64,000 bases of DNA from NCBI GenBank assembly GCA_026994195.1, contig JALWRH010000041.1:1-64000 (forward strand). The letters are read 5' to 3'. The notes beneath the pieces are model-generated. The model made no database searches and was not told where the DNA came from. It saw nothing but the letters and a program-made list of their open reading frames with translations. This DNA is from Sedimenticola sp. (GTDB taxonomy: Bacteria > Pseudomonadota > Gammaproteobacteria > Chromatiales > Chromatiaceae). A program made the translations under genes and the position numbers. Below, piece by piece: positions 1-64,000 of this stretch (the first letter of the stretch is position 1; each line of letters starts with the position of its first letter).

Positions 1-1
1 G

Positions 2-637
2 CCTGCGCCCCTCAAGATTGCCACGACTCCCGCGCCCGTTACCAAGGGTGGTGTGGTTCTGCGTATGTTCCGTGAAGTGGCATTTTTCGAAAGTCTTTTC
101 AAAAGCAACAAGCTGTTGTGGTTGCTGGGGGTGTTGTTCCATTTTGGTTTGCTCCTGGTGCTGTTGCGTCATCTGCGTTACTTCATCAATCCGGTTCCTA
201 CCGTGGTGGAACTGATCCAGCCCTTCGGAAAGTATGCAGCATTTGCCATGATCATTGGCCTGCTGGGTCTGTGGGCGCGCCGCTTTTTCATCGACCGTGT
301 GCGCTATATTACGTCGCTTTCCGATCATCTGATCCTGGCGCTGCTGGTGTTGATCGGTATCAGTGGCGCATCCATGACCTTTGTATCCCATGTGGATATC
401 ATCGGGCTCAAGGAATTCATCATGGGATTGCTGACCTTTGATTTGAAGCCTTTGCCTTCTGATCCCCTGTTGGCGATTCATCTGTTCCTGGTTTCCGTGC
501 TGATGATTATCTTCCCTTACAGCAAGCTGTTGCATGGAGTGGGCGTGTTCTTCAGCCCGACCCGCAATCAAGTGGACAATCCCAGGGAAAAACGTCATCT
601 GGCGGACTGGGCACGCAAGTTCGAAGAGAATTCCTGA
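2..637 (+). CDS. dsrM: DsrM, membrane b-type cytochrome subunit of DsrMKJOP (5' end outside window)
   Basis: The frame is open to the window edge, so the N-terminus is missing; 211 residues are visible, against roughly 240-250 for full DsrM. The protein resembles NarI-type haem b membrane subunits. It has several hydrophobic helices (starting near LLWLLGVLFHFGLLLVL) with paired histidines in 'FHFGLLLVLLRHLRYF' and 'HLFLVSVL...KLLHGVG' that would ligate two haems. Known role: it exchanges electrons between the quinone pool and DsrK in sulfur oxidisers. An in-frame GTG at 53 and ATG at 65 exist, but homology-like sequence continues upstream, so neither is likely the true start. It ends in tandem TGA-TAA, 40 bp before dsrK. 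Confidence 0.93.
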   Translation, partial: PAPLKIATTPAPVTKGGVVLRMFREVAFFESLFKSNKLLWLLGVLFHFGLLLVLLRHLRYFINPVPTVVELIQPFGKYAAFAMIIGLLGLWARRFFIDRVRYITSLSDHLILALLVLIGISGASMTFVSHVDIIGLKEFIMGLLTFDLKPLPSDPLLAIHLFLVSVLMIIFPYSKLLHGVGVFFSPTRNQVDNPREKRHLADWARKFEENS

Positions 638-677
638 TAACAGTACGGCATTGTTAAAGAGGCGATAGGTCCAGCTC

Positions 678-2213
678 ATGGCAAAAGCGAATTTTGAAGT
701 TCCCGAACTCAAAGAGCATATCGAGGTTCCGACGATCGAGCCGGGTGCAATGGCGCATCTGGAAACCTTCAAGGCGAAACCGGAATTCAACGAGGCCCTG
801 GGCTTCCCCGGAGAGCTGTCGGAAAACTGGCAGGAACAGGCCATCGATGCCATGGGCGATATGCTCAAGAAATACCGTTCCCTGCAGGTATACATGGATT
901 CCTGCGTAAAGTGCGGCGCCTGTACGGACAAATGCCACTATTATCTGGGAACCAAAGATCCAAAAAACATGCCGGTTGCGCGTCAGGATCTCATGCGCAA
1001 GGTATATCGCCGCTATTTCACCTTTGCGGGCAAGTACTTTCCAAAACTGGTGGGTGCTACGGATTTTACCCAGGAAGTGTTGGATGACTGGTACAACTAC
1101 TACCATCAGTGCTCGCAATGCAGGCGCTGCTCCGTGTTCTGCCCCTATGGTATCGATACGGCAGAAATCTCCATGGCGGCACGGGAGATCATGGATCGTA
1201 TCGGTTTGGGAGACAAATATTCCAACGAGATCATCGGCAAGGTATTCCGTATCGGCAACAACCTGGGTCTGCCTGGACCGGCTCTGGAAGACACCCTGGA
1301 AGGACTGGAAGAGGATGTCTTCGATGACACCGGTGTTGAAGTAAAGTATCCCCTCGATGTCAAAGGCGCCGATATTCTTCTGGTAACGCCTTCTGCGGAC
1401 TTCTTTGCCGAGCCCCACGTGGATGGCCTGATTGGTTACGGCAAGGTATTCCATGAGGCCGGCGTTTCCTGGACCATGAGTTCATATGCATCAGAAGCCG
1501 CCAACTTTGGCATGTTTATTGGTTCCTACGAAAACATGCGGAAGATTTCCCAGCGGGTCAGAAAGGCTGCGCTGGATCTTGGGGTCAAGCGCATCATTTT
1601 TGGTGAGTGCGGCCATGCATGGCGTGTGGCTTATGCGTTCCTGAATACACTGGCAGGTCCTTGGGATTTCCTTGATCCCAATTATCCTGTACCGCAGCAC
1701 ATACTTGAATTTACCCTGGGCGAACTTGAGAAGGGCACCCTCAATATCGATAAGTCGCAAAATGACGATATGGTGTTGACCTTCCATGATTCCTGCAACG
1801 TGGCCAGAGCCACCCGCATGGGTGACAAGCCCGGCGGTCAGTTCGAGATTCCCCGTGCTGTGATCAAGGCTGTGTGCAACAACTATGTGGACATGCCAGA
1901 AGACACCATTCGTGAAGCAACATTCTGCTGTGGTGGCGGCGGCGGTCTGCTCACGGATGATCTCATGGAGCTGCGCGTCAAGGGCGCCATGCCCCGCATG
2001 GCAGCGCTGAAAAGTGTTACGGAAGAGTATGGGGTAACCCATATGGCTGCTATCTGCGCCATCTGCAAGTCACAGTTTACCAAGGTGATTCCCTACTATG
2101 GCTTCGATATGGATCAGATTGTCAGTGTGCATCAGCTGGTGTCAAACGCCCTGATCCTGACAGGGCAGAACAGCGAAGATGAAGATGATGAATCCGAGGA
2201 AGACGCCGCCTGA
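678..2213 (+). CDS. dsrK: DsrK, HdrD-like iron-sulfur catalytic subunit of DsrMKJOP
   Basis: 511 residues. Near residues 76-86 there is a C-x2-C-x2-C-x3-C cluster motif (CVKCGACTDKC), and near 145-155 a second (CSQCRRCSVFCP), both binding [4Fe-4S]. The C-terminal half carries CCG-type motifs (ECGHAWR, DSCN, FCCGGGGG near residue 416, CAICKSQF) as in heterodisulfide reductase HdrD, where they hold the non-cubane catalytic cluster. Known role: cytoplasmic subunit of the DsrMKJOP complex, thought to act on the DsrC trisulfide or disulfide. The tail is strongly acidic (EDEDDESEED). It lies between dsrM and dsrL in the canonical order. The ATG at 678 fits the family start. Confidence 0.97.
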   Translation: MAKANFEVPELKEHIEVPTIEPGAMAHLETFKAKPEFNEALGFPGELSENWQEQAIDAMGDMLKKYRSLQVYMDSCVKCGACTDKCHYYLGTKDPKNMPVARQDLMRKVYRRYFTFAGKYFPKLVGATDFTQEVLDDWYNYYHQCSQCRRCSVFCPYGIDTAEISMAAREIMDRIGLGDKYSNEIIGKVFRIGNNLGLPGPALEDTLEGLEEDVFDDTGVEVKYPLDVKGADILLVTPSADFFAEPHVDGLIGYGKVFHEAGVSWTMSSYASEAANFGMFIGSYENMRKISQRVRKAALDLGVKRIIFGECGHAWRVAYAFLNTLAGPWDFLDPNYPVPQHILEFTLGELEKGTLNIDKSQNDDMVLTFHDSCNVARATRMGDKPGGQFEIPRAVIKAVCNNYVDMPEDTIREATFCCGGGGGLLTDDLMELRVKGAMPRMAALKSVTEEYGVTHMAAICAICKSQFTKVIPYYGFDMDQIVSVHQLVSNALILTGQNSEDEDDESEEDAA

Positions 2214-2284
2214 AGCAGCGATCTTTCACAACAAGATAATCCTCCCGTAAAGGGCAACAGTTTTAACTGGTTTGGAGAGTGACA

Positions 2285-4234
2285 ATGGCAACTCCTAGTG
2301 ATGAAATGACTAAGAACATTACCTGGCGTCGTTTTGAAGATGGTCAGAACAAGTGGGACGATTGGACTGACGACATCTTTAACTATGACACTTCACACAA
2401 GTGTCCGACCTATGTGCATGAGACACCTCCTTGCCAGGGCAGCTGCCCTTCCGGGCATGACGTGCGGGGCTGGTTGTCCATCGTTCGTGGCATAGAGAAG
2501 CCCACCGGCGATATGAGCAAGGAAGAATATGCTTTCTACCGTGCTACCGAGTCCAACCCGTTTCCTTCCATGATGGGGCGGGTTTGCCCGGCGCCTTGCC
2601 AGGACGGCTGCAACAGGAATGCGGTGGAAGACTTTGTTGGTATCAACTCCATTGAACAGTATATTGGAGACAAGGGCCTGGAGAACGGTTTCGCGTTTGA
2701 AGCGGGCAAGGACACCGGCAAAAAGATTGCCATCATCGGCGGTGGCCCTGGTGGTATGGCAGCGGCCTATCAGCTGCGCCGCATGGGTCATGGTGTCACT
2801 GTATTTGAAGCACAGCCCGAACTGGGCGGCATGATGCGCTACGGTATTCCCAACTATCGTGTACCGCGCGACAAGCTGGCTGCTGAAAACCAGCGCATCG
2901 TCGATATGGGCGTAGATGTGAAACTGAACACCCGTGTGGGCAAGGATGTCAGCGTCGAGCAGCTGGAAAACGATTATGACGCCATCATCTGGGCAGTAGG
3001 CTGCTGGACAGGCCGCGCTCTGCCTGTCGATGGATGGGAAGGCACTCCCAACTGCGTGACTGGTGTTGCTTATCTCAAAGCCTTCAACGAAGGCCGCATG
3101 AAAGTCACCGGCAAGAAAGTCGTGTGCGTGGGTGGTGGTGATACCTCAATCGACGTGGTTTCTGTCGCCCGCCGTATTGGCACCAGCCCTGATCTGTCAG
3201 GCAATCCCGAGGACGTGGTCAACGACGACAGCGTAGATCAGGACGATTCTCTGACCACCAGCCGGGTTCCTGTAGACGCCACTCTGACTTCTTTGTTCAC
3301 CAAGGAAAACATGATGGCGGCAGAACACGAAATCCATGACGCCATCCAGGAAGGTGTCACCATTCTCGATGGCGTGATGCCGCTGGAAGTCATCAAGGGT
3401 GACGATGGTCGCGCCACGGGTCTGAAGGTCTGTGACTGCACCATGGACGGTATGACGCCGGTTCCCGTGGAAGGCACCGAGCGCGTGCTGGAGGCAGACA
3501 TCATTGTTGCCGCCATCGGTCAGGGCGGTGATCTGGCTGGTCTGGAAGACTTCGACAACGGTCGTGGCCTGATGGACACCACCAATAACTATCAGTTGAA
3601 GGACAAGCCCAATCATTTCGCCATCGGTGATATCGTTCGTCCCCATCTGCTGACCACCGCCATTGGTCAGGCCTGGGTGGCTGCCGAATCCGTGGACGAA
3701 TTCCTCAAAGGCGAGGAAATCAAGAAGCGTCCCAAGGTGGATGTACATCATTTTGATCTGCTGGAGAAGCTGCACGAAGCAGGACTGGATCCCGAGCAGT
3801 TTGATCCCAATGCTGGTGATCTACGGGGTACCTCCTTTGCCAACTATGCGGTACACAACTACGAAGACCGCTCTTTTGCGGAGATCATCGGACCTGATGA
3901 GCTGTTCCTGGGACACTTCGAGGTAACGCCACGCCACAAGCGGAAGGAAGACGTGCCCAGCGCTGATGAAGTCCTTGGCCACTTCAAGGAGCGTATGCAG
4001 GGGCTGGATGACGAAACTGCCCAGCAGGAAGCCGATCGCTGCATGAGCTGTGGTCTGTGTTTCGAGTGCGACAACTGTGTTATTTACTGTCCCCAGGATG
4101 CGGTTTACCGCGTACCCAAGGACCAGGCGACCACAGGCCGCTATGTGGCAACCGATTACGCCCGTTGTGTCGGCTGCCATATCTGTCACGATGTGTGCCC
4201 GACGGGTTATATTCAAATGGGCCTTGGTGAGTAA
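2285..4234 (+). CDS. dsrL: DsrL, iron-sulfur flavoprotein NAD(P)H:acceptor oxidoreductase
   Basis: 649 residues, close to the roughly 655 of Allochromatium DsrL. The N-terminal region has cysteines typical of glutamate-synthase small-subunit-like proteins (PPCQGSCPSGHD, VCPAPCQDGCN). A Rossmann FAD motif (IAIIGGGPGGMAAAY) sits near residue 149 and an NAD(P)-binding motif (CVGGGDTSIDV) near 280. Two C-terminal ferredoxin clusters follow (CMSCGLCFECDNC; CVGCHICHDVCP). There is no rubredoxin-like tail, so it looks like the DsrL-1 form of oxidisers. Known role: takes electrons from DsrAB-catalysed sulfur oxidation to NAD(P)+. ATG 2285 is preferred over the in-frame GTG at 2279 because GGAG at 2274-2277 sits 7 bp before it. 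Confidence 0.96.
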   Translation: MATPSDEMTKNITWRRFEDGQNKWDDWTDDIFNYDTSHKCPTYVHETPPCQGSCPSGHDVRGWLSIVRGIEKPTGDMSKEEYAFYRATESNPFPSMMGRVCPAPCQDGCNRNAVEDFVGINSIEQYIGDKGLENGFAFEAGKDTGKKIAIIGGGPGGMAAAYQLRRMGHGVTVFEAQPELGGMMRYGIPNYRVPRDKLAAENQRIVDMGVDVKLNTRVGKDVSVEQLENDYDAIIWAVGCWTGRALPVDGWEGTPNCVTGVAYLKAFNEGRMKVTGKKVVCVGGGDTSIDVVSVARRIGTSPDLSGNPEDVVNDDSVDQDDSLTTSRVPVDATLTSLFTKENMMAAEHEIHDAIQEGVTILDGVMPLEVIKGDDGRATGLKVCDCTMDGMTPVPVEGTERVLEADIIVAAIGQGGDLAGLEDFDNGRGLMDTTNNYQLKDKPNHFAIGDIVRPHLLTTAIGQAWVAAESVDEFLKGEEIKKRPKVDVHHFDLLEKLHEAGLDPEQFDPNAGDLRGTSFANYAVHNYEDRSFAEIIGPDELFLGHFEVTPRHKRKEDVPSADEVLGHFKERMQGLDDETAQQEADRCMSCGLCFECDNCVIYCPQDAVYRVPKDQATTGRYVATDYARCVGCHICHDVCPTGYIQMGLGE

Positions 4235-4255
4235 ACAGGATCAGAGGCATATTCC

Positions 4256-4633
4256 ATGACTCGCATTAGCAGCATGATACTTCTGACGGGCGCGTTATCC
4301 GGGCTTTTTGGCCTGGGCAACGTGATTGCCGCAGAAGCCGTAAAGGGTTCGGCAAAGTACGAAAAGCTTGAACAGTGCGTGGAACCCACGTCTGTCATGC
4401 GCCGCAATCACTTTGAGTTCATCAAACACCAGCGCAACCTGACCGTGCATCAGGGTATTCGCGGTAGCAAGTACAGCCTTGCCGGCTGTGTGGACTGCCA
4501 CGCCCGCAAGGATGCTTCAGGCAAGTATGTGCCGGTCAATGAGGAAGGTCAGTTCTGCGATGAATGTCATGACTATGTTGCGATTGATCTGAAATGTTTC
4601 GAGTGCCACGCCACTGTTCCCCGGGAGAAATGA
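4256..4633 (+). CDS. dsrJ: DsrJ, periplasmic triheme cytochrome c
   Basis: 125 residues with an N-terminal uncleaved-anchor or signal segment (MILLTGALSGLFGL...). Three CxxCH haem c sites start at residues 78 (CVDCH), 101 (CDECH) and 114 (CFECH), the family's exact number. Cys41 in 'EQCVEPT' is the likely counterpart of the conserved cysteine that gives one DsrJ haem its unusual His/Cys ligation in Allochromatium; that assignment is by position and motif only. Known role: periplasmic redox subunit of DsrMKJOP. The stop codon overlaps the region of the dsrO start, so translational coupling is likely. Confidence 0.96.
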   Translation: MTRISSMILLTGALSGLFGLGNVIAAEAVKGSAKYEKLEQCVEPTSVMRRNHFEFIKHQRNLTVHQGIRGSKYSLAGCVDCHARKDASGKYVPVNEEGQFCDECHDYVAIDLKCFECHATVPREK

Positions 4634-4635
4634 GT

Positions 4636-5397
4636 ATGTCCAAGCTTGAGCAAGAAGGGCGTCGCGAATTTCTGAAAAAAGCCGCTGCCGGCACTGTAGT
4701 GACCCTCGCGCCGGGTGTCATGCTGCACTCCTTGTCAGCGGAAGCGGCGCCCCGCACGGAACCGGTTACCGGCAAGGTGCGCTGGGGTATGCTGATCGAT
4801 GCCAACAAATGCGCCGAGGGCTGCAATGATTGCGTTGCCGCCTGCGACAAAGAGAATGGCCTGAATCTCGTGGACATGCCGGAAGGTGCGGATGAAAGCC
4901 TCTGGGAGCGTCAGCGTCCCCGTTGGATCCGCCAGATTACCCTAAAGGACAATCTCACCGGCCGACTCACCAGCCTTCCCATGATGTGCCAGCATTGTGA
5001 AGAGCCTCCCTGCGCGGACGTATGTCCCACGGGCGCTTCTTTCCGCCGCGCAGACGGCATTGTCATGGTGGACCGCCATATCTGTATTGGCTGCCGCTAT
5101 TGCATGATGGCTTGCCCCTATAAGGCCCGTTCATTCATTCATGCCGAGGTTGCCGAGAAGCTGACCCATACCCCCAGGGGAAAAGGTTGCGTGGAAAGCT
5201 GTAATTTCTGCGTGCATCGCCTGGACAATGGGCAGACCACCACGGCTTGCCAGGATGCCTGCAAGCACCAGGCTATCATCTTTGGCGATCTCAACGATCC
5301 CCAGAGCGCGGTATCTCAGGCTCTGAAAAAGTATCCCAGCGTGGCGATACGGGATGACCTGAAACTCAATCCCGGCGTACGTTACAGCAATATCTGA
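4636..5397 (+). CDS. dsrO: DsrO, Tat-exported periplasmic ferredoxin-like subunit
   Basis: 253 residues. A twin-arginine signal (GRREFLKKAAAG followed by a hydrophobic stretch) occupies about the first 45 residues, matching the known Tat export of DsrO. Four [4Fe-4S] motif groups follow in NrfC/HybA style: CAEGCNDCVAACD, CQHCEEPPCADVCPTG, CIGCRYCMMACP and CVESCNFCVHR...CQDACK. Role: electron transfer between DsrJ and the membrane subunit DsrP. ATG 4636 is chosen because GGGAG at 4623-4627 is 8 bp away. The in-frame ATG at 4630, which overlaps the dsrJ stop, has only 2 bp spacing. Confidence 0.95.
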   Translation: MSKLEQEGRREFLKKAAAGTVVTLAPGVMLHSLSAEAAPRTEPVTGKVRWGMLIDANKCAEGCNDCVAACDKENGLNLVDMPEGADESLWERQRPRWIRQITLKDNLTGRLTSLPMMCQHCEEPPCADVCPTGASFRRADGIVMVDRHICIGCRYCMMACPYKARSFIHAEVAEKLTHTPRGKGCVESCNFCVHRLDNGQTTTACQDACKHQAIIFGDLNDPQSAVSQALKKYPSVAIRDDLKLNPGVRYSNI

Positions 5398-5417
5398 TTT
5401 GATAGGTGGGTGAAGTA

Positions 5418-6641
5418 ATGAAAAAGATTCACTTCAGCGAATGGGGCATCGACAGTCCTCGTTACTGGGGCATGCTTGCACTGCTGGGCGCATTTGTTGC
5501 CGTGGCCGGGCTTTCCGTTCTCTATATGGAACACAACGGACACTGGGTCACGGGGATGACCAATCAGATAGTTTGGGGAATGCCCCATGTGTTTGCCATT
5601 TTCCTGATTGTTGCCGCTTCCGGCGCTTTGAACGTTGCTTCCATCGGAACAGCCTTCGACAAGAAGGTGTACAAGCCCTTGGGACGCCTTTCCGCATTGC
5701 TGGCAATCACTTTGCTGGCCGGTGGCTTGGCCGTGCTGGTTCTGGATCTGGGGCAACCGGGGCGCTTGCTCATTGCCATGACCCACTATAACTTCAAGTC
5801 CATCTTTGCCTGGAACATCTATTTGTATATGGGCTTCATGGCCGTAGTCGCTTTGTACATCTGGTTCATGATGGATTGGCGCATGAACAAGTATTACAAG
5901 CCTGTGGGTATTCTCGCTTTCCTGTGGCGCATCATTCTCACCACCGGTACGGGCTCGATTTTTGGTTTCATTGTGGCCCGCCAGGGTTATGATGCGGCTA
6001 TTCTCGCCCCCATGTTTGTTATCATGTCCTTTGCTTACGGACTGGCTGTTTACATCCTGGTGCTGATGTTCACCTTCAAGGTGGACGGTCGCGAGATTGG
6101 CGATGTTGTTCTCCGCCGCTTGAAGAACCTGTTGGGTGTTTTTGCTGCAGCGGTGTTCTATTTTACCCTCGTCTATCATCTGACCAATCTGTACGGCACT
6201 GAGAACCATGCGTATGAAGCCTTCATTCTTCGTGATGGTGGCATTTATACCCTGCTGTTCTGGGGTGGCTGGGTGTTTGTCGGTTGCCTGCTGCCCATTG
6301 GCATTGTCTACCACCCGGCCCTGGGCAAGACCCGCGGGGGCATCATAGCGGCTGCGACTGCGGTCATTCTTGGTGGACTGGCTACTGTGTATGTGATCGT
6401 TATTGGTGGCCAGGCATTCCCCATGGCAATATTCCCGGGAAAAACCATAGTGGCCAGCGGCTTCTTTGATGGCGTGAACGGGCAGCCTTTCCTCTACTCT
6501 CCCACCCTGGCGGAAACCTTGTTGGGTATCGGAGGAATTGCACTGACCTTGTTGCTCACGTTCATCGCCATCCGGGTGTTGCGCTTCCTGCCCACCAGCC
6601 TGGCGAATGAAGTGGCTGATCCGCATTATGCCAAGTCCTGA
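5418..6641 (+). CDS. dsrP: DsrP, NrfD-family integral membrane quinone-interacting subunit
   Basis: 407 residues, very hydrophobic, with about ten predicted membrane helices in the NrfD/PsrC pattern. It closes the DsrMKJOP complex and, by family knowledge, exchanges electrons with menaquinone or ubiquinone and DsrO. The start is placed at ATG 5418, following GGTGGGTGAAG, rather than at the GTG at 5406. It ends 27 bp before a strong intrinsic terminator, so the dsrM-P transcript probably ends largely there. Confidence 0.95.
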   Translation: MKKIHFSEWGIDSPRYWGMLALLGAFVAVAGLSVLYMEHNGHWVTGMTNQIVWGMPHVFAIFLIVAASGALNVASIGTAFDKKVYKPLGRLSALLAITLLAGGLAVLVLDLGQPGRLLIAMTHYNFKSIFAWNIYLYMGFMAVVALYIWFMMDWRMNKYYKPVGILAFLWRIILTTGTGSIFGFIVARQGYDAAILAPMFVIMSFAYGLAVYILVLMFTFKVDGREIGDVVLRRLKNLLGVFAAAVFYFTLVYHLTNLYGTENHAYEAFILRDGGIYTLLFWGGWVFVGCLLPIGIVYHPALGKTRGGIIAAATAVILGGLATVYVIVIGGQAFPMAIFPGKTIVASGFFDGVNGQPFLYSPTLAETLLGIGGIALTLLLTFIAIRVLRFLPTSLANEVADPHYAKS

Positions 6642-6668
6642 CAGGTCAGTACTCTGAAACACCAGCGC

Positions 6669-6700
6669 AGGCGGTCTTTCGAGACCGCCTTTTGTGTTTT
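6669..6700 (+). terminator. Intrinsic terminator between dsrP and dsrN
   Basis: A perfect 9-bp stem (AGGCGGTCT at 6669-6677 and AGACCGCCT at 6682-6690) encloses a TTCG tetraloop, followed by TTTGTGTTTT. UUCG tetraloops give exceptionally stable hairpins. It falls only 28 bp after dsrP and 13 bp before the dsrN start. Confidence 0.85.
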
Positions 6701-6712
6701 GAAATAACCGCC

Positions 6713-8098
6713 ATGGCTCATCTGATTATCTCTGCCGCCCACAAGTCATCGGGCAAGACTACTATAAGTATCGGGCTGTGTGCGGCCCTGCGCCAGCGGG
6801 GAAATGTGGTGCAGCCTTTCAAGAAGGGGCCAGACTATATTGACCCTTTGTGGTTGGGGCAGGCGGCAGGCAGGTCTTGCTATAACCTGGATTTTTTTAC
6901 CATGGGCCGGGACGAGATTCCCCGCCTGTTCCAACAACACATGGCCGGTGCGGACATCGGTATCATAGAAGGAAACAAGGGCCTCTATGACGGACTGGAT
7001 CTGGACGGCAGTAACAGTAATGCTGCGCTTGCCGCGCTTTTACAGGCGCCGGTGGTTCTGGTTCTGGACACCCGGGGAATGACCCGGGGTGTTGCGCCCC
7101 TGATACTTGGTTACCAGGCTTTTGACGAGAATATCCGGATCGCCGGGGTGGTTCTCAACAGCGTGGGGGGGTCCCGCCATGAGACCAAGCTGCGCAATGT
7201 CATCGAGCACTATACGGATGCAAAGGTCATTGGAGCGGTGCCACGCAATGACCGGGTGCAAATCGACGAGCGCCACCTGGGGCTGATGCCCAGTAACGAA
7301 GCTGAAGCGGCCCAGGAACGTATCGACACCATTGCCGGGCATGTAGGCAGCCACGTGGACTTGCACACGGTAATGGATATAGCGGGTCTGGCACCGGCTG
7401 TGGCCGCGGTAGAGAAAACCAGGGTTGATCCCATTCATGCCTCCCCGGTCAGCATCGCTTATGCCCGGGATGCTGCTTTCGGCTTCTACTATCCGGATGA
7501 CCTGCAGGCCCTGGAAAACGCTGGCGCACGGCTTATTCCCTTCGATACCCTGAATGACAAGGTTATGCCAGGTGCCGACGGGCTGTTCATCGGTGGCGGG
7601 TTTCCCGAAACAGCCATGCAGGAGTTGGCTGCCAACGTCGAACTGCGCCATTCCATTCGGGAGTTTATTGAGCAGGGTGGTCCGACCTATGCTGAATGCG
7701 GCGGTCTCATGTACCTGTGCCGCAGCCTGGAATGGGACGGACGGCAGAGTGAAATGGTGGGAGTCATTCAGGCGGATGTTAAAATGCATCAAAAACCCCA
7801 GGGTAGAGGCTATGTGCGTTTGTGCGAAACTTCCTGCCATCCCTGGCCGGGTGGCGAGGAGACCACAGGCCGGGTCAATGCCCATGAGTTTCACTATTCC
7901 GGATTGGAAAATCTGGACGAAAGCCTGAAATTCGCCTATAAGGTCGAGCGGGGCTATGGAGTGGATGGTGTTCATGATGGCCTGGTGTACAAAAACCTGC
8001 TCGCAAACTATTCTCATATGCGTAGCGTAGGCTCCAGCCATTGGTCAGAACGGTTTGTCGCGCATGTGAGAAAATGCGCGAACAGCAAAAAGCGTTGA
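6713..8098 (+). CDS. dsrN: DsrN, CobB/CbiA-like siroheme amidase
   Basis: 461 residues. The N-terminal ATPase part has a P-loop (SAAHKSSGKTT) and further CobB motifs (GPDYIDP, EGNKGLYDG). The C-terminal part is a class I glutamine amidotransferase-like domain with its nucleophile in 'AECGGLMYLC' and a late 'HEFHYS' motif. Family knowledge: a homologue of cobyrinic acid a,c-diamide synthase that amidates siroheme to siro(haem)amide for DsrAB. ATG 6713 begins the conserved MAHLIISAAHKSSGKT; the longer frame from GTG 6692 would start inside the terminator. It is followed by dsrR and dsrS, as in Allochromatium. Confidence 0.94.
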   Translation: MAHLIISAAHKSSGKTTISIGLCAALRQRGNVVQPFKKGPDYIDPLWLGQAAGRSCYNLDFFTMGRDEIPRLFQQHMAGADIGIIEGNKGLYDGLDLDGSNSNAALAALLQAPVVLVLDTRGMTRGVAPLILGYQAFDENIRIAGVVLNSVGGSRHETKLRNVIEHYTDAKVIGAVPRNDRVQIDERHLGLMPSNEAEAAQERIDTIAGHVGSHVDLHTVMDIAGLAPAVAAVEKTRVDPIHASPVSIAYARDAAFGFYYPDDLQALENAGARLIPFDTLNDKVMPGADGLFIGGGFPETAMQELAANVELRHSIREFIEQGGPTYAECGGLMYLCRSLEWDGRQSEMVGVIQADVKMHQKPQGRGYVRLCETSCHPWPGGEETTGRVNAHEFHYSGLENLDESLKFAYKVERGYGVDGVHDGLVYKNLLANYSHMRSVGSSHWSERFVAHVRKCANSKKR

Positions 8099-8115
8099 AG
8101 AGGTATTTGCAGGAT

Positions 8116-8430
8116 ATGTTCAAGATTACTCCCGCTGCAGCAAAGCAGATAAAAATCGCCGCCGAACAGGGGGGCACCGAAGGCATGGCGCTACGCATGG
8201 CTGTTCGGGAAAACAAGGATGGTTCTTTTGCCTATCACATGGGGTTTGACGAGCCAGCAGACACAGACAAACGTATTCAGAGCGAGGGTGTGGAAGTTAT
8301 CATGGATCCGAGCTTCGACAAGTACCTTGAAGAGTGCGTGCTGGATTTCGTGGAGCTGGATGATGGTAGCTGGCAGTTCGTGTTCCTGAATCCCGCCGAC
8401 CCTCACTACGTGCCCCCCAAGGTCAACTGA
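8116..8430 (+). CDS. dsrR: DsrR, A-type (IscA-like) protein without cluster cysteines
   Basis: 104 residues beginning MFKITPAAAKQIK, the IscA/ErpA fold start. The C-terminal CxC pair of true A-type carriers is absent (the end reads FLNPADPHYVPPKVN) and only one cysteine remains (EECVLDF). This matches Allochromatium DsrR, which lacks Fe-S ligands and affects dsr expression. Upstream in-frame starts exist (8041, inside dsrN), but ATG 8116 gives the family length. It sits 17 bp after dsrN and 11 bp before dsrS. Confidence 0.92.
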   Translation: MFKITPAAAKQIKIAAEQGGTEGMALRMAVRENKDGSFAYHMGFDEPADTDKRIQSEGVEVIMDPSFDKYLEECVLDFVELDDGSWQFVFLNPADPHYVPPKVN

Positions 8431-8441
8431 ATCCTCCTGAC

Positions 8442-9557
8442 ATGGATCTGGCGCCTGAAGACTCCCTGCGTCTGAATGTCCTGTTGGCCAACCGGCCCCA
8501 GGCGATTCGCATCGACGAATCGCGCATGATTCTGTATGCCCTTTCCCCCAAAGGTGAAATGGAGGTGCCGCTCAATCCCACTTGCCGTGATGAGCAGTAT
8601 CTGAAACAGATCCGGGAGATGCTCTCCATGCATGCCCTTGGGTCTCCGTCGGGCTATCCCCGCCACGTGTGGTCACGCATGGGGCATCTCAACAGTGAAA
8701 ACCTGGAAGACCTGCTGTTGCTGGGTGAGCCTGAAGCCGTTGTAGCCATTGCCTATTCCGAAGAGTTGAGCGATGAGCTGGCGCGCAAGGCCTGGTGGGC
8801 CTTGGAGGATGCGGAGAATGCCCGCCAGATGCTGCGTGCCCCGGCGGTGGTCAATGGCGAGATGGGTCCGGTGCTGGCCGCTTATCTGGTTGAATTTCTG
8901 CCCTTCGAAACCGAAGCCGAAAAGATCATGGATACCGTGCAGCTGGTGTTGCAGCCAGGGCTGGTGGATGAATCGGTAAAAGGGGACCTGTGGAAAAGGG
9001 CGCGGCGTAAAAATGCGTTTTATGTGGGGTTCCTCAAAGCCCTTCCGGATGAACTTCCGGAGCCATCCACGGCCATTCCTGTATGGGAACGGCTTGAGGC
9101 TGATTTGGGGGAAATGGCCAACAGCGGGAATCGCCTGGCGGCGCAATTGCGCCGGGTGTTGTCTCCACCTGGTCAGGCTTGGCTGGCGACCCTGGACAAA
9201 GTGCTGGAGAAACCCGGCACCCAGGATGTCGTCAACCGGGCATTGGAAGTGGTTGCGGATTACTTTTCCCCCGTGAGGCCGGAAGGCCCGGCGGATGCGA
9301 CCATCGAGGAATTGGAGAAAGAGGCGGAGATCTGGGTTTCAGATCCTGGCAATGCCCTGGTGCAGCAGATCCTGGATTTGGATAGGGAGCTGGTTCAAGA
9401 GCTGACGGCCATGCGGGTGCTGGCGGGTTCGGGATATGGCATTGTGCGCCCGGTATTTGGCCGTTCGGATGCCATTGGTACCCTCATGCGGCGTAAGCTG
9501 CAACCGGTGCTGGAACCCTACCGGAAACATATCAGCCGTTTGCGCCAGATTTCCTGA
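8442..9557 (+). CDS. dsrS: DsrS, dsr-associated accessory protein
   Basis: 371 residues, soluble, mostly helical and without recognisable catalytic motifs. It is identified mainly by position after dsrR, by length (the family is about 380 residues) and by overall character. In Allochromatium the dsrS gene closes the operon and is reported to influence Dsr protein levels; its biochemical role is not established. It starts 11 bp after dsrR with no clear Shine-Dalgarno, so expression is probably coupled to dsrR. It converges with the minus-strand unknown gene 6 bp downstream. Confidence 0.85.
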   Translation: MDLAPEDSLRLNVLLANRPQAIRIDESRMILYALSPKGEMEVPLNPTCRDEQYLKQIREMLSMHALGSPSGYPRHVWSRMGHLNSENLEDLLLLGEPEAVVAIAYSEELSDELARKAWWALEDAENARQMLRAPAVVNGEMGPVLAAYLVEFLPFETEAEKIMDTVQLVLQPGLVDESVKGDLWKRARRKNAFYVGFLKALPDELPEPSTAIPVWERLEADLGEMANSGNRLAAQLRRVLSPPGQAWLATLDKVLEKPGTQDVVNRALEVVADYFSPVRPEGPADATIEELEKEAEIWVSDPGNALVQQILDLDRELVQELTAMRVLAGSGYGIVRPVFGRSDAIGTLMRRKLQPVLEPYRKHISRLRQIS

Positions 9558-9563
9558 ACGGTA

Positions 9564-10028
9564 TCAGCGCTTGCGCTTGGGCCGCCGCCGACGCGGCTCC
9601 CAGCGGCCGATTTCCGGGATGATCTTTGGGAAGGGCAGTTTGTCGAAGCTGTCCCAGACTCGCAATGCCTCCTCCAGCATACCTGCCACTTCCGGAACAG
9701 GGGTGGGAATCTTTTCTTCAGGATGAAGTGCCTGGTACAGGCCCCGCAAGCCACCGATCTGTACTTTCACAGCTTTGACGTGTCCCAATTTCTGCCTGGC
9801 GCTGCTGACCTTCAAAGCAAAGCGCGCCTGCTGCTGCAGGGTATCCAGAAATGCCTGGCAGCGGGTTTTAGCTTCCTTGTCGGTACAGCTGGCGGCTTCC
9901 CGCTCGGCAATGAGCAGCTTCTGGTTGCGGGAACAGCGGCACTGGTTGGTGAGCATGCCTTTTTCGAACACACAGTGATCCGGGTTTACCTCATGGTAGG
10001 TCTGGCGGTAGAAGTCTTCGTCTATCAT
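9564..10028 (-). CDS. Conserved cysteine-containing protein of unknown function
   Basis: 154 residues. The N-terminal third has cysteines in 'CVFEKG...NQCRCSRNQ' and two more downstream ('AASCTDKEAKTRC'), a possible metal or Fe-S site. The middle is helical (QQQARFALKV) and the tail very basic (PRRRRPKRKR), suggesting nucleic-acid contact. It overlaps hslR by 4 bp (ATGA), so it is translationally coupled as the last gene of grxC-hslR-unknown. The pattern resembles an uncharacterised family I recall from other gammaproteobacteria, but I cannot name it. A redox- or RNA-related role is only suggested by its neighbours. Confidence 0.8.
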   Translation of the reverse strand: MIDEDFYRQTYHEVNPDHCVFEKGMLTNQCRCSRNQKLLIAEREAASCTDKEAKTRCQAFLDTLQQQARFALKVSSARQKLGHVKAVKVQIGGLRGLYQALHPEEKIPTPVPEVAGMLEEALRVWDSFDKLPFPKIIPEIGRWEPRRRRPKRKR

Positions 10029-10414
10029 TGCTGCTTGAAGCGATGAATCAGACGCCTGTCCTTCTTGCTCGGGCGGCCTTCTGTGCGGATTGGCGCAGAA
10101 GCCCGGGCGGCGCGCAGCAGGGCCAGTTGTTTCTCCCGGCTTTCCCGGCTTTGCTCCGATTCCCTCCAGAAGTCCTTGGCCTCTGAAGCAGGCCTGCGTT
10201 GCCTGGGCAGCACCAGAACTTCAATGTCCCATTCCAGCCCGCCCTTGCTGATGTGCAGTCGGCTGCCGCAGCGCACTTCCTTGCCGGGCTTGGTTCTTTG
10301 TCCATTCAGATGCACCTTGCCGCCTGCTACAGCCTCGGCGGCCAGTTTGCGGGTCTTGTAGAAACGTGCGGCCCAGAGCCATTTGTCCAGGCGCATTCGA
10401 TCCGTATCGGGCAT
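10025..10414 (-). CDS. hslR: Heat shock protein 15 homologue, S4-domain RNA-binding protein
   Basis: 129 residues. The N-terminal S4 domain (residues about 7-65) reads MRLDKWLWAARFYKTRKLA ... GGKVHLNG, the classic Hsp15 signature, followed by a basic C-terminal extension. Family role: binds 50S subunits carrying a stalled nascent chain with peptidyl-tRNA after heat shock and helps recycle them. It lies 2 bp after grxC and overlaps the following unknown gene, forming a tight three-gene operon. Confidence 0.93.
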   Translation of the reverse strand: MPDTDRMRLDKWLWAARFYKTRKLAAEAVAGGKVHLNGQRTKPGKEVRCGSRLHISKGGLEWDIEVLVLPRQRRPASEAKDFWRESEQSRESREKQLALLRAARASAPIRTEGRPSKKDRRLIHRFKQQ

Positions 10415-10416
10415 GA

Positions 10417-10740
10417 TCAGGTTGGACCGTCCTCGCTGGCATCCGGGCTGTGAGCGAAGGCCGGTTCATCGTCATGGGGGGCCAGGCCCAGCAGGGGATC
10501 GAGCTTGCCATAGGCATCGAGTTGAGCCATATCATCGAAGCCTCCCACATGGAAATCATCGATGAAGATCTGCGGTACTGTACGGCGATTGCTGCGCTGC
10601 ATCATTTCCACCATCAGATCCCGATCCAGATCCACGCGGATTTCCTCATATTCGACCCCTTTGCTCTGCAACAGAGACTTGGCTCGGACGCAATAGGGAC
10701 ACATGGCGGTTGAATAGACGACGACACGGGGTGAAGACAC
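10417..10740 (-). CDS. grxC: Glutaredoxin 3-type (GrxC)
   Basis: 107 residues with the dithiol site CPYC near residue 14 (YSTAMCPYCVRAKSLL), the TVPQIFI cis-proline loop and the GGFDDM glutathione-binding motif. About 20 extra residues at the C-terminus are acidic and probably disordered (PHDDEPAFAHSPDASED). Role: glutathione-dependent disulfide or mixed-disulfide reduction in the cytoplasm. First gene of the grxC-hslR-unknown operon, divergent from pepN across a 140-bp gap. Confidence 0.94.
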   Translation of the reverse strand: MSSPRVVVYSTAMCPYCVRAKSLLQSKGVEYEEIRVDLDRDLMVEMMQRSNRRTVPQIFIDDFHVGGFDDMAQLDAYGKLDPLLGLAPHDDEPAFAHSPDASEDGPT

Positions 10741-10880
10741 TGCGATACTCCTCGAAAAAATTCTGGTTGCACACCGTTGCTGCTGTCGCTGGTGTGAAGG
10801 CTTTTCCCGTATCCTAGCATCTTTATTAGCGTTGAAAACAGAGTAAACTGTGCGTTTTCAATCAGCAGAAGCCAGCAGCC

Positions 10881-13517
10881 ATGTGGAAAGAAGCCAGTCC
10901 CAAAACCATCTCCCTGAAGGACTATCAGCCCGTACCCTGGACCATCCGTACCGTGGACCTGGATTTCCGACTGTATGAAAAAGGCACCCGGGTCATATCC
11001 CGCCTGACTTTGGAGCGCAATCCGGCGTTCAAGGGGCAGGCGGCGGAACTGCATCTGGATGGGGAGGGTCTGAAACCCGTATGGCTGCGCCTGGATGGCA
11101 GTGAGTTGCATGGGGATGCCTACCGTATCGATGACCAGGGGCTGATCCTGTTCGACCCGCCGGAGAAGTTTGTGCTGGAATCCGAGGTGGAACTGGCTCC
11201 GGAGAACAATACCGCCCTGGAGGGCCTGTACCGCAGTGGCCCCATGTTCTGTACCCAGTGCGAGGCGGAAGGCTTTCGTCACATCACCTGGTACCTGGAT
11301 CGGCCGGATGTCATGGCGCGTTTCAAGGTGCGTGTGGAGGCAGACCGGGACAAGTACCCGGTGCTTCTGTCCAACGGCAATCCCCTGGAGCAGGGTGATC
11401 TTCCTGAAAACCGCCACTACGCTGAATGGGAAGATCCCCATCCCAAGCCCAGCTACCTCTTTGCGCTGGTGGCCGGGGATCTGAAATATATCGAAGACCG
11501 CTTCACCACGGCATCCGGACGAGATGTACGCCTGCGCATCTACGTGGAACCGGAGAATCTGGACAAGTGTGATCACGCCATGCGCTCCCTTATCAAGTCC
11601 ATGCGCTGGGATGAAGAGAAATATGGCCGTGAGTATGACCTGGATGTGTTCAACATCGTGGCGGTGAACGACTTCAACATGGGCGCCATGGAGAACAAGG
11701 GCTTGAACATCTTCAATTCCAAGTATGTCCTGGCCCGACCGGATACGGCTACGGACGAGGATTACCTGGGCATCGAGGGAGTGGTGGCCCACGAGTACTT
11801 CCATAACTGGACGGGCAACCGCATCACCTGCCGGGACTGGTTCCAGCTTTCCCTGAAGGAAGGCTTCACCGTGTACCGGGATCAGGAATTTTCCTCGGAT
11901 ATGGGTGCCCGGGGCGTCAAGCGCATCGATGACGTACGCATACTGCGCGCCCATCAGTTTGCTGAGGATGACAGCCCCATGGCTCATCCGGTGCGCCCGG
12001 CTTCCTATATTGAAATCAACAACTTTTACACTGCCACCGTGTATGAGAAGGGGGCGGAAGTGGTGCGCATGCAGGCCAATCTCCTGGGACCGGAGTTGTT
12101 TCGCCAAGCCACGGACCTGTACTTCCAGCGCCATGACGGCCAGGCGGTAACCACGGATGATTTCGTTCGCTGCATGGAAGATGCCTCCGGGCGTGACCTG
12201 GGCCAGTTCCGCCATTGGTACGACTATGCGGGTACGCCTGAGTTGACTGTGCGTGGAGAGTATCATCCTGACGAACAGGTTTATCGTTTGCATGTGAGCC
12301 AGAAAGTCCCGGACACGCCGGGGCAAAAGGATAAACCCCCTTTTCATATTCCCCTGGTGGTGGGACTCCTGGACAGCCATGGCCGGGATATGCCCCTGGA
12401 ACGCCCGGAATGCCGCAAGCGTCCTGAGCTGCTGGAAGTGCGGGAAAAGCAGCAGACTTTCGAATTCCACAACCTGGCGGAAGCGCCGGTGCCCTCCCTG
12501 CTGCGCGGATTCTCCGCCCCGGTCAAGCTGGATTATCCCTACAGCGATGCGGAACTGGTGTTCCTCATGGCCCATGACAGCGACGGCTTCAACCGCTGGG
12601 ATGCCGGCCAGGAACTGGCTCAGCGGGTACTGCTCAAGTTGGTGGAGGACACCCCGGAAGCGATGGATATGCTGGCCGAGTTCACCCATGCTTTCCGCCG
12701 TGCGCTGGATGCGGCCCATAGCGATCCGGGCTTGCTTTCCGAAGTGCTGTCCCTGCCGTCTGAGTCCCTTCTGGGGGAGCGTATGGAGATCGTGGACGTG
12801 GAGGGCATACATGCAGCCCGGGAGCGGATGAAGGCGCATATAGGGCAGACGCTGCATCAGGATCTGCTGGATCACTACCGCGCATTGGAAGAGACCGGAG
12901 CTTACCAGATAACGCCCCAGGCTATCGGCAGGCGGCGCCTAAAGAACCTGCTGCTCACCTATCTGGTGGCTTCCGGCAGCGATGAAGCTGCACATCTTTG
13001 CGTGCAGCAGTACCGGGCCGGGCACAACATGACCGATGTGATCCACGCCCTGGCCCTGGTGGCCGATGGCGGCCATCCGGCCCGGCAGGAACTGCTGGAT
13101 GCTTTTGCTGCCCGCTGGCAGTCGGATCCTCTGGTTATGGACAAATGGTTCAGCGTACAGGCCCGTTCCAGCCGGAAAGATACCCTGGAACAGGTGTTGT
13201 TATTGCAGGAGCACCCGGCATTTTCCATCACCAATCCGAACAAAGTGCGAGCCCTGATTGGCAGTTTTGCCATGGGAAATCCCTTTTGTTTCCATTCTGC
13301 CGATGGAAAGGGTTATACTTTCCTCGTGGACAAGGTGCTGCAATTGGACAGCATCAATCCCCAGATAGCAGCGCGCATGCTCAGAAGCATGGCGCGCTGG
13401 CGCCACTATGACAAAACCCGACAGGAGCTGGCCAGAATGCAGCTTGAACGGGTGGCAGGGCAGGACGGTATTTCCCGCGATGTCTATGAAGTGGCCAGCA
13501 AGAGCCTGCAGGGATGA
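10881..13517 (+). CDS. pepN: Aminopeptidase N (M1 family)
   Basis: 878 residues, close to E. coli PepN (870). The exopeptidase motif appears as NMGAMENKG, and the zinc site as HEYFHNW near residue 304, with the third ligand in SLKEGFT 18 residues on. The C-terminal helical domain is complete. Role: broad-specificity removal of N-terminal residues from peptides in the cytoplasm. The stop overlaps the start of the next gene by 4 bp (ATGA). Confidence 0.97.
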   Translation: MWKEASPKTISLKDYQPVPWTIRTVDLDFRLYEKGTRVISRLTLERNPAFKGQAAELHLDGEGLKPVWLRLDGSELHGDAYRIDDQGLILFDPPEKFVLESEVELAPENNTALEGLYRSGPMFCTQCEAEGFRHITWYLDRPDVMARFKVRVEADRDKYPVLLSNGNPLEQGDLPENRHYAEWEDPHPKPSYLFALVAGDLKYIEDRFTTASGRDVRLRIYVEPENLDKCDHAMRSLIKSMRWDEEKYGREYDLDVFNIVAVNDFNMGAMENKGLNIFNSKYVLARPDTATDEDYLGIEGVVAHEYFHNWTGNRITCRDWFQLSLKEGFTVYRDQEFSSDMGARGVKRIDDVRILRAHQFAEDDSPMAHPVRPASYIEINNFYTATVYEKGAEVVRMQANLLGPELFRQATDLYFQRHDGQAVTTDDFVRCMEDASGRDLGQFRHWYDYAGTPELTVRGEYHPDEQVYRLHVSQKVPDTPGQKDKPPFHIPLVVGLLDSHGRDMPLERPECRKRPELLEVREKQQTFEFHNLAEAPVPSLLRGFSAPVKLDYPYSDAELVFLMAHDSDGFNRWDAGQELAQRVLLKLVEDTPEAMDMLAEFTHAFRRALDAAHSDPGLLSEVLSLPSESLLGERMEIVDVEGIHAARERMKAHIGQTLHQDLLDHYRALEETGAYQITPQAIGRRRLKNLLLTYLVASGSDEAAHLCVQQYRAGHNMTDVIHALALVADGGHPARQELLDAFAARWQSDPLVMDKWFSVQARSSRKDTLEQVLLLQEHPAFSITNPNKVRALIGSFAMGNPFCFHSADGKGYTFLVDKVLQLDSINPQIAARMLRSMARWRHYDKTRQELARMQLERVAGQDGISRDVYEVASKSLQG

Positions 13518-13906
13518 ATGCCCTGTTGGTGGTTGCACACGGCAGCCGGCGCGAGGCTTCCAATGAAGAAGTAAGAAAGCTTTGCCGCCGCATCGAACAA
13601 GAAACTGCCGGGGAGGAGTTTTTCCTGGTCAGAGCCGGTTTTCTCGAACTGGCCGAGCCTTCTATTCCTGAGGGTATCGGCCAATGTGTCGGGGCAGGTG
13701 CTGACCGGGTCGTGGTTTTACCTTATTTCCTTTCTGCCGGGCGGCATGTCAGCGAAGACATTCCAGCGGAAGTGGAAAAGGCCAGACAGCGCTATCCTCA
13801 TGCATCCATTGTTCTTGCACCCTATCTGGGGTCCGCACCGGGAGTCTCAGGACTTCTGGTTGAACTCGCTGTAGGAGGAAAGAAAGATGGTGATTCTGCT
13901 GAGTGA
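13514..13906 (+). CDS. CbiX/SirB-like sirohydrochlorin chelatase family protein
   Basis: 130 residues, the size of the short single-domain chelatases. It starts ALLVVAHGSRREASNEE, where the histidine of the AHGS motif binds metal, and has a second site in 'LPYFLSAGRHVSEDI'. Family role: insertion of Co or Fe into sirohydrochlorin. The window also encodes a full CysG, so this could be a dedicated ferrochelatase for siroheme supply to DsrAB (inference) or a cobaltochelatase. It overlaps pepN by 4 bp and the next gene by 20 bp. Confidence 0.87.
   Translation: MNALLVVAHGSRREASNEEVRKLCRRIEQETAGEEFFLVRAGFLELAEPSIPEGIGQCVGAGADRVVVLPYFLSAGRHVSEDIPAEVEKARQRYPHASIVLAPYLGSAPGVSGLLVELAVGGKKDGDSAE
13873..13878 (+). 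promoter_or_regulatory. Strong Shine-Dalgarno for the RRM-like gene
   Basis: AGGAGG at 13873-13878 lies 8 bp before ATG 13887, inside the 3' end of the cbiX-like gene. It fixes the start and implies strong translation of the small downstream protein. Confidence 0.8.
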
Positions 13907-14141
13907 TCTTCCGGACAAGGTAAAGAAAAAGGAACTGAAGCAACTGGTGGAACAATATCACCCGGTCCGTCAGGTGGTGCCCTGTGCCGAGTACGAGGGA
14001 AAATGCGTGGAATGGCGCGTGGAACTGGGAGATGCGGACCGGGAAGTGGCGAATTACGTTACTGACAAGCTCAACGGCTATTACTGGAAAGGCTGCCATC
14101 TGAATGCCTATTGCCCCATATTCCAGTCATCGGCTGCGTAA
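13887..14141 (+). CDS. Small protein with an RRM-like (RNA recognition motif) fold pattern
   Basis: 84 residues. The order of predicted elements fits a beta-alpha-beta-beta-alpha-beta RRM: an RNP2-like strand (VILLSDLP), a helix (KKELKQLVEQY), two strands around 'VRQVVPC' and 'CVEWRVEL' (degenerate RNP1), a helix (DREVANYVTDKLNG) and a last strand (GCHLNAYCPIF). The RNP1 aromatic residues are poorly kept, so RNA binding is tentative. Translated from a near-perfect Shine-Dalgarno inside the previous gene. I cannot assign a function. Confidence 0.75.
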   Translation: MVILLSDLPDKVKKKELKQLVEQYHPVRQVVPCAEYEGKCVEWRVELGDADREVANYVTDKLNGYYWKGCHLNAYCPIFQSSAA

Positions 14142-14171
14142 CCTGGCAACCAGGTATATCGCTCTCAGAGC

Positions 14172-14197
14172 GTAGGTCGGGCTGAAGCCCGGCCTGC
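14172..14197. repeat. REP-like palindromic repeat
   Basis: GTAGGTCGGGCT followed by GAAGCCCGGCCTGC forms a near-perfect palindrome. The same family recurs at 46239-46260 and 46275-46294, and related GC-rich palindromes occur at 47407-47424. It lies between the RRM-like gene and the convergent RND pump gene and may also act as a terminator. Confidence 0.7.
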
Positions 14198-14260
14198 GGA
14201 TATGGGGTCGTCCACACTCAGGAATATGGGCAGCGGACTCACGAAAGTCAGCAGCGCTGT

Positions 14261-17200
14261 TCAGGCGCTTTGCTTCCCCATTGCCAGCTTGGTCTTTGCC
14301 TTGTGGGAGCCTGCGCCGACATATTGGTAGGTGGCAGGCACCAGCAACAGGCTCACCAGCAAGGAGAATGAGAGTCCGGAAACGATGGTGATGGCCAGGG
14401 GCTGAAGCATTTCTGATCCCTGTCCCCAGGCCAGCGCCAGGGGCAGCATGCCTGCTACCGTGGTCAGTGTGGTCATGAGTATGGGGCGCAGGCGCAGCCG
14501 TGCTGCCGTGATGATGGCCTGCTGTTTCAGCATGCCTTCCCGCCGTTTCAGTTCGATGTATTCCACCAGGATGATGGCATTGTTCACTACGATGCCAGCC
14601 AGCATGATCAGACCCAGCCAGACGGGCATGGAGATGGGCGTGTGCGTCACTTTCAATCCCAGGGCCACGCCGATGAGAGAGAAGGCGATGTTGAACAGGA
14701 TAATCAGAGGATTGCGCAGGGATTCATACTGCACCGCCATCACGACCAGCACCAGGAACAGGGCCAGGCCCAACAGCTGATAGCCCGTTTCCTTGCTCTG
14801 TTGCAAGGTTTTCAGGCTGCCGCCTTCATAGATGCTGTAGCCATCCGGCAGCTGGATGTCATCCAGGGCGCGCTGCGCACGGCGCAGCACTTGTTCCATG
14901 TTGACGCCTTCATCCAGACTGGCGTTGACTTCGACGATACGCTGTTGCTGTTCACGAATAATGGTGGCCGGTGCCGGTTTGAGTTCGATGCGGGCCATGT
15001 CGCCCAGGCGCACCGCGGTACGGGGGCGGCTGTTGGTCATCACGATGATATTTTCCAGGTCCCCGGGGGTGGCGGCTTCCCGGGGGTCCAGCATGAGTAC
15101 GATATCGATACTGCGGTCGCCGTCGGTCATGCTGCTGATCCTGCGTCCTTCAAGGGCATAGCGGACCGCCTTGCCGATGGTGCTCATCTCCAGGCCGTAC
15201 TGCAACATCTTTTGCCGGTCAGGATGGATAGCCAGCTCCATGGTCACACTTTCATTGGACTGCTTGATGTTTCTCAGGCCTGGCACATCCGCCAGACGTT
15301 CCGCCATCTTTTCACCGATTTCTGTCAGGATGTCGAGATCCGGCCCCCGGGCCTGGAAATTCACATCATCATCACCCCGGCCCACACGCAGCCCACGAAT
15401 ACCCCGGGGGCGTATGCGTATCTTCACTCCCGCCAGTTGCAGGGCCTTGACCTGTTTGCGCACCTTCTTCACCCAGCGCGCTGTATTCATATTTCTGCCG
15501 CGGGTTTGGAGCTGGATTTGCAGGTTGGCGCGGTTGGCGCTCTGGTAGCGGGAGCGGCCAAAGGTGAATCCCCCTACGGTGGTCAGGACGGTTGCGGTTT
15601 CCGGCTGCTTCAGCACCAGTGCCTCCACCTTGGATGTGATGGCATCCATCTCGCGCACATCGATGCCCCGGTCAGCGGTCATGTAGATGCCGACCCGGCC
15701 GTCGTCGATGCGGGGAAGAAACGTCGAGATGGGCTGCAGCAGCTGATCCGTCGTGGTGGCCAGCAGCGCCAGAAATACCAGAATCACCAGCCAGCCAAGT
15801 TTGAGCAGGCGTGCCAGGATCCAGGCATAAGCATTTTGCAGGCTTTCCATGATCCGGTTGATGCGTTGGCGCAGCCAACCTTCGCGCCGGGCGGGAATGC
15901 GTGCCGCCAGGGCGGGTACCAGTGTCAGGGAAACCACCATGGATGCCAGTATGGCGGCTGAGATGGTGATGATCAGTTCCTGAAACAAAAGGCCGATGAG
16001 CCCCCCAATGAACAGGAAGGGCAATACCGCTGCCAGGTTGGTGGAGGTGGATGCGACAATAGCGGAAGTCACCTCTCCGGCAGCCTGGCTGGCATCATCC
16101 AGGCTTGCTTCGCCGCGGCGTTGGTGCCGGTAGATGTTCTCCAGCATGACAATGGTGCTGTCCACCAGCATGCCGATGCCCAGGGCCAATCCCCCCAGGG
16201 TCATGATGTTCAGGGTGAGATCCACCGCAGACATGAGGGTGATGGTTACCAGGATGGCGATAGGAATGGCGCTGCCAATGATCAGGGTGCGGCGTATGCT
16301 GCCGAGAAACAGGTACACCACCAGCATGGCCAGCAGTGCGCCGCTCAGGGCGGCATTGACCGCATTCCGCAGGGAGCGCCGTATATGATGGGCTTCGTCA
16401 CTGACGGCAGTGATCTGAATGTCTTGTGGCAGCAGTCCCCTGTCACGTAAGGCCTGGAGTTGCTGGTTGACCTTGTCCACGGTGGCCACAGTATTGGCCT
16501 GGGGTTGTTTTTGAATGGACAGCTTGATGGCCGACTGCCGGTTCAGGCGGATGTCCATGCGGGGTTCCTCATGGCCGTCGATGACCTGGGCCAGCTCGCC
16601 CAGCCGCATGTCATTCAGACCCGGTGTGCTGGCGCTCAGTTTCAGGGGAACCTGTTCGATATCATGAGTGTTGCGGAAACGCCCCTTGGTCTGCACCGGA
16701 ATCTCTGTCATGGTATTGCGCAAGCGGCCGCTGGCCACATCCCGGTTCTGTTCTTCAATACTGTCCTCCAGATCGAGGACATCCAGTCCATGGGCATAGA
16801 GACGGTCGGGGTCAGCAATGATTTGAATTTCCCGGCGCAGGCCGCCAGCCACTTCTGCGGCCGCCACTCCGGGAATATTGATCAGCCATTTTCCCAGGGT
16901 ATAGTCCACCCACTCCCGGAGTTGCACCGGGTCCAGGGTTTGGGAACTGATGGCGTACTCGGCAGCGGGCAGTTGGGAAGGATCGCGTTTGTAGATAATG
17001 GGTGATTCTATGGTGTCCGGCAGAAAGCGTTTGGCGCGGTCGAGGCGCATGGAAGCATCGCGCAAGGCGATGTCGATGTCCGTGCCGTAGGCGAAGTCCA
17101 GGTCGACAGCGCTGCGTCCTTCCCGGGTGGCTGAACGTATATGGATGGCGTCCTCTGTGATCGCCAGCTGCTCTTCCAACTGCCGGGTGATGCGGTCTTC

Positions 17201-17404
17201 CATGATAGTGGCCGGTACCCCGGGGTCATTGACACGCACACCTATGGAAGGATAGATGATGTGGGGCAGCAGGTCGATTTTCAGCGCCTGGAGGGAAAAC
17301 AGGCCCAGCACGACAGCTGCAAGCGTGAGCATGGTCACGGCGACTGGATGGCGGATGGACCATTCAGCGATACCCTTGCCCGGCATATGAGGGGCTTTCT
17401 TCAT
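14261..17404 (-). CDS. RND-family efflux transporter inner-membrane pump
   Basis: 1047 residues, the usual RND size. It begins with a cytoplasmic tail and first helix (RHPVAVTMLTLAAVVLG), then the two large periplasmic loops (residues about 40-330 and 560-860), each followed by a helix bundle. The 'GGLALGIGMLVDSTIVMLE' segment in TM4 carries the proton-relay acidic residue, and 'GIVVNNAIILVEY' marks the second half. The sequence is closer to the multidrug/AcrB-like and MdtBC-like group than to metal pumps, but substrate is not readable. It is last in an operon with its adaptor; no TolC-type channel is present here. Confidence 0.93.
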   Translation of the reverse strand: MKKAPHMPGKGIAEWSIRHPVAVTMLTLAAVVLGLFSLQALKIDLLPHIIYPSIGVRVNDPGVPATIMEDRITRQLEEQLAITEDAIHIRSATREGRSAVDLDFAYGTDIDIALRDASMRLDRAKRFLPDTIESPIIYKRDPSQLPAAEYAISSQTLDPVQLREWVDYTLGKWLINIPGVAAAEVAGGLRREIQIIADPDRLYAHGLDVLDLEDSIEEQNRDVASGRLRNTMTEIPVQTKGRFRNTHDIEQVPLKLSASTPGLNDMRLGELAQVIDGHEEPRMDIRLNRQSAIKLSIQKQPQANTVATVDKVNQQLQALRDRGLLPQDIQITAVSDEAHHIRRSLRNAVNAALSGALLAMLVVYLFLGSIRRTLIIGSAIPIAILVTITLMSAVDLTLNIMTLGGLALGIGMLVDSTIVMLENIYRHQRRGEASLDDASQAAGEVTSAIVASTSTNLAAVLPFLFIGGLIGLLFQELIITISAAILASMVVSLTLVPALAARIPARREGWLRQRINRIMESLQNAYAWILARLLKLGWLVILVFLALLATTTDQLLQPISTFLPRIDDGRVGIYMTADRGIDVREMDAITSKVEALVLKQPETATVLTTVGGFTFGRSRYQSANRANLQIQLQTRGRNMNTARWVKKVRKQVKALQLAGVKIRIRPRGIRGLRVGRGDDDVNFQARGPDLDILTEIGEKMAERLADVPGLRNIKQSNESVTMELAIHPDRQKMLQYGLEMSTIGKAVRYALEGRRISSMTDGDRSIDIVLMLDPREAATPGDLENIIVMTNSRPRTAVRLGDMARIELKPAPATIIREQQQRIVEVNASLDEGVNMEQVLRRAQRALDDIQLPDGYSIYEGGSLKTLQQSKETGYQLLGLALFLVLVVMAVQYESLRNPLIILFNIAFSLIGVALGLKVTHTPISMPVWLGLIMLAGIVVNNAIILVEYIELKRREGMLKQQAIITAARLRLRPILMTTLTTVAGMLPLALAWGQGSEMLQPLAITIVSGLSFSLLVSLLLVPATYQYVGAGSHKAKTKLAMGKQSA

Positions 17405-17470
17405 TGGCCCAAGTTAGCCCAAGGACAGGCGTTTGGCAATTGCCGTTTCAGCGGGAAAAAATCAGCAGGG

Positions 17471-18259
17471 CTATTTCGTGATACCCGCGTACAAAGCCGT
17501 GATGTAGTTCATCTGGGCCAGGATCTTGTCCAGAGAACGCACGACCAGTGAAGGGATGTAAGTATTGCCCTTGAGCTGCTTGCTGATCTTGAAGGTGTTC
17601 CAGTCTTTTTCCACCTTGGCCAGCGCATCGTTGATCTCCGAAGTGTTTTCCGGTGCGTTCTGCAACACGCGCAGGGCATCGGTAAATTGCACCACGGCTT
17701 TTTGCATGCCGATATCATACTCCGGATTCTCCAGGCCCCAGCTTTTCAGTACATAGAATTTGCCAATACGTTGGGAGAGCATGCGCTGCCTGCCGGAAAT
17801 GTTGACGAGCTTGCCAGCACTGGTGCCAGAGCGATCCTGAAGGAGCAGGACAAATTTGTGGGCTTTTTTCAAAACTTCATCTGACATGGCCGCCAGCTTT
17901 TCAGCGTTTTCCTTGGTGGGTTTGGTGGTCGCCATGGCCTTGTATTTTTTCCACAGGGCAGCTACTTCAGCGATGGTCTTTTTCTCTTCGCTGGTGGCGG
18001 CAAACTCTTTGAGTTCAGCCAGTTGTTTGTCGAACAGTTTGATGGAATCATTGAGTTGCCTTGCTGCACTGAGCATGACTTTCTGTCCGACCAGTGCATA
18101 GGCCTTGACGATGCGCTGGGACAGCATGCGCTGGCGTCCCGCCTTATTGATAGCGTCGCCCATTGTGAGATTGGCCGCGGTCACGGTTTCAACTGTTCCC
18201 GTGGCCAGGAACAGAACAAGACAGGCAGCGGAAAGAAAACGCATGCTGATTTTCATCAC
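17471..18259 (-). CDS. Secreted protein with two PilJ/NarX-type N-terminal sensor domains
   Basis: 262 residues with a signal peptide (MKISMRFLSAACLVLFLATG...VTAA). Two copies of the PilJ-N signature occur: 'AINKAGRQRMLSQRIVKAY' near residue 38 and 'VNISGRQRMLSQRIGKFY' near 155, each starting a four-helix periplasmic sensor module. There is no transmembrane output domain, so it is a free periplasmic protein. The domain is normally the ligand-sensing part of NarX kinases and PilJ receptors. It lies between adaptor and pump genes of an RND system, 66 bp upstream of the pump. Function unknown; ligand binding is inference. Confidence 0.88.
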   Translation of the reverse strand: MMKISMRFLSAACLVLFLATGTVETVTAANLTMGDAINKAGRQRMLSQRIVKAYALVGQKVMLSAARQLNDSIKLFDKQLAELKEFAATSEEKKTIAEVAALWKKYKAMATTKPTKENAEKLAAMSDEVLKKAHKFVLLLQDRSGTSAGKLVNISGRQRMLSQRIGKFYVLKSWGLENPEYDIGMQKAVVQFTDALRVLQNAPENTSEINDALAKVEKDWNTFKISKQLKGNTYIPSLVVRSLDKILAQMNYITALYAGITK

Positions 18260-18496
18260 AAATTATCCGTTGGTAAATGTTTGATACGATAAGATATACG
18301 CAAATCCAGATTCAAGACCCCATAGCTCAAAGTATAGGCCAGCAGCTTAGTACGATAGAAAAATCTTTGTGTTAGCAATCGAATCTATCGGGTATATGTC
18401 AGCTGATATAAACCTTGTTATACAAGGCATGATTGCGAGCTCGCGGAGCATAGTGGCACAGAGGTGCAGAAACAACATGACCTATGTCATCTAGCA

Positions 18497-19594
18497 CTAC
18501 GTTTGTTCTGAAACTGTGATGGGGGTATCCTTTTTCAGGTTCATGAAGCCGCGTTTGACCAGGATTTCCGAGCCACTGAGCCCTTGCAAAATTTCGACCT
18601 GCCCACCGAAGCGGTTGCCGCTGCGCACCTCGTGACGAATGGCGTGGCCGCTTTTAATGACATAGACATATTCCCCACGCCTGTCCCGGCGCAATGCAGT
18701 GAAAGGAATGAGCAGGCGCTGTTTTGTCTTGCCCATGAGTTCGACCCTGGCGTACTGGCCGGCATGAATCTGAGGTGGGAGTTCCTGCAGATGTATTTCC
18801 ACTTCACCCTGGCGGGTATCGGGATCCAGGGTGGGGTAGATGCGCTGGACACTTCCCTGCAGAGTGGGGATGTAGGGAAGATCCACAAACACTTTTGCCC
18901 GGCTGCCAGTTGTGATGTCGGCAATGAGTTGGGCGGATGCTTTGATCCGCAGCAGCAGTGATTCAGGATCTGCGAGGGTCAGTAGGTGGCTGTTGCGCGA
19001 TTTGATGTCGCCTGGCTCAGCCAGACGCTGGGTGACAATGCCGTCAAAGGGGGCTTTGATGATGGTATAGCTCAGGCGGGTTTCGAGGATCTCTACTTCC
19101 GCCTGGGCAAGTTCCAGATCTGTCTGCGCTCCGGTGAGGGCTTCTTCCGAAGCCGCATTGGTCTTGCGCAGGCGCTCCAGCCGCGCCAACTTGCGCGCAG
19201 CCATCGACCGGCTCGCGCGGGCTTTTTTCAATTCTGCCTGCAGTAGCCGGTCATCCAGGGTGAGCAGGATCTCCCCCTTTCTAACATGATCTCCCTCGTA
19301 CCATGGCAGACGGGTGATGCGTCCTTCTTCCTGGTTGTACACACGCAGGATATGCCGGTGCACCAGTGTTCCAATGCGCTGCCAGGTTCTTGAGATGGGT
19401 TTTTTCTGAACCCTGACAGTTTCCACGAGCACGGGTGTAGGTTTCCGGGCGGTTTTGGGTTTGTCCGTGGAAGAGGGGCCGGCATCGCAGGAAGAGAGCA
19501 ACACCAAGGCGAGCAACAGCAAGGGAAGCCGAACCCGATACCGGAATGCAGGGAAAGCTTTGAGCAGGCCGGAAAGCTGTGGCGGAAAGTTCAT
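18497..19594 (-). CDS. RND membrane-fusion (adaptor) lipoprotein
   Basis: 365 residues. A lipoprotein signal (LLLALVLLSSC) gives Cys about residue 35 as lipidation site. The HlyD/AcrA domain order follows: barrel-sandwich half (EGDHVRKGEILLTLDD), a coiled-coil hairpin rich in K/R/A (residues about 115-170), the second lipoyl half (APFDGIVTQRLAEPGD) and the beta-barrel. Role: bridges the pump encoded downstream to an outer-membrane channel. A 237-bp gap separates it from the PilJ-N gene. Confidence 0.92.
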   Translation of the reverse strand: MNFPPQLSGLLKAFPAFRYRVRLPLLLLALVLLSSCDAGPSSTDKPKTARKPTPVLVETVRVQKKPISRTWQRIGTLVHRHILRVYNQEEGRITRLPWYEGDHVRKGEILLTLDDRLLQAELKKARASRSMAARKLARLERLRKTNAASEEALTGAQTDLELAQAEVEILETRLSYTIIKAPFDGIVTQRLAEPGDIKSRNSHLLTLADPESLLLRIKASAQLIADITTGSRAKVFVDLPYIPTLQGSVQRIYPTLDPDTRQGEVEIHLQELPPQIHAGQYARVELMGKTKQRLLIPFTALRRDRRGEYVYVIKSGHAIRHEVRSGNRFGGQVEILQGLSGSEILVKRGFMNLKKDTPITVSEQT

Positions 19595-19625
19595 GGTTTG
19601 GGAAGCTCTGGCTTATCCTGTACGG

Positions 19626-19985
19626 CTACCGGTAATCGTAGTGTTTGACCTTGCGTTTGATATTCCTTTGCAGGACGACGGCTTCCGGTTTCCACTCCAG
19701 CCCTTCCAGGGGGATTTCCGGGTAGAGATCGTTGAGGGCCACCAGCCGCTCGCCGTTTTCATCGTTGAGATACTGGCGAAACCAGCGCACCCCCTCCACC
19801 AGGGTCATGATGTACATGCCATGGGCGACACGGTCGGCGCGTTCCAGGACAATGATGCAGCCGTCGGGAAATTCTGGTTCCATGCTGTCGCCCAGAACCT
19901 GCAGGGCGAAAGGCTCGTTGTAACTGCAGCCGCTCTTGTCCAGTGATTCCTCCACCGCCAGGCGCTCCTGTTTGCTATCATTCAT
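19626..19985 (-). CDS. S24 (LexA/signal-peptidase-like) domain protein lacking the catalytic lysine
   Basis: 119 residues, no helix-turn-helix. The serine motif is intact (LGDSMEPEFPDG), but the lysine of the Ser-Lys dyad, normally in a V-K-R-L-like strand, seems replaced by arginine (GVRWFRQYL). It is therefore probably not a protease, or uses another base. It is the first gene upstream of the adaptor (31-bp gap) and may sense or regulate the RND operon, but without a DNA-binding domain this is speculative. Confidence 0.78.
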   Translation of the reverse strand: MNDSKQERLAVEESLDKSGCSYNEPFALQVLGDSMEPEFPDGCIIVLERADRVAHGMYIMTLVEGVRWFRQYLNDENGERLVALNDLYPEIPLEGLEWKPEAVVLQRNIKRKVKHYDYR

Positions 19986-20049
19986 GCTCTTCGTAGCAGG
20001 GACGGAAATCCCTGATTTTCAAGGGTTAATTCAAAGGCTTCAGTATAGC

Positions 20050-21873
20050 ATGGTTCATGGTAGGGGGGCTTCTCCCCAAGTGCACAAGAATCGCCGGGAC
20101 TGGCACAACCTGCGCAACATGCTGCCTTTCTTGTGGGAGTTCCGGGGCCGGGCGGCTTTTGCCCTGTTGTGCCTGGTGTTGTCCAAGGTCGCCAACGTGG
20201 GCGTGCCGCTGCTGCTCAAGCAGATCGTCGATGCCCTGGAGCACAAGCCGGAACAGGCGCTTGTGCTGCCCCTGGGCCTGCTTCTCGCCTACGGCGCCCT
20301 GAAGCTGTCCGCCAGCCTGTTCAATGAGTTGCGGGATATCGTTTTTGCCAAGGTGCGCTACAGGGCCATGCGCCGCCTGTCCACCCGGGTACTGGAACAT
20401 CTGCACCGTTTGTCACTGCGTTTCCACCTGGAACGTCAGACGGGGGGCATCAGCCGGGATCTGGAGCGGGGTACCCGCTCCGTAGCGCAGATTCTCAATT
20501 ACATGGCCTTCAGCATCCTGCCCATCCTGGTGGAGTTTGTTCTGGTCGGGGGCATACTGGTGACGCAGTATGACCTGGTGTTCACCCTGATCACTTTTGG
20601 CACCGTGGTGGTCTATGCCCTGGTGACCTTTGCCATCACCGAGTGGCGCATGGATTTCCGTCATCATATGAACCAGCTGGATTCTGAAGCCAACAGCCGG
20701 GCCATGGACAGCCTCATCAACTATGAGACGGTAAAATACTTCGGCAACGAGAGGCTGGAAGTGGAGCGTTTCGACCGCAAGCTGGGAGAATGGGAACACT
20801 GGGCGGTGAAAAGCCAGACCTCCATGTCCCTGCTGAACTTTGCCCAGGGCGCGGTGATTGCCATAGGTGTGACCTTCATCATGGTGTTTGCCGCCCGGGG
20901 GGTAGCCCGTGGCGGCATGAGCATTGGCGACCTGGTGCTGGTCAATGCCTTTCTCCTGCAGCTGTTCATCCCCCTGGGCTTTCTGGGCATTGTTTACCGG
21001 CAGATCAAGTATGCCCTGGCGGATATGGATCTCATCTTCAAGCTGCTGGAGCGGGAGCCGGAAATCCAGGATGCCCCGGATGCCCGGCCCCTGGCGCTGA
21101 CCGAAGGCAGCCTGTCCTTCGAGGGCGTGTGGTTTTCCTACCAGCCCGAGCGGGCCATACTGCGGGATGTGGATTTCCAGGTGCCGGGTGGCCACAAAGT
21201 GGCTATCGTGGGGCACAGCGGGGCGGGAAAGTCCACCATCGCCCGACTGCTGTACCGCTTCTATGATGTCACCGGAGGCTGTATCCGCGTCGATGGCCAG
21301 GATATCCGCCAAGTCACCCAGGACAGCCTCAGAGCCGCCATTGGCATCGTGCCCCAGGATACAGTGCTGTTCAACGACAGCATTTATTACAACATTGCCT
21401 ATGGCCGTATCGATGCCAGCCGTGAAGAAGTGGAAGCAGTGGCCGAACAGGCCCATATCCGGGAATTCATCGAATCCCTGCCTGATGGTTGGGAGACCCA
21501 GGTGGGAGAACGCGGCCTGAAACTTTCCGGAGGGGAGAAACAGCGTGTGGCCATTGCCCGGGCCATACTCAAGCGGCCACGTATCCTGGTGTTCGATGAA
21601 GCCACTTCATCCCTGGACAGCCGTACGGAGCAAGCCATACAGGAAACCCTGGCCCAGGTGGCGCAGCACCATACCACCCTGGTTATTGCTCACCGTCTGT
21701 CCACCGTGGTGGATGCGGACGAAATCCTGGTCATGGACAGAGGAAGCATCGTGGAACGGGGCACCCATGGCGAGTTACTGGCCCTGGGCGGAAATTACGC
21801 CGGTATGTGGGAATTGCAGCAAAAAAAACGGGCCGAGGATGACTCGGCCCGGAACAAGCAGGAGCTTCGATGA
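20050..21873 (+). CDS. Atm1/HMT1-like ABC exporter (fused TMD-NBD half transporter)
   Basis: 607 residues. The N-terminal six-helix domain includes the Atm1-type motif stretch 'INYETVKYFGNE'. The ATPase domain has Walker A GHSGAGKS (about residue 387), Q-loop 'VPQDTVLF', signature LSGGEKQR, Walker B 'RILVFDEATSSLD' and H-loop AHRLS. Family role: export of glutathione-linked or persulfide-containing species and heavy metals; in a sulfur oxidiser it may move glutathione persulfide (inference). ATG 20050 is chosen; upstream in-frame starts run into the divergent S24 gene. The last codons contain the terminator of the opposing gene. Confidence 0.92.
   Translation: MVHGRGASPQVHKNRRDWHNLRNMLPFLWEFRGRAAFALLCLVLSKVANVGVPLLLKQIVDALEHKPEQALVLPLGLLLAYGALKLSASLFNELRDIVFAKVRYRAMRRLSTRVLEHLHRLSLRFHLERQTGGISRDLERGTRSVAQILNYMAFSILPILVEFVLVGGILVTQYDLVFTLITFGTVVVYALVTFAITEWRMDFRHHMNQLDSEANSRAMDSLINYETVKYFGNERLEVERFDRKLGEWEHWAVKSQTSMSLLNFAQGAVIAIGVTFIMVFAARGVARGGMSIGDLVLVNAFLLQLFIPLGFLGIVYRQIKYALADMDLIFKLLEREPEIQDAPDARPLALTEGSLSFEGVWFSYQPERAILRDVDFQVPGGHKVAIVGHSGAGKSTIARLLYRFYDVTGGCIRVDGQDIRQVTQDSLRAAIGIVPQDTVLFNDSIYYNIAYGRIDASREEVEAVAEQAHIREFIESLPDGWETQVGERGLKLSGGEKQRVAIARAILKRPRILVFDEATSSLDSRTEQAIQETLAQVAQHHTTLVIAHRLSTVVDADEILVMDRGSIVERGTHGELLALGGNYAGMWELQQKKRAEDDSARNKQELR
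21821..21851 (-). terminator. Intrinsic terminator of the 21903-22145 gene, inside the ABC exporter's 3' end
   Basis: Read on the minus strand, a 9-bp perfect stem CGGGCCGAG / CTCGGCCCG with a 5-nt loop is followed directly by eight T (A8 at 21821-21828 on the plus strand). It lies within the plus-strand coding sequence (…QQKKRAEDDSARN). Confidence 0.85.
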
Positions 21874-21902
21874 AAAAGGTCGAACCCGGCGTGGGGTTCA
21901 AA

Positions 21903-22145
21903 TCATTGCCGGCAACCGTTGCACCACAGGCCGGACAGTCTGTTGCTATGAACCAGTTTACTCAACTGGCAGGGAAGGCAGCGCCATATGGCATTGGCAG
22001 CACCGATGATCATGCCGGTGAAGATCAGTGCCAGAAACACCTGGTCTATCCAGTTTCTGAGCATGACCCCTTCCATGCCGTATACCATGTAGGTGGCAAT
22101 AGAAAAAATCATGGCTGCCACCAGTCCAATCAAAGTCGGTATCAT
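21903..22145 (-). CDS. Small two-helix membrane protein, unknown function
   Basis: 80 residues. Two hydrophobic helices (TLIGLVAAMIFSIATYMVY and DQVFLALIFTGMIIGAANA) are followed by a cysteine-bearing cytoplasmic or periplasmic tail (CLPCQ ... LWCNGC), two CxxC pairs that could bind metal or form a rubredoxin-like knuckle. Evidence that it is real: GGAGG 8 bp before the ATG and a textbook terminator 50 bp after the stop. Unrelated in sequence to its neighbours. Function not recognised. Confidence 0.82.
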   Translation of the reverse strand: MIPTLIGLVAAMIFSIATYMVYGMEGVMLRNWIDQVFLALIFTGMIIGAANAIWRCLPCQLSKLVHSNRLSGLWCNGCRQ

Positions 22146-22153
22146 CTTTGTGT

Positions 22154-22158
22154 CCTCC
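22154..22158 (-). promoter_or_regulatory. Shine-Dalgarno of the small membrane protein gene
   Basis: CCTCC on the plus strand reads GGAGG on the minus strand, 8 bp upstream of the ATG at 22145. It supports both the gene and its start. Confidence 0.8.
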
Positions 22159-22197
22159 GACAGGATAATAATTTAACATATTAATCTTTTCTAATAC

Positions 22198-23367
22198 ATG
22201 GGCATTGATAATCCGCAATCAAGGACAACCGCCACAAAGCCCCAGATCTATCTGGTGGGTGGCGCTGTGCGTGACCGGTTGCTGGGGCTGCCCGTCGTGG
22301 ACCGGGACTGGGTGGTAGTGGGTGCTACGCCTGCCTATATGCTGGCGCAGGGTTTTCAGCCGCTTCCCGGGGATTTTCCCGTATTCCGGCATCCGGAAAC
22401 CGGCGAGGAATACGCCCTGGCCCGGAGGGAGACCAAGACGGGCAGGGGATACCATGGATTTTCCGTGGAAACCGGCCCGGACGTGACCCTGGAAGAAGAT
22501 CTGTCCCGCCGGGACCTGACTATCAATGCCATGGCCGAGGATGAACAAGGTGTCATCATCGATCCTTTCCATGGCCGGGAAGACCTGGACCAGGGGCTTT
22601 TACGCCATGTCAGCAGCGCCTGGGTGGAAGATCCGGTGCGCATACTGCGCATTGCCCGTTTTGCGGCGCGTTTTGATCCCTGGGGATTCCGCGTGGCCCA
22701 TGGCACCCACGGGCTGATGAAGCAGATGGTGGCTTCCGGCGAACTGGACAGCCTGCAGGGAGTCCGGGTGCGGCAGGAAATGGAAAAGGCCCTCGAGACT
22801 GAGCGGCCCTGGCGTTTCTTTCAGGTGCTGCATGCCAGCGGCGCCCTGGACGTACTGTTTCCGGCCCTGGCCCGGCGCTTGCCGGAGGGTGGGCATGGCC
22901 GGGATTCAGACGCCGAGCCTTGGCAGGTACTCGCCCGGGCGGTGAACGCCGGGTTTCCCCTGGGTTTGCGCCTGGTCAGCCTGTTGCGGTTTGCCGTGGA
23001 TGAAAACCATGATCCAGAGACCCTGTCGTCCTGGCTGGGACTGGATCGTTCCACCGCGGCTCTGCTCAGGGAATGGCAGGCTCTGGCGGATCGACTGAAA
23101 ACCCATGATCCGCAGGATGCTGGGGCCTGGCTGGCGCTGCTGAACAGCTTCAGGAACCGGAGAGAGGAACTGGAAAAACTCCTGAGCATCAGCCAGCCCC
23201 AGTCGGCCAATGAGCTGTTGAGCCGTCTGGCTCAATTCAGACAGGCGGCAGAACAGGTGCGGGGTGATGCGCTGCGGCTTGAGGGCTGGGAAGGCCGGGC
23301 CCTGGGCGAAGAGTTGCAGCGCCGCCGCCAGGCCGCCATTGCAGACGCCATGGAGAAAGTTTCATGA
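22198..23367 (+). CDS. cca: CCA tRNA nucleotidyltransferase
   Basis: 389 residues. The N-terminal nucleotidyltransferase head shows [12 protein letters not shown], the catalytic acidic pair in '[12 protein letters not shown]', '[12 protein letters not shown]' and the '[16 protein letters not shown]' motif for nucleotide selection. The C-terminal 160 residues are helical and I see no HD phosphohydrolase motif, so it appears to be the form without the E. coli-type HD domain. Role: adds or repairs the 3' CCA end of tRNA. It overlaps the sensor kinase gene by 4 bp. Confidence 0.94.
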
Positions 23368-24989
23368 TGAGCACAGGAAATACTGAGCTCAAGGAAGACA
23401 CGATCACGCCTTCCATCTGGCAACTGCTGCGCACCGGGCGCCTGTTGCTGCCCCTGTGCCTGCTCTGTGTTGCCGCACTGTTTCTGGCAGGTCTTGCCCT
23501 GTCAGCCCTGCTGGATCGGCAGTTGCAGGGCGGTGGCCTGTGGCTCCTGGGTCTGGCGGTGGTTCTGCTTCTGACAGGGCTGGCGGCCACCCTGTGGCAG
23601 CTCAAAAGCCAGGTGCTCGGACCCCTTGTAACTCTGGAAGGCTCTATCGCACGCCTTTCCCAGGGAGAACCCGGCGCCAGCTTGCCCGACGCGGATACCG
23701 GCGTGTTTACCACTATGGTGCAGGATATCGACAGTATCAGTGAAGAACTCATGGATCTGTACGAGGATATCGACAGCCGTGTGGCCAGGCATACCACTCG
23801 CATGGCGCAGAAAACGGCCTCCCTGAAGATCCTCTATGACGTGGCAGCGACCGTCAACAAAGTGGAAGACCTGGACGAGCTGCTGGTGCGTTTTCTGCGG
23901 GTGCTCAAGGAAATGGTCAATGGCCTGGCCATCAGCGCCCGGGTGGTGCAGCTGGGAGGCAGGATGCGCCTGGTGGGCGCCATTGGCCTGGATGACCGGC
24001 TGCAGCGCGAAGCTGAACTGCTGCCCCTGGAGATATGTCAGTGCGGCATGCCCCTGTCCCCCGGGGATATCTGCTGTGAGCATGGTGGCCGCTGGTGCCG
24101 GGAACAGCTGGGCCGGAAAATGTTTACCCCGGAGGAAGTGGAGTTGATTTCTGTTCCCCTGGAGTATCATGGCGATGTATTGGGCCAGTATGACATTTAC
24201 GTGGAGCGTCCCGGTGTTTCGGACCGGGAGGACATCCTGGAACTGCTGGAAACCGTGGGCAGCCACCTGGGTGTGGCCGTGGCCAAGCAACTGTCGGACG
24301 AAAATGCGCGGCGCCTGTCTATTTACGAGGAACGCAATGCCCTGGCTCACGAACTGCACGACTCTCTGGCCCAGACCCTGGCCAGCCTGCGCTTTCAGGT
24401 GCGCATGATGGAAGACAGCCTGCAACAGCAGGACATGGCATGCCAGGTAGTGGCAGACGACCTGGAGCGTATCCGCAATGGCGTGGATGAAGCCCACACG
24501 GAACTGCGTGAACTGCTCAACAGTTTCCGGGCTTCCATCGATGGGCGGGACTTGAGTGCCGCCCTGGAAAAACTGGTGCAGCGCTTTTCCTCGGAAACCG
24601 GCATCGCCACCTACTACCAGCAGGAATGCCTGCAGATGAAACTTTCTTCGACAGAAGAAATGCAGATGCTGCGCATCGTACAGGAAGCCCTGGCCAACAT
24701 CCGCAAGCATGCCAATGCGCACACGGTGCGGGTATTGCTCACCTGCCGAGCTGGTTTTTACACCCTGCTGGTGGAGGATGATGGCGTTGGTTTCGAAGGC
24801 GCCGCCCGGGAAGGGCACCCGGGTGAACATATTGGCCTGTCCATCATGGAAGAACGAGCGCGGCGTCTCGGCGGGGAACTGCGCATTGAAAGTGAAGTGG
24901 GCGAGGGCACCCGGGTGGAACTGCTTTACCGCCCGGAAGTGCAGCAGCGCGATATTGATGAAAAATGGATAAAGGAGCCTCCGGACTGA
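23364..24989 (+). CDS. NarX-like sensor histidine kinase lacking a periplasmic sensor domain
   Basis: 541 residues. Two helices (about 28-50 and 55-76) are separated by only a few residues ([10 protein letters not shown]), so the periplasmic nitrate-sensing loop of NarX is absent. HAMP follows, then a GAF-like region with a cysteine cluster ([21 protein letters not shown], residues about 223-243). Next are HisKA_3 with the phospho-His in '[14 protein letters not shown]' and a HATPase domain ([20 protein letters not shown]). Input is probably cytoplasmic or redox, via the cysteine cluster (inference). The partner regulator follows with overlapping stop and start. Confidence 0.9.
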
Positions 24990-25651
24990 TGCGAATCCTG
25001 TTGATCGATGACCATGCCCTTTTCCGTATCGGCCTGCGTGAACTGCTGGAGCGGCGGGGACTGGATGTTTTGGATGCCGTGGGCGACTGCGAGGAAGGCA
25101 TCCGCCTGGTGCTGGAAAAGCAGCCTGATGTGGTATTGCTGGATATGCGCATGCCGCAGATGACGGGGCTGGAGGTGTTGCGGACCCTGCGTGAGCAGGG
25201 ACAGCAGATGCCCATTGTGATTCTCACCACCAGCCGCGTGGAAAATGATGTGATTGCGTCTTTGCAATGCGGCGCCCAGGGATATCTGTTAAAAGATATG
25301 GAACCTGATGAACTGATTCGTTCTTTGAACGAAATCGTTGCGGGACAGACCGTGGTGGCCAGTGAACTGACCATGGTGCTGGCCAAGGCAGTGCGTGGTG
25401 AAGAGCAGGTCCAGGCCGAATCGGCTATGGATCAGCTTACCCCACGGGAAAAGGAGATTCTCTGTTTGCTTGCTGAAGGCCAGAGCAACAAAGTCATTGC
25501 CCGCAATCTGGGAATCAGTGACGGTACGGTCAAGCTGCATGTGAAGGCTATCCTGCGCAAGCTGGGCGTGCACTCCCGGGTAGAGGCCGCCGTCATTGCC
25601 GTGGAGCAGCGCTTCTGCAACCGGGATGATTCAACGGGTGATCAGGGATAG
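24989..25651 (+). CDS. NarL/FixJ-family response regulator
   Basis: 220 residues. Receiver domain with the acidic pocket LLIDDHALFR, the phospho-acceptor in 'VLLDMRMPQM' (about residue 53) and the conserved Lys in YLLKDME. The C-terminal LuxR-type helix-turn-helix reads LTPREKEILCLLAEG ... KVIARNLGISDGTVK. ATG 24989 overlaps the kinase stop (TGATG). An ATG at 24965 in the same frame is possible, but the MRILLIDDH start is standard. Targets unknown; norEF elsewhere in the window are plausible but unproven. Confidence 0.92.
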   Translation: MRILLIDDHALFRIGLRELLERRGLDVLDAVGDCEEGIRLVLEKQPDVVLLDMRMPQMTGLEVLRTLREQGQQMPIVILTTSRVENDVIASLQCGAQGYLLKDMEPDELIRSLNEIVAGQTVVASELTMVLAKAVRGEEQVQAESAMDQLTPREKEILCLLAEGQSNKVIARNLGISDGTVKLHVKAILRKLGVHSRVEAAVIAVEQRFCNRDDSTGDQG

Positions 25652-25694
25652 GTCTTTTTATAGAGCGAAAAACCAACAACAGAGTGAGCATTGA

Positions 25695-26177
25695 ATGAAA
25701 CGTTTTCTGGAACTGGTTAAAGACTGCATGCACACGGTCAAGGAACTCATGCCCTGGGATCTGGAAGAGCGCATGCAGAAGAATCCGGATATTTTTCTCG
25801 TGGATGTGCGGGAACCCTACGAATATGAAGCGATGCATATCAAAGGTTCGTTGCTGGTTCCCCGGGGCATACTCGAATCCGCCTGCGAATGGGACTATGA
25901 GGAAACGGAACCGGAACTGGTGAGAGCGCGGGAGCGGGAAGTGGTGGTCGTGTGCCGCTCCGGCCAGCGCAGCTTGTTGGCGGCGAACTCCCTGCAGGTG
26001 CTGGGCTTCAAGAACGTCGCTTCTCTGGCGACAGGCATCCGTGGTTGGAAGGACTATGACTTGCCCTTGGTCGATGGCGAAGGCAATGATGTGGATCTGG
26101 ACGATGCCGACGAGTACTTCACTCCCCGGGTGAGGGAAGACCAGTTGCGACCCAAGGACTGGGTGGACCCGGAATAG
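25695..26177 (+). CDS. Rhodanese-domain protein with acidic C-terminal extension
   Basis: 160 residues. Rhodanese fold from about residue 20 to 118 with the active-site loop CRSGQRS and the CDC25-like 'LVDVREPYEYEAMHI' start. After the domain, about 40 residues are acidic and unusual (GEGNDVDLDDADEYF), ending in a basic stretch. Role: persulfide carriage or sulfur transfer; specific partner unknown. Follows the two-component pair by 43 bp and converges with cysG. Confidence 0.88.
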   Translation: MKRFLELVKDCMHTVKELMPWDLEERMQKNPDIFLVDVREPYEYEAMHIKGSLLVPRGILESACEWDYEETEPELVRAREREVVVVCRSGQRSLLAANSLQVLGFKNVASLATGIRGWKDYDLPLVDGEGNDVDLDDADEYFTPRVREDQLRPKDWVDPE

Positions 26178-26196
26178 CGCCTGCCCCGGGGCCGCT

Positions 26197-26238
26197 AACC
26201 CGAATATTTTTCCAGCGACCGGGTGAAATATTAGGGCT
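26197..26238. repeat. Imperfect palindrome between convergent rhodanese and cysG genes
   Basis: AACCCGAATATTT (26197-26209) pairs at 11 of 13 positions with AAATATTAGGGCT (26226-26238). It is positioned to terminate transcription from both sides, though a U-tract is short. It overlaps the last bases of cysG. Confidence 0.5.
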
Positions 26239-27673
26239 AAAGTTGTGTACCGGGCTCCACGGGTGAGGTGGCACCCTGGCGTCCCTGTTTCTCGCCTTTG
26301 TACCAGGACAACTTCTCGTGCAACTGCACGACCTCGCCCACAATGATCAGGGTAGGGGGCTTGGGTTTCTCGCGCTCCACTACTTCCAGAATATTGTTCA
26401 GCGTGCCGGTGAACACGCGTTGCAGATGCGTGGTTCCCTGCTGCACCAGGGCAATGGGCATCTGTGCAGAGACGCCGTGTTCGATCAGCTTGTCGATGAT
26501 CACCGGCAGGCCCATCAGGCCCATGTAGAAGACAATGGTCTGGTGGGGCTGGGCCAGCTGGTTCCAGTTCAGATTCATGCTGCCGTCCTTCAGGTGCCCG
26601 GTGACAAAGGTCACGGACTGGGCATAGTCCCGGTGGGTAAGGGGAATGCCAGAGTAGGTGGCGCAGCCGGATGCGGCGGTAATGCCGGGAATCACCTGAA
26701 AAGGGACGCCCTGTTCCGCCAGGGTATCGATTTCTTCCCCACCACGGCCAAAGATGAAAGGGTCGCCTCCCTTGAGGCGCACCACCCGCTTGCCTTCCTT
26801 GGCAAGTTTTGCCAACAGCTCGTTGATCTCCTCCTGGCGCATGGCATGACGGTCGCGTTCCTTGCCCACATAGATACGCTCGGCTTCCCTGCGCACCATT
26901 TCCAGCACGGGCTTGGCCACCAGGCGGTCGTAGACCACCACATCAGCCTGCTGCATCAGGCGTAGGGCGCGAAAAGTGAGCAGATCCGGATCGCCGGGAC
27001 CGCCACCCACCAGATAGACTTCGCCCATGCCTCGGCTGGGAGAGAAACTGTCCAGCTCTTTCTCCAGTACAGCTTCAGCTTCTTCCATATGGCCGGAAAA
27101 TACGCGCTCCGCCACGCTGCCCTGAAGAATGCGATCCCAGAAACGACGCCGGTCATCGGGGTTGGACAAAGCGCTCTTGACCTTGTCCCGGTAGCGGGCG
27201 GTGAGTTCTCCCAGACGGCCGTAACCCGCAGGAATAAGGGACTCCAGGCGAGCCCGGATCAGACGGGCCAGCACGGGGGACGCGCCACCTGTTGATACAG
27301 CCGCAACCACGGGAGAGCGGTCAATGACCGAAGGCATGATGAAATTCCCTGCATCAGGGTTGTCCACCACGTTGACCGGAATATTCTTCCTGTTGGCGGC
27401 CTCTGCAATAACACGGTTGGTTGCCGGGTCATCTGTGGCAGCGATGACTAATGCATACTCTTTGAGCAGGGAATCGGCATATTCCTGATCGTGATGAAGA
27501 ATATCCCCTTTGTCAGCCAGGTTCTGAAGCTCCGGACACAGTTCTGGGGCAATGACATGCACTTGGGCTCCTGCTTCACGCAGCAGGCGACACTTGCGTG
27601 CGGCCACATCGCCACCGCCAATGATGGCGCAGGGCCGGGATTTGACATTCAGGAAAACAGGAAGAAAATCCAT
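26237..27673 (-). CDS. cysG: Trifunctional siroheme synthase CysG
   Basis: 478 residues in the E. coli-type fusion. The N-terminal precorrin-2 dehydrogenase/ferrochelatase domain has the NAD motif AIIGGGDVAARKC and 'NVVDNPDAGNF'. The C-terminal uroporphyrinogen-III methyltransferase domain (from about residue 215) has 'VYLVGGGPGDPDLLT', 'RLKGGDPFIFGRGGEE' and 'GITAASGCA'. It makes siroheme from uroporphyrinogen III, the prosthetic-group precursor for DsrAB. It is divergent from rhd-tusA-dsrE2 and likely co-regulated through the shared AT-rich 175-bp spacer. Confidence 0.96.
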   Translation of the reverse strand: MDFLPVFLNVKSRPCAIIGGGDVAARKCRLLREAGAQVHVIAPELCPELQNLADKGDILHHDQEYADSLLKEYALVIAATDDPATNRVIAEAANRKNIPVNVVDNPDAGNFIMPSVIDRSPVVAAVSTGGASPVLARLIRARLESLIPAGYGRLGELTARYRDKVKSALSNPDDRRRFWDRILQGSVAERVFSGHMEEAEAVLEKELDSFSPSRGMGEVYLVGGGPGDPDLLTFRALRLMQQADVVVYDRLVAKPVLEMVRREAERIYVGKERDRHAMRQEEINELLAKLAKEGKRVVRLKGGDPFIFGRGGEEIDTLAEQGVPFQVIPGITAASGCATYSGIPLTHRDYAQSVTFVTGHLKDGSMNLNWNQLAQPHQTIVFYMGLMGLPVIIDKLIEHGVSAQMPIALVQQGTTHLQRVFTGTLNNILEVVEREKPKPPTLIIVGEVVQLHEKLSWYKGEKQGRQGATSPVEPGTQL

Positions 27674-27778
27674 TGCTTAGTAACCGTTGCAAGTATCGAA
27701 TGGTCGGTGAGCATAGCATAAGCGATTGTTTTGCATTGTAAAAACCGCACTATTATAAGCGTTTATGCTGTGCATACA

Positions 27779-27807
27779 TTGATTATATGAGGATATTATA
27801 ATATACT
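27779..27807 (+). promoter_or_regulatory. Sigma70-type promoter of rhd-tusA-dsrE2
   Basis: TTGATT (27779-27784), a 17-bp spacer and TATACT (27802-27807) lie 41 bp before the rhd start. The surrounding spacer is strongly AT-rich compared with the flanking genes. A minus-strand TATAAT (27757-27752) may serve cysG but lacks a good -35. Confidence 0.65.
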
Positions 27808-27848
27808 ACATCGATTCAGTTTGCCATTGACCCGATATCGAGGTTCGA

Positions 27849-28172
27849 ATGCAAGTCAAAGAGATCGACGTATCCGAGCTGAAAAAGCGCATGGATACGG
27901 GCGAGGATATTGTTTTGCTTGATATCCGTAGTGACGCTGAAGTGCGTCAGGGTATTCTGCCCGGCTCTGAGCATCTGCCCATGCATCTTATTCCCCTTAA
28001 GCTGCAGGATTTGCCCAGGGACAAGGATGTGATTTTGTACTGCCGCAGTGGCGCGCGTTCCTACCACGCCTGCGCTTTTCTGGAACAGCAGGGCATGAGC
28101 AACGCGCTCAATCTGCGCGGTGGCATACTCGATTGGGCGCGTCACGGCTATGAAATAGCCGCGCCCGCGTGA
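27849..28172 (+). CDS. Single-domain rhodanese of the rhd-tusA-dsrE2 cluster
   Basis: 107 residues with the compact GlpE-like rhodanese fold; active-site Cys in the loop 'LYCRSGARSYHAC' (about residue 65). By the known gene arrangement in sulfur oxidisers, it generates a protein persulfide passed to TusA and DsrE2. GAGG six bases before ATG 27849. First gene after the mapped promoter; tusA follows after 86 bp. Confidence 0.92.
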   Translation: MQVKEIDVSELKKRMDTGEDIVLLDIRSDAEVRQGILPGSEHLPMHLIPLKLQDLPRDKDVILYCRSGARSYHACAFLEQQGMSNALNLRGGILDWARHGYEIAAPA

Positions 28173-28258
28173 AAATTATCATCTGGTGCTTGCCTTTCTC
28201 TAAGAGTTAGAATATAAGAAAGCACTGTTATTTAACCCACAAACACTGGAGAAATCCC

Positions 28259-28489
28259 ATGGCTGATTTTGATGAAGAACTCGACGCAAGTGGCCTGAAC
28301 TGCCCTCTGCCCATTCTGCGCGCCAAGAAAGCACTGGCAGGGCTGGATACCGGCAAGGTACTGCACATCATTGCCACTGACCCTGGTTCCGTTAAAGACT
28401 TCGAAGCCTTTTCCAAACAGACCGGCAACGAACTGATGGAATCCAAGGAAGAAGGTGGCAAGTTCCATTTCCTGATCAAGAAAGCCTGA
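28259..28489 (+). CDS. tusA: TusA sulfur-carrier protein
   Basis: 76 residues, the full family length. The conserved CPxP motif appears in 'DASGLNCPLPILRAKKAL', with Cys about residue 15 as the persulfide carrier. Known role in sulfur oxidisers: takes sulfur from rhodanese and feeds DsrEFH/DsrC toward DsrAB. GGAGA precedes the ATG by about 7 bp. Sits between rhodanese and dsrE2 in the canonical trio. Confidence 0.95.
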   Translation: MADFDEELDASGLNCPLPILRAKKALAGLDTGKVLHIIATDPGSVKDFEAFSKQTGNELMESKEEGGKFHFLIKKA

Positions 28490-28538
28490 TTGCTTGTCTG
28501 ATATCTGAAACTGCGTACAAGCGCAGGGGAGAAGACGA

Positions 28539-29021
28539 ATGGAACAGAAAAAGTTGGCGATTATCGCCACCAAGGGCAGCCTGGACTGGGGCTATCCTCC
28601 CTTTATTCTTGGCTCCACTGCCGCAGCACTGGGTTATGAGGTAGAGATTTTCTTTACATTCTATGGCCTGCAACTGCTGAAAAAGGATCTTGATCACCTG
28701 CGTGTTACCCCTTTGGGTAACCCGGGTATGCCCATGCCTGGTGGCATGGAAAAGTGGATGCCCGTGCTGGTCACTGCTCTGCCCGGTATGGAAGCCATGA
28801 TGACTTCCATGATGAAGAAGCAGATGAAGGAAAAAGGTGTAGCCAGCCTGGAAGAACTGCGGGAGCTCAGCCAGGAGGCGGAAGTACGCTTTATCGCCTG
28901 TAACATGACGGTTGAGCTGTTCGATATGGAACCTTCCGACTTTATCGATGGCATTGAACTGGCGGGTGCCGCTCGTTTCTTTGAGTTTGCTGGGGATGCG
29001 GATATCTGCATGTACATGTAA
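28539..29021 (+). CDS. dsrE2: DsrE2-type DsrE-family protein
   Basis: 160 residues. DsrE/F-like Rossmann-type fold starting 'KLAIIATKGSLDWGYPPFIL', with a methionine- and proline-rich insert (PGMPMPGGMEKWM) and the conserved persulfide-binding Cys in 'FIACNMTVELF' near residue 123. Family knowledge: a membrane-associated sulfur carrier always found with rhd and tusA. GGGGAGAAG lies upstream of ATG 28539. Followed by a terminator 20 bp after the stop. Confidence 0.92.
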   Translation: MEQKKLAIIATKGSLDWGYPPFILGSTAAALGYEVEIFFTFYGLQLLKKDLDHLRVTPLGNPGMPMPGGMEKWMPVLVTALPGMEAMMTSMMKKQMKEKGVASLEELRELSQEAEVRFIACNMTVELFDMEPSDFIDGIELAGAARFFEFAGDADICMYM

Positions 29022-29040
29022 CTCATTGATTGAGAAGCAA

Positions 29041-29066
29041 AAAGCCGCCTGATGGCGGCTTTTTTA
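29041..29066 (+). terminator. Intrinsic terminator of rhd-tusA-dsrE2
   Basis: Perfect 9-bp stem AAAGCCGCC / GGCGGCTTT with TGAT loop followed by TTTATT. Because the stem ends in A/T runs on both sides it can also work for the convergent minus-strand gene. Confidence 0.88.
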
Positions 29067-29090
29067 TTGCCTGAAGGTATTGTTGGTGTT

Positions 29091-30182
29091 TCAGTTCAGC
29101 TGGTCGTACTCATCTGAGAAACAGGGATAGTCGATATAGCCTGCTTCACCGCCTCCGAAAAGTGTGGCTGCGTCCGCCTCATTCAAGGGTAGATTTTTCT
29201 CGAAGCGGTACACCAGATCTGGATTGGCTACAAAAGGGACGCCAAAAGCGACCAGGTCTGCCGCATTCCCCGTGACGGCGGCCTGGGCACATTCAAGGTT
29301 ATAGGCATTGTTTACCATGTACGGGCCTGTGTAGCTGTTTCGAAAAGCAGCATAATCAAGAGTTCTCGATTGAGTGCCCATGTCTCCTTCAAGGACATGC
29401 AAGTATGCAAGCTGGCGGGTGTCCAGCTGGCCGATGAAGTAGTCGAAATGTTCTTGTGGGTTGGAATCCAATATGGAATTGAAGCGATTCTCTGGAGACA
29501 GGCGTACACCCACGCGATTTGCCGGCCATAGGTCAATCACGGCATCGAGGATCTCATTCAACAGCCGCATACGCTGCTGCGCGCCACCTCCATAGGCATC
29601 GGTGCGCTGATTGCTGCTGTCACGCAGAAACTGGTCGATGAGAAAGCCGTTGGCGGCAAGTATTTCCACGCCATCGAATCCTGCCTGCCGGGCCATTTTT
29701 GCGCCGTGCTGAAATTGTGCAACCACATCGGCTATTTCCCCGGTTTCAAGGGCGCGTGGCGTCACAAAATCCTGGGGGCCGGTATAGGTCAGGGCCTGCC
29801 CCTCAGGGCGTAGTGCTGAAGGCGCTACTGGCAGGGTGTTGTCCGGCAGCAGGCTGGGGTGGGATATCCTTCCACAGTGTTGCAGTTGCAGAAATATATG
29901 TCCGCCAGTTGCATGAATAGCTTTGGTGATATTGCGCCAGCCTGCAGCCTGTTCTTCTGAATATATGCCGGGGGTAAAGAAGGCGCCTACTCCCTGGGGG
30001 GAGACGGGGGCTGCCTCGGCAATGATCAAGCCGGCGCTGGCGCGCTGCTGATAATAGGTGGTCATCATGGGAGTGGGGCAGCCATTCCGGTCGGCCCGGT
30101 TGCGCGTCAGAGGCGCCATGACGATTCGGTTGGCAAGGGTCAGGTCAGCTAAATGAATGGGTTCGAACAAGCCTGCAGGCAT
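29091..30182 (-). CDS. Old yellow enzyme family NADH:flavin oxidoreductase with altered active site
   Basis: 363 residues, FMN TIM barrel: 'LANRIVMAPLTRNRAD', 'LQLQHCGRISHPS', 'YGGGAQQRMRLL' and the phosphate-binding end 'DLVAFGVPFVANPDL'. The usual substrate-binding His-x2-Asn/His (as in EIHGANGYL) reads EILAANGFL here, so the first His is Leu while Asn is kept; a single base change would explain it. Role: ene-reduction of activated alkenes or nitro compounds, unless activity is changed. ATG 30182 has GGAG 6 bp upstream; the longer frame to 30224 lacks this. Confidence 0.9.
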   Translation of the reverse strand: MPAGLFEPIHLADLTLANRIVMAPLTRNRADRNGCPTPMMTTYYQQRASAGLIIAEAAPVSPQGVGAFFTPGIYSEEQAAGWRNITKAIHATGGHIFLQLQHCGRISHPSLLPDNTLPVAPSALRPEGQALTYTGPQDFVTPRALETGEIADVVAQFQHGAKMARQAGFDGVEILAANGFLIDQFLRDSSNQRTDAYGGGAQQRMRLLNEILDAVIDLWPANRVGVRLSPENRFNSILDSNPQEHFDYFIGQLDTRQLAYLHVLEGDMGTQSRTLDYAAFRNSYTGPYMVNNAYNLECAQAAVTGNAADLVAFGVPFVANPDLVYRFEKNLPLNEADAATLFGGGEAGYIDYPCFSDEYDQLN

Positions 30183-30368
30183 GAGGCACTCCTGTCGTCT
30201 GGAACAGTCGGCACGGATGAACATCCAAACCTGCCAGCAGTGTAAGACGATTGCTCCTGGCGATCAAACCAGGCCGCGGCAGAGGACATCCAACAGGGGA
30301 AGGGGCAAGTACGAGAATACTGCGGATTGCGGGTGAAAAGCGATCCGGCTGAATTGCGTCGTCTCTAA

Positions 30369-30445
30369 ACAGGATGTAGAAAAAGTCCCTCCCTGGACTT
30401 TTCAACTTTGAAAGAAGCGGAAAACGTGGGTTCCCGCTTCCTTCA
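30369..30445. repeat. Dispersed two-hairpin repeat, copy 1
   Basis: It starts ACAGGATGTAGAAAAAGTCC, includes hairpin AAAAGTCC/GGACTTTT, and ends with GAAGCGGAAAACG...CCCGCTTC. A second copy lies at 42603-42685 (ACAGGATTTTGAAAAACTCC ... GAAGCAGAAAACG...CGGCTTC); the last 27 bp match at 23 positions. It sits directly downstream of fadL. Confidence 0.7.
30378..30402 (-). terminator. Probable terminator of fadL, within dispersed repeat copy 1
   Basis: On the minus strand an 8-bp perfect stem (AAAAGTCC, 6-nt loop, GGACTTTT) runs into a T-rich tail. A second stem (30414-30440, about 10 bp with one G-T pair) lies between it and the fadL stop. Confidence 0.6.
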
Positions 30446-30450
30446 GGCCT

Positions 30451-31842
30451 CTAGAACTTGTAATTCAGCTGGGCGCTGAAGATGTTCACGTCGGAATCAT
30501 ATACGCCGACGGCCTGGTGCCCAGTGCTGTGATCCAGGGCGTTCAGGTCGGTATCATCGATGAATAGATGGGAATAACCCATGTCGAAGCCCAGCTTGTC
30601 GGACATCTGATAACCCAGACCGACAGCTACCCAGGTGCGGTCGTTGCCGGGGATGCGCGGCGTACGATAACTGGTCTTGCTGATGGGGGTTTCGTCATAA
30701 GCCCAGCCAGCGCGGAACACCCATTTGCTGTTGGGGCGGTAAGTGGCGCCCAGGGAGTAGCGCATGTTGTTGTCCCAGTTTTCCGGTTGCACGGTATCGG
30801 GTTGCGCAGGGTTTTCATATTTTATGACCAGCTCGTCGAAGCGGCTCCAACGGGTCCAGGTGGCATCGGCGAGGATGGCCCACTGGTCATTAAACGCGTG
30901 GTACAGGCTGAGCGATGCGGATTCGGGCAGATCCACGTCAGCCGTGGCGTTGGTGTCGCTGAACAGGGGAATGCCCATGTTCAGGATGGCCTGGAAGCCG
31001 CTGGGTACGCGGAAGTCTGCAGAGCCTTCCAGGTTTTGCTTGACATGGGAGCGATAGGCAAGACCCACACGGGTATGGTCGGTTATGTGGATCAATGCGC
31101 CAATGTTGAAACCGAAGCCCCAGTCGGAACCCTTGACCTTGGCATAGCCATCAGATCCCGTGGGCACCATTCCGGCTGCCGCACAGCTGCCAGTTGGGAT
31201 CTGTGGGATCTGGGCTTCGAGACCATAGCAAATGGTGCCGAAATCGACGTTATTGGAAAGGGTGGCGTCGATATACTGCGCGCTGATACCGCCGCCCAGG
31301 GAAACCCTGTCATTAATCTTGTAGGCAATGCTGGGATTGATGTTGATGGTGCGGATCTCGGAGCGTACAGCATGGTAGCGCCCAACCCAGTCCTTGTCAT
31401 ACTGGGTGGCCAGGCCAAAGGGCGCGTTTACACCCACGCCGGCGAACAGCTGATCGCTGAGCTGGGTGGAGAAGTAGAAGTTGGGAACCAGTGCGGTTTC
31501 ACCACCGTCATCATCAGAACCTGACAATGTGCCGGCGATGGGAGTGCCGCCGGTCAAAGCCGGATTGATGTAAGAGCCGCGATTGCTGAAATCCGCGCTT
31601 GGAACGATGACGTGTGCCGCCAGTACTGCCTGGGTGCCTTCCAGTTCGGTCATGCCGGCCGGATTGAAAAAGATGGTGGATGCATCTTCAGCAACAGCAG
31701 AGGCGCCGGCAAAGGCATTACCCATGCCGCTGGCGCTGTTCTCGATGATGGCGAACCCGGCAGAATGAGCGCTGAAGGATGAAGCGGCAACCAGGCCACC
31801 GATCAGCAGGCCCAGAGGCTTGCGAATGGTTGTCTTGATCAT
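30451..31842 (-). CDS. FadL/OmpP1/TodX-family outer-membrane transporter
   Basis: 463 residues with a signal peptide ending 'SSFSAHSA', then the hallmark mature start 'GFAIIENSASGMGNAFAG' and 'STIFFNPAGMTEL'. The rest alternates like a 14-strand beta-barrel and ends in the outer-membrane phenylalanine (SAQLNYKF). Family role: uptake of hydrophobic substrates such as long-chain fatty acids or aromatics across the outer membrane. Two cysteines (TICYGLEAQ..TGSCAAAG) may form a loop disulfide. Monocistronic with a long 5' leader. Confidence 0.93.
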   Translation of the reverse strand: MIKTTIRKPLGLLIGGLVAASSFSAHSAGFAIIENSASGMGNAFAGASAVAEDASTIFFNPAGMTELEGTQAVLAAHVIVPSADFSNRGSYINPALTGGTPIAGTLSGSDDDGGETALVPNFYFSTQLSDQLFAGVGVNAPFGLATQYDKDWVGRYHAVRSEIRTININPSIAYKINDRVSLGGGISAQYIDATLSNNVDFGTICYGLEAQIPQIPTGSCAAAGMVPTGSDGYAKVKGSDWGFGFNIGALIHITDHTRVGLAYRSHVKQNLEGSADFRVPSGFQAILNMGIPLFSDTNATADVDLPESASLSLYHAFNDQWAILADATWTRWSRFDELVIKYENPAQPDTVQPENWDNNMRYSLGATYRPNSKWVFRAGWAYDETPISKTSYRTPRIPGNDRTWVAVGLGYQMSDKLGFDMGYSHLFIDDTDLNALDHSTGHQAVGVYDSDVNIFSAQLNYKF

Positions 31843-32402
31843 GTTGTTTCGTCTCCCTTATTTGGAACTTGAATTTATGGTCAATGCCTTTAAGGAACCT
31901 CTGAGTGAATTCCTGAGCGTTCGCTGACCGGTCGAAATCTACCGTTTCTGCGTAATGAATCCTGGCCATTTTTCGGATGCCGTCAGGATTCATGCTTTGT
32001 GCTCAAGCTGCCTGATTGCCATCCGGATTCACGGAATCAGGTTGAAACAAACGCGAGGCGCATACAATTCTTGGCATATTGCCCTAAAGGCTATGTCAAT
32101 TGCGGCTAAAAAGCCAGTCTTATCCAGATAAGTTTATTGGCGCTGCCCGGGATCCCGGGTGTCCTGGGTTCCCTGTTCAAAGGTGGTATTTCTGATTTTC
32201 AGGAGGCTTCCCTGGTGGCTCTTGACCAAACGCAAATGATTGCCGGCAATTTTGTGGCAAGCTGATGCTTTAGCAGTTTATAATATAAGCTGGATTTATC
32301 GCTGGTATTTGCGGCATTTTGGAATCTCGACCTTGAGCTGGGTTCCTGCAGTGTTCCGCACACCCAAGCTGCGGCATCAGAAACAGGGGAGCATTCAGTA
32401 AC
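31843..32402. other. 560-bp divergent intergenic region fadL / LysR gene
   Basis: No credible gene. It holds a perfect 10-bp inverted repeat near the fadL side, a TTGACA-like -35 reading toward fadL (32099-32094) without a good -10, and a TATAAT (32279-32284) toward the LysR gene without a clear -35. Composition is lower in GC than its flanks. Confidence 0.7.
31955..31993. promoter_or_regulatory. Perfect inverted repeat upstream of fadL
   Basis: ATGAATCCTG (31955-31964) and CAGGATTCAT (31984-31993) are exact reverse complements separated by 19 bp. It lies about 115-150 bp upstream of the fadL start; it could be an operator pair or a leader hairpin. Confidence 0.5.
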
Positions 32403-33302
32403 ATGGCAGACAGAAGATTACAGGTTTTCTTCACCGTAGCGCGCCTGCTGAGTTTTACCAAGGCGGCTGAAACGCTGCACATGACCCAGCCTGCGGTGAC
32501 CTTTCAGGTTCGCCAGCTGGAAGAATATTTCAATACCCGTTTGTTCGACCGCACCCACAACCGTATCAGCCTCACGGAGGCGGGCACCCTGGTCTATGGT
32601 TACGCGGACAAGATCTTCGAGCTCTACAATGAAATGGAGAATATGATCAAGGACATGACGGGAGAGATCAGCGGCTCCCTGACCATTGGCGCCAGCACCA
32701 CCATTGCCGAGTATATGTTGCCTTCGCTATTGGGTGATTTCCGCAAACAGTACCAAGATGTGGTGATTCACCTGAAAGTATCCAATACCGAAGGTATCGT
32801 CTCCATGGTGGAGAACAACATCATCGATTTGGGCGTCGTGGAAGCGCCAGTGGGCAACAAGAATCTGGTGGTGGAAGAATGCCGTAGCGACCGCTTGGTG
32901 GCCATCGTGCCCAACGGGCATCCATTGGCCAGTCATGACGTGGTGCATCTGGATGAACTGCTGGAGTATCCTTTCATCTGTCGGGAAGAAGGTTCTGGTA
33001 CCCGGGAGGTGATCGAGGAATATGTCTGCCATGCCGAGGGCTGCAAGGATGGTCTGAATGTTGCCATGGAACTGGGCAGCCCGGAAGCGGTTAAAGGTGC
33101 GGTGGAAGCCGGCATGGGCATCTCCATCGTTTCTGAGGCCACCATAGCCAAGGAACTCAAGCTCGGCACTCTGGTGGCGGTAGAGCTGGATCCCCCCATG
33201 GAGCGGCCTTTCTCCTTCGTACACCAGAAGCAGAAATTTCGGGTGCGCGTCATGGATGAATTGCTGCAGTTTGCCCGTGGATATTGTAAAGAAGAAAGCT
33301 GA
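32403..33302 (+). CDS. LysR-family transcriptional regulator
   Basis: 299 residues. N-terminal winged helix-turn-helix 'VARLLSFTKAAETLHMTQPAVTFQVRQLEEYF'-type signature (residues about 8-40; e.g. AAETLHMTQPAVT) and a periplasmic-binding-like effector domain. The effector part resembles CysL/selenium-metabolism-type LysR proteins ('REEGSGTREVIEEY', 'GMGISIVSEATI'), often linked to sulfur or carbon metabolism; the exact ligand is not readable. Followed after 2 bp by an unknown gene and then a permease, probably co-transcribed. Confidence 0.92.
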   Translation: MADRRLQVFFTVARLLSFTKAAETLHMTQPAVTFQVRQLEEYFNTRLFDRTHNRISLTEAGTLVYGYADKIFELYNEMENMIKDMTGEISGSLTIGASTTIAEYMLPSLLGDFRKQYQDVVIHLKVSNTEGIVSMVENNIIDLGVVEAPVGNKNLVVEECRSDRLVAIVPNGHPLASHDVVHLDELLEYPFICREEGSGTREVIEEYVCHAEGCKDGLNVAMELGSPEAVKGAVEAGMGISIVSEATIAKELKLGTLVAVELDPPMERPFSFVHQKQKFRVRVMDELLQFARGYCKEES

Positions 33303-33304
33303 CT

Positions 33305-33700
33305 TTGTTTGCGCCCACGCCTCTCAATCTGCCCAAATCCCAGCGGCGTCTGTTGCGCCTGTACTCCGGGCTGGATGAAGGCCGCAAGGACAGCCTGCTG
33401 GCTTTTGCAGAGTTTCTTGCCCAGCAACAGGAGAATGCTGAAACACCGGATGCCTCCGCAACGGTCGAGGCGCAATCCCCTCTTGATATCCCCCGCCCGG
33501 AAGAGGAGAGTGTGGTGGCCGCCATGCGCCGTCTGACGCAAACCTATCCCATGATCGAGCGGGATGCTCTGCTGGATCGCGCCAGCAGCCTGATGATGGC
33601 GCACATGCTTCAGGGCCGGCCGGCAGCAGACGTCATCGATGAGCTGGAGACGCTGTTCAGTCAGCACTACCAGCACTACCTGCAGCAGTTTTCTGCCTGA
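33305..33700 (+). CDS. Conserved small helical protein, unknown function (TTG start)
   Basis: 131 residues if translated from TTG 33305, 2 bp after the LysR stop; no ATG or GTG fits the N-terminal sequence. Features: a basic start (PKSQRRLLRLYSGL), an amphipathic helix (DSLLAFAEFLAQQQ), a Glu/Pro-rich linker, then a helical C-terminal half (AAMRRLTQTYPMIERDALLDRAS). Reads as a soluble small helical protein. It is 9 bp before the AI-2E-type permease gene, so a linked role is possible. Family not recognised. Confidence 0.72.
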   Translation: MFAPTPLNLPKSQRRLLRLYSGLDEGRKDSLLAFAEFLAQQQENAETPDASATVEAQSPLDIPRPEEESVVAAMRRLTQTYPMIERDALLDRASSLMMAHMLQGRPAADVIDELETLFSQHYQHYLQQFSA

Positions 33701-33709
33701 GGGGGTGTC

Positions 33710-34798
33710 ATGCAGCTTATTGTGCAATGGGTAAAGCGAACTTTCTCCGACCCGCAGCTGGTGGTGCTCCTGTCCCTGTTGCTGGTGGGGTTCGTGGTCA
33801 TTATCACCATGGGCGATATGCTTGCGCCGGTGCTGGCCAGCATCGTTATTGCCTATCTTCTCGAAGGGCTGGTGGCGCCTCTGGAGAAACTGGGCCTGCC
33901 GCGCATGCTGGCGGTGGTCATCGTGTTCATTCTGTTTCTCATTTTCCTGGGGCTGATCATTTTTGGCCTCTTGCCGCTGCTGTCGCGCCAGGTCACACAG
34001 CTGGTGCAGCAACTGCCCAACATGTTGGCGGAGGGGCAGAAGACCCTGATGATGCTGCCGGAGAAGTATCCCGAGCTGATCACTGCAGACCAAGTACAAG
34101 AAGTCATCAGCACCATCGGCAGTGAAATCGGCAACATGGGGCAGCGGGTGTTGTCCTGGTCCCTGTCCTCGGTGGTTGGTGTGATCACCATTCTGGTGTA
34201 CCTGGTGCTCATGCCCCTGCTGGTGTTTTTCTTTCTCAAGGACAAGCGCCTGATACTGGGCTGGTTCGCCAGCATGCTGCCCAGGGACCGCAAGATCGCC
34301 CTGCATGTCTGGCGGGAAGTGGACGGGCAGATCTCCAACTATGTGCGTGGCAAGTTCTGGGAGATCATCATTGTCTGGTCCGCCAGTTTCGTGACCTTCA
34401 CCCTCATGAATCTGCAATATGCCATGTTGTTATCCGTGCTGGTGGGGCTTTCGGTCATCATTCCCTATATCGGGGCTACAGTGGTCACCTTTCCGGTACT
34501 GATCGTTGCCTGGTTCCAGTGGGGTTGGACAGCAGATTTCGGCTGGCTGGCCCTGGCCTATTTCATCATTCAGGCCCTGGATGGCAATGTGCTGGTACCC
34601 CTGCTGTTTTCAGAGGTGGTGAGCTTGCACCCCATCGCCATTATCGTGGCTATTCTCGTATTCGGCGGATTCTGGGGATTCTGGGGGGTGTTCTTCGCGA
34701 TTCCTCTGGCAACCCTGGTGAACGCGGTCATCCAGGCCTGGCCAACACGGAAGGAACTGGACGACAAGCTGGCGGAGCAGGAAGCTGTTTCTTCATAA
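33710..34798 (+). CDS. AI-2E transporter (PerM/YdiK) family permease
   Basis: 362 residues, about eight helices, with the family's central long soluble segment ('LVQQLPNMLAEGQKTL') and the conserved end region 'IIPYIGATVVTFPVL ... GNVLVPLLFSE'. Members include TqsA-like exporters and Na+/H+ antiporters, so the substrate is unknown. Nine bp after the unknown gene; its 3' end overlaps the convergent kinase gene by 6 bp. Confidence 0.92.
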   Translation: MQLIVQWVKRTFSDPQLVVLLSLLLVGFVVIITMGDMLAPVLASIVIAYLLEGLVAPLEKLGLPRMLAVVIVFILFLIFLGLIIFGLLPLLSRQVTQLVQQLPNMLAEGQKTLMMLPEKYPELITADQVQEVISTIGSEIGNMGQRVLSWSLSSVVGVITILVYLVLMPLLVFFFLKDKRLILGWFASMLPRDRKIALHVWREVDGQISNYVRGKFWEIIIVWSASFVTFTLMNLQYAMLLSVLVGLSVIIPYIGATVVTFPVLIVAWFQWGWTADFGWLALAYFIIQALDGNVLVPLLFSEVVSLHPIAIIVAILVFGGFWGFWGVFFAIPLATLVNAVIQAWPTRKELDDKLAEQEAVSS

Positions 34799-36724
34799 CA
34801 TGCGTGGCAGGCGCAGGATGAACAGGGTGCCTTTTTTCTCGTCTGACTGAACGCTGATCGAGCCGCCATGAGCCTGTACCAGACGCCGGGTGATGGCCAG
34901 TCCCAGCCCGGTACCATCGGGCTTGGTGGTAAAGAAGGGCTCGAACAGGCGTTCCCGGTTTTCTTCGGGAATGACCTCTCCCTGATTGTGAACGCTCGCC
35001 TGCAGGACTTCATCATCTGCTGCGCTGACATCGATAGTCACCGTGCTGCCGGGAACAGCAGCGTCCACGGCATTGTTCACCAGGTTGATGAATATCTGCT
35101 GCAGCCGGTCGGCATCGGCCACCAGGGGCAGGGACGGCTGGGCGCAGGTCAGTTTCATGTCCACCTGTTTTTCCTGCGCCCGGGGCAACTGGTTGTTTAC
35201 CAGGTTTTGCAGGATGGGACAGATGTCAGTTTTCATAGGATTGAGAGTGAAAGGACGGGCGTACAGCAGAATATCCGCCAGCAGGCGGTTTATGCGCGCC
35301 ATTTCCTGTTCTGCCAGATTCAGCCTTTTGCGCGCCGGTTCGGGCAGTTCCGTGTTCTCGAAATAGTCCAGAGCCATGCTCACAGTGGCCAAGGGCGTAC
35401 GGATCTCGTGGGCGATATCCGATACGAACTGGCCGATGGCCGCCAGGCGGGCATGTTCCGCAAGCTTCAGGGTGCGGCTGAAACTGAGAGTGATAACCGT
35501 GGCCAGATTGGACAGCAGTTCCATGTGCTCGCTCTGGTAGGCATGGGCTTGGCGGGTGGCGAACACCAACACGCCGGGAATGGGGCTGCGTGAGGTCACG
35601 GGCAGAAAAATGGCATCACGGCGGCCCCGTTCGGAAAGCACCTGCAGGAACCGGTAGGCGGAACGCTGCAGGGCGGTTTCACGGATATCCGGAATATGCA
35701 GGGCTTGTCCGCGGTTCAGGCAGTCTTCCAGCAGGGTGTTCTTCAAGGCGAAACGCAGCATCCCCAGCTCCTCGGGTTCTCCGTCCGCATAGGCCCGCTC
35801 CAGCTGGATGTTGCCATCCGAGGATACGAACAGCACGCCCACCCAGTCCAGGGGCAGCAGCTCCGGGAAGCTTTTGGAAACGAACTCCAGGGTTTCGTCC
35901 AGGTCGCTGCCTTCCTGCAGACGGGTGGTAAGTTTGAACAGCGTGTCCAGGCGCGAGGCCAGTTGGTTGAATGAGCGGGCGATATAGCCGATTTCATTGT
36001 CCGTCTTCAAAGGCAGGCGGTAGCTGAAATTGCCGGCGGAGACCTGATGAAAGCCCTCCACGGCGGAATCCAGAGGGCGCAGAACCCGCAGGTAGAACCA
36101 GAACATGATGCCGATGGCGATGATCAGGGCCACGGCAAAGGAGGCGCGGATAATGATGTTGGTTTCCCGGGTGCGCTGCTGGATGTCGGTATCCAGGGCC
36201 TTGAGCAGGTCGCGGGTTTTCTCCAGTAGCTCCGGATTGCGATCGACGATCAGGGTGGCGGCCTTCGCCAGATGGGGCATGTCATCCGGCCCCATGGTCT
36301 TGTTCAGATCCAGAAGAAACTTCTTCCAGTACTGCTCCAGCTCGAAAGCGGCATCCAGAGTATTTTCGCTGAGCACCGGATTCATAGGTTCGTGCATCTC
36401 CAGCTGGCGCTGGAAATCACCGCTGGAGAAAGCCTTGCAGATATCGTTGAACTGTGCCGTGTTGTGCATCAGATCCTGGTAGTACAGACGCAGATCCCGG
36501 GTATAGGCAGCAGTGTTCTGTGGAGTGTTTTTTTCGTAGTTCATGGCCTGCATGGCCATGTGCTGGGCAGTGGCCTGCAGTTCTCCGGCCAGACGCAGCA
36601 AGGCGCCCTGGGTGCGCTGTTCATCAAGAATCCTCAGGGTGTGCAAGCTGAAAAAACTGAACAGAGCGATGAGCCCCAGCAGGGCCACGCCAATCTGAAA
36701 TTTAAGGGTGTGGGTGAATTTCAA
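34793..36724 (-). CDS. Orphan sensor histidine kinase (TM-sensor-TM-HAMP-GAF-HisKA-HATPase)
   Basis: 643 residues. TM1 (about 8-28) and TM2 (about 192-213) bracket a 160-residue helical periplasmic domain ('QHMAMQAMNYEKNT'). HAMP (214-268) and a GAF domain (about 275-415) follow. The phospho-His is in 'SDIAHEIRTPLATVSMA', and the ATPase has NLVNNAVDAA, 'LFEPFFTTKPDGTGLGLAI'. No response regulator gene is adjacent. The periplasmic helix pattern resembles NarX/PilJ-like four-helix sensors but lacks a clear motif. Confidence 0.92.
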   Translation of the reverse strand: MKFTHTLKFQIGVALLGLIALFSFFSLHTLRILDEQRTQGALLRLAGELQATAQHMAMQAMNYEKNTPQNTAAYTRDLRLYYQDLMHNTAQFNDICKAFSSGDFQRQLEMHEPMNPVLSENTLDAAFELEQYWKKFLLDLNKTMGPDDMPHLAKAATLIVDRNPELLEKTRDLLKALDTDIQQRTRETNIIIRASFAVALIIAIGIMFWFYLRVLRPLDSAVEGFHQVSAGNFSYRLPLKTDNEIGYIARSFNQLASRLDTLFKLTTRLQEGSDLDETLEFVSKSFPELLPLDWVGVLFVSSDGNIQLERAYADGEPEELGMLRFALKNTLLEDCLNRGQALHIPDIRETALQRSAYRFLQVLSERGRRDAIFLPVTSRSPIPGVLVFATRQAHAYQSEHMELLSNLATVITLSFSRTLKLAEHARLAAIGQFVSDIAHEIRTPLATVSMALDYFENTELPEPARKRLNLAEQEMARINRLLADILLYARPFTLNPMKTDICPILQNLVNNQLPRAQEKQVDMKLTCAQPSLPLVADADRLQQIFINLVNNAVDAAVPGSTVTIDVSAADDEVLQASVHNQGEVIPEENRERLFEPFFTTKPDGTGLGLAITRRLVQAHGGSISVQSDEKKGTLFILRLPRML

Positions 36725-36823
36725 AAAAAACTCCGGTTTTCATGCACGGTGGCGGCCAAGCCAGTAAAATAACATTCCTTTTTGCCTTGCGGGCATAGTT
36801 TTGCCTGTATACAGACCCTGCCC

Positions 36824-37756
36824 ATGGCCCTGAATCTTTCAGACACTGCAGAATTATCCAGCATCCGGGACTGGGTGCGCTGGGGCGCCAGCCGGTTTAC
36901 CGAGGCGGGTCTCTTCTTCGGTCACGGCACGGACAATGCTTTTGATGAATCCCTGGCCCTGGTGCTGCATGCCCTGCACCTGGATCACAGCCTGCCGCCG
37001 GATTTTCTTGATGCGCACATCACGGCCAGTGAGAGAGAGCAGGTGCTGGCGTATCTGCGCGAGCGTATCGAGACCCATGTGCCCGCTGCCTATATCACCC
37101 ATGAGGCGCATTTTGCCGGTCTGACTTTCTACGTGAATGAAAATGTGCTGGTGCCGCGCTCGCCCATTGCCGAACTCATCGAGGCGGAATTCTCCCCCTG
37201 GCTGGCACCAGGCGATGATCTGGAGATTCTGGATCTATGCACCGGGTCGGGATGTATCGCCATTGCCTGCGCCCACTACCTGCCCCATGCCCGGGTGGAC
37301 GCTTCGGATATCTCCCCCCTGGCCCTGGACGTGGCCCGGGTGAACGTGGAGCGCCACCAGGTGGAAGACCAGTTGCATCTGTTCCGTTCTGATGTGTTCG
37401 ATGAGCTGCCCCATCGCCAGTATGATCTCATCGTCAGCAATCCACCGTATGTGAGCGAGGAGGAGATGCTGGGACTGCCTGAGGAATTCCGCCATGAACC
37501 TGCCCTGGGGCTGGAAGCCGGTGCAGATGGCATGGATATCGTGGCGCGCATCCTGTGCCAGGGAGGCGCTTACCTGAAACCCGGTGGTATCATGATTGTC
37601 GAAGTAGGAGACAGCATGGGACACCTCATGGAACGCTATCCCCAGGTGCCCTTTATGTGGCTGGAATTCGAGCGGGGAGGCCACGGGGTCTTTCTGCTCA
37701 CGGCCGAACAACTGAACGAATACCAGGACATTTTTCTGGAGGAATGTGACTCATGA
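36824..37756 (+). CDS. prmB: Ribosomal protein L3 glutamine methyltransferase PrmB
   Basis: 310 residues, the usual size. SAM site 'ILDLCTGSGCIAIA' and the catalytic NPPY motif in 'LIVSNPPYVSEEE', typical of HemK/PrmB enzymes that methylate glutamine. The N-terminal domain (MALNLSDTAELSSIRDWVRWG) matches PrmB rather than PrmC. ATG 36824 is preferred; an in-frame TTG at 36782 gives an atypical N-terminus. The stop overlaps the next start by 4 bp. Confidence 0.94.
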   Translation: MALNLSDTAELSSIRDWVRWGASRFTEAGLFFGHGTDNAFDESLALVLHALHLDHSLPPDFLDAHITASEREQVLAYLRERIETHVPAAYITHEAHFAGLTFYVNENVLVPRSPIAELIEAEFSPWLAPGDDLEILDLCTGSGCIAIACAHYLPHARVDASDISPLALDVARVNVERHQVEDQLHLFRSDVFDELPHRQYDLIVSNPPYVSEEEMLGLPEEFRHEPALGLEAGADGMDIVARILCQGGAYLKPGGIMIVEVGDSMGHLMERYPQVPFMWLEFERGGHGVFLLTAEQLNEYQDIFLEECDS

Positions 37757-38076
37757 CCCTGCGTCGTGCCAAGACTGCCGAAGAATATATCGACTGGATC
37801 AAGAACGCCGTTTTCGAGGCCAAGGATCTCAAGGACTGCTTCATGTTCGAGATAGAGGACATGACCCGCTTTCCCAGCTGGGTGGAGCCTCTGGAAAAAA
37901 TGATTAACGATGTGCACCAGTCCATGGTGGACGGCACCTACCATTTTGGCCGGGAGGACCTGCCATTCATGGATATCCTGTACCGATACGGCGACCAGAT
38001 TCCTTTTCATACCCTGCTCAAGCAGATCAACGAAACCCATCGCAAGGGACTGGAAGTCGAAGAAGACGATGACTGA
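37753..38076 (+). CDS. Conserved small acidic protein, unknown function
   Basis: 107 residues, soluble, rich in aromatic and acidic residues ('DCFMFEIEDMTRFPSWVEPLE'; tail EVEEDDD). No motif I can name. Overlaps prmB by 4 bp and precedes hemN by 21 bp, so translation is coupled to prmB. It looks like a single helical domain and may be a small binding partner, but there is no direct evidence. Confidence 0.82.
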   Translation: MTLRRAKTAEEYIDWIKNAVFEAKDLKDCFMFEIEDMTRFPSWVEPLEKMINDVHQSMVDGTYHFGREDLPFMDILYRYGDQIPFHTLLKQINETHRKGLEVEEDDD

Positions 38077-38097
38077 CCACCCGCACCGGAGCCTGTA

Positions 38098-39480
38098 ATG
38101 GAACAGCAACTGATATTGGATGACGCCCTGATCGCCAAGTACGACCAGAGCGGCCCCCGTTATACCTCTTATCCCACCGCAGTGCAGTTCCACGATGGTT
38201 TCACCGCGGATGACTACGCACAGATCGCCCGGGACACCAATGCCAGCGGGCGGCCCCTGTCCCTGTATTTTCATATTCCCTTCTGCGACACCATCTGTTT
38301 CTACTGTGCCTGCAACAAGGTGGCCACCAAGGACAGGAGCAAGGGGGATGAGTACCTGCAGCGCCTGTATCGGGAAATTGCCCTGCAAGGAGAGTTGTTC
38401 GATCGGAGCCGTCCCGTGGAGCAGCTGCACTGGGGTGGCGGCACCCCTACCTTCATCAGTCACGCGGAGATGCGCGAACTAATGCGCGTTACCGGCGAGC
38501 ACTTCCAGCTGTTGCCGGATGACCAGGGCGAGTACTCCATCGAGATCGACCCCCGGGAGGCCACGGCCGAAACCGTGGGGGTGTTGCGCGAGATCGGCTT
38601 CAACCGTATGAGCCTGGGCGTACAGGATTTCGATCCCCGGGTGCAGAAAGCAGTGAACCGCATCCAGAGTGAGGAAGAGACCCTGGCGGTGCTCAATGCC
38701 GCCCGGGCCGAGGGTTTCCGCTCTGTAAGCATCGACCTTATCTATGGACTGCCTCACCAGACCCGGGAAAGTTTCGAGAACACCCTGGAGCGGATCATCG
38801 ATGTCGGGCCGGATCGCCTGTCCGTGTTCAACTACGCGCACCTGCCGCAGATCTTCAAGCCCCAGCGCCGTATCGAAGTCAATGAGCTGCCGCCGCCAGA
38901 AGTCAAGCTGGAGATCCTGCACATGACCGCCGCCAAGCTGGCGGCAGCAGGCTATGTGTATATCGGAATGGATCATTTCGCCAAGCCGGATGACGAGCTG
39001 GCCGTAGCCCAGCGCGAAGGCACCCTGTACCGGAATTTTCAGGGTTACTCCACCCATTCCAACTGCGACCTGGTGGGCATGGGTATCACCTCAATCGGCT
39101 CCGTGGGCAACTGCTACGCGCAGAACCTCAAGGGACTGGATGACTACTACCAGGCAATCGACGCCGGGCAGCTTGCTGTATTCCGTGGCGTGCGTTTGAG
39201 CAAGGATGATGAACTGCGCCGGGACGTGATCACGCGCATCATCTGCAACTTCTCCCTGGATTTCAGCGCTGTGGAGAAACAATGGAATATTGATTTCAAA
39301 GATTACTTTGGCCCGGAGCTGGAACAGCTTGCCGGTATGGTCGATGATGGCCTGTTGGAAATCCGGGACAGCGGCATCCACGTGCTGCCCGTGGGCCGCA
39401 TGCTCATCCGAAATATCTGCATGGTGTTTGATGCCTATCTCAAGGATAGCAAGGGGCAGCGTTTTTCCAAAGTGATCTGA
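38098..39480 (+). CDS. hemN: Oxygen-independent coproporphyrinogen III oxidase HemN
   Basis: 460 residues. Radical-SAM cluster in 'FCDTICFYCACNK' (C-x3-C-x2-C, followed by the HemN-specific extra Cys). 'HWGGGTPTFI' and 'EIDPREAT' follow, and the C-terminal substrate domain is complete, as in true HemN rather than HemW. Converts coproporphyrinogen III to protoporphyrinogen IX without oxygen. Supports haem supply under low oxygen for the cytochromes encoded here. Confidence 0.95.
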   Translation: MEQQLILDDALIAKYDQSGPRYTSYPTAVQFHDGFTADDYAQIARDTNASGRPLSLYFHIPFCDTICFYCACNKVATKDRSKGDEYLQRLYREIALQGELFDRSRPVEQLHWGGGTPTFISHAEMRELMRVTGEHFQLLPDDQGEYSIEIDPREATAETVGVLREIGFNRMSLGVQDFDPRVQKAVNRIQSEEETLAVLNAARAEGFRSVSIDLIYGLPHQTRESFENTLERIIDVGPDRLSVFNYAHLPQIFKPQRRIEVNELPPPEVKLEILHMTAAKLAAAGYVYIGMDHFAKPDDELAVAQREGTLYRNFQGYSTHSNCDLVGMGITSIGSVGNCYAQNLKGLDDYYQAIDAGQLAVFRGVRLSKDDELRRDVITRIICNFSLDFSAVEKQWNIDFKDYFGPELEQLAGMVDDGLLEIRDSGIHVLPVGRMLIRNICMVFDAYLKDSKGQRFSKVI

Positions 39481-39550
39481 TGTAAGTCATTCGCTTTCCA
39501 GGGCGCTCATCGGGATTTGATCCACAACAAGTTTATTCATCGTAGTAACA

Positions 39551-39554
39551 GGAG
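39551..39554 (+). promoter_or_regulatory. Shine-Dalgarno fixing the start of the DUF2934 gene
   Basis: GGAG lies 7 bp before ATG 39562, which excludes the longer in-frame start at 39517. Confidence 0.7.
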
Positions 39555-39561
39555 CAGTAAG

Positions 39562-39897
39562 ATGGTAAGGAAAAAAGAGGAAGAGAAAAAAGCCGCTGGC
39601 GCCAGAAAGAAAGCCGCGAGCAAGAAGAAAGTGGCAAAGAAGAAAACCGCGAAGAAGAAGATCGCCAAGAAAAAGCCTGTCGCCAGCAAGGTGGCCGGCA
39701 AGAAGGTTTCAAAGAAAAAAGTCAGCAAGAAAAAAGCGCCGGTCAGAAAGCCCCGGGTGAGCGACCAGGAACGCTATGAAATGATCCAGCGCCACGCTTA
39801 TTTTCTTGCCGAAGCACGCAATTTCCAGCCGGGACACGAGCATGACGACTGGCTGGAGGCTGAACGCTTCGTGGACGGAATGCTGAAGAAATCCTGA
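39562..39897 (+). CDS. DUF2934 protein with histone H1-like lysine-rich tail
   Basis: 111 residues. Residues about 5-70 are Lys/Ala-rich with repeated KKK(V/A/T) units (e.g. KKKVAKKKTAKKKIAKKK), like eukaryotic H1 tails and bacterial AlgP/H1-like DNA-binding proteins. The C-terminal about 40 residues are a DUF2934 domain (RYEMIQRHAYFLAEAR ... DDWLEAERFV). Probable DNA-associated protein, but its target is unknown. It ends on the base before the stop of the convergent norF gene. Confidence 0.85.
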   Translation: MVRKKEEEKKAAGARKKAASKKKVAKKKTAKKKIAKKKPVASKVAGKKVSKKKVSKKKAPVRKPRVSDQERYEMIQRHAYFLAEARNFQPGHEHDDWLEAERFVDGMLKKS

Positions 39898-40191
39898 TCA
39901 GAAAGTTGCCAGGCTGGTCCACTGGGCCAGCCGGGGACCAAACAGCCAGGTCAGTATCATCAATGCGGGAACCAGCAGGCCAAAAAGCCGCACCGTGCGG
40001 CGGATGGCCAGGCTGGCGTCGCCCAGTTCCATGAACTCATCGATAATCAGCCGTCCCTTGATGGCGGTGATGAAAGCCACGCTGGTGATGATCCAGAATC
40101 CAGGGTGGGCATATTCCCCCATGAGCGCACTGCTCAGGGTCAGAGCCATAAGAAAAAGCCAGGAAATGGTGAGCCGTTTTCTGTTGGTCAT
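39898..40191 (-). CDS. norF: NorF-like / cytochrome oxidase subunit IV-type membrane protein
   Basis: 97 residues with three hydrophobic helices ('LTISWLFLMALTLSSALMG', 'GFWIITSVAFITAIKGRLII' region, 'LFGLLVPALMILTWLFG'), the pattern of NorF. Nine bp after norE. Family role: with NorE it increases nitric oxide reductase activity; mechanism is unsettled. The assignment rests on the pairing with norE and the size. Confidence 0.82.
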   Translation of the reverse strand: MTNRKRLTISWLFLMALTLSSALMGEYAHPGFWIITSVAFITAIKGRLIIDEFMELGDASLAIRRTVRLFGLLVPALMILTWLFGPRLAQWTSLATF

Positions 40192-40200
40192 GGTCTTTCC

Positions 40201-40764
40201 TCAGGGCAGCACATAGAACAGGGGGAAAATCATCAGCCAGATAAGATCCGTGGCATGCCAGTAGCTGGCAAAAGCAATCATGCCCTGATGGGCGCTGGCA
40301 GTGTAGCCGCCAAACCAGGTGCGCAGCATGATCCACAGCATTCCCAGCAGTCCCCAGCTCACATGCACCAGGTGATTGAAGGTCAGGTAGTAGTAGGTCA
40401 TCTGAAAAACATCTCCGTCGCCAATGACGCCACGCTCCAGGTTCCAGCGGATTTCCAAAGCCTTCACTACCGGGTAACCGATTGCCGTAAAAAATGCCGC
40501 CAGCAGCCAGCGAAAGCTAGTTGAAGCCTGGTCACTACGTATGGCGAGCACCGCCCGGGCCACGAACCAGCTGCTGGTCAGCATGATGACCGTATTGGCT
40601 GTACCCGCCATCAGCGACAGCTTCTCCGGACCCGCATGAAACACTTCCGGGTGATTGACTCTGGCGATGAAATAGACCAGGAACATCAGGCTGAACTCCA
40701 TCAGCTCGGCGAAGATGCCCACCCATATGGCGCGGTTGCCGGGAATACGGCTTTGGTTGGACAT
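40201..40764 (-). CDS. norE: NorE, cytochrome c oxidase subunit III-family protein
   Basis: 187 residues, five helices, COX3-like. It starts 'GNRAIWVGIFAELMEFSLMF' and ends with 'YWHATDLIWLMIFPLFYVLP', where the conserved histidine in 'SYWHATDL' matches subunit III-type NorE. Known to accompany NorCB nitric oxide reductase. No norCB genes are in the window. Upstream 530 bp are intergenic. Confidence 0.88.
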   Translation of the reverse strand: MSNQSRIPGNRAIWVGIFAELMEFSLMFLVYFIARVNHPEVFHAGPEKLSLMAGTANTVIMLTSSWFVARAVLAIRSDQASTSFRWLLAAFFTAIGYPVVKALEIRWNLERGVIGDGDVFQMTYYYLTFNHLVHVSWGLLGMLWIMLRTWFGGYTASAHQGMIAFASYWHATDLIWLMIFPLFYVLP

Positions 40765-41334
40765 AGCCTATGAAGCGTTCGGATAGCACATATGCCCTAA
40801 GGATACCGGCCTGGGAAATCGTCCACAACTTTCAGTGCGTGCATCTCTGGGCATTGATAACACTTTTTGTTGATATGCCTCCCTATAAATGGGGGCGACG
40901 GGGGTATGTCAGGCTAGATGCTGCTTCCCGGGTGTGGGCATCCACTTGCCAATGATCTATGTGAGGATAGTGCTGTGGAGAATGAACGGGAAATACATTA
41001 AACGCACAAGGAAATATGTTACCGGCAGCAGCGAAGGTGTGGCACACTATGAATAAAATTAGTAGAAAAAAGGCCGGCACACGCCGCCTGGTTCTGTAGG
41101 TAGGCCCATAAAGTGCTGTTGACACATAATTCTCTTTATGTGACGGAATGGAGTTATCTTAAAGGAGATTGTTCCACATCCACCTTTCATGCTGAGTATT
41201 TTATCTAGATATCCAAAATGATAAATACAAAGAAGATTTGATGACTATTATAGTATTCATAAGTTCTATGTAATATTAGACTTGTCAGGGGCATGTTTAT
41301 TCAGGTGTCCTATTGCTATCAGGAGAAGTTTAAA
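40765..41334. other. Intergenic region between norE and the AT-rich islet
   Basis: No convincing gene; an 80-codon minus-strand frame at 40883-41125 has no ribosome site or family likeness. GC falls sharply after about 41.1 kb, marking the left edge of the AT-rich islet. TTGAT half sites near 40853 and 40870 are not a palindromic FNR box. Confidence 0.7.
41321..41325 (+). promoter_or_regulatory. Shine-Dalgarno for a TTG-started lipoprotein gene
   Basis: AGGAG lies 9 bp before TTG 41335. Starting there yields a clean lipoprotein signal peptide; starting at ATG 41293 places 14 unsuited residues in front of it. Confidence 0.65.
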
Positions 41335-41973
41335 TTGAATAGGGAATTGATTAGCGCTTTGGTTTTATTTTTGCTTGTCTTGTCTGGATGTGCATCAAAT
41401 AATATAGAAAAAGATTATTCTTTAGAAAAGCATCCAAACGATGGTCTAATTGTGGTGTCAGTAACTAAAGATGGTGGTCCAGGATCATTAGGATATGACG
41501 TAAATTACTATATTAGTGATGCCAATGGTGATCCATTTGCTCATCTTATTGCATTTGGTTCCACCGAGCCATGGACAAAAGAAGGAGGTCTGACGATAAG
41601 AGGAGCTTTGACTGTGCTGTCGGCTCCAGAGGGGACGTATAAGTTGTCTGATTGGAGAATAGTCGGGGCGAATGTAATTATATATCCAAAGTATAACCCT
41701 GATCCAATAGAGTTTGTTGTAAAGAAAGGGGAGATAACTTACATTGGAAATATTCATATGCATATGATAACGGGAAAAAATATATTTGGTATATATATAA
41801 CAGGAGGAGGTGTTCCGTATATATATGATATGTATGATAGGGATATAAGGTTATTTGTTGATAAATATCCTCAGTTTTTTAGTATGCCTGTACTAAGAAG
41901 AGTTCTTAAGCAGGGAATTTGGGCAAGAAGCCATGAAAGCACAATGCAGCTCAATCAAGTTCCAGTAAAATAG
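41335..41973 (+). CDS. AT-rich lipoprotein of unknown function, first of two
   Basis: 212 residues from TTG 41335. Lipoprotein signal MNRELISALVLFLLVLSGC, with Cys19 as lipid site. The mature part is beta-rich; 'APEGTYKLSDWRIVGANV' followed by 'VVKKGEITYIGNI' resembles DUF2846-type beta-sandwich lipoproteins that display a 'PxGxYxLxxW' turn, but this is a weak likeness. A later 'DMYDRDIRLFVDKYPQF' segment is typical of that group too. Codon use is markedly AT-rich compared with neighbours, suggesting horizontal acquisition. Confidence 0.78.
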   Translation: MNRELISALVLFLLVLSGCASNNIEKDYSLEKHPNDGLIVVSVTKDGGPGSLGYDVNYYISDANGDPFAHLIAFGSTEPWTKEGGLTIRGALTVLSAPEGTYKLSDWRIVGANVIIYPKYNPDPIEFVVKKGEITYIGNIHMHMITGKNIFGIYITGGGVPYIYDMYDRDIRLFVDKYPQFFSMPVLRRVLKQGIWARSHESTMQLNQVPVK

Positions 41974-42064
41974 GTGGTTCTCTGCTATTAAATATTAAGT
42001 ATCAGTGTGAGTAATATTAACAAGTGAATGATATGGCGAAAACATAGATTTGGATGGCGGCTAT

Positions 42065-42508
42065 ATGGTTTTACTGAATAAATTGAGTAGACTGGTTGTA
42101 TTTTTATCGCTGGTGTTGGTTGGCTGTGCGTCTAATGTATATGAATATGACCCGAATGAAAAAGTGGAATTGGGAATTATTGTTAGCAAGGAATCACCTA
42201 AATACAAGGAGTTGGAGCGCATGAGGGAGGGTATAGAAAATGCCTCCCTGGCAAATGCGATTAGCATGTATGGGGTAGTAGGTGTGGTGGCTCATAAGGC
42301 TGGTATTGGTTTGCCGACGGACGTCAATGATTTTCAAACACCATTTACCAGCTATACTGTAGTCACGTCTTCAAAAAAGAAATATCTTGTTAAGGACAGG
42401 TATTCAGGGTTCAATATCAATGATTGTGTAAAGGTATTCATCAGTGAAGATAGTACAAAGTATCCTCTACGGATTGCGCGGGGGTTTGGTTGTGCTGATT
42501 CTCAATAG
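42065..42508 (+). CDS. AT-rich lipoprotein of unknown function, second of two
   Basis: 147 residues from ATG 42065 (a TTG at 42050 is in frame). Signal MVLLNKLSRLVVFLSLVLVGC with a lipobox LVGC. The mature part reads 'VELGIIVSKESPKYKELERM', a Gly/Val-rich middle (MYGVVGVVAHKAGIGL) and a C-terminal beta region with two cysteines (INDCVKVF, GFGCADS) that could form a disulfide. Same low GC as the first lipoprotein, 91 bp downstream of it. No family recognised. Confidence 0.75.
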   Translation: MVLLNKLSRLVVFLSLVLVGCASNVYEYDPNEKVELGIIVSKESPKYKELERMREGIENASLANAISMYGVVGVVAHKAGIGLPTDVNDFQTPFTSYTVVTSSKKKYLVKDRYSGFNINDCVKVFISEDSTKYPLRIARGFGCADSQ

Positions 42509-43440
42509 AACCAGTTGATAGAAGATGTAATAGAGGGTCTCCGCTCGTGATAAAGAATGATAGAAGACAGCATCAATTGATTGAACCAATTGGCGTCTCC
42601 TGACAGGATTTTGAAAAACTCCTTGCGTGGGCTTTTTCCGCCACGGAAGCAGAAAACGCGGTTTCCGGCTTCTCCTGTTTTCAACGACTTACAGCCATTA
42701 AAAAGGCTGGCACATCCTTGTGCCACACACAGGCTGTTCAAGAACGGTATTCTTCAAAAGCTTGCTGCTAGGAAAAGCCAAAGTTTCTACACCAATAGAG
42801 ACGAAAGCAGCCTGATCTGCATTGTTTCCACGCCGCGACGGGGTCTTTCCTGTTATCCAGCATGGATATCGCCCACACACGGCCAGAAATCGTTCTACCG
42901 ATGTTGGCAAAAAGGGTGAAATTCAGAATGGAAATGGGAAGGGGCTGCCCCTGGCAGGGATTGTATTGACCCGGGGAGAAATATCGCCGGCAGTTCCAAT
43001 GCCCTGAACCCAGTGCTCTGCCCGGGCTTCGACCACCGCTTCCACCTTATCCAGTTGTCCCACCAGAGAGAGAAATAGTTTCTCGAAAGATTGGCTTAGT
43101 TCCTGCCAGGCTCGCATTACCAAACCGAGGCGTTGCAAAATGGGTAAGTGAGCGGCATCGATCTGTGTTCTGCCGATTGCTGGGAGGGACGTCGCTGGGT
43201 GGATGGTCTCCCTCTACTATGTACAATGTCGCTCCGGCGGGGTTGGTGGGTGCGATTGTCACGGAACAGGGAGTTATTCATTCGCCAGACGCAAAAAAGC
43301 CCCATTAGCACATGATGTGAATCCCCCTGAGGGCCGCATTCGCGTTTTGCGAGGATTTTCCCTGTGACCCGCACCCCGGAGGTGGAATTATGGTAAAATT
43401 CGGCCCTTAATTGTTTTAGCCACTCAGGCCGTTTAAACAC
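42509..43440. other. 930-bp intergenic stretch upstream of gyrA
   Basis: Short frames on both strands (e.g. 42581-42919 plus, 42923-43138 minus) lack ribosome sites and likeness to known proteins. Composition returns from AT-rich to genome-average near 42.6 kb. It holds dispersed-repeat copy 2 (42603-42685) and, near the end, the gyrA leader with TAAAAT at 43394-43399 as a possible -10. I read it as decayed or non-coding sequence. Confidence 0.65.
42603..42685. repeat. Dispersed two-hairpin repeat, copy 2
   Basis: It starts ACAGGATTTTGAAAAACTCC and ends GAAGCAGAAAACG...GGCTTC, closely matching 30369-30445. It sits immediately after the AT-rich lipoprotein islet and may mark its right edge. 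Confidence 0.68.
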
Positions 43441-45996
43441 ATGACTGATTTCGCCAAGGAAGTCCTTCCGGTCAATCTCGAAGACGAGATGCAGCACTCC
43501 TACCTCGATTACGCCATGAGCGTCATCGTGGGGCGGGCTTTGCCGGATGTCAGGGATGGTCTCAAGCCCGTGCATCGCCGGGTGCTGTACGCCATGAGCG
43601 TGCTGGGCAATGATTGGAATAAACCCTATAAGAAATCCGCCCGGGTCGTGGGTGATGTGATCGGTAAGTATCACCCCCATGGGGACACGGCGGTGTACGA
43701 CACCATCGTGCGCATGGCCCAGCCTTTCTCCCTGCGCTACATGCTTGTCGATGGCCAGGGCAATTTCGGTTCTGTGGACGGGGATTCGCCTGCCGCCATG
43801 CGTTATACCGAAGTGCGCATGTCCAAGATCGCCCACGAGTTGCTGGCGGACATCGACAAGGAAACCGTCGAGTTCATTCCCAACTATGATGAATCCGAAA
43901 GCGAACCGGCGGTTTTACCGGCCAAGATCCCCAACCTGCTGGTGAATGGCTCCTCCGGCATTGCCGTGGGCATGGCGACCAATATCCCGCCGCACAACCT
44001 TACCGAAGTGATCAACGCCTGCGTGGCCGTCATCGACAACCCGCAGATATCCATTGATGAATTGATGCAGTATGTGCCGGGGCCGGATTTTCCCACGGCG
44101 GGCATCATCAACGGCGCCAAGGGCATCCGCGAAGCCTATCGTACCGGGCGGGGCAAGATCTATGTGCGCGCCCGCACCCATTTCGAAGACATGGACAATG
44201 GCAAGCAGCGCCTGGTAGTCACGGAACTGCCTTACCAGGTGAACAAGGCCCGTCTCATGGAGAAGATCGCCGAGCTGGTCAAGGATAAAAAGGTGGAAGG
44301 CATCACCGAGATTCGCGACGAATCCGACAAGGACGGCATGCGCATGGTCATCGAGCTGCGCAAGGGTGAAGTGGGAGAAGTCGTGCTCAATAACCTGTTC
44401 CAGCACACCCAGATGCAGAGCGTGTTCGGCATCAACGTGGTGGCTCTGGTGGACAGTCAGCCGCGCACTTTGAATCTCAAGCAGCTGCTGGAGTATTTCG
44501 TGCGCCACCGCCGCGAAGTGGTCACCCGGCGTACAATTTTCGAGCTGCGCAAGGCCCGCGCCCGGGCGCATATTCTCGAAGGCCTGGCCGTGGCCCTGGC
44601 CAACATCGATGAAGTCATTGCCCTGATCAAGGCTGCGCCCAATCCCGCTACGGCAAAGAAAGAACTGTGCGCCCGTGTGTGGAAATCCGGCACCCTGGAA
44701 GACATGCTCTCCCGGGCCGGTGCGGATGCTTCCCGTCCCGACGACCTGCCCAAGGGTTACGGCCTCACGCCGGATGGTTATCGCCTCACGGAGATCCAGG
44801 CTCAGGCCATTCTGGATTTGCGCCTGCAGAAGCTCACCGGCCTGGAGCAGGACAAAATCATCAGCGAGTTCCAGGAGTTGCTGGATCGGATTGCGGATCT
44901 GCTGGACATTCTTTCCAGCTCTGACCGCCTCATGAATGTCATCAAGGAAGAACTGCTGGAGATCCGCGAGCAGTTTGGCGATGAGCGCCGCACCCAGATC
45001 ATTGCCGACCGTCTGGATCTCACCCTGGAGGATCTCATCACCGAGGAAGATGTGGTGGTGACCCTGTCGCACCAGGGTTATGCCAAGGCCCAGTCCCTTG
45101 ACACCTACCAGGCCCAGCGCCGGGGCGGGAGGGGTAAGACCGCCACCACTACCAAGGACGAGGATTTCGTGGACAAGCTGTTCGTGGCCAGCACCCATGA
45201 CACCATTCTGTGCTTCTCCAGCGCGGGCAAGGTGTACTGGCTGAAGGTTTACGAGCTGCCCCAGGCCGGACGCAACGCCCGGGGCAAGCCCATGGTCAAC
45301 CTGTTGCCCCTGGAAGAAGGTGAACGCATCAATGCGGTGCTGCCCATCCGTGAATACCAGGAAGACAGGTATGTGTTCATGGCCACGGAACAAGGCACAG
45401 TGAAGAAGACGCCCCTGACGGATTTTTCCCGTCCCCGGGCCAGCGGCATCATCGCCGTGGACTTGCGCGAAGGCGACCAGCTCATTGGCGTGGACATCAC
45501 CGACGGCCAGCGCGACATTATGCTGTTCAGCAGTGCCGGCAAAGCCGTGCGCTTCAGCGAGAGCGCCGTGCGCGCCATGGGCCGCACTGCCGCCGGGGTG
45601 CGCGGCATCCGCCTGGACGAAGGCCAACGGGTCATTTCCCTGGTGGTGGTGGACGAGGGCGATATCCTCAGCGTGTGCGAGAACGGTTACGGCAAGCGCA
45701 CTGCCATCGACCAGTTCCCCACCAAGGGGCGTGGCACCAAGGGGCTGATTTCCATCCGAACCTCCGAGCGCAATGGCCAGCAGATCGGCGCCATCCTGGT
45801 GGACGAAGATGACGAGATCATGCTGATTACCGATGGCGGCACCTTGGTGCGCACCCGGGTTTCCGATGTGTCGCGCATGGGCCGTGATGCCCAGGGGGTA
45901 AAGATGATCGCTTTGAGCAAGAAAGAAAAACTCATTGGCATCGCACGCATTGAGATGCTCGACGATGACGGCGAAGACGAGCCGGCGCAAGACTGA
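43441..45996 (+). CDS. gyrA: DNA gyrase subunit A
   Basis: 851 residues (E. coli has 875). Numbering matches E. coli at the start: quinolone region HGDTAVYD at 80-87, with Thr83 and Asp87. Thr83 is natural in some wild-type gammaproteobacteria, so it is not evidence of resistance. Catalytic Tyr in '[10 protein letters not shown]' (about 122). GyrA-box 'QRRGGRGK' near 560 begins the beta-pinwheel DNA-wrapping domain. Ends in an acidic tail ([11 protein letters not shown]). Introduces negative supercoils with GyrB. Confidence 0.98.
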
Positions 45997-46020
45997 ATTG
46001 TTTGTGAAAGAATGCTTGAA

Positions 46021-46112
46021 TTCCCTCTCCCGCTTGCGGGGGAGGGTTGGGGAGGGGGTGATAAGGATTGACTTCCCCTCACCCTAACCCTCTCCCCAAG
46101 AGGGAGAGGGGA
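46021..46112. repeat. Long imperfect inverted repeat after gyrA
   Basis: Arm 46023-46061 (CCCTCTCCCGCTTGCGGG..., GGGGAGGGTTGGGG) is nearly complementary to arm 46074-46112 (TCCCCTCACCCTAACCC..., GAGGGAGAGGG). This CCCTCTCCC/GGGAGAGGG type is a widespread proteobacterial intergenic repeat; as RNA it would be a very stable hairpin ending gyrA. Confidence 0.75.
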
Positions 46113-46203
46113 TTGCGTGCTATTTGTCAGCCACTCAGGGACGTGAAAAAGTAAGCAGAATATTTGCATTGGCCGGGTATCGGTCGATGTAAAACGGGTT
46201 TTT

Positions 46204-46294
46204 GTCGGGTTTTGTCCCGACCTGCATTGGGAAGACTTGTAGGTCGGACTGCAGTCCGACAAACACCCTTGGGGGGTTGGGCTGTAGCCCAACC
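46204..46294. repeat. Three consecutive REP-like palindromes before serC
   Basis: GTCGGG-6-CCCGAC (46204-46221), GTAGGTCGGACTGCAGTCCGAC (46239-46260) and GGTTGGGCTGTAGCCCAACC (46275-46294). Same GTAGG(T)CGG core as 14172-14197. Confidence 0.75.
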
Positions 46295-46323
46295 TACATT
46301 TGCAGCACTAGCAGGAACAAGAA

Positions 46324-47400
46324 ATGTCACGAATCTACAATTTCAGCGCTGGCCCCGCCACGCTACCCGAAGATGTATTAAAACAGGCCCAGGAAGAACT
46401 GCTGGACTGGCACGGCGCCGGTATGTCGGTGATGGAAATGAGCCATCGCGGCAAGGAGTTCATGAGTATCGCGGCCCAGGCGGAAGCCGACCTGCGCGAA
46501 GTGATGGCGATTCCCGACAACTACAAGGTGCTGTTTCTCCAGGGCGGGGCGTCCACCCAGTTTGCCATGGTGCCCATGAATCTCATGGGGCGTACGGGAA
46601 AAGCGGATTACATCAATACCGGCACCTGGTCCAAGAAAGCCATTGCCGAGGCCAAGCGCTACGGGGAAGTGAATGTCATCGCCGACACAGCGACAGATTT
46701 CAGAGCGCCTGCGCAAGCGGATCTGAGTTTTTCCAGTGACGCGGCGTATGTGCATTACACGCCCAACGAAACCATCCAGGGCGTGGAGTTCCCCTATGTG
46801 CCGGATACCGGTGATATTCCTCTGGTGGCGGATATGTCCTCGACTATTCTGTCCCGTCCCATTGATGTATCAAAGTTCGGCATCATCTATGCTGGTGCGC
46901 AGAAAAACATCGGTCCCGCGGGCCTGACCCTGGTCATCATCCGTGAAGATCTCATCGGAGACGCCCCCGAGAGTTGTCCGGCCATGATGAACTATCAGAT
47001 TCATGCCGATGCCGGTTCCATGTACAACACGCCTCCTACCTATGCCTGGTATCTGTCCGGGCTGGTGTTCAAGTGGCTCAAGGACAATGGTGGTCTGGAG
47101 GCCATGGCCGTAATCAACGAACGCAAGGCGGAAGAGCTGTATGCCACTGTCGATGCTTCGGATTTTTATGCTAACCCCGTGGATCCTGAATGTCGTTCCT
47201 GGATGAACGTGCCTTTCACCCTGGCTGATCCTGAGCTGGACGGCAAGTTCCTGGAGGAAGCCGCTGCCAAGGGCATGAAGAGCCTCAAGGGACACCGCTC
47301 TGTAGGCGGCATGCGCGCCAGCATCTATAACGCCATGCCAGAGGAAGGCGTGCAGGCCCTTATCGAATTCATGAAGGAGTTCGAAAAGAACAATGCCTGA
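46324..47400 (+). CDS. serC: Phosphoserine aminotransferase
   Basis: 358 residues. PLP enzyme of the SerC class: starts '[16 protein letters not shown]', PLP-lysine in '[15 protein letters not shown]', and '[15 protein letters not shown]' near the end. Converts 3-phosphohydroxypyruvate to phosphoserine. Followed by serA after 81 bp containing palindromes, fitting a serine-synthesis unit. Confidence 0.97.
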
Positions 47401-47406
47401 ACCTGT

Positions 47407-47455
47407 GCCGGGTGCAAGCCCGGCCTGTCTGATACCCTAAGCAGGGCTTGAGCCC
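47407..47455. repeat. Two GC-rich palindromes between serC and serA
   Basis: GCCGGG-6-CCCGGC (47407-47424) and GGGCTTGAGCCC (47444-47455). Together with the 'ACCTGTGCCGG' lead also seen before 48671, they look like the same intergenic repeat group. Confidence 0.6.
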
Positions 47456-47481
47456 CGTGATCCGATTGCAGTGAGCCGAAC

Positions 47482-48657
47482 ATGTACAAGATTCTGACCC
47501 TGAACAATATCTCAACCGCTGGCCTGGACCGGCTGCCCCGCGAGCGCTATGAAGTCGCCTCGGAAATTTCCCGCCCGGATGCCATTTTGCTGCGTTCCTA
47601 CAAGATGCACGACATGGACATCCCGGAAACGGTGCAGGCCATTGGCCGGGCCGGTGCCGGCGTGAACAACATCCCCGTGGACAGGATGACGGAAAAAGGC
47701 ATTCCTGTATTCAACGCCCCGGGGGCCAATTCCAATGCCGTAAAGGAACTGGTGATTGCCGGTATGCTCATGGCGGCGCGCAATATCGGCCCGGCCTGGA
47801 AGTTCGCCACCTCTTTGGAAGGCGAAGATGCCGATATCACCAAGGCGGTGGAATCGGGCAAGAAGAATTTTGTTGGTTTCGAGTTGCCTGGCCGCACCCT
47901 GGGCGTAGTCGGCCTGGGCGCTATCGGTGTCAAGATCTGCAACGCAGCTCATGATCTGGGCATGAATGTGGTAGGGTATGACCCGTCCATCACCGTAAAA
48001 TCCGCCTGGAAGCTCAAGGCCGATGTGGAGCAGGCTTTGTCCATCGATGATCTTCTGTCCCGGTCAGACTTCGTGACTTTCCATGTGCCCCTTAACGAGC
48101 ACACGGCGAACATGATCAACGAAGAGCGTATCAAGCTCATGCCGGACAATGCCATCGTGCTCAATTTTGCGCGTAACGGAATCGTTGATGATGAAGCGGT
48201 GGTGAAGGCTCTGGATGATGGCAAGCTCTATGCCTATGTCTGCGATTTCCCCAGCAATCTGCTCAAGGATCATCCGCGCTGCCTGACTCTGCCGCACCTG
48301 GGGGCCTCTACCCGCGAGGCGGAAGAGAACTGCGCCATCATGGTAGCGGATGAAATACGCGCCTGGCTGGAGGATGGCAACATAACCAACTCGGTGAACT
48401 TCCCTGAGATCAACATGCCTCATGGAGACAATCCACGCCTGGTGGTGGTGAACAGCAACGTACCCAATATGCTGGGGCAGATATCCACAGACCTGGCCGC
48501 AGCCGGTCTGAATATCGTGGACATGCTGAACAAATCCCGGGGCGATATTGCCGTGACCCTCATAGATCTGGAAGCCCAGCCAGAACAGGCTGTGATGGAC
48601 AAGATTGCTGCCGTGGATGGGGTGCTGTCCGTGCGCTGCCTCAGCTGCAAGAAGTAA
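47482..48657 (+). CDS. serA: D-3-phosphoglycerate dehydrogenase (short form with ACT domain)
   Basis: 391 residues. D-2-hydroxyacid dehydrogenase fold with NAD motif 'LGVVGLGAIGVKI' (about residue 140), catalytic Arg/Glu/His in 'LNFARNGIVDDEA', 'LPHLGASTREAEENC', and a C-terminal ACT domain ('NSNVPNMLGQISTDLAAAG'). First step of serine synthesis from 3-phosphoglycerate; the ACT part suggests serine feedback. Lies between serC and pheA. Confidence 0.94.
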   Translation: MYKILTLNNISTAGLDRLPRERYEVASEISRPDAILLRSYKMHDMDIPETVQAIGRAGAGVNNIPVDRMTEKGIPVFNAPGANSNAVKELVIAGMLMAARNIGPAWKFATSLEGEDADITKAVESGKKNFVGFELPGRTLGVVGLGAIGVKICNAAHDLGMNVVGYDPSITVKSAWKLKADVEQALSIDDLLSRSDFVTFHVPLNEHTANMINEERIKLMPDNAIVLNFARNGIVDDEAVVKALDDGKLYAYVCDFPSNLLKDHPRCLTLPHLGASTREAEENCAIMVADEIRAWLEDGNITNSVNFPEINMPHGDNPRLVVVNSNVPNMLGQISTDLAAAGLNIVDMLNKSRGDIAVTLIDLEAQPEQAVMDKIAAVDGVLSVRCLSCKK

Positions 48658-48670
48658 ACCAGGGACCTGT

Positions 48671-48685
48671 GCCGGCCAGGCCGGC
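48671..48685. repeat. GC-rich palindrome between serA and pheA
   Basis: GCCGGCCAGGCCGGC has 7-bp arms around a central A. No U-tract follows, so not a canonical terminator; preceded by ACCTGT as at 47402. Confidence 0.5.
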
Positions 48686-48702
48686 ATCGTCCAAACCAAA
48701 CC

Positions 48703-49791
48703 ATGACGACAGAAGCAGAACAACTCAACGCCATTCGGGAACGCATCGACAGCATCGATGAGCAGATCCAGGATCTGGTCAATGCCCGTGCCGCAGCAGC
48801 GGCTGAAGTTGCGCATATCAAGCAAAAAAGTGGCGACGAGGTGGTCTATTACCGGCCGGAACGCGAGGCCCAGGTGTTGCGCATGGTCAAGGAGCGTAAC
48901 AAGGGGCCGCTGGATGCCGAGGAGATGGCGCGCCTGTTCCGCGAGATCATGTCGGCTTGTCTGGCCCTGGAATATCCCCTGAATATTGCCTTCCTGGGGC
49001 CGGAAGGCACCTTCACCCAAGCAGCGGCCCTGAAACATTTCGGGCATTCCGTCACCACCACGCCCCTGGGCTCCATTTCCGATGTATTCCAGGAAGTGGA
49101 AGCCGGCAGTTGCCAGTATGGGGTGGTGCCGGTGGAGAACTCCACGGAGGGCGTGATCAGCCACACCCTGGACATGTTCTTCAGCTCACCCCTGCAGATT
49201 TGTGGTGAAGTGACCCTGCGCATTCACCACAACCTGTTGTCCAATGCAAAGTCACTGAAGGACATCAGGAAGCTGTACTCCCATCAACAGTCCCTGGCCC
49301 AGTGTCGGGGCTGGCTGGATCGTCATCTGCCCAATGTCGAGCGTATCGCTGTAGGCAGCAATGCCGAGGCCGCGACTATCGCCCGGGAAGATCCCCAGGC
49401 AGGGGCTATCGCCAGCGAAACGGCTGGAGAGATCTACAAGCTGGGAGTGCTGGCGCACAATATCGAAGATGAGCCGGGCAATACCACCCGTTTCCTCATT
49501 ATCGGCCAGCAGGAAGTGCCGCCATCAGGCGAGGACAAGACCAGCCTGCTGATTTCCACCCGGAATGAAGCGGGTGGCCTGCATCGCCTTCTGGAACCCC
49601 TGGCGCAGCATGGCGTGAGCATGACCCGCATCGAATCCCGCCCCTCCAGACGGGGCATGTGGGATTATGTGTTTTTCATCGATGTGGATGGACACAAGGA
49701 TCAGCCTCATGTGGCCCAGGCCCTTGCCGCTCTCGAAGCCCGGGCCGGGATATACAAAGTGCTGGGTTCCTATCCCAAGGCGGTGCTGTAA
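48703..49791 (+). CDS. pheA: Bifunctional chorismate mutase / prephenate dehydratase
   Basis: 362 residues. The AroQ mutase helices (INAIRERIDSIDEQI ... AAEVAHIKQ) occupy about 1-90. The dehydratase domain follows, with 'FLGPEGTFTQAAALKHF' and the catalytic-loop 'VVPVENSTEGVIS' (about 145). A C-terminal ACT domain ends the protein ('GGLHRLLEPLAQHGVSMTRIESRP'), with the ESRP Phe-binding motif. Makes phenylpyruvate for phenylalanine. Separated from hisC-tyrA-aroA by a chemotaxis operon on the other strand. Confidence 0.96.
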   Translation: MTTEAEQLNAIRERIDSIDEQIQDLVNARAAAAAEVAHIKQKSGDEVVYYRPEREAQVLRMVKERNKGPLDAEEMARLFREIMSACLALEYPLNIAFLGPEGTFTQAAALKHFGHSVTTTPLGSISDVFQEVEAGSCQYGVVPVENSTEGVISHTLDMFFSSPLQICGEVTLRIHHNLLSNAKSLKDIRKLYSHQQSLAQCRGWLDRHLPNVERIAVGSNAEAATIAREDPQAGAIASETAGEIYKLGVLAHNIEDEPGNTTRFLIIGQQEVPPSGEDKTSLLISTRNEAGGLHRLLEPLAQHGVSMTRIESRPSRRGMWDYVFFIDVDGHKDQPHVAQALAALEARAGIYKVLGSYPKAVL

Positions 49792-49829
49792 CCCGGGCGC
49801 CGTTGCCGTCCCTGGCGTGGATGCCTGTT

Positions 49830-50318
49830 TCAGGCGACCAGGGAATGGAAGGACAGCCCACCATCACCATAGTCGGAAAACGATACACTGAAGTCCGCGG
49901 TAGCCACGGGTTCCTGCACCAGTTCCTGCACTTCTTCCGGCAGCTCTTCGGGTGATTGGTACAGGGTGAGCAGCCGCAGATGGGGGCTGTCGCTGTTCAT
50001 CAGCAGGCGCGAGCAGATGTTCATGATCTCGTGAACATTACCAATCATGATTTCGGAAAAATCACCATTCTGAGCACACTCCTTAGCCGTTCCCAGAGGA
50101 ACCTTGGTGAGGGAGGCGCCGGCAAACGCGGTGAAAGCATGGTCCATTGCACAGGTGGCAACGGGGGCATCCTCGTCATCCACGTAGAGTGCAACCAGTG
50201 ATTTATTCCCGGGGCTGGCGTGTACAGGATTGCCGGGTGCGGCCTTCAGGCCACTCCCGTACATCATGGCCAGCATCTGCTGCAGCTCGATGGGTTTGGG
50301 TAGTGGGATACTGGACAC
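49830..50318 (-). CDS. Unknown protein at the end of the chemotaxis operon, possibly CheC/CheX-like
   Basis: 162 residues, soluble. The middle segment 'SEIMIGNVHEIMNICSRLLM' weakly resembles the E-x2-N helix of CheC/CheX/FliY phosphatases, but the second helix signature is unclear. Length and position (10 bp after cheY) support a chemotaxis role. It could be a CheY phosphatase replacing CheZ, which is absent here; this is inference. Last gene of the operon, convergent with pheA. Confidence 0.72.
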   Translation of the reverse strand: MSSIPLPKPIELQQMLAMMYGSGLKAAPGNPVHASPGNKSLVALYVDDEDAPVATCAMDHAFTAFAGASLTKVPLGTAKECAQNGDFSEIMIGNVHEIMNICSRLLMNSDSPHLRLLTLYQSPEELPEEVQELVQEPVATADFSVSFSDYGDGGLSFHSLVA

Positions 50319-50328
50319 GGTTCTTCTC

Positions 50329-50691
50329 CTAGTTGATATATGGGTTCAGCTTTTCCTGGAAGGATTCCGGGGTGAAGGGCTTGGCGATGAGGAAATGCGC
50401 GCCCAATTCTGCTGCCCGTTCGCGCATCTCTTCCGATGCCTCGGTGGTGACAAAGCCGAATTTCAGTTTGATGCCTTCGTCCTTCAGGGTTTCCAGAAGC
50501 TCCGGGCCGGTCATGTTGGGCATGTTCCAGTCGCACAGCACCAGGTCCGGGGTTTCCTGCTGGATGGCTTCCAGCGCCTTTGCGCCGTCGGCTGCCTGGG
50601 TGATGTCGTGGCCGCCATAGCCGGCTTCTCTGAGGGTTTTCATGACGATGAGGCGCATTGCCAGGCTGTCGTCTACTACCATGATGTTCAT
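50329..50691 (-). CDS. cheY: CheY-like single-domain response regulator
   Basis: 120 residues, one receiver domain. Acidic pair Asp7/Asp8 (MVVDDS), phospho-acceptor Asp54 in 'LVLCDWNMPNM', Thr/Ser in 'FVTTEAS' and the Lys of 'IAKPFTPESF'. Role: diffusible chemotaxis output. Overlaps cheB by 4 bp. Confidence 0.93.
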   Translation of the reverse strand: MNIMVVDDSLAMRLIVMKTLREAGYGGHDITQAADGAKALEAIQQETPDLVLCDWNMPNMTGPELLETLKDEGIKLKFGFVTTEASEEMRERAAELGAHFLIAKPFTPESFQEKLNPYIN

Positions 50692-51854
50692 CGTGTTCTC
50701 CGTTGTTGTTGATCAAGAAAATCTGCTGTGGGAGCAGCGTGAAGCTGCTGCACGCGAGGCTGGGATGACCCGGTGCGCCTGCTGGCATCCTGCATGTACA
50801 CCAGCGCGGGGGGGATCTTTTCCAGGGCCAGGATCTGTTCCGCTGCGCCACGTTTGACGGCAGCACCGGGCATGCCCCAAACCACGCTGCTGTCTTCGTC
50901 CTGGGCAATGGTTCTGGCGCCGGCTTCCCGCATTTCCAGCAGGGAACGGGCGCCATCGTCTCCCATGCCAGTGAGGATTACGCCCGTGGCGTTTCTGCCG
51001 GCGGCCTGGGCCACGGAACGAAACAGCACGTCCACTGATGGCTTGTGCCGGTTGACGCGGGGGCCATCGCTCAATTTGCAGTAGTAGCCGCTGTTGTCCC
51101 TGGCCACAAGCAGGTGGTGTGCGCCCGGTGCGATATACACATTACCCGGTTCTATTCTCTGGCCATCTGCGGCTTCGTGGACCTGCAGCCGGGACATTCG
51201 GTTCATGCGTTGCGCAAAGGCCGTGCTGAAACCGGGGGGAATGTGCTGGGTGATGACCATGGAAGGCATATCCTCCGGCAGTTCCACGAGTACGTCCCGA
51301 ATGGCTTCCGTGCCTCCGGTGGATGCGCCGATGGCAATCAAAGGCGACAGGCCCGCTGCTGCTGGCCGTGTACGCCCGGCGGGTATGATGGCGTCCACGC
51401 TCTGCTTTTCTTCCACGGACAGGGGTGATGCCGGGTGTTTCCCGGCGGCGCGGATGTTGGCCCGGGCCGCCACCTTGACCTTGCGGATGATATCCTGGCC
51501 GACCTCTTCCAGGGAGGCGGCGAAGTCGCCCTGGGGCTTGTTCACGAAGTCGATGGCGCCAAGTTCCAGGGCCTCCAGGGTGACTTCAGCGCCCTTCGTC
51601 GTCAGGGAGGAAACCATGACCACCGGAAGAGGGTGAAGGCGCATGAGGTTTTTCAGGAAGGTGATGCCGTTCATCTTCGGCATTTCCACGTCCAGCGTAA
51701 GAACGTCGGGATGCAGTTTCTTGATCTTCTCCCGGGCGATATAGGCATCCGCAGCGGAACCGATCACCTCGATCTGGGGGTCCTGCTCCAGGATGCGCTT
51801 GAGCATGTTCCGCACCAGGGCGGAATCATCGATGATCAGAACGCGTATGCTCAT
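50688..51854 (-). CDS. cheB: Chemotaxis methylesterase/deamidase CheB
   Basis: 388 residues. N-terminal receiver (LIIDDSALVRNML; Asp in 'LTLDVEMPKMNG'). The linker is followed by the esterase domain with catalytic Ser in 'IGASTGGTEAI', His in 'ITQHIPPGFS', Asp in 'GMGDDGA'. Removes receptor methyl groups to reset adaptation. About 40 extra C-terminal residues (RRTGSSQPRVQQL) lack known motifs. No cheD between cheR and cheB. Confidence 0.95.
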   Translation of the reverse strand: MSIRVLIIDDSALVRNMLKRILEQDPQIEVIGSAADAYIAREKIKKLHPDVLTLDVEMPKMNGITFLKNLMRLHPLPVVMVSSLTTKGAEVTLEALELGAIDFVNKPQGDFAASLEEVGQDIIRKVKVAARANIRAAGKHPASPLSVEEKQSVDAIIPAGRTRPAAAGLSPLIAIGASTGGTEAIRDVLVELPEDMPSMVITQHIPPGFSTAFAQRMNRMSRLQVHEAADGQRIEPGNVYIAPGAHHLLVARDNSGYYCKLSDGPRVNRHKPSVDVLFRSVAQAAGRNATGVILTGMGDDGARSLLEMREAGARTIAQDEDSSVVWGMPGAAVKRGAAEQILALEKIPPALVYMQDASRRTGSSQPRVQQLHAAPTADFLDQQQRRTR

Positions 51855-51877
51855 GACTGTTGGTCTCCTGAAGTGGC

Positions 51878-52732
51878 TCAGTGCTTCTTCTGGTAGATGG
51901 ATTGCCCGATCAGGGAAAACCTGTCAGTAAGGTCCATGGGGCTTTCGGAGTGGCCAATGAACAGGTGTCCTCCGTTCACGAGAATCCCGGCAAACCGTTC
52001 GAACAGCTTTTTCTGGGTTGGCTTGTCGAAATAGATGAGAACATTGCGGCAGAAGATCAGGTCGAAGGGACCCCGCATGGGCCAGGTCTGCATCAGATTG
52101 AGTTTACGGAAGGTGACCAGCTCCCGTACTGACGGCTGGATTCGTGCCTTGCCTGCGTTGGCGCCAGCGCCCTTCTGGAACCATTGCTGCAAGCGTTTTC
52201 CCAGCACCTGCCGGATGTTCTTCTGTTCATAGATGCCCGCGCTGGCTCTGGCGAGTACATCGGAATCCAGATCTGTAGCCAGAATGCGTACGTCCCAGTT
52301 ATGGATGTCCGGAATATTCTCCAGCAGGATCATGGCCGCTGTGTACGCTTCTTCCCCGGTGGAACAGCCCGCGGACCATATTCTGATGCGCCTGCTGTCC
52401 CGGTTCTTCTTCAGCAGCTCCGGCAACAGTTCATTGCCCAGGTAGTCAAAATGATGGGCTTCACGGAAGAAGGCGGTGAGATTGGTGGTGACGGCATTGG
52501 TAAAAGCTTCCAGCTCGTCTCCCTGGCCGTCTTCGATGAGCCGGCAGTAGGCGGCGAAGCTGTGCAGCCCCAGGGCACGCAGTCTTCTGGACAGGCGGCC
52601 GTAGATGAGATCCCGCCGGTTGTCCGCCATGCGGATGCCTGTGTGCTGATACACCAGCTCTCTGAGGCGGTCAAAGTCCCGGTCGGTGAATTCAAATCCC
52701 TGTTGGGCCTGTGCTTGCGCAGTGTTTCTCAT
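51878..52732 (-). CDS. cheR: Chemotaxis receptor methyltransferase CheR
   Basis: 284 residues. N-terminal helical domain ('DFDRLRELVYQHTGIRM'), then the SAM domain with 'IRIWSAGCSTGEEAYTAAM' and 'FDLIFCRNVLIYFDK', both signature motifs. Methylates glutamates on receptors. Overlaps the STAS gene by 4 bp; cheB follows after 23 bp. Confidence 0.95.
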   Translation of the reverse strand: MRNTAQAQAQQGFEFTDRDFDRLRELVYQHTGIRMADNRRDLIYGRLSRRLRALGLHSFAAYCRLIEDGQGDELEAFTNAVTTNLTAFFREAHHFDYLGNELLPELLKKNRDSRRIRIWSAGCSTGEEAYTAAMILLENIPDIHNWDVRILATDLDSDVLARASAGIYEQKNIRQVLGKRLQQWFQKGAGANAGKARIQPSVRELVTFRKLNLMQTWPMRGPFDLIFCRNVLIYFDKPTQKKLFERFAGILVNGGHLFIGHSESPMDLTDRFSLIGQSIYQKKH

Positions 52733-53022
52733 GATTGTGTCTCATCCATTGACAGTTCTTTCCTGATCCCCGCCAGTACAGCGGCATCTTTGAGGGCGGT
52801 GCTGACCGCCTGCCACCGGCAATGAATGCCTTTGTGGCTGGCGGTTTGCAGTGTTGCGAGAAGAAGCTGCAGGGATGCGCCGTCCACGCTTTTCACCTCC
52901 GCGCCATCCAGGAGCAAGCCTTGGTCCGCCAGAAGGGCTTTGCGAAGTGCCACGGCCAGATCTGGAAGCACTTCCAGACTCAGGTGTGGTGGCAGGGAAA
53001 TACTGGACTCGACGTCGTTCAT
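52729..53022 (-). CDS. STAS-domain protein in the chemotaxis operon
   Basis: 97 residues, SpoIIAA-like STAS domain: beta-rich start, then the phospho-acceptor helix region 'VKSVDGASLQLLLATLQTA', with Ser in the VDGAS position. Such proteins occur in chemosensory operons of other gammaproteobacteria, where they may bind a switch or kinase; target unknown here. Between the receptor (2-bp gap) and cheR (4-bp overlap). Confidence 0.85.
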   Translation of the reverse strand: MNDVESSISLPPHLSLEVLPDLAVALRKALLADQGLLLDGAEVKSVDGASLQLLLATLQTASHKGIHCRWQAVSTALKDAAVLAGIRKELSMDETQS

Positions 53023-53024
53023 GG

Positions 53025-55742
53025 TCAGAATTCATCCCATACGTCATCGGCGCCAACTGCCTGCAGCCGGGGACGGGTTACAACCTTCTGTGTGGCTGGA
53101 TCTGTGGCGGGGGAGTGGTTGGCTGCCGCCCCTGTTTCCTTCTCCAGTTCTTCCAGCAGGGAGACGATCTGGTCAGAGTAACGTTCCACCCGGTTGTACA
53201 CGGATTCGGCTTTCCCTGTGTCTCCGGACTGTTTGGCCTGGATGACCTGCTTGATGAGGGTATGCATTTCGGCATGAATTCTTTCCAGTTCCTGCATTTT
53301 GCTCATGTTGCCGTGCTGGGGCATGCCGGTGCTGTAGAGCCATTTTCCCAGGTCGCAGTCGTGATGAGACACGGCTTCTTCCTCATTCATGCTCTCTTCG
53401 CCATCGAGGAAGGCGCGAAGGCGGGTTTTCCAGAGCTTGTGCCGGGTGCGGGCATTGGCGAAGTCCAGTTCTGCTGGCGCCTGGCGGTCAGACCAGGGAC
53501 GATTGGCGGAGCGGCGCTCCACGCCGTTTTGGCCGGTACTGGCGCCTTCGGTCTTGAAGAAAGAGATCAGTTCTCCCAACTCCTTGGCCTGCTCGTCCAT
53601 CATCTGGCTGGTCTGGGCGGCCTCTTCCACCAGGGTGGCGTTCTGCTGGGTCACCTCGTCCATTTGCGAGACGGCCTGGTTGACCTGATCTATGCCTGCA
53701 TACTGCTCGGAGCTGGCTGCCGCGATTTCGGCAATGAAGTCATTCACCTTCTTGACCGAGGAAACGATTTCCTCAAGGGTCTTGCCGGACTGATCCACTA
53801 GGTCTGATCCCTCTCCAACCTTGTTTACGCTGTCTTCGATGAGTTCCTTGATCTCTTTGGCCGCCGTGGCGCTGCGTTGGGCCAGGTTGCGTACCTCAGT
53901 GGCGACCACGGCGAACCCCCGACCCTGTTCGCCGGCGCGGGCGGCTTCCACTGCGGCGTTAAGGGCCAGCAGGTTGGTCTGGAACGCAATGTCGTCTATC
54001 ACACTGATGATGGCAGCGATCTTCTTACTGGAATCTGTGATCTTTTCCATGGCCGTGATGGTGTTCTGAACAACGGTGCCGCCGTCCACAGCCTGATTCA
54101 GGGTGATGCCTGCCAGCTCGCTGGCTTTGCGGGAATTGTCTGCGTTCTGGCGTACTGTAGAGGTGATCTCCTCCATGCTGGAAGCAGTCTCTTCCAGATT
54201 GGAGGCCTGAAGTTCGGTGCGGCGGGCCAGGTCGGTATTGCCTTCGGCAATCTCCTGGGATGCATGTTCCACGGCATCGGCGCTGGAGCGGATGCTGCCA
54301 ATGACGCGGTTGAGATTGGAGATTGTGGTATTTACATCGTCTTTGAGGCGTGCGAAAGATCCTTCATATTCCGTGGTAATGCTCTTGTCCAGCTCGCCCC
54401 GGGCGAGAGCGCCGAGTACGCTGGCAGTGTCATTGATCACCTGCTCCAGAATCTGCATCAGATCATTCACGCCACGCCCGAGGTTTCTGTAGAAACCTTC
54501 CTTGCCCGCCAGGCTCACGCGCTCGGTAAGGTTGCCGATAAGCGCGTTGTCCACGATGCCCTGGATTTCCTGTTCCACGGCCACCTCGCTGGTGCGATCC
54601 AGCCATTCCACCACGGTGCCCAGACGTTCACCCTGGTCATCGATGATGGGATTGGCCGTGAGGCGCAGGAAACGTCCGCCCAGCTCGATATCGGTAGTGA
54701 AGGACTCCTGAAGTCTTTCCATCAAGCCCCGCTGATGAGCGGGATTCTTGTGGAATACATCGACATTGGCGCCCATGAGCCTGCTGCTGTCGAATTCGGG
54801 CAGTTCCTTGCGGATGTCCTCTTCCGCGTTGCGCATCATGTCCCTGACGGCATCGTTGAGATAGATAATGTTGAGGTCCTGGTCGGCAATCATCACGTTG
54901 GCGTTGACGCTGCGCAGAGCTTCCTGGACGCGGCTCAGGGAGTTGGCCTGCTGACGGATCTCATTCACTTCATAGCCCAGGCGAATCTGGGCGGACTGGA
55001 TGTTCTGTATCAGCTTTCCCAGTTCGTCGTCCCGGTGGGTTTCAACCCAGTTGAAGTATTCACCGTTGGCAATGTCCTGCATGGCGGAAATGCCCTGGGC
55101 AATGGGGCGGCTGATATATTTCTTGAGTGCATGGACCGCGCCGGCAAAGAACAGGGAAACAGCGGCAATGGTGGCGGCAAGGATGTAAAGGTCGGTACCC
55201 AGGTAGGCCAGCCCGGCAATACCTACCATGGCGAGTACCGACACGACCAGAAGCAGATTCAGGTAACCGGAGCTTCCCAGGTTGCCCAGGGATTGCCTGA
55301 TCCGCTTGAAACCGGAAGGACGCAGAGAAGCCTCGCCAGCGCGCAGTTTCTGGTACAGGGCCTCCGCCTGCTCGATCTCCTGGCGACTGGGTTTGGTGCG
55401 TACGGACATGTAACCCGTCACCTGCCCGTGTTCACGCATGGGTGTAACATTGGCTTTGACCCAGTAGTAGTCGCCGTTCTTGCAGCGGTTTTTCACGATG
55501 CCTATCCAGGGCTTGTCTGCCTTTATGGTGCGCCACAGATCCTCGAATGCTTCCGGGGGCATGTCGGGGTGGCGCACCAGGTTGTGATTGCGGCCGATCA
55601 GCTCCTCGGAAGTAAAGCCGCTGATCTCGATGAAATCACGGTTGATGGATCGGATGATGCCTTTTCGGTCCGTGGTGGAGACGATAAACTGTCCGTCTTT
55701 CATCACGATTTCGTGGTCTGTTACTGGCTCATTGATTTTCAT
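53025..55742 (-). CDS. Aer-type chemoreceptor with two PAS domains and a C-terminal CZB domain
   Basis: 905 residues. N-terminal PAS (about 10-120) in Aer style ('[20 protein letters not shown]', '[11 protein letters not shown]'), then a hydrophobic hairpin around residues 165-210 and HAMP-like region. A second PAS (about 270-390; '[17 protein letters not shown]') comes next. The signalling hairpin tip is '[22 protein letters not shown]'. A CZB zinc-binding domain (about 770-870: '[12 protein letters not shown]', '[11 protein letters not shown]', 'IHAEMHTLI') ends it. Probable energy or redox taxis receptor modulated by zinc or oxidant. Confidence 0.93.
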
Positions 55743-55781
55743 GTTGTGATTCTCCGTGGAGCTGAAAATGTCTCTAGGTGG

Positions 55782-56303
55782 TCAGGCGGCGGTTTTTCCG
55801 CTGGTCAGGTTCAGTACGCCATTGATCATGAGTTCATCCACGTCGAGGAGGATGATCATGCGTTCCTGCATGGTGGCCAGGCCGGCGACCGCAGGCCTTT
55901 CGGCGGCATCGCCGATCTGGGGCGCCGGCTGTATGTCGGTGTTCATGATGTTGTGCACCTCGGATACAGCGTCCACTACCATGCCGACGGTGCGCTGAAC
56001 GCCATCGTTGTCCCCGGCCTTGACCACGATAATGACTGTGGTCGGTCCCCGGCGTGTGGTGGGGAGTCCAAAATGGCTGCGTAACTCAATGATGGGAACA
56101 ACGGTACCCCGCAGGTTGATAACGCCCAGGATGCTGTCCGGGGTGTTGGGCATGGGTGTCACTTCGCTCCAACCACGAATTTCCTGCACTTTGAGGATGT
56201 TGATGCCGTACTCTTCCCCTGCCAGGCAGAAGGTAAGATATTGATCCGTTCCCTGTTCGGGTTGCATGTCTGCATCGGTTTTCTGTGCTGTATTGCTGTT
56301 CAT
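55782..56303 (-). CDS. cheW: CheW coupling protein
   Basis: 173 residues, SH3-like CheW fold: 'QYLTFCLAGEEYGINILKVQEI', 'ILGVINLRGTVVPIIELR', 'VVDAVSEV'. Links receptors to CheA. Between cheA (17-bp gap) and the receptor gene. Confidence 0.95.
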   Translation of the reverse strand: MNSNTAQKTDADMQPEQGTDQYLTFCLAGEEYGINILKVQEIRGWSEVTPMPNTPDSILGVINLRGTVVPIIELRSHFGLPTTRRGPTTVIIVVKAGDNDGVQRTVGMVVDAVSEVHNIMNTDIQPAPQIGDAAERPAVAGLATMQERMIILLDVDELMINGVLNLTSGKTAA

Positions 56304-56320
56304 GGAAGCTCAGACCTCGG

Positions 56321-58375
56321 CTAAGAAGCGACAGCCAGTGCTGCCGGTTGGTTTCCTTTCATGTGAAACAGATGAATGAGTCCGGGGATGTCCAGGATCA
56401 GGGCCACTCTGCCATCCCCCAGGATCGTGGCCCCGGAGACCCCGTCGAGCTGTTGGAAGTTGGTTTCCAGACTTTTGATCACCACCTGCTGCTGCCCCTG
56501 CAGCCTGTCCACAAACAGGCCAGCGTGTTGCCCTTCAGCTTCCACGACCACGAGCAGACCCTGTTCCAGATCATGGGTGCCTCCTGAGTTGCCCAGCAGG
56601 TTATTGAGACGGATGATGGGGATGTACTCGTCGCGGAACCGGTACAGTTCGGCGGCGCCGGCCATGCGTTGCAGGTTCTCCTGCCGGATCTGCAGGGATT
56701 CGACAATGGAGATCAGGGGCAGAATGTAGGTATCCCCACCAATAGTGGCCAGCTGGCCATCGAGAATGGCCAGTGTCAGGGGCAGACGGATCACCACGGT
56801 GCTGCCCTGGCCCTCGTGGGAGTGAATGCTGACAGTACCGCCCAGATCGTTGATGTTGCGTTTGACCACATCCATGCCCACGCCCCGGCCGGACAGGTCG
56901 CTGACCTTGTCGGCGGTGGAAAAGCCCGGCTGAAAGATCAGATTGTCAATGCGTTCGCCGGACAGTTCTTCCTTGTCGCTGATCAGGCCGTTCTCCAGGG
57001 CTTTTTCGAGGATTTTTTTTCGGTTCAACCCGGCGCCGTCGTCGGAAATGCGGATAACGATATTGCCACTCTCATGCTGGGCGCTGAGCTCCAGGCGTCC
57101 CTGTTCAGGTTTGCCGGCTGCTTTTCTTGCCTCTGGCGTTTCCAGTCCGTGATCCAGGGAATTACGCACCAGGTGCACCAGGGGATCGCCGATCTTTTCC
57201 AGAACCGTCTTGTCCACCTCGGTCTGTTCACCGGTCAGAACCAGGTCAACGTCTTTTCCCATCTTGTTGCACAGATCCCGCACCAGCCTGGGGAAGCGGT
57301 TGAAGGCGACGCTGATGGGCAGCATGCGTATCTGCAGCATGTTTTCCTGGAGCTCACGGGTATTGCGCTCCAGCTGGGCCAAGCCGGTAAGAAGCGCCTC
57401 TGATTCCGGCCCCCCCTGTTGTACGAGACTTGCGCCTACCTGGTTTAGCATGGACTGCGTGATCACCAGTTCCCCCACCAGATTGATGAGCAGATCCACT
57501 TTCTCTATGGACACCCGTATGGAACTGCTTTCACGGCTAGTTTTGGTTTCCTTGGTTGCTGCGACCGGCTTTTTTTCCACGATGGGTGGTGAAGCGGGCT
57601 CAGAAGATGGAACGGAGGCAACCGGCGCGGATGCCGGTGTTGTGTCCGGTTTGGTTTCCATGGGGTGGATTTCCAGACTGCAGTTGTTTTCCACCCAGAT
57701 GAAAGCTTCGCGAATCTGTTCCTCGGTGATGTCGCCTTTCAGTGTGGCTTCCCATTGCAGGTAGCAGGTCGTGGGATCCATGTCGTCCAGAGGGGGCAGT
57801 TTTCCGGAATCTGTAACGACAGTCAGTTCACCCAGTTCCGCCAGAGCCTCGAGTATGCGCAGGGGATCGTTACCTTCGCGGTATAAGTCTGCGCAGGGAG
57901 CAAAACGGATTTTCCAGCAGGAAATCTCCGAGGTTTGTTCAGGGGTGGGCGATGCTTCTTGGGTGGCTTTGTCCCTGGTGGTGGGGGAATCCGTTTTCAG
58001 GGCATTTTCCAGGGCGGTCTTGAGTTCTGCTATGCGACTCTCGTCTGGTACCTGGTCGTCAGCAAGTCCCTCCACCATTTCCTTGAGCAGATCCACCGAG
58101 GCAAGAAGCAGATCCACGGTTTCCCTGTCCACCTGGCGGGAACCGTTGCGCAACTCATCAAGCAGGGTTTCCATGACATGGGTGAACCCGGAGATATGCT
58201 CGAAACCAAAGGCGGCGCTGCCACCCTTGATGGAATGGGCGGCGCGGAAAATGGTGTTGATCTCTTCCAGATCCGTGCCTGCGTCCAGATTCAGCAAGCC
58301 CGACTCCATGACCTCCAGGCCCTCGAAGCACTCTTCGAGAAAGACGTCGAGAAATTCTGATAGATCCATGGACAT
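56321..58375 (-). CDS. cheA: Chemotaxis histidine kinase CheA
   Basis: 684 residues. HPt domain with phospho-His47 in 'FRAAHSIKGGSAAFGF', a CheY/B-binding-like region (about 150-250) after a Pro/Thr linker, and the dimerisation helices ('IEKVDLLINLVGELVITQSML'). The ATPase follows (HLVRNSLDHGLE; 'DDGAGLN', 'LSGRGVGMDVVK'), then the CheW-like regulatory domain. First gene of the operon, after a 233-bp gap to the diguanylate cyclase gene. Confidence 0.96.
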   Translation of the reverse strand: MSMDLSEFLDVFLEECFEGLEVMESGLLNLDAGTDLEEINTIFRAAHSIKGGSAAFGFEHISGFTHVMETLLDELRNGSRQVDRETVDLLLASVDLLKEMVEGLADDQVPDESRIAELKTALENALKTDSPTTRDKATQEASPTPEQTSEISCWKIRFAPCADLYREGNDPLRILEALAELGELTVVTDSGKLPPLDDMDPTTCYLQWEATLKGDITEEQIREAFIWVENNCSLEIHPMETKPDTTPASAPVASVPSSEPASPPIVEKKPVAATKETKTSRESSSIRVSIEKVDLLINLVGELVITQSMLNQVGASLVQQGGPESEALLTGLAQLERNTRELQENMLQIRMLPISVAFNRFPRLVRDLCNKMGKDVDLVLTGEQTEVDKTVLEKIGDPLVHLVRNSLDHGLETPEARKAAGKPEQGRLELSAQHESGNIVIRISDDGAGLNRKKILEKALENGLISDKEELSGERIDNLIFQPGFSTADKVSDLSGRGVGMDVVKRNINDLGGTVSIHSHEGQGSTVVIRLPLTLAILDGQLATIGGDTYILPLISIVESLQIRQENLQRMAGAAELYRFRDEYIPIIRLNNLLGNSGGTHDLEQGLLVVVEAEGQHAGLFVDRLQGQQQVVIKSLETNFQQLDGVSGATILGDGRVALILDIPGLIHLFHMKGNQPAALAVAS

Positions 58376-58608
58376 AGAGGAAAACCCGTTGCCGTTTTGC
58401 CGCCCATGCGGCTGTTTTTCTGGTTACGGGATTCATCGGCGAAACCTGGGAGAACTTAAGAAAGCTCTGATCAATTCATGACACGGTATCTGAAGGTCAT
58501 GTGGCCCTTGCTTGTAAATGTTCGCTGGCCTGGTGTAATTTCCGGAGTCAGGAGCCTGTGCATGCTCTTTATGGGAACGACAAATGTTTGCAGGGCTTGG
58601 CTGATGAT

Positions 58609-59625
58609 TCAGCGCAGTCTTTGCGCCACCAGGTTTCTACCGGAATGCTTGGCGTCATAGAGAAGCTGATCTGCATCTTCATAGACTTCCTTGAAATCAA
58701 GCCTACGAGTTTTCATGGACAGCAGTCCGGCGGATACAGTAAGTACGCCAGCCGCGCCTTTGTACACATGGGGGATGGAGAGCGCTTCCACATCCTTTCT
58801 AATGCCTTCGACCTGCTTCAATGCTTCTGCCTCGTTGTTCGAGGTAAACAGAATACAGAACTCTTCGCCGCCAATACGGAAGACATGCGGGCTGTGTGTC
58901 TGCAGGCGTCTCAGTATTACAGCGGCCACCTCTTTGAGGGCTTCATCCCCTGTTGGATGTCCGTAGGTATCGTTGAAGGGTTTGAAGTGATCGATATCGA
59001 AGATGGCAAAATTGAGCAATATCCCATCCTCCCTGGGCGCCAGGAGGAGGCTGGGATATACCTCGTCAAACTTCCTGCGATTGAAGAGGCCTGTCAGGCT
59101 GTCGAGGTAGGAAATAGATTCCAGTTCGGTATTTTGTTTTTCCAGCTTGGTGTGGCTGGCCTCAAGGCTGGTGATATCCAGCATGATTCCCACGATGCCG
59201 GCTACCTCGCCGCTCTCGCTCATGATCGTGGACTTGTAAAACTGATAGATCCGGTTGATGCCATCGGAACACAGGACTTCACTCTTATAGACCTGGGTGC
59301 CTGGGTTATCCAGTAGAGCCTTGTCTTTTTTGCGGTATATCTCCGCCAGTTCCACAGGAATTTCCTCAGGCAGATCGAACAGTGATTTTCCCAGTATCTG
59401 TTGCCTGTCCAGACCCAGTATTTCACGGGAGAAGGCTTCATTGCAGTGCCTGTATACGCCCTCGCAGTCCTTAAAGAAAATGGGGCTGGGGATGGTGTTG
59501 AGCAGTATTTTCAGGAACTGTTGTTCCTGGAACAACTGATTGCTGAGGGTATCCACGATACTGGCCCTGGTTTCCAGGCGCCTGATGGTTTCCTTGAGTT
59601 CCTGATATTCAGTCTTATGGGGCAT
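58609..59625 (-). CDS. PAS-GGDEF diguanylate cyclase
   Basis: 338 residues, no membrane helix. An N-terminal coiled-coil (LKETIRRLETRAS), a PAS domain (about 40-160, 'SPIFFKDCEGVYRHCNEAF'), then GGDEF ('LDSLTGLFNRRKFDEV', 'FRIGGEEFCILF' with GGEEF active site). It should make cyclic di-GMP; an RxxD inhibitory site is not obvious. Located 233 bp upstream of cheA on the same strand, so motility may be co-controlled. Confidence 0.93.
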   Translation of the reverse strand: MPHKTEYQELKETIRRLETRASIVDTLSNQLFQEQQFLKILLNTIPSPIFFKDCEGVYRHCNEAFSREILGLDRQQILGKSLFDLPEEIPVELAEIYRKKDKALLDNPGTQVYKSEVLCSDGINRIYQFYKSTIMSESGEVAGIVGIMLDITSLEASHTKLEKQNTELESISYLDSLTGLFNRRKFDEVYPSLLLAPREDGILLNFAIFDIDHFKPFNDTYGHPTGDEALKEVAAVILRRLQTHSPHVFRIGGEEFCILFTSNNEAEALKQVEGIRKDVEALSIPHVYKGAAGVLTVSAGLLSMKTRRLDFKEVYEDADQLLYDAKHSGRNLVAQRLR

Positions 59626-59791
59626 GGCGTTCTTTGGCCGACGAGGTGTTTTTCCCCAGTGTAGACGAGAAAGCGGAGCGCCACCCTGCTGTTTTTCCAG
59701 GTTGAACCCTGAACAGTCCTGTCATGCCATGAGCAGCCACGGGGGTTTCAGGTTAGAATAAGCGGCCTGATTTCTGGATATTCTTCGGATC

Positions 59792-60913
59792 ATGACCGAT
59801 TTCTCATCATTTACCGCACCGGGTATCGATGCTTTGCATCCTTATGTGCCGGGAAAACCCATCGAAGAGCTGGAACGGGAGTTGGGGCTTTCCCATACCA
59901 TCAAGCTGGCGTCCAATGAAAACCCCCTGGGCCCCAGCCCCAAGGGCCGGGATGCCGCCATGGAGGTTTTGGGGGATATCCATCAGTATCCAGACGACAG
60001 CGGTTTTCGTCTGAAGAAAAAACTGGCAGCCCGGACAGGCCTGCAAGCCGATAGGATCGTTCTGGGCGCTGGCTCTTCCGATGTCATCGACCTGGTGGCC
60101 AGGACCTTTCTTGCGCCGGGCAGTAATGCCGTGTTCTCACGCTACAGTTTTGCCATGTACCCTATCTATACTACGGCTGCCGGGGCGCAGTGCCGGGTGG
60201 CGGAAGCCCTGCCTCCGGATCATGGGGAGATGCCCTACGGCCATGATCTGGAGAAAATGGCGGCTCAGGTGGATGAAAACACCCGGGTGGTGTTCATTGC
60301 CAACCCCAACAATCCCACCGGCACCTGGCTGAGCAAGACAGCCTTGTATGGCTTTCTCAGGGAACTGCCAGCCCAGGTCGTGGTGGTGCTGGACGAGGCC
60401 TACACGGAATATGTTTCGGAGGCGGATTTCCCCAATGGTGTGGACTGGCTGGACGAATTCCCCAACCTCATGGTCACCCGTACCTTTTCCAAGATCTACG
60501 GCCTCGCGGGGTTGCGCGTGGGGTACGGCATGGCGAGCCGTGAGCTGATTGCCCTGGTGAGCCGGGTGCGTCATCCCTTCAACGTAAGCCTGCCAGCCTT
60601 GGCTGCTGCGGAAGCTGCCCTGGATGACCGGGCCTTTCTGGATCTTAGCGGGGATAACAATGCCCGGGGTCTGGCGCAGCTGGGGTCGGCTTTCGATGCC
60701 ATGGGTTTGGCGCATATTCCTTCCGTGGGTAATTTCATTACGGTCGATATGCAGCAGGATGCTGGCCAGGTTTATGAGGAACTGCTGGCCAAAGGCGTCA
60801 TCGTGCGTCCCGTGGCCAATTACGGACTGCCCCGGCATCTTCGCATCACCGTAGGAACAGCCGATGAGAACCAGCGCGTACTCCAGGCGCTGGAGCAGGT
60901 GCTGGCGTCATGA
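59792..60913 (+). CDS. hisC: Histidinol-phosphate/aromatic aminotransferase
   Basis: 373 residues, PLP class I/II. Motifs: 'IKLASNENPLGPSPKG', 'FIANPNNPTGTW', PLP-Lys in 'RTFSKIYGLAGLRVGYG', and 'RHLRITVGTADEN'. In the pheA-tyrA context it probably serves aromatic amino acid transamination as well (HisC2 type). Overlaps tyrA by 4 bp. Confidence 0.94.
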   Translation: MTDFSSFTAPGIDALHPYVPGKPIEELERELGLSHTIKLASNENPLGPSPKGRDAAMEVLGDIHQYPDDSGFRLKKKLAARTGLQADRIVLGAGSSDVIDLVARTFLAPGSNAVFSRYSFAMYPIYTTAAGAQCRVAEALPPDHGEMPYGHDLEKMAAQVDENTRVVFIANPNNPTGTWLSKTALYGFLRELPAQVVVVLDEAYTEYVSEADFPNGVDWLDEFPNLMVTRTFSKIYGLAGLRVGYGMASRELIALVSRVRHPFNVSLPALAAAEAALDDRAFLDLSGDNNARGLAQLGSAFDAMGLAHIPSVGNFITVDMQQDAGQVYEELLAKGVIVRPVANYGLPRHLRITVGTADENQRVLQALEQVLAS

Positions 60914-61797
60914 AAATCCGCAAGCTGGCGATCATCGGGGTGGGTCTTATTGGCGGGTCCCTGGCCCGGGCTTTACGCAAGGCTGGGGTTGTTGAGGAAA
61001 TCATCGGCTGTGGCCGTGGCCGGGAAAACCTGGAAAAAGCGGTGGAACTGGGGGTCATTGACCGCTATACCCATGACATTGGTGAAGCGGTTCAAGGCGC
61101 CGACATAGTGTTTCTCGCCGTACCTCTGGGCGCCATGAAGGCGGCTTTTACGGCCATGAAACCGCATTTGCTGGAGACGGCGCTGATCACTGACGGCGGC
61201 AGTTGCAAAGGCAGTGTGGTGGCGGATGCCCGGGAAGTGTTTGGTGAGGTGCCGGCCAACCTGGTGCCCGGCCATCCCATTGCGGGCACAGAAAGAAATG
61301 GTGTGGAAGCTTCTTTTGCAGAACTCTATGAAAACCGCCGGGTGATCCTGACGCCGCATGCCGGCAATACGCCGGAAGCGGTGGCCCGGGTGCGCAACAT
61401 GTGGGAAGCCTGTGGCGCCGAGGTCAGCGAGATGTCTGTGGTGCACCATGACGAAGTGCTGGCCGCCACTTCTCATCTGCCTCACATGCTGGCCTTTGGT
61501 CTGGTGGATACCCTGGCGCGCATGAAAGAGAATGACGAGATATTTCGTTACGCCGCCGGGGGGTTCCGTGATTTTACCCGTATCGCCTCCAGTAATCCCG
61601 TCATGTGGCGGGATATCTGCGTGGCCAATGCGCCGGCCCTGAGCCGGATGCTGTCGGCTTTTGCGGAGGAAATGAATGAACTGGCGCAAATCATTGCGGC
61701 AGGTGATGGTGATCACCTGCTGGAAGTGTTTTCCCGCGCCAAGGAGGCCCGTGACCGCTATGTGGACGGGCTGCAGACTGAACAATCCAGCGAGTAG
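60910..61797 (+). CDS. tyrA: Prephenate/arogenate dehydrogenase
   Basis: 295 residues. NAD motif 'LAIIGVGLIGGSLARAL' at the start and the catalytic His in 'LVPGHPIAGTERNGVEAS'; 'VLAATSHLPHMLAF' later. Monofunctional, without chorismate mutase or ACT domain. Produces hydroxyphenylpyruvate or tyrosine. aroA starts 15 bp after the stop. Confidence 0.95.
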   Translation: MKIRKLAIIGVGLIGGSLARALRKAGVVEEIIGCGRGRENLEKAVELGVIDRYTHDIGEAVQGADIVFLAVPLGAMKAAFTAMKPHLLETALITDGGSCKGSVVADAREVFGEVPANLVPGHPIAGTERNGVEASFAELYENRRVILTPHAGNTPEAVARVRNMWEACGAEVSEMSVVHHDEVLAATSHLPHMLAFGLVDTLARMKENDEIFRYAAGGFRDFTRIASSNPVMWRDICVANAPALSRMLSAFAEEMNELAQIIAAGDGDHLLEVFSRAKEARDRYVDGLQTEQSSE

Positions 61798-61812
61798 ATA
61801 ACCTTGTCTCTT

Positions 61813-63123
61813 ATGAATACCCGATTTCATGTCCGCCCGGGCGGAGCGCTGAAGGGGAAGCTGCGGGTTCCCGGCGATAAATCCATTTCCCATCGTTCCA
61901 TCATGCTGGGTTCCCTGGCCGAGGGTGTCACTCATGTCAGTGGTTTCCTCGAAGGTGAGGACAGCCTGGCCACCCTGAATGCTTTCCGCCGTATGGGGGT
62001 GCGTATCGAGGGACCGGATCAGGGCCGGGTTGTCATTCACGGCACAGGTATGCATGGCCTGCGGGCTCCGGATGCGCCCCTGGATCTGGGCAATTCCGGA
62101 ACCTCCATGCGTTTGCTGGCAGGGCTTCTGGCGGGGCAGGGACTGGATCTTACATTGGCAGGGGATGCTTCATTGTCCGGCCGCCCCATGCGCCGGGTTA
62201 CCGATCCCCTGGCTCTCATGGGCGCCAGGGTGGAGACGACGGAAGCAGGTACGGCGCCTTTGCATATCAGACCTGTGCCTGCCCTGAAAGCTATAGAATA
62301 TGAAATGCCTGTGGCTAGCGCCCAGGTGAAATCCTGCATACTCCTGGCTGGTTTGTATGCCCAGGGGGTGACTTGTGTCACCGAACCGGCGCCCACCCGG
62401 GATCACACGGAACGCATGCTGCAGGGTTTCGGTTATGAACTGAAACGAGAGGGGAGCACAGTCTGCCTGGAAGGTGGTGGCAAGCTTACGGCCTGTGATA
62501 TTGACGTGCCTGCGGACATTTCCTCAGCAGCATTTTTCCTCGTGGGGGCCAGTATTGCGCCGGGATCGGATCTGATCCTGGAGCACGTGGGCATGAACCC
62601 CACCCGGGACGGGGTGATCAACATCTTGCGCCTCATGGGGGCGGATATCGAAGTGAGCAACGAGCACAGCGTGGGGGGCGAGCCGGTAGCGGACCTACGG
62701 GTGCGCCATGCGCCACTGAAAGGTATTCATATTCCCGAGGATCAGGTGCCCCTGGCCATCGACGAGTTTCCCGCCCTGTTCGTGGCGGCGGCCTGCGCCG
62801 AGGGTGAGACGGTGCTCACTGGCGCCGAGGAGCTGCGGGTCAAGGAATCAGACCGTATTCAGGTCATGGCGGATGGGCTGCAGGCGCTGGGAGTGAACGC
62901 CCGGCCCATGCCGGATGGCATGGTCATCCAGGGCGGTGGCCTGCAGGGCGGTGAAGTGGACAGCCATGGTGATCACCGGATCGCCATGTCCTTTGCCATG
63001 GCGGCCCTGCGTGCGGATGGGGATATCCACATCCATGACTGCGCCAATGTGAATACCTCTTTTCCGGATTTCGTTTCCCTGGCAGCCGGTGCCGGGCTAT
63101 CCGTCGAGGCGACCGATGCCTGA
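61813..63123 (+). CDS. aroA: 3-phosphoshikimate 1-carboxyvinyltransferase (EPSP synthase)
   Basis: 436 residues from ATG 61813 (a TTG at 61804 is in frame). '[16 protein letters not shown]', '[13 protein letters not shown]' and 'VKESDRIQ' are catalytic signatures; the class II pattern is suggested by the '[16 protein letters not shown]' segment. Shikimate pathway, step before chorismate. Overlaps cmk by 8 bp. Confidence 0.97.
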
Positions 63124-63796
63124 GATCCCCATTCTTGCCATCGACGGCCCCAGCGGCTCCGGCAAAGGTACTGTGGCTGCCCGGGTGGCCGATGCCCTGG
63201 GATGGCATATTCTCGATTCCGGCGCCCTGTACCGTCTTGTGGGGCTGGCTGCCCTCAAGTCGGGGGTAAATCTTAATGATCATGCTGCCGTGGCGGAGAT
63301 CGCCCGGCACCTGCCGGTGCGTTTCGAGTCCGGCAAGGTCTTCCTGGGTGATGAGGACGTTTCCCTGGAGATTCGCACGGAAACCGCCGGCAACAATGCT
63401 TCCAAAGTAGCCGCCATTCCTGAAGTGCGCGCTGCCCTGCTGGAGTGGCAGCGCAGTTATGCCCGTCCCCCCGGGCTGGTGGCGGATGGCCGGGATATGG
63501 GGACAGTGGTTTTTCCGCAGGCTGCGGTGAAAATATTCCTGGATGCCAGTGCCGAAGAGCGCGCCCGCCGCCGGTATAAGCAGTTGAAGGATAAGGGAAT
63601 GGATGTTAACCTACCCGGTCTCATTGCGGAAATCGAGGAGCGCGACCGGCGCGACCGTAACCGCAAAGTGGCGCCTCTGGTGCCGGCGGATGATGCCCTG
63701 GTCATCGATTCCACCTCCATGAATATCGACGAGGTGGTGGATTTGGTGTTGCAGGCAGTGCGTAAAGCGCTTCCGGATGTCGGGACAGGGGAATGA
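63116..63796 (+). CDS. cmk: Cytidylate kinase
   Basis: 226 residues. P-loop '[18 protein letters not shown]' near the start; 'LDSGALYR', '[11 protein letters not shown]' and the lid '[14 protein letters not shown]'. Phosphorylates CMP and dCMP. ATG 63116 lies inside aroA; precedes rpsA as in most gammaproteobacteria. Confidence 0.97.
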
Positions 63797-63920
63797 TTTT
63801 TTGGCGTTTCATGTTGTTATCTTAAGAACATGGGGCATTTTTTTAAACCTGAACCAAGTATGAAGCCCCTTGCGGGTTTTGCATGGGTGGCCTGCTCGAC
63901 AGGTCGGAGTAATTCAACCA
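63797..63920. promoter_or_regulatory. rpsA leader region
   Basis: 124 bp with a run of seven T at 63838-63844 and paired GGGGC (63831) and GCCCC (63865) that could fold a leader structure. rpsA leaders are commonly autoregulated by S1, but no specific element can be claimed here. Confidence 0.4.
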
Positions 63921-64000
63921 ATGACTGAAAGTTTCGCGGATCTCCTCGAAGAGAGCTTTACCAATACCAACCTCAAGCCCGGTGCCATCGTCATCGGAAC
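63921..64000 (+). CDS. rpsA: Ribosomal protein S1, N-terminal fragment (runs off window)
   Basis: 26 codons visible: starts MTESFADLLEES and continues into the first S1 motif strand 'LKPGAIVIG'. Matches RpsA by sequence and by its place after cmk. 3' part outside the window. Confidence 0.93.
   Translation, partial: MTESFADLLEESFTNTNLKPGAIVIG

Follow-up and report, generated by a model that had tools for sequence, protein, structure and literature searches.

A short mobile element with a conserved five-hairpin core in Sedimenticola and distant bacteria, and its likeness to RsmW-type RNA

A dispersed repeat that occurs twice in a 64,000-nucleotide stretch of Sedimenticola sp. DNA (contig JALWRH010000041.1; the whole stretch is termed the window below) belongs to a short mobile element whose structured core is conserved far beyond the genus. 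That the element is mobile we regard as secure, and because of its numerous copies, their 4-bp target duplications and the existence of an IS5-family insertion sequence (IS) with matching ends we identify it as a MITE. IS5-family transposases, presumably acting in trans, are almost certainly what moves it, duplicating four base pairs of target, mostly YTAR, as they do so. The non-coding element is 161 bp long and bounded by terminal inverted repeats beginning CAGGnTGTTGAAAAA, and its interior is a separate five-hairpin module and no deleted IS; this module has been joined to at least three sets of transposon ends, two having IS5-type partners and one marked by 5-bp duplications. The full explanation, wherein a MITE carries a selected hairpin module that specifies an RsmW-type RNA on its minus strand, is in our judgement probable as a whole. 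Neither the conservation of the core so far beyond the genus nor its likeness to CsrA-binding RNAs was within reach of the first-pass annotation of the window, whose proposal of a MITE-like mobile element is otherwise upheld.

Two copies of the repeat in the window

Both copies lie where they had been placed from the sequence alone, and the start and the G/C-T-C-C hairpin that they were said to share are real, as is a common 27-bp end, identical at 23 of 27 positions (GAAGCAGAAAACGCGGTTTCCGGCTTC and GAAGCGGAAAACGTGGGTTCCCGCTTC) and found at these two places only when the window was scanned with up to six substitutions allowed. The extents first given were another matter: the interval 42603-42685 ends half-way through an element that occupies 42604-42764 (copy A; a longer query showed the repeat continuing to about 42766), and the second copy, at 30370-30443 (copy B), comprises the first half of the element only. 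The likeness of the two copies is far beyond chance, because the segment 42595-42695 has seven further matches in the own genome at E <= 1.2e-8, and the alternative of a resemblance no better than chance fails accordingly. Genome-wide searches with both copies as queries returned many copies, the segment 30340-30460 recovering many of the same places. At up to two mismatches, the end motif CAGGMTGTTGAAAAA occurs 60 + 49 times in this genome, as against 2 + 3 for the reversed pattern.

When copies from the own genome (3.0 Mb in 126 contigs) are aligned, the element emerges as a unit of 161 bp with CAGG at its start and CCTG at its end. It has terminal inverted repeats (CAGGATGTTGAAAAA and CAGGCTGTTGAAAAA) and folds in consensus into five consecutive hairpins, H1 to H5. 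A covariance model built from eight of these copies (R1) gave 66 matches in the genome at E <= 1, several being reverse-strand echoes or remnants, and 18 matches at 66 bits or more. By their ends, these 18 strong copies divide into ten of CAGG type (one without its left end) and eight that are GAGG-like (two degenerate); TCC is kept in the loop of H4 in 17 and of H1 in 15. Like other MITEs, the element is short, multicopy and without a transposase of its own. Solitary-looking single-hairpin palindromes with CAGGnTGTTGAAAAA-like ends, on contigs C5, C60 and C86 of this genome, are possibly minimal mobile units. At L029/L133 (contig C98) the element gives way, within H5, to a different, REP-like palindrome, GTCGGGCTGAAGCCCGAC.

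The neighbourhoods are also as first described. Copy B adjoins a fadL-type gene (PF03349) that ends at 30451, and copy A borders an AT-rich islet where, between about 41.0 and 42.5 kb, GC is 0.36-0.40, the whole window having 0.56. The features are as follows.

30370-30443, plus strand: copy B, an H1-H2 remnant (R1, 39.5 bits), preceded by CTAA plus one extra A
30451-31842, minus strand: fadL-type gene (PF03349, 380.8 bits), its stop codon within CTAG at 30451-30454 beside copy B
42600-42603, plus strand: left target-site remnant CTGA, identical at 3 of 4 positions to CTGC at 42765-42768
42604-42764, plus strand: copy A, full-length but decayed, CAGG end type (135 bits over positions 1-161 of R1, a model with copy A among its eight rows)
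42610-42641, plus strand: H1 of copy A, its conserved loop TCC lost (TTGCGT)
42645-42673, plus strand: H2 of copy A, from alignment and model structure
42676-42706, plus strand: H3 of copy A, partly decayed, from alignment and model structure
42707-42726, plus strand: H4 of copy A, loop CATCCTTG at 42713-42720, which is CAAGGATG when read from the minus strand, with the GGA hairpin preserved
42730-42764, plus strand: H5 of copy A, with the right terminal inverted repeat
42765-42768, plus strand: right target-site remnant CTGC

The own-genome copies align over the same span as copy A (42604-42764). The H1 loop of copy B is CAGGGAGG on the minus strand, the strand that the fadL transcript would read. 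A second, separate dispersed repeat follows directly after copy A (window 42768-43108) and has relatives of 73-78% identity on own-genome contigs C119, C97 and C40. Within the AT-rich islet (window 41000-42500), the ORFs 41293-41973 and 42050-42508 are without a Pfam match and, by eye, have the look of small lipoproteins.

Copies in related genomes and target-site duplications

R1 found matches in 27 of 55 genomes (the own genome included), among them all 15 of the genus, with from 1 to at least 53 copies per genus genome. The latter figure comes from the complete genome of a genus mate, Thiolapillus brandeum, 53 candidates having been scored per genome. Forty T. brandeum copies were compared, namely the best-scoring 41 of the 53 less one, at 913919, that lies inside the stretch of another: their interiors are nearly identical, and their outsides differ except in one flank-sharing pair. 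In this pair (L176 and L191) the left flank is common and the right flank different, which suggests that DNA has been rearranged or duplicated where the element lies.

The target duplications to be expected of a transposable element were found, being 4 bp long and mostly YTAR. In T. brandeum an exact 4-bp duplication flanks 21 of the 40 copies (mean 5.55 and maximum 12 under shuffled pairing of flanks), flanks identical over 3 bp and over 5 bp occurring in two and one of the 40, respectively; the left site is YTAR in 27. Of 25 copies with CAGG ends outside this genome and that of the window, 12 have exact 4-bp duplications (shuffled mean 2.66, maximum 9). Exact 4-bp duplications also flank 15 of 18 copies of a GGAA end type (3.37 and 11), and exact 5-bp duplications accompany 12 of 17 copies of GAGG type (0.71 and 5). 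Each of these four counts exceeds all of 2000 shuffled pairings. Among nine CAGG copies of the own genome, two of which (C37a and C98) share their left flank, the 4 bp on either side agree in five (mean 1.68 and maximum 5 under shuffling). An exact 4-bp duplication is lacking in 19 of the 40 T. brandeum copies and 13 of the 25 other CAGG copies.

Distribution beyond the genus and types of ends

A scan of GTDB genomes with the left end and H1 produced at least 107 stretches, and the 80 of these that were listed include records titled Nitrospirae, Nitrospiria, Deltaproteobacteria and Desulfarculus, MAGs among them. Several of these distant stretches are full elements with wholly different stems; identical 4-bp flanks were present at 9 of 14 distant loci checked, including L225, L241, L250 and L258 under Nitrospir- titles and L244 and L279 under Deltaproteobacteria. 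A further model, R2, was tried on 30 loci and recognises 29 at E <= 1e-8, though some of these partially. At that threshold, and with 8 candidates scored per genome, a sample of 369 gammaproteobacterial genomes yielded the element in 74.

Typing of ends, for which 60 further copies were drawn from the best-scoring matches of the 369-genome scan, distinguishes three kinds: CAGG...CCTG and GGAA...TTCC, both with 4-bp duplications, and GAGG...CCTC, with 5-bp duplications and no visible target preference. The occurrence of the same core with three end types argues that one hairpin core has been combined with different transposon ends. Spread on plasmids or phages was considered and rejected, one T. 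brandeum copy having given no blastn match in either the plasmid or the phage collection. One genome (G052) contains a four-hairpin unit in tandem (L343, 1492-1910; period 124, 3.4 copies, 97% matches), and overlapping model matches suggest that H5 of one unit there doubles as H1 of the next.

Partner insertion sequences

A cognate transposase, which the first-pass annotation had envisaged, exists in the genus mate, on an IS with nearly the same ends, and not in the genome of the window, where there were no matches to that transposase and none to DDE_Tnp_1. The T. brandeum IS is 1303 bp long (L199 and L200, with a third, incomplete copy at L205), matches the ends of the element at 14 of 15 and 13 of 15 positions, and is flanked on both sides by TTAA or TTAG. 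Its transposase of 361 aa, which has DUF772 and DDE_Tnp_1 domains, belongs to the IS5 family (NF033581, 272 bits against a cut-off of 140); that this protein occupies the same coordinates on a plasmid record of T. brandeum is what identifies the genome. Since the own genome is without this partner, its copies are either stranded or were moved by an IS since lost. Among 31 entries of other element-rich genomes searched, which count two genomes twice (G353/G065 and G173/G071), the T. brandeum type of transposase was not found in 30, and one gave a partial match.

DDE_Tnp_1 transposases in 10 of 15 genome entries (G353 and G065, one genome, both being included) led to partners for the GGAA type. 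One is an IS5-family IS of 1158 bp in the one-contig genome G175, where four of its five copies have an identical YTAR on both sides; its ends match those of the G175 element at 11 of 15 and 13 of 15 positions, and ISs with similar ends occur also in G353, G131, G042 and G062. The transposases of the two partner ISs are 22% identical. At L468 and L480 in G175 a GGAA-type element adjoins its presumed partner IS, with one 4-bp site, CTAA, between them. The search yielded no partner IS for the GAGG type. Derivation of the core from a partner by internal deletion was rejected in both cases, the score of the core against the interior of the T. brandeum IS being 18 (shuffled mean 19.4, maximum 25) and that against the interior of the G175 IS being 20 (shuffled mean 19.3, maximum 33).

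Conservation of base pairing

In an alignment of 62 matches from 60 loci, 94.5% of the cells in paired columns are standard pairs, and 59 of 62 pairs have changed on both sides. Such two-sided changes occupy 796 cells, compared with 206.6 in shuffles and 83-120 when the partner column is slid by one to three positions; an earlier set of 46 matches gave 57 of 62 pairs and 445 cells, both alignments having been fitted to the model, which favours structure. We argue that the effect is nevertheless real, because of the slid control and of the sequences as read out. A five-hairpin core that is structured, and under strong selection for base pairing, can thus be taken as secure.

Conserved GGA loops and likeness to RsmW

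While the stems of this array have drifted, GGA has stayed in two of its loops. Taking one match per locus (60 loci from at most 58 genomes, the stretches of G353 and G065, and those of G173 and G071, being identical), minus-strand folds show a loop GGA (the closing pair counted with the loop) in 58 of 60 for H1 and 57 of 60 for H4, as against 0/60, 0/59 and 1/60 for H2, H3 and H5; GGA is thus exposed in paired hairpin loops, as in RsmW and other CsrA-binding sRNAs. Of the 60 loci, 56 retain the longer minus-strand motif ANGGA in H4, and 36 retain it in H1. Plus-strand folds give the mirror image, with TCC in the loop of H1 in 59, H4 in 57, H2 in none and H5 in one of the 60, and in H3 in none of 58; a C-NTCCNT-G hexaloop is formed by H4 in 54 and H1 in 37, and 21 of the 60 have a five-base H1 loop. 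The binding motif of CsrA is described as a short hairpin holding GGA, usually paired with another (PMC4383904).

The Rfam model of RsmW, in full length, matches the minus strand of an own-genome copy (L140; 43.4 bits, E = 4.5e-4) and of L410 (38.0 bits, E = 1e-4). These were the two full-length matches among 27 element loci at permissive settings, both short of the gathering cut-off of 52, and because this curated cut-off is unreached we keep the element out of the RsmW class. Matches to RsmV, also on the minus strand and close to H4, do not rise above noise (E 0.36-0.69; in the window, 42709-42751, E = 0.36). No Rfam family matched in the window at gathering cut-offs, and for the elements of 20 loci two matches only were returned, both parts of a glycine riboswitch in L122; membership of a known Rfam family is rejected on this basis.

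The RsmW consensus (with three hidden positions set to N) folds into four hairpins of 8, 11, 9 and 16 pairs. The first and last have the loops CCAGGACG and CAGGGACG, which contain GGA, and in order and place the four correspond to H4', H3', H2' and H1' on the minus strand of the element. The G052 tandem period of 124 equals the length of the RsmW model. For RsmW itself, which lies downstream of PA4570, the published description gives a Kd of 11.5 nM for RsmA, proposes an origin in the 3' UTR of that gene, and reports an increase in glycogen (PMC4950607).

Could the likeness to RsmW be convergence, any hairpin array with two purine-rich loops scoring some Rsm bits? That reading is quite possible, if somewhat less likely than not to our minds: the scores lie below the curated cut-off and come from 2 of 27 loci, and the stems have little sequence in common. 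Yet the match spans the entire 124-nt model, the four hairpins agree in order and approximate size, GGA occupies the corresponding two loops, and the four-hairpin repeat of G052 recurs at exactly 124. A reading in terms of CsrA/RsmA explains best why two GGA loops are kept in a drifting array and why RsmW matches. Judged from sequence, it is about an even call that the module does what would be its likeliest job, as an RsmW-type RNA of the minus strand with GGA loops in H4' and H1' that would bind a CsrA/RsmA dimer, and this strand does look as if it worked like RsmW. Of 23 genomes that bear the element and were tested, 22 encode CsrA; the protein is common in these bacterial classes, and its presence is weak support.

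A match to the Rfam gyrA RNA motif at L367 (177-264; 39.5 bits against a cut-off of 45, E = 1.9e-8) lies on the minus strand of an element and covers H2' and H1', so that this motif, too, may have been domesticated from the element. As something less likely than not, we suggest a transposable family extending across phyla that would carry a selected antisense CsrA/RsmA-binding module, passed between transposases; chromosomal Rsm sRNAs, RsmW for one, and possibly the Pseudomonas gyrA RNA motif would be domesticated copies of this module.

Gene context and alternative roles of the hairpins

Genes in T. brandeum were called with a home-made hexamer score instead of a standard gene finder. By these predictions 39 of the 40 copies fall outside genes; a stop codon is no more than 13 bp away from 15 of the 40, and a start codon is as close as that to 2 of the 40. 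The proximity to stops would fit insertion at targets overlapping a TAA or TAG stop, with the duplication regenerating the site, and copy B, beside fadL, is an insertion of the same kind. Relative to the element, the flanking genes are oriented ++ in 14 cases, +- in 12, -- in 8 and -+ in 5. The tandem contexts (14 plus against 8 minus) thus reveal no excess on the GGA strand. This argues against simple regulation in cis, and a strand-biased regulator acting in cis is unsupported. In neither window copy was a promoter-like site found. Each has one terminator-like site on the minus strand, that of copy A at H4' (shuffled mean 0.4, near chance) and that of copy B, on the strand of fadL, whose putative terminator it would be, at H2' (shuffled mean 0.0).

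Such sites, together with arms of H1 and H5 that by eye are A-rich and T-rich, and with the preference for positions outside genes and near stops over starts, invite a simpler account, in which the hairpins act as bidirectional terminators or mRNA 3' ends only, insertion beside stops is harmless, and the GGA loops have no protein partner. This we hold to be unlikely, though well short of negligible: a single hairpin would suffice for termination, whereas five are kept by covariation, and TCC/GGA in two loops is left unexplained while the other three loops drift. Under the RsmW-type reading, insertion between genes, often beside stops, would provide the transcript of the neighbour with a CsrA-binding, terminator-like 3' end; alternatively, a copy might release a small decoy RNA. 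Transcription, binding by CsrA and a benefit to the element are what we infer here.

That the hairpins are instead needed on DNA, as cruciforms or lagging-strand hairpins recognised in transposition, is improbable. H1 and H5 do contain or adjoin the terminal inverted repeats of what is a mobile element, but the same core occurs with three end types, and the T. brandeum and G175 enzymes do not need it for their own ISs, because these share the ends without a match to the core. Least credible by far is the other half of the original proposal, a REP/REPIN-like element mobilised by a RAYT transposase: palindromic, intergenic and multicopy though the element is, with L029/L133 running into a different REP-like palindrome, its 161-bp unit of five hairpins, its exact 4- or 5-bp target duplications and its IS5 partners with similar ends all disfavour that origin.

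Significance and comparison with known systems

If our reading is true, regulatory RNAs of the kind that soaks up CsrA may be spread, or even born, by transposition. The element would then be a source for many unrelated-looking Csr/Rsm decoy RNAs, transposed ready folded to the 3' ends of genes, and where a genome has dozens of copies these could tax its CsrA pool unnoticed. CsrA aside, a covarying MITE core with three sets of ends shows that a "parasitic" non-coding element can have its cargo under selection, something that to our knowledge has rarely been seen in bacteria. Among the titles and abstract openings listed from the open-access literature, none described this element or a MITE carrying CsrA sites.

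REP/REPIN sequences are not known to leave a target duplication, and they are palindromes of 20-40 bp, as generally described, compared with 161 bp here. We know of no Correia/NEMIS, ERIC, RUP or REP family with five covarying hairpins or paired CsrA-type loops. What these families have in common with the element is that they are intergenic, mobile, structured repeats that can enter transcripts (as outlined in PMC10969869, with details partly from general knowledge). The "multicopy nucleotide sequences" of Geobacter are similar in being partly palindromic intergenic repeat families of Deltaproteobacteria; they are not presented as MITEs in the text descriptions compared, and they may overlap with the element (PMC2700814, PMC2996986).

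RsmW (RF02809), the RsmA-binding sRNA of Pseudomonas aeruginosa, resembles the minus strand of the element in its four hairpins in the same order and the GGA in its first and last loops, and its reported origin from a gene 3' UTR (PMC4950607) may be set beside the T. brandeum copies next to predicted stops (15/40). It is described, however, as one sRNA of one locus, whereas the element is mobile and multicopy, has a fifth hairpin and transposon ends, and scores below the cut-off. Closest in their manner of movement are the IS5-family MITEs of prokaryotes, which are likewise short and non-coding, with inverted terminal repeats, 4-bp duplications and the ends of a partner IS. The present family differs from them in its core, a module of five hairpins that is conserved, has no relation to the IS, is combined with several types of ends and is distributed across phyla.
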